Shown piece after piece: positions 1-36,757 of a DNA stretch of 36,757 bases (its first letter is position 1; every line of letters begins with the position of its first letter). The stretch covers positions 1-36,757 of the forward strand of contig CANRHV010000024.1 of assembly GCA_947630505.1 (NCBI GenBank). Reading direction: 5' to 3'. Position numbers and translations under genes: made by a program. Under the pieces are notes generated by a model that saw nothing but the letters and a program-made list of their open reading frames with translations, made no database searches and was not told the origin of the DNA. The DNA comes from an uncultured Monoglobus sp. (GTDB lineage Bacteria > Bacillota > Clostridia > Monoglobales > Monoglobaceae).

Positions 1-2607
1 GGCGGAAGCGCGTTTGTTGAGAGAAACGTGTTCAGAAACGTTAAGTACCCCATGCTGATATCAATGCAGGCCAGCGATGTGCACGGCTCAAACGAGGGAA
101 CGTTCTCGGGCGAGGCCGGAGGAATGATAAAGGCGTATGACAACGATATTCGGATAGGCTCTCAGTCACAGACATACTTCACGCAAAACCACCCCGAGAC
201 GGACGGCACAATAGACGCTTATGAGGTAACCGATAAGTCGGTGAAGGTGCCCGACACATACAAGAGCAAAGAAGGCGGAAGCACCTACAGCAACTTCGAC
301 ACAGCTTCAAATATGTATAAGTATACATCCGACCCGGTAAGCGCGGTTGTGGCAAAAGTAGAGACATACGCGGGCAGAGTACAGGGCGGCGACTTTAAAT
401 ATGATTTTGATGATGCGATAGAGGACGCGGATTATGATCGTATCCCCGAGCTCGGCGACAGCCTTAAAAACTACAAGACAACGCTGAAGCACAGCTACAT
501 CACACCTGCCGCATATCCGGCGACGGACGGCTCGGCTCCTCTGCCGGGTCCCACAACGCCGCCTATCCCGACGAATATTCCGATAACGCCCGCGCCCGAG
601 TTAACTCCCGAGCCCGAGTTAACTCCCGAGCCTACGGATGCTCCGATAACGCCTACGCCCGAGGTAACGGCTACGCCCGAGCCTACAGATGTTCCGTCGA
701 CGCCTATGCCCGAGGTAACGGCTACGCCCGAGCCTACGGATGTTCCGATAACACCCGCGCCTGTGGTAACGTCGACGCCAATACCTACGGATGTTCCGGT
801 GACGGCAACGCCCGCGCCCGTGATAACGGCAACGCCTGAGCCGACGCTTGTGCCAACGCTAAAGCCCACCGAGGTTCCGGCTGATATTACCGGCATCAGG
901 ATCAAGTCGAATCCGAGTAAAACAACGGTAGTCGAGGGCACGGCGCTTGACACGAGCGGCCTTAGTGTCGAGGCGGTCTACAGCGACGGCAAGGCCGAGG
1001 AAATAACCGATTACACGCTGAGCGGCTATGAGCCGAACGCTTTGGGCAAGCAGACGATCAACGTTGAGTATAACGGCTTTAAGACGACGTTTGAGATAAC
1101 GGTCGAGGCCAAGAAACTCATAGGCATATCGGTTACGCAAAAGCCCGACAAGCGCGCTTACATACAGGGCGAGCAGCTTGACACGACCGGAATGATCGTG
1201 ACCGCGATGTACAACAACGGCACAAGCGAGGAGATCACAGGCTATAATGTTTCGGGCTACGACCCGAACTATGCGGGCAGTCAGACTATAAGCGTATCGT
1301 ATAACGGATTTTCGACGGCGTTCACCGTGACGGTGTCTGCGAAAGAGCAGACGAGCGGCACAGCCGAGACGCCGAAGATAAGCATATCGAGCTTTATCGG
1401 CGGCAAGACCGTGACGCTGACGACGGCCACCGAGGGCGCGCAAATTTACTACACGCTTGACGGTTCCGCGCCAAGCATATCATCAAGTCTCTACAGCGGC
1501 CCGATAACGTTGACCGAGACAGCCTCGGTAAAGGCGATAGCGGTGAAAGACGGAATGGATCAGAGCAAGACAGCGGGCGGCAAGATAACGGTCGGCAATA
1601 CCGAAACGCCGATATCCAGCCACAACGCGGGACAGCTTGAGGTAGGAACCGTTATAACTTTGCGCTCCGAAACGGCGGGCTCGATGATATACTACACCAC
1701 CGACGGCAGCGAGCCCACGACCGAGAGCAGGAGATATTCGGGCGGCATAGCGATAACCGACGACGTTACGATAAAGGCGATAGCCGTGAAGGACGGATAC
1801 AAAAACAGCGGAGTATTCGAAGCGGCGTACACGGTGCCGAAGATAGAGCCGGGAAGCGCGGCGATATCTGTAGGCTCGGCGTCGGGAGCCGCGGGAGACG
1901 CGATATCCGTGCCGGTATACCTGTTTATGGAAGGCGAGAGCGGAATAACCGATTACAGATTCACGCTGAATTATGACGCGTCAAAGTTTGAGTATCAATC
2001 GGTGACACCCGCTGAGGGAGCGTCGGCGGCCGATCTGTTCACGTCGGCAAACGGAGGCGCGGTGACGGTGCTGTACAGCGGAGCCGCGATAGAGAGCGGC
2101 GAGGTATGCAATATAAACCTGAAGGCGCTTGAGAGCGACGAGGACGGCGAGTACCCGATCACGATAGTGAAGGACAGCGTTAAGATAGAGACCGAGACCG
2201 AAGATAAATTCAATATCGAGATAACCGACGGAGCGATAACGCTGATAGGCTCGATAAACTCGAATCTTGAGCTCAAGTCTGACGTAATGCTGACCGACGC
2301 GAGCGGCAACGACATAACGGACAGCGCGAAAGTGAAAGGCGAGGTAACGGCGAACGTGACGCTGGAGAACGCGAGCGGAGACGCGGCGATAGAGCCCGCT
2401 ACCGTGAACATAATAATGGCGGTATACGACAGAAACGACTGCTTAGTTAGCATGTCGACAATGGACGCGGACCTGAGCGACCTTAACTACGTGTTTACAA
2501 ACACGGTTGATATCCCCGAGGGCGTCGAGGTAGGCAGCATAAAACTCATGGTCTGGAACGGCCTGAGCGACATGACGCCCATGTCCGCCGCAAGCGAGAT
2601 ACTTTAA
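1..2607 (+). CDS. Secreted modular pectate lyase (PL1), 5'-truncated by the window edge
   Basis: The frame is open from base 1, so the true start lies upstream; a GTG at 28 is only an internal codon. The first ~180 residues match the end of polysaccharide lyase family 1 pectate lyases (VERNVFRNVKYPMLISMQ, then GTFSGEAGGMIKAY and the AGRVQGGDFKYDF end), which cleave polygalacturonate by beta-elimination outside the cell. A Pro/Thr-rich linker follows (bases ~540-875), with repeated TPEPTDVP-type units. Next come two Big_3-like Ig domains (~880-1110 and ~1112-1350), two chitobiase C-terminal-like domains (~1369-1600 and ~1606-1850, each with YYTxDGSxP), a cohesin-like beta-sandwich (~1858-2245) and a C-terminal module that resembles the end of the LRR protein at 18489-20240. 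The catalytic part is mostly outside the window. Family assignment is firm for the lyase tail and inferred for the cohesin-like module. Stop is TAA. Confidence 0.85.
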   Translation, partial: GGSAFVERNVFRNVKYPMLISMQASDVHGSNEGTFSGEAGGMIKAYDNDIRIGSQSQTYFTQNHPETDGTIDAYEVTDKSVKVPDTYKSKEGGSTYSNFDTASNMYKYTSDPVSAVVAKVETYAGRVQGGDFKYDFDDAIEDADYDRIPELGDSLKNYKTTLKHSYITPAAYPATDGSAPLPGPTTPPIPTNIPITPAPELTPEPELTPEPTDAPITPTPEVTATPEPTDVPSTPMPEVTATPEPTDVPITPAPVVTSTPIPTDVPVTATPAPVITATPEPTLVPTLKPTEVPADITGIRIKSNPSKTTVVEGTALDTSGLSVEAVYSDGKAEEITDYTLSGYEPNALGKQTINVEYNGFKTTFEITVEAKKLIGISVTQKPDKRAYIQGEQLDTTGMIVTAMYNNGTSEEITGYNVSGYDPNYAGSQTISVSYNGFSTAFTVTVSAKEQTSGTAETPKISISSFIGGKTVTLTTATEGAQIYYTLDGSAPSISSSLYSGPITLTETASVKAIAVKDGMDQSKTAGGKITVGNTETPISSHNAGQLEVGTVITLRSETAGSMIYYTTDGSEPTTESRRYSGGIAITDDVTIKAIAVKDGYKNSGVFEAAYTVPKIEPGSAAISVGSASGAAGDAISVPVYLFMEGESGITDYRFTLNYDASKFEYQSVTPAEGASAADLFTSANGGAVTVLYSGAAIESGEVCNINLKALESDEDGEYPITIVKDSVKIETETEDKFNIEITDGAITLIGSINSNLELKSDVMLTDASGNDITDSAKVKGEVTANVTLENASGDAAIEPATVNIIMAVYDRNDCLVSMSTMDADLSDLNYVFTNTVDIPEGVEVGSIKLMVWNGLSDMTPMSAASEIL

Positions 2608-2626
2608 AAAATCCAGATAAAAAAGG

Positions 2627-2656
2627 CTCCCCTTCCTTATAGGAGGGGAGTTTTTT
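2627..2656 (+). terminator. Rho-independent terminator after the pectate lyase
   Basis: A GC-rich hairpin (CTCCCC-T-TCCT, loop TAT, AGGAGGGGAG, one bulged T) is followed by six T residues, 20 bases after the lyase stop codon. Confidence 0.85.
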
Positions 2657-2657
2657 A

Positions 2658-2744
2658 GGCTCGCCCCTTGGGGCGAGGCAAACGGGCGGATAATATCCGC
2701 CCCTACGGCATAATAAAACCTGTAGGGGCGGCAATCTGCCGCCC
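2658..2744. repeat. Dispersed hairpin repeat, copy R1
   Basis: This copy is inverted relative to R4 and R5. Read on the minus strand it gives GGGCGGCAGATTGCCGCCC, then CCCCTAC...GTAGGGG around GGGCGGATATTATCCGCCC, then GTTTGCCTCGCCCC, matching 18185-18265 and 36470-36535 almost base for base. It contains at least three hairpins. Its edge meets the recN stop codon: the TAG of recN occupies 2744-2746. It lies between two convergent genes. Confidence 0.85.
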
Positions 2745-4429
2745 TATTCCATTGTTCTTTTTAAATTTTCCGCTTGGGCGAGCATTTCGGCGGCGGCGCG
2801 CCTTGTGGTATCGGTCACCGAGACGCCGCCGATTATGCGGCTCAGCTCGTCCTTGCGCTCGCTCTCGCCGAGCAGGCGCACCTTGGTGGTGGTCTCGCTG
2901 TCGCTGCTGCTCTTTTCTATCAGATAGTGGCTGTCGCCCATCGAGGCGATCTGCGCCAAGTGGGTTATGCACAGCACCTGCTTTTCGCGCGATATCTTGC
3001 ATATTTTTTCCGAGATGCGCTGCGCCGCTCTGCCACTGACGCCGGTGTCTATCTCGTCGAATATCAGCGTGTCCACAATGTCGCCCTTTGACAGCACGGA
3101 TTTTATCGCCAGCATTATGCGCGACATCTCGCCGCCCGAGGCAATCTTGCTCAGGGGCTTTAAGTCCTCGCCGGGGTTGGCAGAGATCAGAAATTCTATA
3201 CTGTCTCCGCCGTTTATCGTGAAGTCGGAGGGCTTTATGTCAACCGCGAACACCACGCGGCCCATGTCAAGCTCCGACAGCTCTTTCATTATCATTTGCG
3301 AAAGCCGCACCGACGCCTCGCGTCTGCTCTCGGTCAGAATATCGGCCGCGCGCTCGGTCTCTTCTTTGGCGGTCTCGATTCGGGCCCGCATTTCCTCAAG
3401 GCGGCTTTCGAGATTTTCGATAGTCTCAAGCTCCTTTTTGCAGCTCTCGCCGTAGGCGATTATCTCGGGCACATCGGCGCAGCCGAATTTGCGCTTCATG
3501 TCGGAGATCAGCGCCAGGCGCTCCTGCACCGCGTCGATCTCGCCGGGCTCGAACTCCGCGTGGTCTATATATGATTTAAGCTCCCGCGTCACGTCGTCGA
3601 TATCCGCAACCGCGGAGCTTACCGTCTCGCTGTAGCCGCGCAAACGCTCGTCGTGCTCGGCCGCGTCCTCAAGGGCTCGACTTGCGTCGATCAGCATGTC
3701 GTAGGCCGATGACGCGTTCTCGTCGCCGTAGAGGCTGCTGTACGCCTCGTACACTCCGTTTAATATCTTTTCCGCGTTCTCAAGGAACTCGAAGCGAGCG
3801 TTCAGCTCGTCCTCCTCATCGGGCCTGAGAGCCGCCGCCTCGATCTCGCTCACGCGGAACTTCAGCATTTCGACGCGGTGCTCCTTGTCGGTCTCGGCTC
3901 GGGTCAGCTCGTCGTATTCCGCGGTCAGGTCGGTGTATTTGATGAATTTTTCGGCGTAGGCCTCCCGCTCAGCGGCGTTGCCCGCGAACTCGTCCACAAA
4001 TCCGCGGTGCCTCGACGGCACCAGCAGCGCCTGATTGTCAAGCTGGCCGTGGATAGTGAGCAGCAGCTCGCCGATCTCCCGCGCCACCGACAGCGGTATG
4101 ACCCGCCCGTTGACGCGGCAGGTGCTTTTTCCCGCCGCGGTGATCTTGCGCGACAGTATGATAAGCCCGTCCTCGGTCTCGATCTCAAGCTCAGCCAGCT
4201 TTTCCTCGGCCTCGCCGCTCACCTCAAACACCGCCTGGGCGAACGCGTGGTCCGCGCCGCTTCGGATCAGGTCCTTGGCCGTCCTGCCGCCAAGAGCCAT
4301 GTTTATCGAATCGATCAGGATAGACTTTCCCGCGCCGGTCTCGCCGGTCATAACGTTAAAGCCGGGCCCGAATTCTATATTCACCCGCTCGATTATCGCC
4401 ACGTTTTTTATCTCAAGTTCAGTCAGCAT
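2744..4429 (-). CDS. recN: DNA repair protein RecN
   Basis: RecN is an SMC-like ATPase that acts early in double-strand break repair on the nucleoid. The 561-aa length is normal for the family. The N-terminus has the RecN signature MLTELEIKNVAIIERVNIEF and a Walker A GETGAGKS near residue 30. A central coiled-coil region rich in Glu, Arg and Leu follows, and the C-terminal half carries the ABC signature ASGGEMSRIMLAIK and Walker B LIFDEIDTGVSG. The ATG at 4429 is preceded by GAGGTGA at good spacing. It is the last gene of the dxs-tlyA-nadK-recN group, 27 bases after nadK. Its stop is TAG and coincides with the edge of repeat R1. In many Bacillota argR precedes recN; there is no argR here. Confidence 0.97.
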   Translation of the reverse strand: MLTELEIKNVAIIERVNIEFGPGFNVMTGETGAGKSILIDSINMALGGRTAKDLIRSGADHAFAQAVFEVSGEAEEKLAELEIETEDGLIILSRKITAAGKSTCRVNGRVIPLSVAREIGELLLTIHGQLDNQALLVPSRHRGFVDEFAGNAAEREAYAEKFIKYTDLTAEYDELTRAETDKEHRVEMLKFRVSEIEAAALRPDEEDELNARFEFLENAEKILNGVYEAYSSLYGDENASSAYDMLIDASRALEDAAEHDERLRGYSETVSSAVADIDDVTRELKSYIDHAEFEPGEIDAVQERLALISDMKRKFGCADVPEIIAYGESCKKELETIENLESRLEEMRARIETAKEETERAADILTESRREASVRLSQMIMKELSELDMGRVVFAVDIKPSDFTINGGDSIEFLISANPGEDLKPLSKIASGGEMSRIMLAIKSVLSKGDIVDTLIFDEIDTGVSGRAAQRISEKICKISREKQVLCITHLAQIASMGDSHYLIEKSSSDSETTTKVRLLGESERKDELSRIIGGVSVTDTTRRAAAEMLAQAENLKRTME

Positions 4430-4456
4430 GTTCTCACCTCAATTTAAGAGTTCCGC

Positions 4457-5329
4457 TCAGTCCGAAAGCTTGTCTCGCAGCACGTCGAAGAAGGTCGTGT
4501 CGTTGAGCTTCACCAGAGCGGTGCTGTATTTCGATTTTTTTATCCTCACGCGCTCGCTGTCGCCGCGCAGCTTGTATATCATTTTTCCGTCGGCTCTGAC
4601 CACCGCGGCGCATCTGTAGGGCTCGCGGTGGGTTATCTCTATCACCCGGTCAGCCGGGATCACCGCCGAGCGCGCCTTGAGCGTGTGTGGGCAGATTGGG
4701 GTTATTATCATTCCGTCGACCTCGGGGTGCATGACCGCGCCGCCCGCCGACAGTGAATAAGCCGTCGAGCCCACAGCGGTAGCGACGATTATGCCGTCCG
4801 CGGCGTACTCGCTCATTTCCGTGCCGTCGACCTTGACCTCGACCGTCACCATTTTGTAGTCCTCGCCGCTTATGATAAGGTCGTTGAGCGCCTTCTGCCG
4901 CTCAAGTATCTCGCCGTCCGCGCCGATTATCTCGATATCCAGCATCATGCAGTTGTCAACGCCGCACTTTCCGACCAGCACGTCGTCAAGGGGCGCGTAG
5001 CTGCCCTTCTCAATGCGAGCCAGAAATCCCAGGTGGCCCATGTTGACACCCACGATGGGCAGCTCGTAAGCCGCGGCGTCCACCGCGGCCTCAATGATCG
5101 TGCCGTCGCCGCCCAGAGCGATCAAAAGTTCCGCGCCCGAGAACACCGATTCGCGGTCGGTGAACGCGGCGCGGACGCCCTCGTCTCGGCAGAACGCCTC
5201 AAGATAGGGCGCGAAATCGTTTTCGATCAGCAGCTCGCAGTCGAATTTTTTCAGATATTTTATGAGATTTATCGTTTCTTTGCAGTTTTTGTCTTTCAGT
5301 ATGTTTGGTACCAGCGCGATAGTTTTCAT
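4457..5329 (-). CDS. nadK: NAD kinase
   Basis: Phosphorylates NAD to NADP in the cytoplasm, the only route to NADP. The 290-aa length is typical. Diagnostic motifs are GGDGTIIEAA near residue 74, GVNMGHLGFLA (the conserved G-x-LGFL element), the NDL element in ALNDLIISGE and the STAYSLSAGG loop. The ATG at 5329 has an AAGGAAG ribosome binding site. It lies between tlyA and recN, an order common in Clostridia, but a ~410-base repeat cluster (R2) separates it from tlyA, and the repeat ends just upstream of the ribosome binding site. No internal promoter was recognised, so expression probably relies on read-through from dxs-tlyA or a promoter inside R2. Confidence 0.96.
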   Translation of the reverse strand: MKTIALVPNILKDKNCKETINLIKYLKKFDCELLIENDFAPYLEAFCRDEGVRAAFTDRESVFSGAELLIALGGDGTIIEAAVDAAAYELPIVGVNMGHLGFLARIEKGSYAPLDDVLVGKCGVDNCMMLDIEIIGADGEILERQKALNDLIISGEDYKMVTVEVKVDGTEMSEYAADGIIVATAVGSTAYSLSAGGAVMHPEVDGMIITPICPHTLKARSAVIPADRVIEITHREPYRCAAVVRADGKMIYKLRGDSERVRIKKSKYSTALVKLNDTTFFDVLRDKLSD

Positions 5330-5340
5330 TTGTTACACTT

Positions 5341-5758
5341 CCTTAACGTAGGGAATAGGGACACCTCATCAGTCGGCTCCGCCGACAGCTTCCCCTCAAG
5401 GGGAAGCCTCTCTTGCCTTCCCCTTGAGGGGAAGGTGGGTTTTTGCCCGAACGGGCAAAAAGTCGGATGAGGTGGCGACGCAGGGACTGGGTATCCCCCC
5501 CTCAGTCGGGCTTTGCCCGACAGCTCCCCCGAGGGGGAGCCGGGACGTCGGGGTCTCATACAGCAAATCGTTAATGATCTACGGCCTTGTTTATGTTTGC
5601 AAACGAAGTACTTTGGCTAAACGAACCCGCTTCGCGGCTCCGGCCACAGCCGTCCCCTACGGATTTGGGGAGTCTATTTAATTGCCTCCTCCTGGGAGGA
5701 GGTGTCAGGCGTAAGCCTGACGGAGGTGGGCATAGTTCCCGGAGCCTATTCCCTAGTC
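5341..5758. repeat. Dispersed hairpin repeat cluster, copy R2, with MITE-like unit and TAG heptads
   Basis: There is no gene in this 423-base gap. It holds: two TAG heptads (5349, 5356); a 113-bp unit bounded by inverted ends CACCTCATC (5362-5370) and GATGAGGTG (5466-5474) with internal hairpins, the reverse complement of the unit in R3; degenerate heptads CAGGGAC TGGGTAT (~5481-5494); a hairpin block with GTCGGGCtttGCCCGAC (5505-5521) and CTCCCCCgaGGGGGAG; a tail GCCGGGACGTCGGGG shared with R4; and a second block with CTCCTCCTGGGAGGAG and GTCAGGCgtaaGCCTGAC (5704-5721). On the minus strand a run of three TAGs at exact 7-base spacing (forward CTA at 5746, 5753, 5760) includes the tlyA stop codon. 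The stretch 5560-5640 shows nothing I recognise. Confidence 0.85.
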
Positions 5759-6556
5759 GCTACGATGCGAATCTTCTACTGTTTTTTGTATGTCTATGTT
5801 TATGTCGCGGGGCGGGTCGGCGGGGCGGGGCTTTCTGATGTGCATAAGGTACTCGATGTTGCCCTCGGGGCCTTTTATCGGCGAGTAGTCGAGGCCGAGG
5901 ACCTCGAACCCGTTTTCGGCCGCGATGTTCAGCGCCTTTTCGATCACCTCGATATGCACGCTTTTGTCGCGCACGACGCCTTTTTTGCCGACCTTTTCGC
6001 GCCCCGCCTCGAACTGGGGCTTTATCAGGCAAACGCCCTCGCCGCCCTCTTTGAGCAGCTTAAACGCGGGCGGCAGTATCAGAGCCAGCGATATGAACGA
6101 CACGTCTACCGAGAAAAAGTCGATCGGCTCGGGCACCTGTTCGTCCGTTACGTACCTGAAATTGGTGCGCTCCAGGTTCACGACCCTCTCGTCCTGCCTG
6201 AGCTTCCACGCCAGCTGTCCGTACCCCACGTCGATCGCGTACACCCGCGCGGCTCCGTTTTTCAGCATACAGTCGGTGAAGCCGCCGGTCGACGCGCCCA
6301 CGTCCATGCAGATTTTTTTGTTAAGGCTCACGGGAAAGACCTTCATCGCCTTTTCAAGCTTCAGGCCGCCGCGGCTGACATAGCGCTGCGAATTGTCGCG
6401 TATCTCGATCTTCTCGCCGCCCTTTATCTGCTGCCCCGCCTTCATTGCCTTTTGGTTGTCTATATACACGCAGCCCGCCATTATGACCGACTGCGCCTTG
6501 CTCCTTGTCTCTATATATCCGTTGTTTACCAGGTAGTGGTCAAGTCTCTCGCTCAT
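5753..6556 (-). CDS. tlyA: TlyA-family rRNA 2'-O-methyltransferase
   Basis: A 267-aa protein with an N-terminal S4 RNA-binding domain (RLDHYLVNNGYIETRSKAQS, residues ~3-60) and an FtsJ/RrmJ-type SAM-dependent methyltransferase domain (DVGASTGGFTDCMLKNGA near residue 90). The K-D-K-E type catalytic residues fit YVSRGGLKLEKA, the VDVSFISL motif and LIKPQFE. In mycobacteria TlyA methylates cytidines of 16S and 23S rRNA; the substrate here is inferred. The start codon overlaps the dxs stop by four bases (ATGA), so translation is coupled. The stop codon TAG is the middle TAG of a 7-base-period array belonging to repeat R2, which suggests that the repeat defines the present C-terminus. Confidence 0.93.
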   Translation of the reverse strand: MSERLDHYLVNNGYIETRSKAQSVIMAGCVYIDNQKAMKAGQQIKGGEKIEIRDNSQRYVSRGGLKLEKAMKVFPVSLNKKICMDVGASTGGFTDCMLKNGAARVYAIDVGYGQLAWKLRQDERVVNLERTNFRYVTDEQVPEPIDFFSVDVSFISLALILPPAFKLLKEGGEGVCLIKPQFEAGREKVGKKGVVRDKSVHIEVIEKALNIAAENGFEVLGLDYSPIKGPEGNIEYLMHIRKPRPADPPRDINIDIQKTVEDSHRSD

Positions 6557-8442
6557 ATTTTAACTTCCGTTCCGCTTTTCAGATGTTGTTTTATTTTCTC
6601 GGCGATCTTCTCGGCCGAGAGTCCGTATTTGTCCTCAAGCTCGCTTATCCTGCCCTGGCATATGGGCTCGTCGGGATAGGCGCACTTGAGTATCCTCATA
6701 CCGAGCGCCTCCTCAAGTATCATGCCGAATCCGCCGCTTAAAACGTTGTTCTCGACCGAAACGACGAGCTTTGCCCTTCTCGCCGCTTCCTCGATCGGGC
6801 GCTTGTCAAACGGCTTTATCGATACCGCGTCGGCCACGGCCGCGGAATATCCCGAATCTTCAAGGATACGCGCCGCCTCGACCGCGTTTTTGAGCATTAC
6901 GCCGACCGATACTATCAAAACGTCGGGCCGCTCGCGGTCAATTATAATTCTCGGCCGCGGACGGATATTTTCGGAAAGACGCGGCACCTCGGCGCCTATG
7001 TCCGCCTCGCTCAGGGCGGCTCCTCTGGGATAGCGCACCGCCCCGGGCCCGCCGCTGTTTATAAGATATTTGAGCATCGGCTCCAGATCGTCGGCGATCG
7101 CGGGGGAGAGTATCGTCATTCCGGGCATGTGCGACAGATATGATATGTCATACACGCCCTGGTGGGTCTCGCCGTCTCCGCCCACCGGGCCCGAGCGGTC
7201 GACCGCGAGCACGACCGGCAGCTTCTGGAGCGCGACATCGTGCAGCAGTTGATCGTAGGCCCTCTGCAAAAACGTGGAATACACCGCGAAAACCGGCCTC
7301 ATGCCGCCTCTCGCCAGGCCCGCCGAAAAGGTGACGGCGTGCTGTTCGGCTATACCCACGTCGAAAAACCGCTCGGGATATTTTTTCGCGAAATTCTTGA
7401 GCCCCGTTCCGTCGGGCATCGCCGCGGTGACTGCGGCTATTCTATTATCGCTCTCCGCGAATTTGCAAATTGTCCTGCCGAAAAGGCTTGACCAGCTCTC
7501 GCCGCCCGAGCCCTTGTGCAGCTTTCCGCTCTTTATGTCAAAGCTGCCCACGCCGTGGTACAGGTCGGGGTTGGCCTCGGCGGGCGGATAGCCCTTGCCC
7601 TTTTTGGTGCGCACATGAATAAACACGGGCTTGGTCGCGGTTTTGGCGTAGTCGAACACTGCCTCCAGATGCTCTATATCGTGGCCGTCCACCGGGCCCA
7701 TATAGAAAAATCCCATGCTCTCAAACAGCGAGCTGCTCTCGACCATCACGTTTTTGATGTCGTTTTTAACGCGGCTCAGGCCTTTTTTGGTGGGCGCGCC
7801 GAGTATGGGAATGTTGTCGAGCGCCGACTTGACGTCGCCCTTGAGCTTTAAGTACTTGCCCGCGTTTCTGAGTTTTTTCATCGCGCGGGAAAAGCCGCCC
7901 ACGTTTTTTGATATCGACATGCCGTTGTCGTTATAAACTATTATCAGGTTTTCGGAATTATGCCCCGCGTGATTCAAGGCCTCGTAGGCCATGCCGCCCG
8001 TCATGGCGCCGTCGCCTATGACCGCTATGCTCGATCCCTTCTCGCCTCTCAGCTCCTTGCTCTTGGCGATGCCGAAGGCCGCCGAGATCGAGGTCGAGCT
8101 GTGGCCCGTGTTGAACGCGTCGCGCTTGTCCTCCTCGTATTTGGGAAAACCGCTGAGACCGCCGAATCTGCGCAGCGTTTTAAAATCCCCGCCTCTGCCG
8201 GTGAGGATCTTGTGGGCGTAGCTCTGGTGGCCGACGTCCCAGACTATGCTGTCTCCGCCGCCGATGTCAAACGCTCTGTGCAGCGCGACGGTCAGCTCAA
8301 CCGCGCCCAGAGACGAGGCCAGATGTCCGCCGCGGCGCGACACCGCGGAGATTATGAAATTTCTGATCTCGGCCGAAAGCTCATTAAGCTCATCATAGCT
8401 CATGGCCTTCAAATCAGTCGAGGTATAATTCTGTTTTAACAT
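6553..8442 (-). CDS. dxs: 1-deoxy-D-xylulose-5-phosphate synthase
   Basis: Condenses pyruvate and glyceraldehyde 3-phosphate to DXP, the first step of the MEP isoprenoid pathway, using thiamine diphosphate. Visible signatures are GHQSYAHKILTGR, the TPP-binding GDGAMTGGMAYEALNHAG with NDNGMSIS, and the C-terminal transketolase domains (DVGIAEQHAVTFSAGLA, and SVENNVLSGGFG). I chose the ATG at 8442 (629 aa) because MLKQNYTSTDLKAMSYDELN aligns with the usual Dxs start. A TTG at 8469 would add nine residues (MLLYRYYFI) and has GGAG ten bases upstream, so it remains possible. First gene of the dxs-tlyA-nadK-recN group, with a 4-base overlap into tlyA. xseB and ispA, often upstream of dxs, are absent. 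Confidence 0.96.
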   Translation of the reverse strand: MLKQNYTSTDLKAMSYDELNELSAEIRNFIISAVSRRGGHLASSLGAVELTVALHRAFDIGGGDSIVWDVGHQSYAHKILTGRGGDFKTLRRFGGLSGFPKYEEDKRDAFNTGHSSTSISAAFGIAKSKELRGEKGSSIAVIGDGAMTGGMAYEALNHAGHNSENLIIVYNDNGMSISKNVGGFSRAMKKLRNAGKYLKLKGDVKSALDNIPILGAPTKKGLSRVKNDIKNVMVESSSLFESMGFFYMGPVDGHDIEHLEAVFDYAKTATKPVFIHVRTKKGKGYPPAEANPDLYHGVGSFDIKSGKLHKGSGGESWSSLFGRTICKFAESDNRIAAVTAAMPDGTGLKNFAKKYPERFFDVGIAEQHAVTFSAGLARGGMRPVFAVYSTFLQRAYDQLLHDVALQKLPVVLAVDRSGPVGGDGETHQGVYDISYLSHMPGMTILSPAIADDLEPMLKYLINSGGPGAVRYPRGAALSEADIGAEVPRLSENIRPRPRIIIDRERPDVLIVSVGVMLKNAVEAARILEDSGYSAAVADAVSIKPFDKRPIEEAARRAKLVVSVENNVLSGGFGMILEEALGMRILKCAYPDEPICQGRISELEDKYGLSAEKIAEKIKQHLKSGTEVKI

Positions 8443-8492
8443 AATAAAATAATAGCGATATAACAGCAATTTATAATTGCTCCGTAAATTTC

Positions 8493-8518
8493 GGGGGGCG
8501 CGGACCTCCGCGTCCCCC
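8493..8518. repeat. GC-rich hairpin between VOC gene and dxs
   Basis: GGGGG-c-GCGGA-cc-TCCGC-gt-CCCCC forms a strong stem. There is no T-run on the minus strand after it, so it is not a standard intrinsic terminator. It resembles the accessory hairpins at 18434-18475 and 36550-36575 that accompany the dispersed repeats, but the match is loose. Confidence 0.4.
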
Positions 8519-8546
8519 TCTTAAAAACCGTTTCGCGTTATCCGCC

Positions 8547-8921
8547 TTAAAGCGGCGTCACTCTGTGGATAATGTGCAGGATGTTGCCGTCCGGGTCCTC
8601 GAAGTACATGGTGCCGATACCCTTGGCGCTTACCGCCGCGTCTATCAGAACCTTCACTCCGGCGCCCTTCAGCTTTTCAACCATGCCGTCAAAGTCGTCT
8701 ACCGAGATGGCGATGTGGCGGATGCCTATCGTCTTCATCTCGTCCTTGGCGCCCTCTATGTCGGACTTCTGGAACTCGATCATTCCGCCGTCGTCCGCCT
8801 TTAAGAAGAACGTGCCCTTGCCGTTGTCATACACAACCTTCCAACCGAACATGTCCATGTACCAGTCCTTCAGCGCGGCTGTGTCCTTCGCGCAGATACA
8901 GATATGCTCAATACCGATCAT
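8547..8921 (-). CDS. VOC (glyoxalase/bleomycin-resistance-like) family protein
   Basis: A 124-aa single-domain protein of the vicinal oxygen chelate fold, with two beta-alpha-beta-beta-beta halves. It opens with MIGIEHICICAKDTAALKDW, the usual start with a metal-ligand His, has a second HIAISVDDFDGMVEKLKGAG module, and ends YFEDPDGNILHIIHR, the typical EDPDGN signature. Members include lactoylglutathione lyases, epimerases and dioxygenases; the substrate cannot be told from sequence alone. The ATG at 8921 follows AGGAGGAATGAAAA, a strong ribosome binding site. It starts 42 bases after the hisA-hisIE stop on the same strand and may be the last gene of that operon. I see no separate promoter. 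Confidence 0.85.
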   Translation of the reverse strand: MIGIEHICICAKDTAALKDWYMDMFGWKVVYDNGKGTFFLKADDGGMIEFQKSDIEGAKDEMKTIGIRHIAISVDDFDGMVEKLKGAGVKVLIDAAVSAKGIGTMYFEDPDGNILHIIHRVTPL

Positions 8922-8962
8922 TTTTCATTCCTCCTAATAAATTAATAAATAAAATTTTTATA

Positions 8963-10351
8963 TTATTTGTATCTTTTTTGCAGCTCAACAAATATGTCAT
9001 CCCAGGTGAGGCCCTGCTCCACCAGCACCACCGACAGGTGGTACAGCAGGTCGGCGGTCTCGTACTGTACCTCGGACTTCACGTAATTCTTCGACGCGAT
9101 AATGACCTCCGAGGCCTCCTCGCCGACTTTTTTGAGCATCTTGTCTATACCCTTTTCGAACAGATAATTGGTGTAGGAGCCCTTTTTGGGGTGGTTCACG
9201 CGGTCGACTATGACGTTATAAACATCATAAAGTATGCCCGGCTTAGCCGCAGTGCCCGTGGGGATCTCCTCGAGTCTGCCGTCCTTGACCCTGCGGTAGA
9301 AGCAGGAGTGGTTGTTGGTGTGGCAGGCGTTTCCGGTCTGCTTTACTTTGAGCACGATAGCGTCCTGGTCGCAGTCGACGTACATCTCGACCACGTCCTG
9401 AAAGTTCCCGCTGGTCGCGCCCTTTTCCCAAAGCTGCTGTCTGCTGCGGCTGAAGTAGGTGGCGTGGCCGGTCTTTATCGTCTCCCTTATGCTGTCGGCG
9501 TTCATGTAGGCAAGCATAAGCACCTCGCCGCTCACGCTGTCCTGCGCCACGGCGGGGATCAGTCCGTCCTTGTCAAACTTTAAGTCCTTTATAAAATCCG
9601 ATTTGATGATGTCCATATGATTCACGTCCTTTTCTGTATTTTCGGCCTCGGCCAGCGCGCGGCTGAGGTCAATGTCCTTTGTGTAAAGCGCCTTGCCTAT
9701 TATCGCGCCCTCGACGCCGATCTTTTTGAGGGCGGCCACGTCCTCTATCTTCGAGACTCCGCCCGACGCCACAACGTCTATGCCCACGGCGTTTACCATA
9801 TCTTTCATGGCCTTGAGGTTGGGGCCGCCGAGCATTCCGTCGGTGGCTATGTCGGTGTATATCACGGTCTTAACTCCGGCGCGCTCCATCTCTTTGGCGA
9901 ACTCCGCCGCGTCGGCCGAGCTGACTTCCTCCCAGCCGCTCACCGCGACCTTGCCGTCCTTGGCGTCGATCCCAACCGCCACGCGCTCGCCGTATTTCTG
10001 AGCCGCGGCGCGGGCGAAGGCGGGATTTCTGAGCGCCGCCGTGCCCAGGATAACTCTGCGCACTCCGGCCTCAAGATAGCGGTCGACCGCGGTCATGTCC
10101 CGTATTCCGCCGCCCACCTCGATCTTCGCCGAGACCGACTTGGCGATTTTTGCGATAAGGTCAAAATTCGGCATATCACCCGAGCGGGCGCCGTCCAGAT
10201 CGACTATGTGGATAAACTTCGCGCCGAGGCGCTCCCACTCCTTTGCGACCGCGATCGGATCGTCTCCAAACACGGTCTTTTGCGAGTAGTCGCCCATTTT
10301 GAGGCGCACGCACTTTCCGTCTATTATGTCAATGGCGGGATAAATCGTCAC
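8963..10351 (-). CDS. hisA-hisIE: HisA-HisI-HisE fusion (histidine biosynthesis)
   Basis: One continuous 462-codon frame carries three enzymes. Residues 1-~240 are HisA, the ProFAR isomerase ([45 protein letters not shown]). From residue 246 follows HisI, phosphoribosyl-AMP cyclohydrolase ([28 protein letters not shown]), then HisE, phosphoribosyl-ATP pyrophosphatase ([30 protein letters not shown]). The linker is only a few residues (TEKDVNH), and the old HisI start ATG (9614-9616) is still present with AAAAGGA about ten bases upstream, so internal initiation is possible. The GTG start at 10351 overlaps the hisZG stop (GTGA) and has GGGGGAG upstream. Longer in-frame starts run into hisG and are rejected. 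HisI-HisE fusions are common in bacteria; addition of HisA is unusual as far as I know. Confidence 0.93.
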
Positions 10352-12000
10352 TTCGAGATCTCCCCCTTTATCCTCAGTATGATGTCCATTATCTTGTCGC
10401 GCTTGAGCTTCATGCTGACGCGGTTGACCACCAGCCGCGCCGACAGGTCGCACACGTCCTCAAGCACCTCGAGCCCGTTCTCTTTAAGGGTTTTGCCGCT
10501 CTCCACGATATCCACGATAACTTCCGATAAGCCGACCAGCGGGCCGAGCTCCACCGAGCCGTTCAGCTTTATGATGTCGACCGTTCTGCCCTTGACCTTC
10601 TGGAAATACTCGCGGGCAATGTCGGGATATTTGCTTGCGACCCTCGTGATGTTGCGGCTGCCCAGACTACCCTTGAGCTCCCTCGGCCCCGCGACCGCCA
10701 TTTTGCAGGCGCCGAAACCCAGATCAAGGACTTCGTAAAGATTCTTGTCGCTCTCAAGCAGCGTGTCCTTGCCCGCGACGCCAATGTCCGCCGCGCCGTA
10801 TTCCACGTAGGTTGGCACGTCGGAGGCTTTTACCAGAATGAATTTTATCTTGTTTTTCTCGTCGGTGAATATGAGCTTGCGGCTCTCCTCTTTGAGCTCG
10901 CTCACGTCAAAGCCGATCTTTTCGAATATGTCCACCGACAGCTCCGCCAGTCGTCCCTTGGCAAGCGCCACTGTCACGCACTCGCTGTCGCGCCGCGTGT
11001 CCTCTCCGCGCTCCTCGTCATAGAGCGTTTCGAGCACGCGCTCCACACCGACCGCGATGCCGGTTGCGGGAACGTCTCTGCCGAATTTTTCCAGCAGACC
11101 GTCGTATCTGCCGCCGCTGCATACCGGAAAGCCCACGCCGTATGTAAATCCGCGGATTATTATTCCGGTATAGTAGTCGATGTTCTGCACCATTCCCAAA
11201 TCGAACGAGACGTATTTGTCAAGCCCCTTTTGGGTCAGGATATAGTAGACCTCTTTAAGGTTTATCAGCGCGTCCTTCGAGCGTCGGTTCAGGCTGCGGT
11301 CGTCGATGGCCGCGTCCACTATCTCGATTCCGCCGAACATGGTCGAAAGCGATGCGAACCTCTGCCGCATGTCGCCGTCCACTCCCATATCAGACAGGTC
11401 GTTTTCAACCGCGATAAAATCCTTGTCGTTGATGTGGCGGCGCAGAATGTCGCTCTCGCTGTCCGAAAGCCCCGCCTGCTCCACCAGGCCTTTAAAAAAT
11501 TCCACCTGCCCCAGGTCGATCTGGAAATTTTTTATTCCCGATTCCCCGAGGGTCTTGATCGCGATCTCGATGACCTCCGCGTCGGCCGAGGGGCTCTTAT
11601 CGCCGATCAGCTCAACGCCCGTCTGGGTGAACTCCCTCTGTCGCGCGCGGCTGAAATTTTCCTCGTTGCGGAACGCGCTGCCGAGGTACGACACGCGTAT
11701 CGGAAAGTCCTCTTTTTTGGCCTTGGTGGCTATCATTCTCGCCACCGAGGTGGTTATGTCGGGGCGGAGCGCCAGCATGCGGCCGTTGGTGTCGAAAAAC
11801 TTGAACATGTGCTCCGCCTGGGTCGGCGTCGTCACGTTGTACACGTCAAAATATTCAAAGGTGGGCGTCCGCACGGGCCTGTAGCCGAACGAGCCGAACA
11901 CCTCCATCGCCTTGTTCTCTATCCGAAGTTTCAGCTCACACTCGTCGCACAGCACGTCCGCCAGTCCGGTGGGAGTGTGGGTAATCCTTCCTTTGTTCAA
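10348..12000 (-). CDS. hisZ-hisG: HisZ-HisG fusion, ATP phosphoribosyltransferase with its regulatory subunit
   Basis: First step of histidine synthesis: ATP + PRPP to phosphoribosyl-ATP. Residues 1-~335 are HisZ, the histidyl-tRNA-synthetase-like regulatory subunit ([63 protein letters not shown]). From ~340 on is a short-form HisG catalytic chain ([32 protein letters not shown], and the C-terminal [20 protein letters not shown]). In known short-form systems these are separate chains assembling 1:1 as a hetero-octamer; here they are one 550-aa protein. I chose the TTG at 12000 because GGAG sits eight bases upstream and [17 protein letters not shown] matches HisZ starts. The upstream 28 codons of the open frame are AT-rich leader. 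A consensus promoter lies at 12055-12084. Its stop overlaps the next gene. Confidence 0.94.
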
Positions 12001-12029
12001 ATGTATCACTCCAAAAAAATATTGCTTGC

Positions 12030-12044
12030 GGAAACAAAGTTTCC
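12030..12044 (-). promoter_or_regulatory. Inverted repeat at the 5' end of the his transcript
   Basis: GGAAAC-ttt-GTTTCC is a perfect 6-bp inverted repeat starting ~11 bases downstream of the -10 box, so it would form a hairpin at the extreme 5' end of the hisZG mRNA or serve as an operator. Either role is inference. Confidence 0.45.
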
Positions 12045-12054
12045 CATTAAAAAT

Positions 12055-12084
12055 ATTATAACACTTATCAGGCGCGTAAGTCAA
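12055..12084 (-). promoter_or_regulatory. Sigma-A promoter of the hisZG-hisAIE operon
   Basis: TTGACT (12084-12079) and TATAAT (12060-12055) are separated by 18 bases, pointing at hisZG. The predicted leader is only ~50 nt, too short for a T-box. Confidence 0.85.
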
Positions 12085-12217
12085 TACATTATTTAAAATA
12101 AGCCGACAAACAAGACCTCCGCCCGCCTTTTTTCGAGCTTGACACTCCGCGGCGCAGTCCGAGCCATATGCGCGAACATTATATAAACAAAATAAAACAA
12201 ATAAAAATTATAATAAA

Positions 12218-12313
12218 TACAGCGCGCGTAAAAAATTTAATAATTTTGAAAACGAGAAAAGCGACTATTCCGCCATCGAGGATAAGATACTTGATATGAT
12301 GATGGAAGGATAG
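12218..12313 (+). pseudogene. Possible 3' remnant of a lost gene
   Basis: In one frame 12218-12313 reads YSARKKFNNF..., continuing as a charged, protein-like tail (FENEKSDYSAIEDKILDM) and ending MMEG-TAG just before repeat R3. The frame runs back to a TGA near 12140 without any ATG, GTG or TTG and through an AT-rich stretch that looks like intergenic DNA. It may be the last ~20 codons of a deleted gene. No family is recognised and chance is not excluded. The rest of 12085-12325 shows no gene on either strand. Confidence 0.2.
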
Positions 12314-12325
12314 GAGGGTTATAAA

Positions 12326-12528
12326 CACCTCATCCGACTTTTTGCCCGTTCGGGCAAAAACTCACCTTCCCCTCAAGGGGAAGGCAAAAAAAGGCTTCCC
12401 CTTGAGGGGAAGCTGTCAGACGAAGTCTGACTGATGAGGTGTCAACGTAGGGACTAGGTATTAGAGACTAGGGACTAGGAAACCCCTCTCAGTCACCTTC
12501 GGTGACAGCTCTCCCCAAGGGGCGAGCC
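12326..12528. repeat. Dispersed hairpin repeat, copy R3, with MITE-like unit and five TAG heptads
   Basis: It begins with a 116-bp unit (12326-12441) bounded by CACCTCATC and GATGAGGTG. Inside are four hairpins: TTTTTGCCCG/CGGGCAAAAA, CCTTCCCCT/AGGGGAAGG, GCTTCCCC/GGGGAAGC and GTCAGACgaaGTCTGAC (12415-12431). Then come TAGs at 12448, 12455, 12462, 12469 and 12476 (exact 7-base period). After that is a block with GTCACCttcGGTGAC (12492-12506) and CTCCCCaaGGGGcGAG. The right end lies eight bases from the thioesterase stop codon (TAG). Confidence 0.88.
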
Positions 12529-12535
12529 TGGTCCG

Positions 12536-12943
12536 CTACATCAAACTTTCCAGGGCGGCGTATATTTCGGGATATTTTTTCTTGAGGTTGAGGGGCCTGA
12601 AATCCCGATCGGTGAAGCCGTGGGTGGTGTATCCCTCGGCGAGAAGGCGCTCATCATTGCAGCGTATTATCTTATAATCGAAAATACACTTTGCGGCGCC
12701 CAGCCGTCTGAGGCTGACCTCTACCCACACGTCGTCCTGGTACTTTGCTCCGCGGATAAATTTGGCGTAACAGTCAAGGAGCGGCAGCAACACGCCCCGC
12801 TCCTCAACTTCACGGTAGGACATTCCGCAGGTTTTGAAAAACTCGGTCCTTCCCACCTCGAACCACGGAAAATATCTTGAGTGGTGCACTACGCCCATAC
12901 TGTCGGTCTCGGCGTAGCGCACCGTTATCTTGGTCCTGAACAA
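12536..12943 (-). CDS. Hotdog-fold acyl-CoA thioesterase (YbgC/FadM-like)
   Basis: A 135-aa hotdog protein. The motif RYAETDSMGVVHHSRYFPWFEVGRTEF at residues ~9-35 is the 4-hydroxybenzoyl-CoA thioesterase/YbgC active-site signature, with the catalytic Asp in ETDSMGVVHH. Such enzymes hydrolyse acyl-CoA or acyl-ACP; the exact substrate is unknown. The start is TTG at 12943, with AGAGG ten bases upstream; no better start exists in frame. It begins 22 bases after the pyk stop and is the third gene of the mtrB-pyk operon. The stop codon is TAG, next to repeat R3. Confidence 0.88.
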   Translation of the reverse strand: MFRTKITVRYAETDSMGVVHHSRYFPWFEVGRTEFFKTCGMSYREVEERGVLLPLLDCYAKFIRGAKYQDDVWVEVSLRRLGAAKCIFDYKIIRCNDERLLAEGYTTHGFTDRDFRPLNLKKKYPEIYAALESLM

Positions 12944-12965
12944 TTAAAACTCGCCTCTTAACGCG

Positions 12966-14726
12966 TTACATTATCTTGGCGACGCCGGAGTATACCTGGC
13001 CTCTGGGGCCGTCGATAGTCACGGTCGTGCCGTTTTTGAGCAGCTTGGTGGCTCCGTCAACGCCGACCAGCACGGGGATATCCAGCGTCATGCCCACGAT
13101 CGCCGCGTGTGAAGTTGCGCCGCCCACCTCGGTGATGATGGCCGAGGCGCGTCTGCAAAGGGATATAAGCTCGTTGTTGGTCTCGTGGATAACCAGGATG
13201 TCGCCGTCCTCAAAGTTCTTGAGCGCCTCGTTGCTGTTGGCCGCTACGCAAACCTTGCCGCTGACCGAATTGGTGGAGATACTCTGGCCCGACGCCAGCA
13301 TATCGCCCACCAGCTGCACCTTGAGCACGTTGGTGGTGCCGCTGATTCCCAGAGGCGATCCGCCCGTCAGAACGACAACGTCGCCCTTTTTGACGATATC
13401 GGTCTCCTCGACCGCGCACTCCACCGCGTGGGTGAACAGCTCGTCGCTTGTGTTTTTCATCTCGGTCAGGATCGGGGTTATGCCCCAGCTCAGGTTGAGC
13501 TGGCGCCACGCCTTCTTGCTCATGGTTCCCGCGATTATCGGGCAGCTGGGTCTGTAGGCCGCTATCTGGCGCGGCGTGTAGCCCGACTTGGACACCGTGA
13601 TGATCGCGGTGGCGCCCAGATCGTGGGCGGTGGTGCAGGAAGAATGGCTGATCGCGTTCGAAACGCTTGGCGACTGCTCGATGTGCCGCGACTCAAACTG
13701 CGCTATGTAGTCTATTTTTTCCTCGGTCTTGTTGCAGATCTGCGCCATTGTTCTGAGAGCGCGGACGGGATACTTGCCCACCGCGGTCTCGCCCGATAGC
13801 ATAACGATCGAGGTTCCGTCGTACACCGCGTTGGCAACGTCGGATATCTCGGCACGGGTCGGGCGCGGATTATAGGTTATGCTGTCCAGCATCTGCGTGG
13901 CGGTGACGACCATCTTGCCCGCGCTGTAGCACTGCTGAATAAGCTTTTTCTGAATGGCGGGCAGCTCGTCGAACGAGATCTCAACACCCATGTCGCCTCT
14001 GGCGACCATGATTCCGTCGCTGACCTTGAGTATCGATTCAACGTTGTCAACGCCCTGTCTGTTCTCGATCTTTGAGATGATCTGGATGTCCTCTCCGCCG
14101 TTCTGCTCAAGTATGCGCTTGATCTCAAGCACGTCGAATGCTGAGCGAACGAACGACGCCGCGATAAAATCAAAGTCCTGCTCGATGCCGAACTTGATGT
14201 CCGCCTCGTCCTTCTCGCTCATGTAGTCCATGCTCAGCTCTATGCCGGGCACGTTGATTCCCTTGTGGTTGCTGACCGGGCCGCCGTTCATGACCTCGCA
14301 GATCACGTCGCCGCCCTTGACGTTTGAGACCACCATCTCGATCAGACCGTCGTCGATCAAAACCTTGTCGCCGGGGCGCACGTCCTCGGCAAGGTGCTTG
14401 TACGTGATCATGCAGCGCTTCTCGTCGCCCATGACCTTTTTGGGCGTGAGCGTGAACGTCTGGCCCGCCTCAAGCATTACCTTTCCCTCTTTGAAGTCGC
14501 CGGTCCTGACCTCGGGGCCCTTTGTGTCAAGCAGCAGAGCCACGGGCAGATTCAGCTCCTCGCGCATTTTCTTGACCGCGTTTATGCGGACAAGGTGATC
14601 CTCGTGCGTGCCGTGTGAAAAATTGATCCTGGCGCAGTTCATGCCGCCCAGCATCAGCTTTCTGAGCACCTCCGGGTCGTCGGTCGCGGGACCCAGGGTG
14701 CAGATGATTTTGGTTTTTCTTGTCAT
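12966..14726 (-). CDS. pyk: Pyruvate kinase with C-terminal PEP-mobile domain
   Basis: Transfers phosphate from phosphoenolpyruvate to ADP in the last step of glycolysis. The 586-aa length fits the long Bacillus/Clostridia form. Signatures are MTRKTKIICTLGPATDD at the start, the MNCARINFSHG loop, ISKIENRQGVDNV with the catalytic Lys, MVARGDMGVE and ATQMLDSI. The last ~110 residues are the extra PEP-utilising 'mobile' domain (TEVGGATSHAAIVGMTLDIPVLVG) with the phosphohistidine-like TSHAA motif. The ATG at 14726 overlaps the mtrB stop by four bases (ATGA), so it is translationally coupled to the TRAP gene and driven by the promoter at 14993-15021. Confidence 0.97.
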   Translation of the reverse strand: MTRKTKIICTLGPATDDPEVLRKLMLGGMNCARINFSHGTHEDHLVRINAVKKMREELNLPVALLLDTKGPEVRTGDFKEGKVMLEAGQTFTLTPKKVMGDEKRCMITYKHLAEDVRPGDKVLIDDGLIEMVVSNVKGGDVICEVMNGGPVSNHKGINVPGIELSMDYMSEKDEADIKFGIEQDFDFIAASFVRSAFDVLEIKRILEQNGGEDIQIISKIENRQGVDNVESILKVSDGIMVARGDMGVEISFDELPAIQKKLIQQCYSAGKMVVTATQMLDSITYNPRPTRAEISDVANAVYDGTSIVMLSGETAVGKYPVRALRTMAQICNKTEEKIDYIAQFESRHIEQSPSVSNAISHSSCTTAHDLGATAIITVSKSGYTPRQIAAYRPSCPIIAGTMSKKAWRQLNLSWGITPILTEMKNTSDELFTHAVECAVEETDIVKKGDVVVLTGGSPLGISGTTNVLKVQLVGDMLASGQSISTNSVSGKVCVAANSNEALKNFEDGDILVIHETNNELISLCRRASAIITEVGGATSHAAIVGMTLDIPVLVGVDGATKLLKNGTTVTIDGPRGQVYSGVAKIM

Positions 14727-14956
14727 TTGTCTACCTCCCCTACATTTATTATTCCTGTTTTTGTATAAAGTTTTGCTTTTCCTCTGATCTTGATCGCCGA
14801 GGTGTTCTCGGTAAACTGAGCGATATACGCCTCGCCCTTGTCAAGCTTTTCCGTGTGGTGGAACTTCGTGTCCCTGCCGCGGGTCAGTCCGATGATCGTG
14901 ACCCCGTCCTCCTCGGCGAGGACCGTTATATAATCCCCGAAGGTGCTCTCGTCCAT
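14723..14956 (-). CDS. mtrB: TRAP, tryptophan RNA-binding attenuation protein
   Basis: A 77-aa protein that aligns without gaps through residue 59 with Bacillus subtilis TRAP as I remember it: DGVxxIGLTRGxDTKFHH, EKLDKGE, IAQFTExTSAIKxRG. The residues known to matter for tryptophan binding (Thr25, Gln47, Thr49) and RNA binding (Lys37, Lys56, Arg58) fall at the same numbers. TRAP forms an 11-mer ring which, with tryptophan bound, wraps RNA with repeated (G/U)AG triplets and causes termination or blocks translation of trp genes. It is first in an operon with pyk (4-base overlap). Bacillus mtrB follows mtrA (folE); that partner and all trp genes are absent here. ATG at 14956 after AGGAGG. Anti-TRAP was not seen. 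Confidence 0.93.
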   Translation of the reverse strand: MDESTFGDYITVLAEEDGVTIIGLTRGRDTKFHHTEKLDKGEAYIAQFTENTSAIKIRGKAKLYTKTGIINVGEVDK

Positions 14957-14992
14957 AATACGCCTCCTGACTTAAATTTACTATTATTAATA

Positions 14993-15021
14993 ATTATATA
15001 ACAACAAAAACAAAAATGCAA
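14993..15021 (-). promoter_or_regulatory. Sigma-A promoter of mtrB-pyk-thioesterase
   Basis: TTGCAT (15021-15016), 17-base spacer, TATAAT (14998-14993). The leader to the mtrB ATG is ~30 nt and carries no run of (G/U)AG triplets. Confidence 0.82.
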
Positions 15022-15093
15022 GAAAAATCTGCGTAAATTTTATTAAATTTTACAAAACATTTGAGCGCGGCGATATAACGCCTATAAAACCTA

Positions 15094-15122
15094 TTGACAA
15101 ACTATGATAAAGCTGTTAGAAT
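15094..15122 (+). promoter_or_regulatory. Upstream promoter P1 of the amino-acid ABC operon
   Basis: TTGACA (15094-15099), 17 bases, TAGAAT (15117-15122). Confidence 0.75.
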
Positions 15123-15126
15123 ATTC

Positions 15127-15155
15127 TTGACAATTTGGAAAAAACCGTATATAAT
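15127..15155 (+). promoter_or_regulatory. Downstream promoter P2 of the amino-acid ABC operon
   Basis: TTGACA (15127-15132), 17 bases, TATAAT (15150-15155): a full consensus. Its -35 box starts four bases after the P1 -10 box, so polymerase at one site would occlude the other. Confidence 0.88.
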
Positions 15156-15195
15156 ATCATACAATAGTATTCAGAGATAATTGGCAGGTGATTTA

Positions 15196-15855
15196 ATGAA
15201 TTGGGATTTTATCCTGAAATATCTCCCGTTGTATGAGACCGCGGCTCTGCTGACCGTCAAGATCGGTCTTATCGGCATCGCGCTGTCTATCGCGGTCGGG
15301 TTTTTGTGCGCGGCGGTCCTTTATTTCAAAGTGCCGGTTCTGAGACAAATTGTTATCGTATATATTGAGATAAGCCGCAACACTCCGCTGCTTATACAGC
15401 TGTTTTTCATATACTACGCCCTGCCCAAGGTAGGTATCGCCATGAGCGCGCAGCTCTGCGGAGTCATCGGTCTGGCGTTTCTGGGCGGCAGCTATATGGC
15501 CGAGGCGTTCAGGAGCGGCCTTGAGGCGGTGGACCCGATACAGAACGAGAGCGCGCTCAGTCTCGGAATGGAAAGGTCGCAGGCGCTCAGGTACGTGATT
15601 CTGCCTCAGGCGGTCTCGATAAGCGTTCCCGCCTTTGTGGCGAACATTATATTCCTGCTGAAGGAGACCAGCGTTTTCAGCGCGATAAGCCTCATGGACC
15701 TGATGTTCACGGCCAAAGACCTGATAGGACAGTATTACAAGACCACCGAGAGTCTGTTTTTGCTTGTTGTGTTTTATCTGATAATACTTCTGCCGGTTTC
15801 GATATTGGGCAGCTATGTCGAAAGGAGGCTGCGCTATGCCGGATTTGGGTCTTGA
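15196..15855 (+). CDS. Polar amino-acid ABC transporter permease, first subunit
   Basis: A 219-aa integral membrane protein of the HisM/GlnP family. Several hydrophobic helices are visible, and the cytoplasmic EAA loop reads QNESALSLGMERSQALRYVILPQA, the site that docks the ATPase. The start is ATG at 15196 after AGGTGA; the TTG at 15181 would add five residues and has no ribosome binding site. It overlaps the second permease gene by 20 bases. With the neighbours it makes a complete importer (two permeases, ATPase, binding protein) for a polar amino acid. The tandem promoters upstream imply strong expression. Confidence 0.93.
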   Translation: MNWDFILKYLPLYETAALLTVKIGLIGIALSIAVGFLCAAVLYFKVPVLRQIVIVYIEISRNTPLLIQLFFIYYALPKVGIAMSAQLCGVIGLAFLGGSYMAEAFRSGLEAVDPIQNESALSLGMERSQALRYVILPQAVSISVPAFVANIIFLLKETSVFSAISLMDLMFTAKDLIGQYYKTTESLFLLVVFYLIILLPVSILGSYVERRLRYAGFGS

Positions 15856-16510
15856 CGTATTATTCAAGGGCAAAAACATGCTCCGTCTTTTGGGCGGACT
15901 TTGGGTCGCGGTCAGGATCAGCCTTATCTCGGTGGCGCTCAGCATACCTCTGGGCATACTGCTGGGCATAGTCATGACGTGGAAAAACCCGATAACCAAG
16001 ACCGTCACCCGGATATATCTTGAGTTTATCAGGATAATGCCGCAGCTTGTGCTGCTGTTCATCGTGTTTTTCAGCTCCACCCGGACCTTCGGCTGGGACA
16101 TCTCCGGAGAGCTCGCCTCGGTGATCGTGTTCACCGCATGGGGAACCGCCGAGATGGGCGATCTGGTGCGGGGCGCGCTGATAAGCATACCGAAGCACCA
16201 GTACGAGAGCGCGTCGGCTCTGGCGCTCAGCCCGTTTCAGACGTATTTTTACATAATAATACCTCAGACGGTGCGCAGGCTGATACCGCTTTCGATAAAT
16301 CTTGTGACAAGAATGATAAAGACCACCAGCCTGATACTTATGATCGGCGTTGTGGAGGTGCTCAAGGTGGCGCAGCAGATAATCGAGGCCAACCGCATGT
16401 CGAGCCCCAACGCCGCCTTCGGGATATATCTGGTCGTGCTTATTATGTATTTCATGATATGCTGGCCGATAAGCATGTTGGCGCGTTATCTTGAAAAGAA
16501 ATGGAGGTAG
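15836..16510 (+). CDS. Polar amino-acid ABC transporter permease, second subunit
   Basis: A 224-aa HisM-type permease: RISLISVALSIPLGILLGIV (first helix), IYLEFIRIMPQLVLLFIVFF, EAA loop HQYESASALALSPFQTYFYI, then IIPQTVRRLIPL. ATG at 15836 follows AAAGGAGG at seven bases; the in-frame codons upstream lie inside the first permease gene. Pairs with the preceding permease as a heterodimer, as in the HisQM systems (inference from adjacency). Confidence 0.93.
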   Translation: MPDLGLDVLFKGKNMLRLLGGLWVAVRISLISVALSIPLGILLGIVMTWKNPITKTVTRIYLEFIRIMPQLVLLFIVFFSSTRTFGWDISGELASVIVFTAWGTAEMGDLVRGALISIPKHQYESASALALSPFQTYFYIIIPQTVRRLIPLSINLVTRMIKTTSLILMIGVVEVLKVAQQIIEANRMSSPNAAFGIYLVVLIMYFMICWPISMLARYLEKKWR

Positions 16511-16514
16511 GACC

Positions 16515-17264
16515 ATGGCCGAAGTACTGCTTAAAGTGAAGGACCTTGTGAAACAATTCGACGGCGGCACGGTGCTTGACGGCATCAGCTTTGACGTGCG
16601 CCGCGGCGAGGTGATCGTCGTGGTGGGCTCGAGCGGCTGCGGCAAGAGCACGCTGCTCAGGTGTATCAACGCCCTTGAGCCGATACAGGGCGGCAGCGTG
16701 GAGCTCGGCGGAGAGCCCGTGGTGTACGGCAGCAAAAACCTCGCCAAAATGAGGCAGCGGATAGGAATGGTTTTCCAGAGCTACGACCTGTTCCCCCACA
16801 TGAACGTTATCGACAACATCCTGCTCGCGCCCCTGAAGGTGCAGAAGCGGAACAAGAGCGAGGCGCGCGCCGAGGCCATGGAGCTTTTAAAGCGCGTCGG
16901 CCTTGACGACAAGGCGGAGAGCTATCCGCGCCAGCTGTCGGGCGGACAGAAACAGAGAGTGGCGATCGTGCGCGCCCTGTGTATGCACCCGGTGCTGCTG
17001 CTGTTCGACGAGGTCACAGCGGCTCTCGACCCCGAGATGGTGCGCGAGGTGCTGGACGTTATGCTCGACCTAGCGGGGCAGGGCCGAACCATGATAATCG
17101 TCACCCACGAGATGCAGTTCGCGCGGGCGATAGCGGACAGAGTTCTGTTTATCGACAACGGAAAGATAGTCGAGGATTCGGATCCCGACACGTTCTTCGA
17201 GAACCCCAAGTCGGACAGAGCGAAACAATTTTTGAATATTTTTAATTTTGAAAGGAGCAAATAA
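16515..17264 (+). CDS. Polar amino-acid ABC transporter ATP-binding protein
   Basis: A 249-aa ATPase of the GlnQ/HisP family. Walker A GSSGCGKSTLLRC, Q-loop MVFQSYDLFPHM, signature LSGGQKQRVAIVRAL, Walker B LLLFDEVTAALDPE and switch His IVTHEM are all intact. ATG at 16515 after GGAGG at seven bases; an in-frame GTG/ATG upstream overlaps the permease and is not needed. Directly followed by the binding-protein gene with only two bases between. Confidence 0.96.
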   Translation: MAEVLLKVKDLVKQFDGGTVLDGISFDVRRGEVIVVVGSSGCGKSTLLRCINALEPIQGGSVELGGEPVVYGSKNLAKMRQRIGMVFQSYDLFPHMNVIDNILLAPLKVQKRNKSEARAEAMELLKRVGLDDKAESYPRQLSGGQKQRVAIVRALCMHPVLLLFDEVTAALDPEMVREVLDVMLDLAGQGRTMIIVTHEMQFARAIADRVLFIDNGKIVEDSDPDTFFENPKSDRAKQFLNIFNFERSK

Positions 17265-17266
17265 CT

Positions 17267-18154
17267 ATGAGAAATTTAAGAAGAATTGCGGCGGCGCTGC
17301 TGGCGCTGACTATGGTATTCGCGCTGGCGGCCTGCGGCTCAGGCGGCGGCAACACGGCAGGCGCCGACACGGCCGCGGACAAGGCGGACACATCGGCGAA
17401 ATACCGCACGCTTGACGAGATCAAAAAGGACGGCGAGATAAACATCGGCGTTTTCTCCGACAAGAACCCCTTCGGATATGTGGACGAGAACGGCGAGTAC
17501 CAAGGCTACGACGTGTATTTCGCCAACCGCATAGGCGAGGACCTGGGCGTTAAGGTGAACTTCGTCTCGACCGAGGCTGCCAACCGCATAGAGTATCTAC
17601 AGACCGGAAAGGTCGACGTTATACTCGCAAACTTCACGGTGACGCCCGAAAGAGCCGAGGAGGTAGACTTCGCGCTGCCATACATGAACGTGGCTTTGGG
17701 AGTTGTCTCGCCCGACAGCAGGATCATCACGAGCCTTGATGAGCTGACGGCCGACGATGAGGTCATAGTTATCTCGGGCACGACCGCCGAGACCTACCTC
17801 ACCGAGAACAACCCGGATATCAAACTCCAGAAATACGATACATACGCCAACGCCAAGAACGCGCTTGAGAACGGAAACGCGGCGGCATGGGCCAACGACA
17901 ACACCGAGGTCATAGCCTACGCGCTCCAGAACCCGGGCTACACCGTCGGCATACCCACGCTCGGCAGCAACGACACCATCGCGCCCGCGGTAACCAAGGG
18001 CAACGACACGCTGCTCAAGTGGCTGAACGACGAGATCGTGACGCTGGGAGAGGAAAACTTCTTCCACGCCGACTATGAGGAGACCCTGGTCGACACCTAC
18101 GGCACCGAATACGAGGAAAGCCTCGTGGTAGAAAGCGGCAACGTAGCAAAGTAG
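17267..18154 (+). CDS. Amino-acid-binding lipoprotein of the ABC importer
   Basis: A 295-aa family 3 extracellular solute-binding protein. The signal peptide MRNLRRIAAALLALTMVFAL ends in the lipobox LAAC with the lipidated Cys at 23, followed by a Gly/Ala/Asp-rich tether. The mature part shows INIGVFSDKNPFGYVDENGEYQGYDV and ILANFTVTPERAEEVDFALPYM, typical of polar amino-acid binders such as the PEB1/cystine/glutamate group; the ligand is uncertain. ATG at 17267 after AAAGGAG. The stop codon TAG (18152-18154) is the first TAG of a five-unit 7-base-period array in repeat R4. Confidence 0.93.
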   Translation: MRNLRRIAAALLALTMVFALAACGSGGGNTAGADTAADKADTSAKYRTLDEIKKDGEINIGVFSDKNPFGYVDENGEYQGYDVYFANRIGEDLGVKVNFVSTEAANRIEYLQTGKVDVILANFTVTPERAEEVDFALPYMNVALGVVSPDSRIITSLDELTADDEVIVISGTTAETYLTENNPDIKLQKYDTYANAKNALENGNAAAWANDNTEVIAYALQNPGYTVGIPTLGSNDTIAPAVTKGNDTLLKWLNDEIVTLGEENFFHADYEETLVDTYGTEYEESLVVESGNVAK

Positions 18155-18475
18155 CGATTAGTGATTAGCGAATAGCGAATAGGACGGGCGGCAGATTGCC
18201 GCCCCTACAGGTTTCATCACACCGTAGGGGCGGATATCATCCGCCCGTTTGCCTCGCCCCTTGGGGAGAGGTGGCAGGCGAAGCCTGACGGAGAGGGGTT
18301 AACGTAGGAACTAGGAAATAGCAACTAGTAACTAGGGTTACCCCTTTCAGTCACCTTCGGTGACAGATCTCCCCAAGGGGCGAGCCGGGACGCCGGGGTC
18401 GTCGTCCCATACGGCAAAAGTGCGCAAAATGTTGTAGGGGACGGCGCCCTCGACGTCCCGTCCCCTTTTGGATTT
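18152..18475. repeat. Dispersed hairpin repeat, copy R4, with two TAG-heptad arrays
   Basis: This 334-base gap has no gene. Array one: TAG at 18152, 18159, 18166, 18173, 18180. Then come GGGCGGCA/TGCCGCCC and GGGCGGAT/ATCCGCCC hairpins joined by CCCCTAC...GTAGGGG, followed by TTTGCCTCGCCCCTTGGGGAGAG and GGCAGGCgaaGCCTGAC (18273-18289). Array two: TAG at 18305, 18312, 18319, 18326, 18333. The right arm mirrors the left: CCCCTTTCAGTC, GTCACCttcGGTGAC (18350-18364), CTCCCCAAGGGGCGAGCC. It ends with the tail GGGACGCCGGGGTCGTCG and a hairpin GGGGACGG...CCGTCCCC followed by TTTT (18438-18475), which could terminate the ABC operon. Confidence 0.88.
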
Positions 18476-18488
18476 AATTGGGAATTAT

Positions 18489-20240
18489 TTATTTTTTCAA
18501 ATTTATATACTCGGCTGTGTCGGTTATCGGTTCGAGACTTCCGTCTTTGTTCCACACGAACACCTTTATATGGTCGGCTTTCGCGTTGTTTTCAAGCGTG
18601 CCTTGTATATTCCTTCCGTCGTAATCCGCGATATAACTGTCGATCAGCGCGTCGTTTTTGTCATAAAGCGCCACGTATACCTTTGATTTCTGCTTTTTGG
18701 TCGGCTCAACCAGATTGTCAAGATTTGTGCTTATCTCGATCCTGTCATTTTGAACAACGACCTCGCTCACGGGCATATCGTAGTTATAGTGAATAGAAGC
18801 ATTGAGAAGCGGCTCATTATATGTGCCCATTTTTATATTATTCCACTCCTGCTCCGTTCCTATATAATATACGTCTTTCAAACCGGTGCAGTCCTTAAAC
18901 GCACCACCGTCAATTCTTGTCACGCTGTTTGATAAAGTCACGCTTGTTAAATCAGTATTGCCACTAAACGCATCTTCATCGATCCATGTCACACTGTCGG
19001 GTATATTTAGGCTTGTTATTCCTTTACAGTAGTAAAACGCACCATCGCCAATCTTTGTCACGCCGTTGGGTATATCGACATTTCCCGGCGTGATGTGGCA
19101 GCGCTGAAAAGCACTGTTGCCTATATACTTTAAATTTTTAGGCAAATTGACTTCCGAACCGTAAAAAGCACTATTTTCAACCCTCTCTACGCTGTCGGGC
19201 AGTATTACTTTATCCGCGCCCGGGTGAGCGTACCGATACCCGAAAAATTCGGAACAAATCGATCTCGTTCCTTCTTTTATTTCAACAACAGTCGGAACAG
19301 GATAGCCTTTATAACCGAAAGCAATATCCCCTATATAAACAACTCCGTCGGGTTGATTATCATACCATGGAAGAGTGCCGTCACTCTCATAACTTTGACC
19401 TTCTATGCTGATCAGACCGGAAGGGAATTTAATATCGGCCAATTTCCTGCAATACGGCAAGATCGTGCCTATATACTTCACGCTATCAGGAAAAACAAGT
19501 TTGGTGATATTTTCATTATGCTCGATGGATCCCGGCCATTCTTGTGATTCTTTCGCAAATATTTCGTCGGCGACAACTCTCACTCCGTCGGGTATTATTA
19601 CCTCTTTGCCGCTGCCCGTATATTCGACAAGTATATCGTCTCCCAAAAATCTAAAATCGCCCTTTTGACTTATTAAAGGTGTTCCCTTAAAAGCAAATAG
19701 ACCGATATTCGTTAGGCTTTGGGGAATATTCATCTTTTTAAGCTTTGAGCATCCTTCAAAAGCGCATTCACTTATTCCCTCCAATGTGTCGGGCAAATTA
19801 ACCTCCGACAAATTTACGCAGCCCGAAAAAGCATATGAACCTATATAGGTTAATTCGTCGGGTAAATTAACTTTTGACAGATTGACGCAGCCCGAAAAAG
19901 CAGAAGATCCTATATCGTTTAATTCATCGGGCAAATTAACTTCCGACAAATTCACGCAGTCCTTAAACGCGCCGGAACCTATATAAGTTAGTTCAGCGGG
20001 CAAGGCCAACTTTTTTATAGCGGTCACATAGTCTTTCCATGGTGCGGTTCGTCCGTAACCCGACATATCATACATTGAACCGTAGCCGCTGATCGTCAGA
20101 GTTCCGTCCGAGTCAAACTCCCATGTCAAATCCATGCCGCATTCGCCGCTGTCTATTATTGACGCGGCGCTTGCGGGGGTGAATGTCAGCAGCGCGCAAA
20201 GCATTGCTAATACCATACTTAAACATAAAATCCTTTTCAT
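18489..20240 (-). CDS. Secreted leucine-rich-repeat (BspA-type) surface protein
   Basis: A 583-aa exported protein. Signal peptide MKRILCLSMVLAMLCALLTF with a cleavage site near ASAAS. Residues ~30-75 form the GxCGxxLTWEFDSDGTLTISG module commonly preceding these repeats. The bulk is LRR_5 repeats of the form LPDELxxIGSxAFxGCVNLSEVN, at least nine copies. Residues ~485-583 form a C-terminal module (VALYDKNDALIDSYIADYDG ... IKVFVWNKDGSLEPI) resembling the end of the pectate lyase at 1-2607. Function is unknown: probably surface binding or adhesion. ATG at 20240 after AAGGAGG; an upstream in-frame start (20282) lies inside the leader terminator and is rejected. Expression likely passes through the structured leader at 20241-20432. 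Confidence 0.9.
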   Translation of the reverse strand: MKRILCLSMVLAMLCALLTFTPASAASIIDSGECGMDLTWEFDSDGTLTISGYGSMYDMSGYGRTAPWKDYVTAIKKLALPAELTYIGSGAFKDCVNLSEVNLPDELNDIGSSAFSGCVNLSKVNLPDELTYIGSYAFSGCVNLSEVNLPDTLEGISECAFEGCSKLKKMNIPQSLTNIGLFAFKGTPLISQKGDFRFLGDDILVEYTGSGKEVIIPDGVRVVADEIFAKESQEWPGSIEHNENITKLVFPDSVKYIGTILPYCRKLADIKFPSGLISIEGQSYESDGTLPWYDNQPDGVVYIGDIAFGYKGYPVPTVVEIKEGTRSICSEFFGYRYAHPGADKVILPDSVERVENSAFYGSEVNLPKNLKYIGNSAFQRCHITPGNVDIPNGVTKIGDGAFYYCKGITSLNIPDSVTWIDEDAFSGNTDLTSVTLSNSVTRIDGGAFKDCTGLKDVYYIGTEQEWNNIKMGTYNEPLLNASIHYNYDMPVSEVVVQNDRIEISTNLDNLVEPTKKQKSKVYVALYDKNDALIDSYIADYDGRNIQGTLENNAKADHIKVFVWNKDGSLEPITDTAEYINLKK

Positions 20241-20432
20241 AAAAATATACCTCCTTGAAAAATAAAAAGTGTTTAGCCTCAATCGAAGCTAAACACGAAA
20301 AACACATAGCTCCGATTGTCGCCAAACAAATTTATCACAATTATTCCTGCATGTGAATAAAGAGCTTGCATTTTTGCCTAAAGGCATAAAAATACATGCT
20401 AAGAATAATCGCAATTATTAAATTTGTTTGGC
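20241..20432 (-). promoter_or_regulatory. Structured 5' leader with antiterminator/terminator pair (candidate cis-regulatory RNA)
   Basis: Starting a few bases after the promoter at 20439-20467, the transcript first folds into a ~112-nt hairpin (20432-20321). Its arms GCCAAACAAATTTA and TAAATTTGTTTGGC pair perfectly over 14 bp, with inner stems ATTATTC/GAATAAT, GCATG/CATGC and GCC/GGC. A 12-bp antiterminator follows: CAATCGGAGCTA (20318-20307) with TAGCTTCGATTG (20291-20280), one G-U pair. Its 3' arm overlaps the 5' arm of a terminator stem, so the two cannot form together. The start codon follows with AAGGAGG. The architecture is that of a riboswitch or attenuator; I do not recognise a known class. 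Pairing is seen; the regulatory role is inference. Confidence 0.7.
20264..20296 (-). terminator. Leader terminator upstream of the LRR gene
   Basis: GTGTTTAGC (20296-20288), ten-base loop, GCTAAACAC (20277-20269), then TTTTTATTTTT. A complete intrinsic terminator placed before the ribosome binding site, competing with the antiterminator stem. Confidence 0.82.
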
Positions 20433-20438
20433 ATTTTC

Positions 20439-20467
20439 ATTCTATCACATTATCCCCAAAAGGTCAA
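20439..20467 (-). promoter_or_regulatory. Sigma-A promoter of the LRR gene leader
   Basis: TTGACC (20467-20462), 17 bases, TAGAAT (20444-20439). The predicted start is about at the base of the long leader hairpin, which supports the leader as one RNA element. Confidence 0.8.
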
Positions 20468-20535
20468 TGCGGAATTTAAAAATATTCATTAATTTATATT
20501 TTTTGGAAATGATATTAGGGAAAGAGGTGGTTTTT

Positions 20536-21537
20536 ATGGAAACGCAGATACGCTGTGATCTGGCGTTGGAGGCAAAGGAAATGTACTCCGAGAGCGTGGA
20601 GCACGAGCCCGACATGAGCGGGATATCGGTGGACGAGTACACCGAGGCGGACATCATAAAGGTGACGCGGGTGGTGATAAACAGCCCGAAGGGCGAGCGG
20701 AGCCTGGGCAAGCCGATGGGCGACTATATCACTATCGAGATGCCCCAAAGGTTCTACGGCGAGCAGAAGATATACGAGGAGATGTGCCGCGTGTGCGCCA
20801 AGGAGCTCAAGTCGCTGACCGACAAATTTTTGAGCGGCGACGACGACGTTATACTTGTGGTGGGGCTCGGAAACCGAAACATAACGGCCGACGCGCTTGG
20901 GCCGAAAGTGATATCGTCGCTGATGATAACGCGGCACCTTAAGGAATACGTGCCCGACGAGATACAAAAGGGCGTGCGCTCGATATGCGGCATAGAGCCC
21001 GGGGTGCTGGGGCTGACCGGCATCGAGACCGGCGAGATAATCCGCGGCGTGACCGACAAGATAAAGCCCAAACTGGTCATCGCGATAGACGCGCTGTGCT
21101 CGCGCAAGATGGAGCGCGTCAACACGACGATACAGATCGCCGACACGGGGATAACCCCAGGCGAGGGCGTGGGCAACAAGCGAAAGGGCCTGAGCCGCGA
21201 AACTCTGGGCGTGCCGGTGATCGCTATCGGAGTTCCGACCGTGGTGGACGCCGCGACGATAGCGGGCGATACCCTCGACATGCTGGTGGACGCGGCCGAC
21301 GAGCGGAGCCGAATCAAGGACAAGCCCACCGCGAAGATCCTTAAAATAATCGGCGGCATGGCGGACGAGAAATACGAGCTGATACGCGAGGTGATAAAGC
21401 CGCGGTTCGGCAGCTTTATTGTGGCGCCCAAGGACGTTGACACCATAATCGGCGACATATCCTCGGTCGTGGCAAACGGAATAAACATCGCGGTCAATGA
21501 GGGCATAACCTTAAGCGATATTGACAGATACAGATAG
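20536..21537 (+). CDS. gpr: Germination protease Gpr (spore endopeptidase)
   Basis: Degrades small acid-soluble spore proteins during germination (peptidase family A25), after self-processing of an N-terminal propeptide. The 333-aa protein begins METQIRCDLALEAKEMY, like the RTDLAVEA region at the processing site of Bacillus Gpr, so the propeptide is short. Conserved blocks are ILVVGLGNRNITADALGP and VIAIDALCSRKMERVNTTIQ, which hold the Asp residues required in Bacillus Gpr, and the SSVVANGINIAVNEG end. ATG at 20536 after AAAGAGGTGG; 36 upstream codons of the open frame belong to the divergent leader region. A forespore sigma-G promoter is expected, but I could not find a convincing one. Marks the host as a spore former. 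Confidence 0.95.
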   Translation: METQIRCDLALEAKEMYSESVEHEPDMSGISVDEYTEADIIKVTRVVINSPKGERSLGKPMGDYITIEMPQRFYGEQKIYEEMCRVCAKELKSLTDKFLSGDDDVILVVGLGNRNITADALGPKVISSLMITRHLKEYVPDEIQKGVRSICGIEPGVLGLTGIETGEIIRGVTDKIKPKLVIAIDALCSRKMERVNTTIQIADTGITPGEGVGNKRKGLSRETLGVPVIAIGVPTVVDAATIAGDTLDMLVDAADERSRIKDKPTAKILKIIGGMADEKYELIREVIKPRFGSFIVAPKDVDTIIGDISSVVANGINIAVNEGITLSDIDRYR

Positions 21538-21553
21538 GCGCGAAAATCCGAGC

Positions 21554-21582
21554 TTGCAAACGCCCGAAAACTGTTGTATAAT
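21554..21582 (+). promoter_or_regulatory. Sigma-A promoter of dus
   Basis: TTGCAA (21554-21559), 17 bases, TATAAT (21577-21582), 40 bases before the dus start. Confidence 0.78.
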
Positions 21583-21622
21583 GATTTGAGTATCCTTCAA
21601 AAATATTTATGGAAGTGATGAC

Positions 21623-22594
21623 TTGAATCTTAAAATCGGAGGCATCGAGCTTGACGGCAACGTGCTGCTGGCGCCAATGGCGGGCGTCACGGACAAGGCC
21701 TTTCGGCTGATCGCGAAGCCCTTCGGCCCGTCTTTGATGTACACCGAGATGGTGTCGGGCAAGGGCCTGCTTTACAAAAACAAAAAGACCGAAGTGCTGC
21801 TCGAGGTCCTCGACGATGAAAAGCCCGTAGCGGCGCAGATCTTCGGACACGAGCCCGAGGTGATGGCAAAGATAGCCGAGGGCGCGCTCCGCAGCGGCGC
21901 CGACATGATCGACATCAACATGGGCTGCCCCGCGCCGAAAATAGTGAACAACGGCGACGGCTGCGCGCTGATGAAAGAGCCGCGCCTGGCCGGAGAAATA
22001 ATCAAAAGCGTGAAAAAAGCCGCGCCCTGCCCGGTGACGGTCAAGTTCCGCATGGGCTGGGACGGCGGCAGCGTGAACGCTGTGGAGTTCGCCAAGATCG
22101 CCGAACAGAGCGGCGCCGACGCGGTGACCGTCCACGGAAGGACGAGAACGCAGTTCTACTCCGGCGACGCCGACCTTGACATTATCAAACAAGTCAAGGC
22201 CGCAGTGAAAATTCCGGTCATCGGAAACGGCGACGTGCGCGACGGCGTATCGGCCAAAAAAATGCTCGAATACACAGGCTGCGACGGCGTGATGATCGGC
22301 AGAGCGGCGCAGGGCGACCCGTGGATCTTCGAGCGGATCAACGCGTACCTAAAAGACGGCGCCATTCTTTCTCCGCCATCGCTCAGGGAGCGGTGCGAGG
22401 TGGCGGCGCGGCACCTTGAGCTTTTGGTAAAATTCAAGGGAGAGCGGCGCGGCACCCTGGAGGGGCGCAAGCACATGGCTTGGTACTTCAAAGGAATACC
22501 CGGCGGCGCGGCGCTCAGAGAAAAAATAAACAAATGCGAGAGCTCCGCGGAGACTCTCGCTCTGATAAAATACGAAAATTTGATGCCTCGGTAA
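21623..22594 (+). CDS. dus: tRNA-dihydrouridine synthase
   Basis: FMN-dependent reduction of uridine to dihydrouridine in the D-loop of tRNAs. The 323-aa length and motifs fit bacterial DusB-like enzymes: VLLAPMAGVTDKAFR near the N-terminus, DMIDINMGCPAPKIVNNGDG with the catalytic Cys, VTVHGRTRTQFYSG, PVIGNGDVRDG and GVMIGRAAQGDPWIF. The start is TTG at 21623 with GGAAG seven bases upstream; the ATGs just before are out of frame. Own promoter at 21554-21582. Ends convergently with bofA, 13 bases apart. Confidence 0.95.
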   Translation: MNLKIGGIELDGNVLLAPMAGVTDKAFRLIAKPFGPSLMYTEMVSGKGLLYKNKKTEVLLEVLDDEKPVAAQIFGHEPEVMAKIAEGALRSGADMIDINMGCPAPKIVNNGDGCALMKEPRLAGEIIKSVKKAAPCPVTVKFRMGWDGGSVNAVEFAKIAEQSGADAVTVHGRTRTQFYSGDADLDIIKQVKAAVKIPVIGNGDVRDGVSAKKMLEYTGCDGVMIGRAAQGDPWIFERINAYLKDGAILSPPSLRERCEVAARHLELLVKFKGERRGTLEGRKHMAWYFKGIPGGAALREKINKCESSAETLALIKYENLMPR

Positions 22595-22607
22595 AACGGC
22601 GCGGCGC

Positions 22608-22874
22608 CTAAATTATCGAGGCCAGCACCCATAATATAACAAAACCCGGAATGCCGAACACCCCGATAGTCAATGCGTTGAACGGATTTATCGGCAGGTA
22701 CACCCCGGCCTTGGCGAAAATCAGGTTGAACGCGAAAATGCCGACCGCGCCCAGAGCGCAGCTTATAAGAAATCTTGCCGCCCATCCGAGCGGCTTTTTT
22801 AATATCCGAAACAGGACGATCAGCAGCCCCAAGCCGAATATATAAACCAAAATGCTGCGCATATCAAAGCTCAC
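22608..22874 (-). CDS. bofA: BofA-family sporulation membrane protein
   Basis: An 88-aa protein with three hydrophobic segments: the N-terminus (SILVYIFGLGLLIVLF), a Gly-rich middle (RFLISCALGAVGIFAFNLIF), and the C-terminal signature LPINPFNALTIGVFGIPGF. This is the pattern of BofA, which in Bacillus holds the SpoIVFB protease inactive and so delays pro-sigma-K processing in the mother cell. I took the GTG at 22874, with GGGGG eight bases upstream; an ATG at 22862 (84 aa) is a possible alternative. It lies 92 bases after fumarate hydratase beta on the same strand. The family is clear, the sporulation role inferred. Confidence 0.82.
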   Translation of the reverse strand: MSFDMRSILVYIFGLGLLIVLFRILKKPLGWAARFLISCALGAVGIFAFNLIFAKAGVYLPINPFNALTIGVFGIPGFVILWVLASII

Positions 22875-22966
22875 AGAACCAACCCCCAAGCAAGTTATAA
22901 TTAACTATATGCTTGTTCGGCTTTTAAAATTCTTAATTGTTTTTTTCAAATTCCTCATACACCGCA

Positions 22967-23554
22967 TTATTGCGTTTCATGATTTTTTTTTGAAACGGCA
23001 AGCAGTTCGTCGGTTGTCGGTATTTGCCTATATAAATTATTGCCCTTGGTGTCTATTATCACGGTGAGGGGGAAGTTTTCCACGGTCAGACGTCTGATCG
23101 CTTCGGCGCCCAGATCTTCGTAGGCCACGACCTCGGCCGAGGTCACGCACTTGGAGATCAGCGCGCCCGCGCCGCCTATGGCGCCGAAGTAGACCGCGCC
23201 GCATTCCGTCATGGCTTTAACGACCTCGTCGGAGCGCTCGCCCTTGCCTATCATTCCGGTGAGGCCTAGGCGTATCAGCGTCGGAGCGTAGGCGTCCATG
23301 CGTCCGCTTGTTGTGGGGCCGCAGGAGCCTATTACCCTGCCCGGCTTGGCCGGAGCAGGGCCCGCGTAGTATATAGTCTGATCTTTTATCTCTATCGGCA
23401 GCTTTTCGCCGCGCTCAAGCGCCTCGATCATTCTCTTGTGCGCCGCGTCGCGCGCGGTGTAGATCGTGCCGCTGAGCAGCACGCTGTCGCCCGCCTTTAA
23501 ATTTTTTATCTTATCCTTTGTTATCGGTGTGGTTATCTTGATCGCATCGCTCAT
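22967..23554 (-). CDS. fumB: Fumarate hydratase class I, C-terminal (beta) subunit
   Basis: The iron-sulfur fumarase of anaerobes is often two proteins; this 195-aa chain is the beta part, with LKAGDSVLLSGTIYTARDAAH near the N-terminus, VIGSCGPTTSGRMDAYAPTL as the substrate-binding signature, and YFGAIGGAGALISK. It catalyses fumarate/malate interconversion only together with an alpha subunit carrying the 4Fe-4S cluster. No alpha gene is adjacent: the upstream genes are a HAD hydrolase, hisB and hisD. Alternatively it could be a tartrate dehydratase beta subunit. ATG at 23554 with AAGGCGGG upstream, 13 bases after the HAD stop. Confidence 0.9.
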   Translation of the reverse strand: MSDAIKITTPITKDKIKNLKAGDSVLLSGTIYTARDAAHKRMIEALERGEKLPIEIKDQTIYYAGPAPAKPGRVIGSCGPTTSGRMDAYAPTLIRLGLTGMIGKGERSDEVVKAMTECGAVYFGAIGGAGALISKCVTSAEVVAYEDLGAEAIRRLTVENFPLTVIIDTKGNNLYRQIPTTDELLAVSKKNHETQ

Positions 23555-23567
23555 ATTATCCCGCCTT

Positions 23568-24572
23568 TTAAATATTTTCGGGCAAAAATCCCGTTATATC
23601 GTCAAAAATATAGTCCGCCTTGTTGGTCTTGAAATACGCCTCGGCAGCAGCTTTGTCGACCCCGGTCAGCACTCCGACAAACGGCATTTCAGCGACCCTT
23701 GCCGCCAGAAAATCGCTGGGCGCGTCGCCCACGACCGCGGTGGCTCCGGCGACGCTCTTGGCGTAGGCGCTGCCAACGATCTTTTTGTCGGGGTAATCGA
23801 GGCCGAGCGCCGCCTTTAAAAACACGTACGGGTGCGGCTTGGCGATCGACGTGGTCAGCCTCAAGTTTTGCTCGGCCGCCGAGACCTCGTCGTAGGTGAC
23901 TATCATATTTTCGTCAAAATATTTTAGCAGGTCCCACGACTTCAGCGGATACATGATCTCGTCCCTCGGTCTGCCGGTGCCGACCCCGAGCTTTAGCCCC
24001 GATTTTTTGAGATGATCGAGGACCGCGTGTATTTTTTCTATCGGGATCAACGGCTTTTCGCGCCCGCACAGACCGTCATCCTTGAACCAGCGCTGAAAGC
24101 AGAACTGCAGATTTTTCCACAGTTCGCCGGTCGTGCGCTCGAATTCCTCTTTCGGCTTTCCGCAGGCGCCTGCCGCCAGCTCGCCCGCGAGGCCGTAGAC
24201 CTCGGGCGCTTTGGCCTCGATGTTCTCAATAAACATGCGCACCGAGCGGAAGTGCCACTCGTCAAGACATTCAAGCTCGGGCTCCAGGTAGCGCGAAACG
24301 CAGAACGTCAGATACGCCAGGTCCCAGTTGGTGTTGACGCCCAGAGCCTTGACCGCGCGGATGGTTTTGTCGTTATCAAAAATCAGCCGTCTGAGCTCGC
24401 CGTAGTTTTCGAGGCAGCTTTCGCGGTCTATCTCGCTCTTTCCGTAAAACCGATAGTCGAGCAGCAGCTCGTACACAGTGAGAGCGGCGGTATCCCAATA
24501 GATATACTCGCTTGTGATAACGCCGTCCATATCGAATATTATATTTTTAAAATCAATCGGCTGAAATTTCAT
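23568..24572 (-). CDS. HAD-superfamily hydrolase, candidate phosphatase linked to hisB
   Basis: A 334-aa haloacid dehalogenase-like protein. Motif I FDMDGVITSE (DxD nucleophile pair) at residues ~13-22, motif II Thr in GVGTGRPRDE, motif III Lys in SIAKPHPYVFLKAA, motif IV VVGDAPSDFLAAR. It has an unusually long cap region (~residues 40-175). The ATG at 24572 overlaps the end of hisB by 20 bases with GGGAG nine bases upstream, so the two are translationally coupled. No PHP-type histidinol-phosphatase is visible, so this is a reasonable candidate for that step, by context only. It could equally be a phosphoglycolate-phosphatase-like housekeeping enzyme. Confidence 0.82.
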   Translation of the reverse strand: MKFQPIDFKNIIFDMDGVITSEYIYWDTAALTVYELLLDYRFYGKSEIDRESCLENYGELRRLIFDNDKTIRAVKALGVNTNWDLAYLTFCVSRYLEPELECLDEWHFRSVRMFIENIEAKAPEVYGLAGELAAGACGKPKEEFERTTGELWKNLQFCFQRWFKDDGLCGREKPLIPIEKIHAVLDHLKKSGLKLGVGTGRPRDEIMYPLKSWDLLKYFDENMIVTYDEVSAAEQNLRLTTSIAKPHPYVFLKAALGLDYPDKKIVGSAYAKSVAGATAVVGDAPSDFLAARVAEMPFVGVLTGVDKAAAEAYFKTNKADYIFDDITGFLPENI

Positions 24573-25173
24573 AGATCACTTCTCCCGCCACTCCGGAGGT
24601 TTTGCCCTTTCTGTTCGGGTCGACCGAGAGCGCCTGTCCAAGCGCGATACCCACGCCGCGATAGACCGCCTCCCAGATGTGGTGGCCGTTCTCGCCGCAG
24701 CGCAGCTCCACAAAAAGCGTGCAGCGCGCGCCCTGAGCGAATCCGTCAAGAAACGTCAGCAGCTCCTCGGAGGGCATGTTTTCAACCGTCTCGCCGTATT
24801 TCACATCGGTTTTGAAGTTAAACAGCGAGCGGTCCTCGAACGAGATCACCGCGTCGGCGACTGCCTCGTCGATCATGCCGATCCCCGAGCCGTAGCCCGA
24901 GGGCACGTTGGCGCGCACAAACTCGCCCACGGCCTTGCCGAGGGTCATTCCAACATCCTCGCAGACAAGGTGGTTGAGCTCGAAGGCGTCAAAATCCATA
25001 TTGATAGAAATATTAAGCCCCGCTCTCCACGCGATATGCTCGATCATGTGATTGAGGAACGGCAGCGGAGTCTTTATCCGCTTTCTGTAATTCGGAACAA
25101 GCTCGCCTTTTTCGATCTTGACGGTTATGGCCGTCTCGGTGGATTTTCTGGTGACCGTAATTTTATTTTTCAT
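24553..25173 (-). CDS. hisB: Divergent imidazoleglycerol-phosphate dehydratase
   Basis: Sixth histidine-pathway step: removes water from imidazole glycerol phosphate at a di-manganese site. The 206-aa protein keeps LPFLNHMIEHIAW (usual FLDHM), CEDVGMTLGKAVGE and NGHHIWEAVYRGVGIAL (usual HHxxEA). The first metal motif, usually HHTVED, reads HLVCED, so the second His is Leu; the C-terminal STKGVL loop is also altered (KGKTSGVAGE). This points to a separate HisB subfamily, or possibly changed metal binding. Its position between hisD and the HAD gene supports a histidine role. ATG at 25173 with GGGGTGAT upstream. It follows hisD after a gap filled with a tandem repeat. Confidence 0.85.
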   Translation of the reverse strand: MKNKITVTRKSTETAITVKIEKGELVPNYRKRIKTPLPFLNHMIEHIAWRAGLNISINMDFDAFELNHLVCEDVGMTLGKAVGEFVRANVPSGYGSGIGMIDEAVADAVISFEDRSLFNFKTDVKYGETVENMPSEELLTFLDGFAQGARCTLFVELRCGENGHHIWEAVYRGVGIALGQALSVDPNRKGKTSGVAGEVIYEISAD

Positions 25174-25185
25174 AATATCACCCCA

Positions 25186-25355
25186 AATAATTTATTTTAT
25201 TGATGACCGCGAGGCCGCGGATATGATTGCATAATTATTTTGCCGGCAATAATTTATTTTGCGATCGCCCGCGAGGCCGCGGGTGTCAATTGCTCTGATT
25301 TTTTTGCAAAAAATAATTTATTTTCTCTCTTTTACGGCGAGGCCGTGGGTGTCGA
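25186..25355. repeat. Three imperfect tandem units across the hisD 3' end and hisD-hisB gap
   Basis: Each unit holds AATAATTTATTTT (starting 25186, 25248, 25312) and GCGAGGCCG with a short hairpin (GAGGCCG at 25211, 25273, 25339), giving spacings of 62-66 bases. The third unit contains the hisD stop codon and its last codons (DTHGLAVKERK); the other two look like degenerate copies of the same gene end, e.g. one reads DTRGLAGDRK. Confidence 0.7.
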
Positions 25356-26610
25356 ATCCCTCTACCGTCGCTATTCTGTAGGCGTAGTCGCGGACGCGCT
25401 CGAAGCCCTCGCGGCTGGCGTAGCCCACCGACGAGCGCTTGAGGAAGTCAAGTACCGACACGCTCGAGTAGGTCTTAGCGAACTGGCCCGTGGGCAGTAT
25501 CGCGTTGGGGCCCAATACGAAGTTGCACAGCGTGACCGGCGTGTAGTCGCCCAGAAGTATCTCGCCCGCGTTCTTTATCTTGGGCAGGACATCAAAGGGC
25601 TTTTCGGTCATTACCTCCATGTGCTCGGGCGCGTACTCGTTGACAAACGCTATGCTATCCTCGAGACTGTCGGTTATTATCGCTCCGCCGTAGGTGTTGA
25701 AGTTGGTAGTCACGAATTCGCGGCGCTTGTCGGAGATCTTTTCGAGCTGACGCTCGGTTATCTTCGCCGCCTTATGCGCCAGTTCCTCGCTGTTTGTCAC
25801 AAGCAGCGCCGCCGAGTCGGGGCCGTGCTCCGCCTCTATCATCCAGTCGAGCGCGACTTTCTCGGGGTCGGCGTGCTCGTCGGCTAATATTATGCACTCA
25901 CTGGGACCGGCGGGCAGACCCGAGTCTATGTAGTTCGCCAGCACGCGCTTTGCCGCCGTTGCGTAGGCGTTGCCGGGGCCGATTATCTTGTGGCATTTGG
26001 GTATCGTCTCGGTGCCGTAGGCGACAGCCGCCACGGCCTGTATACCGCCGACCTTGTATATCTCGGAAACGCCGATTATCTTGGCGGCGGCCAGTATCGC
26101 GTCGTCAACGTTGCCCTGCTCGTTGGGCGGGGTCACGACCACGATCTTCTCGACCCCCGCAACCACGGCCGGAGTCGCCAGCATGCACAGGACCGAGGGA
26201 AAGCTGCCCTTGCCGCGGGGCACATACAGGCAGACGTCAACGATGGGCGTGGTCTTTTCGCCGACCATCAGGCCCTTGTCCACCTCGGTGAACCACATTT
26301 CCTCGGGCATCTGCTTTGAGTGGAAGTCGCGGATATTGCCGATAGCGTAGGCCAGCGCCTCGCGTGTCTTTTCGTCAAGACGGTTATAGCCATCCTCAAT
26401 TTCCTCGGGCTTTACCTTCATGCGGTCGGCGGTCAGCTTAACGCGGTCAAACTTCTCGGTGTACTCCAGCACCGCCTCGTCGCCGCGGCGCCTTATATCG
26501 TCAGACACCTCTTTGGCGACCTTCATCTGCTCGGAGATATCAAGCTCCGCGCGCTTCATGATAAAGTCCTTTTTTTCGGGCGTCATTTCGGATAATTTAT
26601 AAATATTCAT
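25318..26610 (-). CDS. hisD: Histidinol dehydrogenase
   Basis: Final two oxidations of histidine synthesis, histidinol to histidine, NAD- and zinc-dependent. The 430-aa length is normal. Signatures are YVPRGKGSFPSVLCMLATPA, EIYKVGGIQAVAAVAYGTET, KIIGPGNAYATAAKRVL, LPAGPSECIILADEHADP (the family pattern) and EHMEVMTEKP. ATG at 26610 follows AAGGAG at seven bases; an earlier in-frame start lies in the promoter region and is rejected. First gene of the hisD-hisB-HAD-fumB cluster, driven by the promoter at 26656-26684. The C-terminus ends in the third unit of the repeat at 25186-25355. Confidence 0.97.
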   Translation of the reverse strand: MNIYKLSEMTPEKKDFIMKRAELDISEQMKVAKEVSDDIRRRGDEAVLEYTEKFDRVKLTADRMKVKPEEIEDGYNRLDEKTREALAYAIGNIRDFHSKQMPEEMWFTEVDKGLMVGEKTTPIVDVCLYVPRGKGSFPSVLCMLATPAVVAGVEKIVVVTPPNEQGNVDDAILAAAKIIGVSEIYKVGGIQAVAAVAYGTETIPKCHKIIGPGNAYATAAKRVLANYIDSGLPAGPSECIILADEHADPEKVALDWMIEAEHGPDSAALLVTNSEELAHKAAKITERQLEKISDKRREFVTTNFNTYGGAIITDSLEDSIAFVNEYAPEHMEVMTEKPFDVLPKIKNAGEILLGDYTPVTLCNFVLGPNAILPTGQFAKTYSSVSVLDFLKRSSVGYASREGFERVRDYAYRIATVEGFDTHGLAVKERK

Positions 26611-26655
26611 ATAAAAACTCCTTAGTCTTAATTTTGCGCGCACACGCGCTAAATA

Positions 26656-26684
26656 ATTATATAACAAAAAAGCCCAAAATTCAA
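26656..26684 (-). promoter_or_regulatory. Sigma-A promoter of hisD, -35 box inside the upstream terminator loop
   Basis: TTGAAT (26684-26679), 17 bases, TATAAT (26661-26656). The -35 lies in the loop of the diguanylate cyclase terminator. Just downstream GCGCG-TGTG-CGCGC forms an inverted repeat at the predicted 5' end of the mRNA. Confidence 0.75.
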
Positions 26685-26693
26685 GGGCTTTTT
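26666..26693 (-). terminator. Intrinsic terminator after the diguanylate cyclase
   Basis: AAAAAGCCC, nine-base loop, GGGCTTTTTT on the minus strand, directly after the stop codon at 26702. A-rich and T-rich flanks would let it work on both strands. Confidence 0.85.
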
Positions 26694-26701
26694 ATAATTT
26701 T

Positions 26702-28222
26702 TTAATATCCCGCATAAACCTCGTAGCCCGCTTTTCCGCTCTCCTTGACTTTATAAAGAGCCGTGTCGGCGTTTTTATAGAGCTCGTCGTACGTTGCGCC
26801 GCCGCTCGGGTACAGCGCCACGCCGATACTGAGGGTGAGCTCGCGGCGCAGTCCGCCTTCTTCTATGATAGGTCTGTTCTCGTTGAGGCGGCGAAGCTGC
26901 TTTTTAAGGCGGTAATAATCGCCGCCGATATTGCGGCACAGGACCATGAACTCGTCGCCGCCCGTTCTGCCGATAACGCAGCCGCGGTCAAACGTCTCGC
27001 TCAAAAGCCCCGCTATCATCTTCACGGCCTCGTCTCCCGTGCCGTGGCCGAAGGTGTCGTTTACCGATTTGAAATCGTCGATATCACAGAGCACGACCGC
27101 GTGCTCTTGATTGCCGCGAAGCTCCAGAGTGTTTTCTATAAGCTGCTGCGCGGCGCCCTTGTTATAGAGACCGGTCAGCGAGTCGCGGCTGGCCTTGCTG
27201 CGCAGCTCCTCCTCTCTGCGGTGGCGTTCCTCGACGTCGATCAGTATTCCCACCATGCGCACCGCCACATAATTGTGGTCGCGGATCGCGATCAGGCTCA
27301 TGTCGGAATGGGTCACGGTGCCGTCGGCGTTTTTGAGGCCGAGCGTCATCACGATCTTGTCGGATTCTCCGTTCTTGACCGACTCGATTTTTTCTATCAA
27401 ATGCTCGTAGTCCTCGGGCTCGATATAGTTTTTGACTTTAAGAGCGGAGATCGGGCCGTCTTTCACCGCGCCGATAAATCTGCGCTCCATGTGGTCCGAA
27501 ATATCAATGGTCCCGCGTATTATATCCCACTCGAAAATACCGCTGTTTATGTTTTCAAACACGATCTTGTTTCGGGCTTCGGCCAGCGCGTACTGCTGCT
27601 GAAGATTCATTTCCTCGGTGATGTCCAGGAACACGGAATAGACCACCGAGTTGCCGCCGCGGTCCTTGGTCAGAAAGCTGCTGCACGCGACCCACATATC
27701 GGTTCCGTCGCCGCGCAGGAGTTTGTATCTGGCCTGACCGCTGCCGGTCTCGCGCAGCCGACGCTTGAGCCTCGCGAACTCCCCGCGCGACTCGTCGCCC
27801 ACAAGCATTTTGCTGAATTCGCCGCGATAACGCTGCGCTATATCGCCGTATCTGTAGCCCAGCATCGAGTAAAAACGGTCGGCGCATTTTTTTATCGTGA
27901 AAAAGTCGTCGTCGCAGCTTATCATCGTGCCGCCGACTATGTTTGTCATGACCTCGCCGTCCTCGTCTATTATCAGTTTGAGCGAGGATATTTCTTTGCG
28001 CGCGATAACAGCGGCATATACCGCCGTTACAGCCGCCGCGGCCAATGCGCCGACAAGATACGCGTCCGCCGCGGAGCCGACTATGCCGCATACTCGATAT
28101 GAAAATAAAAACGCCGCGGCCGCCGAAATAACCCACCAGAAAAGGAGTGTCATAAACGTCCCCGGCTTAATTAAATCGAAAAACTTTGTCTTTCGGCGGC
28201 TTTCGCTCATTATATCAGGCAT
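26702..28222 (-). CDS. Membrane-bound PAS-GGDEF diguanylate cyclase
   Basis: Makes cyclic di-GMP from two GTP. The 506-aa protein has two N-terminal membrane helices (FMTLLFWWVISAAAAFLF, and YLVGALAAAAVTAVYAAVIA), a PAS-like region (~residues 90-215, ending VVYSVFLDITEEM), a second PAS-like region (~220-340, ending VGILIDVEERHRREEEL) and a C-terminal GGDEF domain with SRDSLTGLYNK and the intact active site GRTGGDEF. The RxxD inhibitory site expected just before the GGDEF loop is not evident (FDRGCVIGR), so product feedback may be absent. ATG at 28222 with GGTGG upstream overlaps the permease stop by eight bases, tying it to the membrane-fusion/permease operon. A GTG at 28231 is an alternative start. 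Confidence 0.92.
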   Translation of the reverse strand: MPDIMSESRRKTKFFDLIKPGTFMTLLFWWVISAAAAFLFSYRVCGIVGSAADAYLVGALAAAAVTAVYAAVIARKEISSLKLIIDEDGEVMTNIVGGTMISCDDDFFTIKKCADRFYSMLGYRYGDIAQRYRGEFSKMLVGDESRGEFARLKRRLRETGSGQARYKLLRGDGTDMWVACSSFLTKDRGGNSVVYSVFLDITEEMNLQQQYALAEARNKIVFENINSGIFEWDIIRGTIDISDHMERRFIGAVKDGPISALKVKNYIEPEDYEHLIEKIESVKNGESDKIVMTLGLKNADGTVTHSDMSLIAIRDHNYVAVRMVGILIDVEERHRREEELRSKASRDSLTGLYNKGAAQQLIENTLELRGNQEHAVVLCDIDDFKSVNDTFGHGTGDEAVKMIAGLLSETFDRGCVIGRTGGDEFMVLCRNIGGDYYRLKKQLRRLNENRPIIEEGGLRRELTLSIGVALYPSGGATYDELYKNADTALYKVKESGKAGYEVYAGY

Positions 28223-29399
28223 GCTTTCCACCGCCCAACCTCTTGATTACTTCCGCTGCGGCCGCCGCCAAAACCGCGAACAGAGGCGCCGATATAAAAG
28301 GCGCCAGCACAGCGGATAGAGACATAAACAAACCGCTGCCGCTCAGCGCGGTGTAGGCCGCCGCGCCGCCGATGCCGAGAGCCGCTCCGATGATCGAACC
28401 GACAATCGCAAGCAAAAACGCGGGGCATATCCCTCTTTTTAAAATATATATCCATTTGTCCGCGCCGGCAAAGCCCTCGGAAAAATCGGCCGCCTTTCTC
28501 GACGGGAACAGCAGGAACATGACAAGCGTTATACCGCAGATTATCAGCATCAGAATATACAGCGCGATCCACGCCGCCGACGGCTCGCCCGAAATCGCGC
28601 CCAAAACCTCGGTCTCGCAGCTTCCGCCCGAAACTTTGTTCATGTTCGAATTCACAAATCCGTCGATCTTTTTGAGCGCCGCGTCGGTATCGCCGCGGGT
28701 TATGAACACGTACTCGGTAGGCTCGGACGAGTTGAGCACCAGTCTGGCGGCGCCGGACGGCAGTATCACGCTGCCGCTCAGGTCGCAGCCGTTTTTTCCG
28801 TTAAACAATCCGATAACGTCGTATGAGCGGTTGTTGATCCTGACGCTCTGACCGACGGGCTCAGCGCCGCCGAACAGACCTTCGGCCATATCCTCCGAGA
28901 TCAGCGCCGCGCTTTTGCCGAGATCGGCCTGCGTTAGCTCGGAGCCTTTTGTGACGTCTATCGCCCCGTACTCAAAAAACAAATCGTCGGTAACCACGGC
29001 CGTGCCCGTGAGACCTTTGCCAGTGGTTCCGCGCAGCTCGACGCCCTCGACCCGCGAAAACGGAACAACGGCCTCAAGCAGTTCGGGGTTATCCGCCGCC
29101 AGCGACGTCAGTCCGTCCGCGGTTATGCCGGTGCGCTCGCCGCTTATCTTGAGAGCGATATTATCGGCTCCAAGAGGACTTGCGGCATACGCCGCGCTCA
29201 AGGCGGACGAGTTTAAAGCGAGCCCTATCGCCACAGCCGCGAAAACCGCGGCCGCAAAAGCGATAACAACAAAGCCCGCCTGAGTTTTATTCAGTTTGAT
29301 ACGCGCGATACCGTTTTGCGCGCCGATTATCGCGGCTCTCGCCGCGCGCCTCAAACGCGCCGACACTTTGTTTTCGCTCGCGCCTTTAATGTCTACCAT
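28215..29399 (-). CDS. MacB/FtsX-like ABC permease protein
   Basis: A 394-aa protein with the four-helix layout of MacB-type permeases: one N-terminal helix (GFVVIAFAAAVFAAVAIGLA), a ~200-residue extracytoplasmic domain resembling the MacB core (VVPFSRVEGVELRG, GSELTQADLGKSAALISEDMAEGLFGG, GQSVRINNRSYDVIGLF), then three helices at the C-terminus. Such proteins are mechanotransmitters for lipoprotein, peptide or toxin export and need an ATPase partner; none is encoded nearby. ATG at 29399 after GGAG at seven bases. It starts 22 bases after the membrane fusion gene and overlaps the diguanylate cyclase. The sequence is Ala-rich and divergent, so the family call is by architecture. Confidence 0.78.
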   Translation of the reverse strand: MVDIKGASENKVSARLRRAARAAIIGAQNGIARIKLNKTQAGFVVIAFAAAVFAAVAIGLALNSSALSAAYAASPLGADNIALKISGERTGITADGLTSLAADNPELLEAVVPFSRVEGVELRGTTGKGLTGTAVVTDDLFFEYGAIDVTKGSELTQADLGKSAALISEDMAEGLFGGAEPVGQSVRINNRSYDVIGLFNGKNGCDLSGSVILPSGAARLVLNSSEPTEYVFITRGDTDAALKKIDGFVNSNMNKVSGGSCETEVLGAISGEPSAAWIALYILMLIICGITLVMFLLFPSRKAADFSEGFAGADKWIYILKRGICPAFLLAIVGSIIGAALGIGGAAAYTALSGSGLFMSLSAVLAPFISAPLFAVLAAAAAEVIKRLGGGKHA

Positions 29400-29421
29400 C
29401 CGCACACTCCAATTTATACTG

Positions 29422-32100
29422 TTAAATATCCATAACGCCCGTGGCCGCTTTTCCGGTGGACTCTAAGTTTTCGGAATCCTCCTCGGGCGGTATGATCTCT
29501 ATGTCGTCAGGATCGACACCGCCGGGAATCTCATCCTGCTCGGCGCCGTTCGCCGCCTCGTCTTCCGGAGCCGCGGGCTCCGCGTTCTTTTTATTTTCGA
29601 CGGGTTTCGCCTCGGGCTCGCTCTCGCCTTCCTCGGGCTGCTTGTGGAGGACCGCGTCGCCCACGCTGAGTCCCGATATTATCTCGACGTTGTCGCCGTC
29701 GCTTACTCCGTATTTTACCTTCACCAGTCTGTAGCCCGAGGGCACGGTGATCTCGGGATAATCCTCGAGGTCGACCGCGTCGGCGTCGTCTCCGCCGTCG
29801 GTTATAACCAGCGCGTTCTCGCCGTCGGACTCGTAGAGCGCCGACTCGGGAAGCGAAAGCACGTTGATAGCCGAGTCTATAATGATCTTCGCGTCGACGT
29901 TCATTCCCGACTTGATCTTGCCGGGGTCGTTCACGGTTATCTCGACCGCGTAGGAAGTGACGCCGTCGCCCTTCTTTTCACCCTCTCCGGCGATATTGGT
30001 GATCTCGCCGCTGAAGGTCTCTCCGGGCAGCGCGCCGACCGTGATAACAACCGTCTGACCCAGTTCTACATTCCAGATGTCGAGCTCGTCAACGTCGATC
30101 TTGAGCTTCATCTTGCTCATATCGGCGATAACCATCATGGGCTGATCGGTCTGTCCTTCCACAACGCTGTCGCCCACTTTGGCGTTTTTGACAAGAATTG
30201 TGCCGTCTATCGGCGCGGCGATCTTGTATTTTTCAAGGTCCTTCTGCGCCTGCTCAAGCGCCAGGTTCGCGGCGGTTATGTCGTTCTCTCTGGTGTTCGG
30301 ATTTATATTGGTGTTTGACGCGCCGTCGGCGGTAACGACGGCAACGACCTGTCCCGAGCTGACCGTGGAGCCGTTGCTCACGTTTACTCTCTCGACCGTT
30401 CCGGTAACCGACGGGATAAGTCCGATCTCGGTGCCGTTGGCCTGAGTGATCGTCGCGATCTGTCCTCCGGTTATGCGGCTGCCCGACGAGATATTCAGAC
30501 CGCTTATCGTGCCCGACGAGTTGGCGTATATGTTAACGCGCTCGGAAGTCGTCGTAGAAGTCGTCGGCTCCTGCTGGGCGCGGCTGACAGCGTTCTGAGC
30601 CTGCTGCACCGCTATCTGCGCGTTGGTGTCGTCGATTTTATAGACCAGCTCGCCCGCGCGGACCGCGTCGCCCGCGTTCAGCGGCGATTCGATTATCGTT
30701 CCGCCCACCGGCGGGATTATGTTGTATCTGGCATTCGGCTCAACATTGCCGCCCGCCTCCATTGTCTTTATTATGTTGCCTTTTGTGACGTAAAGCTCGG
30801 TGTATCCCATCAGCGGATTCATGCGCCAACGGGCGAAGAACAGCGCACCCACAGTCGTCAATACGACCGCGGCCGCGACCGCCGCGCCGATTATCCACTT
30901 TCTGTTTTTGGTTACGAATTTCTTGAATTTACTCTCTTTTTTAGGTTCGGGCTCCGAATCATCCATATCGTCCAAATCATAGTACGATGTTTCGGTGACC
31001 TTTGGCCGCATACTCTTGGGCGCGTACGCTGTGTATACTTCCTCCGTGTCAATATCGCTGTTTAAAAGCGCGTACGACGGGTCGTTTTCGGAAACGGGCG
31101 CCTTATACTCCTCGGCGCTCGAAATCATCTCGTACATCGGCTCGGGCTCAATATAGCTGTCCGCCTCTTTCATGGCGCTGAGCAGCTGATCAACGTCCAT
31201 CTCGTCGGTGTCGCCCTTGCCGTCCTCGAGGGCCGTATAGGCACCTTTTTCATCAAACTCGGCCTCGGGCTCGGGCTCGGGCAAAACAAAATTGGTTGAA
31301 ACAGTCTCTATCTCGGGTTCCATATCGTTCGCCGCGGGCTCCGGTTCGGGCTCGTAAAACACTCCCGGCAGCTCTGCTTCCTCTGTCTCGGGTGCGTATT
31401 CCTCCGGTTCAATTTCCTCGGTCTCGGGCTCGTATTCAATGGGCTGAACTTCGATCTCGGTCTCGGGCTCCGATTTGATCACATCATTTTTATATTCTTC
31501 GTCCGAATATTCCGCGGGCAAAGGCTCAACCTCATCTTGATACTCAATTTCCGCCGCCTCGGCCTCTTGACCGCGATCATCCGCCTCGGCTTCGGGCTCG
31601 GTTACGGGTTCAAAGCTCTCGGCTTCGACTTCCTCGGCCTCGGACTCATACTCAACGGGCGGGACTTCGGCCTCCGTTTCCTCGGTCTCCGTCTCGTACT
31701 CAACGGGCGGGACTTCGGCCTCAACGTCGGCTTCGCCCTTATCCTCATCTTTATACTCAAGCGTCTCGTATTCCGCGGCGGGCTCGGCCTCATATTCCGA
31801 ATCGCCGGTCTCCGGCTCGGTTATAATTTCGGGAACCTCGAACTCGGCGTCTTGATCGGTCTCGGACACGCCAAAATCGCCGACGGAATTCTCCGCGGCG
31901 CCGAATGGCAGCTCTTCCTTGTCTGTCATAAGCTCAATTTCGTCATAAGCCGACACCGGGTCGGCGGCGCTGTTTTCATCCAGAATCCTGTCGGGATTCA
32001 GATCGGACTCATCGCCCAAGCTCTCATATACCCGGTCCAAATATTCCGACTCATTGTTTTCCTTGTTTTTGCCGGAAAACAATTTTCCAAAAAAGCTCAT
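29422..32100 (-). CDS. Membrane fusion (HlyD/RND adaptor-like) protein with long acidic cytoplasmic arm
   Basis: An 892-aa protein. Residues ~20-390 are extremely Glu-rich and low-complexity with repeated PPVEYETETEETEAEV-type units; this part precedes the only membrane helix (~400-422, IIGAAVAAAVVLTTVGALFF) and should be cytoplasmic and disordered. Outside are lipoyl/biotinyl-like motifs (VGGTIIESPLNAGDAVRAGE, SSGTISGLNISSGSRITGG, VTGTVERVNVSNGSTVSSG, IAAPIDGTILVKNAKVGDSV), a beta-barrel (VDELDIWNVELGQTVVITVG) and an acidic Pro/Glu tail. This is the adaptor of a MacA-MacB-like system. ATG at 32100 after GGGAGG. First gene of the adaptor-permease-cyclase operon; upstream only a weak -10 (TAAAAT) is visible. 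The acidic arm is well beyond the usual ~400-aa family length. Confidence 0.85.
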   Translation of the reverse strand: MSFFGKLFSGKNKENNESEYLDRVYESLGDESDLNPDRILDENSAADPVSAYDEIELMTDKEELPFGAAENSVGDFGVSETDQDAEFEVPEIITEPETGDSEYEAEPAAEYETLEYKDEDKGEADVEAEVPPVEYETETEETEAEVPPVEYESEAEEVEAESFEPVTEPEAEADDRGQEAEAAEIEYQDEVEPLPAEYSDEEYKNDVIKSEPETEIEVQPIEYEPETEEIEPEEYAPETEEAELPGVFYEPEPEPAANDMEPEIETVSTNFVLPEPEPEAEFDEKGAYTALEDGKGDTDEMDVDQLLSAMKEADSYIEPEPMYEMISSAEEYKAPVSENDPSYALLNSDIDTEEVYTAYAPKSMRPKVTETSYYDLDDMDDSEPEPKKESKFKKFVTKNRKWIIGAAVAAAVVLTTVGALFFARWRMNPLMGYTELYVTKGNIIKTMEAGGNVEPNARYNIIPPVGGTIIESPLNAGDAVRAGELVYKIDDTNAQIAVQQAQNAVSRAQQEPTTSTTTSERVNIYANSSGTISGLNISSGSRITGGQIATITQANGTEIGLIPSVTGTVERVNVSNGSTVSSGQVVAVVTADGASNTNINPNTRENDITAANLALEQAQKDLEKYKIAAPIDGTILVKNAKVGDSVVEGQTDQPMMVIADMSKMKLKIDVDELDIWNVELGQTVVITVGALPGETFSGEITNIAGEGEKKGDGVTSYAVEITVNDPGKIKSGMNVDAKIIIDSAINVLSLPESALYESDGENALVITDGGDDADAVDLEDYPEITVPSGYRLVKVKYGVSDGDNVEIISGLSVGDAVLHKQPEEGESEPEAKPVENKKNAEPAAPEDEAANGAEQDEIPGGVDPDDIEIIPPEEDSENLESTGKAATGVMDI

Positions 32101-32226
32101 CCGTTGTCCTCCCGTATGCAATACGATATTTACATACATTACTATTTTAACACATTTTTAGCAAAAGTTTATCACGTAATTGTTAAACAAATATTAATAT
32201 TCTATTACATGTACCATATTACATGC

Positions 32227-32985
32227 TTATTTCTTGCTTGTCTGCCTGCCGCCGACGTATTTGTTTACAATATACTCGTTGGCGAGAATTTCGATCCCGT
32301 CGTCCAGCGGCTTAAGCCCTTCAAAATCCGAATACTTGCGTTTGAGCGCCCGCTCAAGAATATAGTCGCAGAGCTGCGGATTCTTGGGCAGCAGCGGGCC
32401 GTGGAGATACGTGGCTATCACGTTTTTATACAAAACGCCCTCGTATCCGCTGTCGCCGGTGTTGCCGTTTCCGAACAGCACCTTGCCGAGCGGGGTCACG
32501 CCCTCGCCCAGATACGTCCTGCCCGCGTGGTTCTCAAAACCCACGATCGGCATTTTGAACTTGCCGCACTCAAGCACCACGTTGCTGATAAGGCGCGTGT
32601 CGCCCGAGTCGGTGTATATGTCAAGGATACCCAGGCCCTCGATCTTTGTGTTGGCGGTCTTGTAATATTTTCCCAGCAGCTGATAGCCGCCGCAGACAGC
32701 CACCAACACGCCGTCCGATTCCACGTGCTTTATAAGCTCGTCCTTTTTTTTGAGCAGCAGATTGCACACGATCTCCTGCTCGCGGTCGGAACCGCCGCCG
32801 ACGAAAATTATATCGGCTCCCGACAGGTCTATGCTGTGGTCCTTGTTGGTGCAGGTCCTGATGTTGGCTTTGATGCCCCGCCACTTAAGACGCTTTTCCA
32901 TGCAGGCGATATTGCCTCGGTCGCCGTAAAGATTCAAAAGATCGGGATAAAGATGTATTATGTTTATCTCGTAGTTATTCTGCAC
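32227..32985 (-). CDS. gatD: Lipid II isoglutaminyl synthase, glutaminase subunit GatD
   Basis: Supplies ammonia from glutamine to MurT, which amidates the alpha-carboxyl of D-Glu in the lipid II stem peptide. The 252-aa class I amidotransferase has INIIHLYPDLLNLYGDRGNI at the start, GGGSDREQE, the nucleophile Cys in AVCGGYQLLG (~residue 95) and the catalytic His in ATYLHGPLLPKNP. It overlaps the end of murT by 11 bases, so it is translationally coupled. A known essential pair in Gram-positive cocci; the same role is inferred here. Confidence 0.95.
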   Translation of the reverse strand: MQNNYEINIIHLYPDLLNLYGDRGNIACMEKRLKWRGIKANIRTCTNKDHSIDLSGADIIFVGGGSDREQEIVCNLLLKKKDELIKHVESDGVLVAVCGGYQLLGKYYKTANTKIEGLGILDIYTDSGDTRLISNVVLECGKFKMPIVGFENHAGRTYLGEGVTPLGKVLFGNGNTGDSGYEGVLYKNVIATYLHGPLLPKNPQLCDYILERALKRKYSDFEGLKPLDDGIEILANEYIVNKYVGGRQTSKK

Positions 32986-34360
32986 TCAAGGCACCTCCCT
33001 TATCCGCAGGAACCGGAAGCGCCGCGTCGGCTTCCTTTTTGTATTCCAGCATCGCCGTCTGGGTGGGGTACAGCGCGGTGTAGTTCACCAACACATAGCA
33101 CACCTCGGCGTCTTTATCGCTAAAGCACCTTGCGAGCGCGAATTTCATATCCTCGGTGGCGAGATCGACCTTCATATCGGCGTACTTGAAGCGCAGACAC
33201 ATATCGTACCGCCGTATTCCCGAGGTTATAAGCTGCTTAAGGTTCGCGCCCTCGAGCTTGTCAAAGTCCACATCCCAAAGCCACGACACGTCGCGGCCGT
33301 CATTGGCGAGGTCGTTTATCGCGACGATAACGTCCTTTGGCCGCTTGTCGAGGAGCACGGTCTGTATCGCCTGATTAAAGCCCGCGGGGTTTTTGGCAAG
33401 GTTCAGGATAAACGGCTTGCCGCCCATCGGTATCAGCTCCATTCTGCCGATCTGAGGCTTGTAGTCCGAAAGTATCTCGTTAAAGTTGTCGGTCTTAATG
33501 CCTATCGTGTTAAGCGCGGCGTACACCGCGAGTATGTTGTATATATTGTAAAATCCGCGGTAGTTGACATCTATGCGCTTGCCGCCCACCGTGAACTTCA
33601 TCGACTCCGAAAGGTCGACGTCGGTGGCGGCGTAGTCGATATTCGGGCGCTTGTTGCCGCAGTTTGGGCAGTAATAGTCGCCCAGCTGGCTGTAGTGGAA
33701 ATAGTTATACTCCTGCTCGGCGCCGCATTTTAAGCAAAAGCGGCCCTCTTTGGTCTCGTTGGTCTCGGGCAGCACCTGCTCCGAGATGCCGAAATAGACC
33801 GCGTCGCGGCCCTCGCCGAACTGCGCCGTCAGCGGGTCGTCGCCGTTTAAAATAAGCTTCACGCCGTCCGTCATGTCGATCGCCTCATTGAGCAGATCGA
33901 CGGTTATGTCGATCTCGCCGTAGCGGTCCAGTTGATCGCGGAACAGGTTGGTTATCAGCATATAGTCGGGCTTGATGTGCTTAAACACGCGCCGCGCGGA
34001 GGCCTCGTCGACCTCGAGCACCGCGTAATCGGCCTTGAATCTGCCGAAAATATTACACGCCTGAGCAAACGCGGTGGCGATACCGCCCACCATGTTGGCG
34101 CCCAAAGTGTTGCACACCGTGGTGTATCCGTATTTTTTCAGCGAGCTGTTCAGCAGGTTGTTTGTGGTCGTCTTGCCGTTGGTGCCGCAGGTCACGATAA
34201 CGCCCTTTTTCACGTCCTTTTTGAGCGCGCTTATAAGGTTCGGACATATTTTGAGCGCCAGCACTCCGGGCGACGACGATGATTTTTTTCCTATTATCCT
34301 GCCCGCGACGGACGCCAATTTTGCCGCCCATACCGCGAGGATCAGTCGTATCGCGTTCAA
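32975..34360 (-). CDS. murT: Lipid II isoglutaminyl synthase, Mur-ligase subunit MurT
   Basis: A 461-aa Mur-ligase-like ATPase. P-loop TCGTNGKTTTNNLL near residue 57, NTLGANMVGGIATAF, the DEASARRVFKHIKPDYMLITN segment, and a four-Cys zinc ribbon (CLKC ... YYCPNC, residues ~209-235) characteristic of MurT. The C-terminal DUF1727-type domain includes FNQAIQTVLLDKRPKDVIVA and WLWDVDFDKLE. The start is TTG at 34360 with AAAGGA nine bases upstream. Transcribed with gatD from the promoter at 34433-34461. Confidence 0.95.
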   Translation of the reverse strand: MNAIRLILAVWAAKLASVAGRIIGKKSSSSPGVLALKICPNLISALKKDVKKGVIVTCGTNGKTTTNNLLNSSLKKYGYTTVCNTLGANMVGGIATAFAQACNIFGRFKADYAVLEVDEASARRVFKHIKPDYMLITNLFRDQLDRYGEIDITVDLLNEAIDMTDGVKLILNGDDPLTAQFGEGRDAVYFGISEQVLPETNETKEGRFCLKCGAEQEYNYFHYSQLGDYYCPNCGNKRPNIDYAATDVDLSESMKFTVGGKRIDVNYRGFYNIYNILAVYAALNTIGIKTDNFNEILSDYKPQIGRMELIPMGGKPFILNLAKNPAGFNQAIQTVLLDKRPKDVIVAINDLANDGRDVSWLWDVDFDKLEGANLKQLITSGIRRYDMCLRFKYADMKVDLATEDMKFALARCFSDKDAEVCYVLVNYTALYPTQTAMLEYKKEADAALPVPADKGGALSAE

Positions 34361-34432
34361 TTATTTCAATCCTTTCGGAAATATATTCGGTTTATCGGGT
34401 CACAAAAGCTCACAAAAACCCAGTTATGATAC

Positions 34433-34461
34433 ATTATATCCCAAAATCCTTCCCAATTCAA
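34433..34461 (-). promoter_or_regulatory. Sigma-A promoter of murT-gatD
   Basis: TTGAAT (34461-34456), 17 bases, TATAAT (34438-34433). A second TATAAT further upstream has no matching -35. Confidence 0.78.
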
Positions 34462-34514
34462 GTATATATTATACAAAAAATGCCGGTATCGGCTTCCAAA
34501 TTTGTCAAGCACGC

Positions 34515-34546
34515 ACAAATAAACATCCCCCGGCGCTGCCGAGGGA
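34515..34546 (-). terminator. Terminator after transketolase
   Basis: On the minus strand CCCTCGGC-agc-GCCGGGGG (one T-G pair) is followed by atgTTTATTT, 18 bases past the transketolase stop. Confidence 0.75.
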
Positions 34547-34563
34547 CGCATATTATTATCTTT

Positions 34564-35511
34564 TTATTTCATAGCTATTGCTTCTTTGGCCTTCGCCGCG
34601 ATGGTCTTGGCGTCGAGGCCGTACATCTCAAGCAGCGGATACGGCTTTCCGGAACGTCCGAAAACGTCCTGCGTGCCCACGCGCTTCATAGGAACGGGCG
34701 CGTTCTCGACCAGGACTTCCGCGACCGCGCTGCCCAGTCCGCCGATCACGTTGTGCTCCTCGGCGGTTACCACGGCGCCGGTCTCTTTGGCGGCCTTGAT
34801 AATTATGTCCTTATCAATGGGCTTGATAGTCGCCATATTGATAACTCTCGCGTTTATGCCCTCGCCGGCCAGTATCTCGGCCGCCTCGGTGCATGCGGGA
34901 ACCAAAAGTCCGGTGCCTATCAGCGTCACGTCGGAGCCGTCCTTGAGCTGAACGCCCTTGCCGATCTCGAACTTGTAGTTCTCGTCAAATATCGTGGGAA
35001 CCGCAAGTCTGCCGAATCTCAGGTATACCGGGCCGTCGTAGTCGATCGCGGCCTTGACAGCCAGGTTTGACTCGACCGCGTCGGCGGGGTTTAAGATAAC
35101 CATGCCGGGGATCGTGCGCATGATTCCTATGTCCTCAAGGCACTGGTGCGAGGCTCCGTCCTCGCCGACCGAGATACCCGCGTGGGTCGCGCCGATCTTG
35201 ACGTTCAGATGCGGATAGCCGATCGAGTTTCTGATCTGCTCAAAGGCTCTGCCCGCCGCGAACATCGCAAACGAGCTTGCGAAAACGATTTTGCCGCAGG
35301 TGGAAAGACCCGCCGCTGTCGCCATCATGTTGCCCTCGGCGATACCCGTGTTGATGAATCTTTCGGGATACGTCACCTTAAAGCCGTCGGTCTTGGTGGA
35401 CTTTGAAAGGTCTGCGTCCATAACGACTATTCTGGGGTCGCTTCCATACTCGACCAGAGCGTCGCCGTACGCCTGTCTTGTAGCTATACTTTCGCCTATT
35501 TTATAGTTCAT
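34564..35511 (-). CDS. Transketolase, C-terminal subunit
   Basis: The 315-aa C-terminal half of a split transketolase (pentose phosphate pathway: transfers two-carbon ketol units with thiamine diphosphate). Visible are ESIATRQAYGDALVEYG, the MDADLSKSTKT region, FINTGIAEGNMMATAAGLS (pyrimidine-binding domain) and the C-terminal VVTAEEHNVIGGLGSAVAEVL. Its ATG overlaps the stop of the N-terminal subunit by one base (TAATG), with GGAGG nine bases upstream. The two proteins assemble into one active enzyme in other Clostridia (known family behaviour). Confidence 0.95.
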   Translation of the reverse strand: MNYKIGESIATRQAYGDALVEYGSDPRIVVMDADLSKSTKTDGFKVTYPERFINTGIAEGNMMATAAGLSTCGKIVFASSFAMFAAGRAFEQIRNSIGYPHLNVKIGATHAGISVGEDGASHQCLEDIGIMRTIPGMVILNPADAVESNLAVKAAIDYDGPVYLRFGRLAVPTIFDENYKFEIGKGVQLKDGSDVTLIGTGLLVPACTEAAEILAGEGINARVINMATIKPIDKDIIIKAAKETGAVVTAEEHNVIGGLGSAVAEVLVENAPVPMKRVGTQDVFGRSGKPYPLLEMYGLDAKTIAAKAKEAIAMK

Positions 35512-36359
35512 TATTTGTCACCTCCGAGAGAATCGATATATGCGTCAAGCTCCGAAATTGCCTGCGCGTACTGCTCGTCGTTGGGAGCCGTGCCGTGCCA
35601 TGCAGCCTGACCTTCCATGAAGGATACGCCCTTGCCCTTTACGGACTTCGCCATGATAAGCGTGGGCTTGCCCTTAGTCTGCTTCGCCTCATTGACCGCC
35701 GCCTCGATCTGATCAAAGTCGTGGGCGTCGATCCTGATAACGTGCCAGTTGAACGCCTCGAACTTTTTGTCGATCGGCGTCGAGTTCATAACCTTGGTGA
35801 TCTCGCCGTCGATCTGCAGACCGTTGTAGTCAAGGAACGCGGTCAGGTTGTCAAGCTTATAGTGAGCGGCAAACATAGCCGCCTCCCATACCTCGCCTTC
35901 CTCGATCTCGCCGTCGCCGAGAGCGGTGTAAACTCGGTAGCTCTTGCCGTCCAGCTTGCCCGCGAGAGCCATGCCGTTGGCGCAGCTTATGCCCTGGCCC
36001 AGCGAGCCGGTTGACATGTCAACGCCGTTTACCTTTTTCATATCGGGATGACCCTGAAGATAACTGTCGATGCTTCTGAATCCCTTTATGTCCTCCTTGG
36101 GAATAAATCCCCGCTCCGCGAGAATTCCGTAGAGAGCGGGCGAGCAGTGTCCCTTTGACAGGACAAACCTGTCTCGGTCGGGATTCTTGGCGTCTTTCGG
36201 ATCGACATTCATTTCTTTGAAGTAAAGATAGGTGAGAATGTCGGCAACCGAAAGCGAGCCGCCCGGATGACCCGCGCCCGCAGCGTGAACGGCCTCAAGT
36301 GCCATCTTTCTCACATGAGCGGCGTGGATCTGTAAATCTTTGATTTCGTTTGAATCCAT
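35511..36359 (-). CDS. Transketolase, N-terminal subunit
   Basis: A 282-aa thiamine-diphosphate-binding half: LEAVHAAGAGHPGGSLSVAD, DRFVLSKGHCSPALYG, MSTGSLGQGISCANGMAL and the cofactor motif LGDGEIEEGEVWEAA ... FLDYNGLQIDG. I chose the ATG at 36359 (AGGGGG upstream; MDSNEIKDLQIHAAHVRKMA fits the family start) over a distal in-frame start at 36413 that lies in the promoter region. First gene of a two-gene operon with its own promoter at 36404-36432. Confidence 0.95.
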   Translation of the reverse strand: MDSNEIKDLQIHAAHVRKMALEAVHAAGAGHPGGSLSVADILTYLYFKEMNVDPKDAKNPDRDRFVLSKGHCSPALYGILAERGFIPKEDIKGFRSIDSYLQGHPDMKKVNGVDMSTGSLGQGISCANGMALAGKLDGKSYRVYTALGDGEIEEGEVWEAAMFAAHYKLDNLTAFLDYNGLQIDGEITKVMNSTPIDKKFEAFNWHVIRIDAHDFDQIEAAVNEAKQTKGKPTLIMAKSVKGKGVSFMEGQAAWHGTAPNDEQYAQAISELDAYIDSLGGDK

Positions 36360-36403
36360 TATAATTCCCCCTTGTTTGGTTAATTTTTTCTTTCTGACCA
36401 TAT

Positions 36404-36432
36404 ATTTTACCACATAACGCCATACTTTTCAA
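36404..36432 (-). promoter_or_regulatory. Sigma-A promoter of the transketolase operon
   Basis: TTGAAA (36432-36427), 17 bases, TAAAAT (36409-36404). Confidence 0.78.
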
Positions 36433-36465
36433 CAGTTTTTTTGTAAAAATTTTATTTAACAAAAA

Positions 36466-36705
36466 AGCGGGCGGCAAATTGCCGCCCCTACAGGTTTCAT
36501 CACACCGTAGGGGCGGATATTATCCTCCCGCTTGCCTCGCCCAAACCCGTAGGGGCGGACGACCCCGGCCGCCCGTTTGCCTCGCCCCTTGGGGAGAGGT
36601 GGATTTCCGCCGTAGGCGGAAAGACGGAGAGGGGTCAACGTAGAGACTAGGAAATAGGATCTAGGTACTAGGACTACCCCCTCAGTCGCTCCGCGACAGC
36701 ATTAA
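36466..36705. repeat. Dispersed hairpin repeat, copy R5, with five TAG heptads
   Basis: No gene is visible from 36433 to the window end. Order as in R4: GGGCGGCA/TGCCGCCC, CCCCTAC...GTAGGGG, GGGGCGGATATTATCC, a second GTAGGGGCGG hairpin (36548-36575), GCCTCGCCCCTTGGGGAGAG, TTTCCGCCgtaGGCGGAAA (36604-36622), GGAGAGGGGTCAACG, TAGs at 36641, 36648, 36655, 36662 and 36669, then CCCCCTCAGTC and GTCGCtccGCGAC (36685-36697). Confidence 0.88.
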
Positions 36706-36717
36706 GGAAGCTCTTGG

Positions 36718-36739
36718 TCAAAATTGCAAGCAATTTTGA
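36718..36739. repeat. Perfect inverted repeat at the window end
   Basis: TCAAAATTGC-aa-GCAATTTTGA, ten-base arms, directly after R5. No T-run follows. It may belong to the repeat family or to a gene beyond the window. Confidence 0.45.
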
Positions 36740-36757
36740 AAGATAGCTTTGAACCCG

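Follow-up and report, generated by a model that had tools for sequence, protein, structure and literature searches.

The window analysed here is a stretch of 36,757 nucleotides from an uncultured Monoglobus sp. On its minus strand, a leader with a promoter, a hairpin, an antiterminator/terminator pair and a ribosome binding site spans positions 20467-20240, upstream of an LRR_5 gene. The question raised by this locus is whether the leader is a regulatory RNA and, if so, to which class it belongs. The original prediction described it as an unrecognised attenuator or riboswitch-like leader, and this was supported, as it has no Rfam match and its competing stems covary. Judged from sequence, the leader probably, although by no means certainly, belongs to a family of structured transcription attenuators, so far unclassified, that act in cis and occur in high copy number. 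The best reading of the leader RNA is a new riboswitch-like transcription attenuator family whose signal is unknown.

Structure of the leader

The features of the leader and of the gene that follows it are detailed in Table 1. The hairpin begins at 20432, which is also the predicted transcription start, 7 nt after the end of the -10 element. The hairpin extends from 20432 to 20321 (minus strand), with a length of 112 nt and a closing stem of 14 bp, confirming the arrangement originally proposed, in which the promoter start lies at the base of this hairpin. Folding of the whole leader gave a z score of -6.4 against 200 shuffled sequences, and one terminator-like site was detected in it, versus 0.2 ± 0.4 in shuffles.

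Table 1. Features of the leader RNA and its downstream gene in the window.
Feature	Positions	Strand	Evidence
Promoter	20439..20467	-	TTGACC (20467-20462), 17-nt spacer, TG-extended -10 TAGAAT (20444-20439)
P1 5' strand, from predicted transcription start	20419..20432	-	fold, covariation
P2 5' strand, sequence variable, pairing conserved	20396..20414	-	fold, covariation
P3 5' strand GUAUUUUU	20388..20395	-	fold, covariation, partner swap
P3 3' strand and junction AAAAAUGCAAGCUCU (pseudoknot 5' strand)	20361..20375	-	covariation
P2 3' strand	20335..20354	-	fold, covariation
P1 3' strand	20321..20334	-	fold, covariation
Antiterminator 5' arm CAAUCGGAGCUA	20307..20318	-	fold, covariation
Pseudoknot 3' strand GGAGCUAUGUGUUUUU, overlapping antiterminator 5' arm	20298..20313	-	covariation, partner swap
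Antiterminator 3' arm UAGCUUCGAUUG, inside terminator 5' arm and loop	20280..20291	-	fold, covariation
Terminator hairpin, 12 bp, loop GAUU	20269..20296	-	fold, covariation of the family T helix
Terminator U-run TTTTTATTTT	20259..20268	-	terminator search
RBS AAGGAGG	20250..20256	-	sequence
Secreted protein, 583 aa, signal peptide-like N-terminus, BspA-type LRR_5 repeats	18489..20240	-	

The antiterminator (CAAUCGGAGCUA/UAGCUUCGAUUG) has 12 bp and a computed energy of -14.9 kcal/mol, nearly equal to that of the terminator, GUGUUUAGCUUC-GAUU-GAGGCUAAACAC followed by U5AU5 (12 bp, computed -16.1 kcal/mol). Both structures have bases in common and are thus mutually exclusive. This exclusivity and the 12-bp antiterminator had been anticipated, while the terminator, taken at first for a stem of 9 bp, had been undercounted. 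A transcript prefix of 156 nt, ending past the antiterminator, folds as the antiterminator; the full leader folds as the terminator. The duplex energy of the pseudoknot was -13.4, versus -7.7 for the P3 hairpin that it would displace.

Comparison with known RNA classes

No match at the gathering threshold of Rfam 15 (4227 families) was obtained, either for the window or for the RNA of 18 relatives, in agreement with the initial impression that none of the classes considered fits, and a permissive search of Rfam gave no credible sub-threshold match. In particular, neither T-boxes (specifier loop, T-box bulge) nor protein-bound antiterminators of the RAT/ANTAR type were matched in Rfam. A description of the leader RNA family was not found in the literature. 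Fremin and Bhatt (2021; PMC8040213) listed 3161 candidate structured RNAs of human microbiomes from gut metagenomes, most of them without a name. In the passages of their main text that were consulted, no description of the leader RNA was found; the supplementary table was not covered, and it is possible that the RNA is an unnamed entry among those candidates.

The leader RNA shares with terminating riboswitches its position as a 5' leader, a closed aptamer-like domain that has conserved junctions and a pseudoknot, an antiterminator and a terminator that exclude each other, and a ribosome binding site past the U-run. It differs from them in lacking an Rfam class and a known ligand, in starting directly at the promoter, in a copy number that reaches about 30 per genome and in its targets, which are for the most part small accessory proteins or proteins that are secreted or lie at the surface; tandem copies, each with a promoter, are also unusual for riboswitches. 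With the PyrR leader (RF00515) it has in common the logic of anti-antiterminator, antiterminator and terminator, but it scores only 19 bits against a cut-off of 54 bits, and no pyrimidine genes were found downstream in the cases examined.

The c-di-GMP-I and c-di-GMP-II riboswitches (RF01051, RF01786) exist in multiple copies and, in Clostridia, are known regulators of surface and adhesion genes. The leader RNA is likewise multi-copy and associated with surface genes, but without an Rfam match to these classes. No GGDEF match (E ≤ 1e-10) was obtained in 27/79 RNA-positive genomes versus 42/212 RNA-negative ones, several of the RNA-positive genomes without a match being more than 95% complete. 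Because these 27 genomes lack a GGDEF match, c-di-GMP was rejected as the general ligand, and it is an unlikely general signal. The diverse genes downstream of the RNA point to no ligand.

Distribution of the RNA family

A BLAST search of the window's own genome with the leader retrieved eight clear copies plus weaker ones. Ten own-genome copies, whose stems differ in sequence and retain their pairing, were used as seeds of a first covariance model, which detected the RNA about 28 times in this genome of 2.7 Mb and gave matches in 35/38 genomes and 9/9 genera of the same bacterial family. With a second covariance model, matches were obtained in 79/291 genomes and 50/181 genera of a sample of the class; no more than 9 candidates per genome were scored in this search, so that its copy numbers are at least those counted, and the E-values of the models are rough. 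Among gut Clostridia, a single genome can carry as many as about 30 copies. The leader RNA is thus, beyond what had been predicted, a multi-copy family spread over a bacterial class. Exact-pattern matches with names were mostly from metagenome-assembled Monoglobus, Oscillospiraceae, Ruminococcaceae and other Clostridia, many of them from the guts of ruminants or other animals.

Of 398 genomes sampled across the phylum, most of them near-complete, only that of the window gave a match, the other 397 none. This scarcity among well-sequenced, isolate-like genomes could be the reason that earlier surveys overlooked the RNA. A complete single-contig genome of the same genus (G005) gave one weak match (E 6.7e-6), versus 10-37 matches in most other members of its genus that were searched.

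Plasmids yielded no match. On phage origin, which was rejected, an exact-pattern scan of viral contigs gave no match either; of two matches labelled 'Bacteriophage sp.', the contig of one looks chromosomal and carries yicC, and that of the other has a phage integrase gene. At locus L134, a Gut-1 sRNA (RF01706; 1910-1981, minus strand) lies about 250 nt from a family copy.

Covariation among members

Counts of covariation were based on an alignment (A4) of 112 distinct members. The covariance model alignment favours P1, P2, P3 and the terminator helix (T); neither the pseudoknot nor the antiterminator formed part of the model, and both were tested separately. The shuffle controls ignore the relatedness of the members, and no tree-aware covariation test stands behind the counts.

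P1, P2, P3 and T were paired in 95.5% of cases; double changes were found at 31 of the 37 pairs, and the double-change cells numbered 638, versus 158 ± 9.5 in shuffles. P1 alone was 98% paired, with double changes at all 12 consensus pairs, and the T helix was 97.4% paired, with double changes at 8/9 pairs. The pseudoknot, formed by AAAAAYGCA-x-GCUCU (P3 3' strand and junction) and the linker GGAGC-UA-UGCRUUUUU, comprises 14 consensus pairs that were 96% paired, decreasing to 35-63% when the register was slid; its double-change cells numbered 61 (20.6 ± 5.1 in shuffles). The same linker was 89% paired with the 5' arm of the terminator as the antiterminator, with 43 double-change cells (19.5 ± 3.4 in shuffles).

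An alignment-independent comparison of own and swapped partner strands favoured the own partner for P3, the pseudoknot (-15.8 vs -13.4, sd 0.19), the antiterminator (-16.7 vs -13.5, sd 0.27) and the terminator (-14.4 vs -10.2), with little or no difference in two control strand combinations. A loss of the competing stems in homologous leaders would have refuted attenuation; both are kept with compensatory changes. The pseudoknot, which links the folded domain to the antiterminator, had not been foreseen in the original prediction. The columns of the U-run are invariant among aligned members, and bases of the junction and linker are highly conserved (e.g., C222 and A223, at ≥95%) and could be part of a binding site. 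Comparative evidence alone indicates a conserved structured domain joined to an expression platform.

In a second sub-type, the linker is AUCAAGCUGCGUUUUU and the apical sequence AAAAACGYAxGCUUUGAU; the pseudoknot is retained there, although its sequence differs (loci L042, L044, L054 at 1726-1881, L075, L077, L079, L121 at 7199-7354 and L122 at 7244-7405).

Genomic context

A ribosome binding site and an open reading frame lie just 3' of 98 of the 154 distinct copies, about two thirds; 21 are orphans, with a convergent gene next and no obvious reading frame, and 35 are unresolved. In the class-wide sample, 31/40 copies precede an open reading frame. The downstream genes mostly encode secreted or envelope proteins. 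LRR_5 proteins accounted for 24/55 in the first sampled set, which is biased towards the window's genus; in the class-wide set, Cu_amine_oxidN1 (6/31) and LRR_5 (5/31) were found together with CHAP, SLH, M23, NlpC/P60 and dockerin. By a crude measure, a hydrophobic N-terminus was present in 41/55 and 19/31 downstream proteins of these sets, versus 5/25 large reading frames of the window. In the own genome, 11/28 copies precede LRR_5 genes, of which there are about 28 in total (Fisher p about 7e-16, assuming 2500 genes). The proposed link with LRR surface proteins is therefore real, both on this count and on that of the first sampled set.

Other downstream genes were observed repeatedly. Copies at L031, L039, L074 and L075 of the own genome are followed by a small AbrB/MazE-like protein carrying a zinc ribbon at its C-terminus; those at L141, L144, L146, L150, L162 and L168, in other families, a small cysteine-rich protein with an ECCCDECNY-like motif; and those at L062, L064, L067 and L069 a small protein starting with MxDYKKLYxxxFN. 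Behind some orphans (L145, L056, L060, L063 and L034), an apparent inverted remnant of the P1 3' strand and linker was seen, clear in only a few of them.

The copies could instead be primarily free non-coding RNAs of about 165-180 nt, with their own promoter and terminator, acting in trans or binding a protein, so that the downstream genes receive only leakage through the terminator. An extended -10 at a fixed distance is shared by most members (TGN in 112/154, mode 4 nt from the model start), and 17 instances of tandem units were found, mostly 42-61 nt apart, about one promoter length, each unit with its own promoter. Orphans retain the antiterminator pairing with their own partner (-16.3 vs -12.8 swapped, sd 0.63). 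These own promoters, tandem units and orphans leave a role as a free molecule open, and it is possible that the RNA also functions independently. As the primary function it is nevertheless unlikely, given the position of about two thirds of the copies directly before a ribosome binding site and reading frame, the strong bias in gene family and a covarying antiterminator that the terminator of a plain sRNA does not need. Loci with tandem promoter-RNA-terminator units include L052, L054, L060, L062, L066, L103, L121, L130, L135, L138 and L176, the last with three in a row.

Proposed mechanism

According to the attenuator reading, each unit would be autonomous, consisting of a promoter, the closed P1-P2-P3 domain, the linker and an intrinsic terminator. 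Comparative sequence analysis gives the linker two alternatives, pairing either as a pseudoknot of at most about 15 bp, with the P3 3' side and junction, or as the antiterminator, with the terminator 5' arm. Because both require the same bases of the linker, formation of the pseudoknot should lead to termination. It is inferred that, when the folded domain takes up the linker as the pseudoknot, no antiterminator can form, so that the terminator forms and the gene is off, and that with P3 closed the linker would form the antiterminator and the surface-protein gene be transcribed. The balance would be set by a cellular signal, a small molecule, an ion or a protein; the signal is unknown and sensing, whether of a ligand or of a protein, is an inference. 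An off-switch with the signal stabilising the pseudoknot is slightly favoured. One strand is common to P3 and the pseudoknot, the form present in the signalled state is not known, and the signal-stabilised state is likewise inferred. The attenuator reading, regulated read-through included, is without expression or biochemical data and stands on comparisons among members.

We suggest only tentatively that this is a new riboswitch class with an unidentified signal, in which the choice between pseudoknot and antiterminator governs how BspA-like LRR and other surface proteins are displayed, the orphans being stand-alone regulatory RNAs. If true, it would be among the more abundant classes in uncultured gut Clostridia, occurring in about a quarter of the sampled class genomes. 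An unclassified RNA regulon of such size would show control of surface display in these largely uncultured bacteria, and riboswitch biologists would gain an orphan class with more than 100 sequences and a well-defined structure for ligand testing.

Antitermination might be set not by a small ligand but by a dedicated RNA-binding protein, in the style of BglG/LicT, ANTAR or PyrR, a sub-case of the attenuator reading whose confidence overlaps with that of the latter. The long conserved sequence of linker and junction and the competition between terminator and antiterminator are compatible with it. We consider it improbable, as neither PyrR, at 19 bits at best, nor any other Rfam leader exceeded its cut-off, and as the AbrB/MazE-like protein, the only regulator-like protein repeatedly found downstream, has strong relatives, in the sample searched, only in the window's genus. 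For this reason, the AbrB and zinc-ribbon protein was rejected as a class-wide partner.

A repetitive palindromic mobile element (MITE or REP-like) with an incidental fold would account for the many copies and for the weak reverse-strand matches, which the imperfect inverted repeat produces; it was rejected because of the covariation and is very improbable. Stems change wholesale in sequence with pairing kept and loops conserved, a terminal repeat would not explain the covarying linker pairings, and one strand, that bearing the promoter, is strongly preferred. Ribosome-mediated attenuation through a leader peptide, hardly credible in spite of the fitting terminator/antiterminator architecture, was not supported: P1 starts at the predicted transcription start, which leaves no room for a ribosome site, and Shine-Dalgarno-like sites before an internal start occur in only 8/154 RNAs, at scattered positions.
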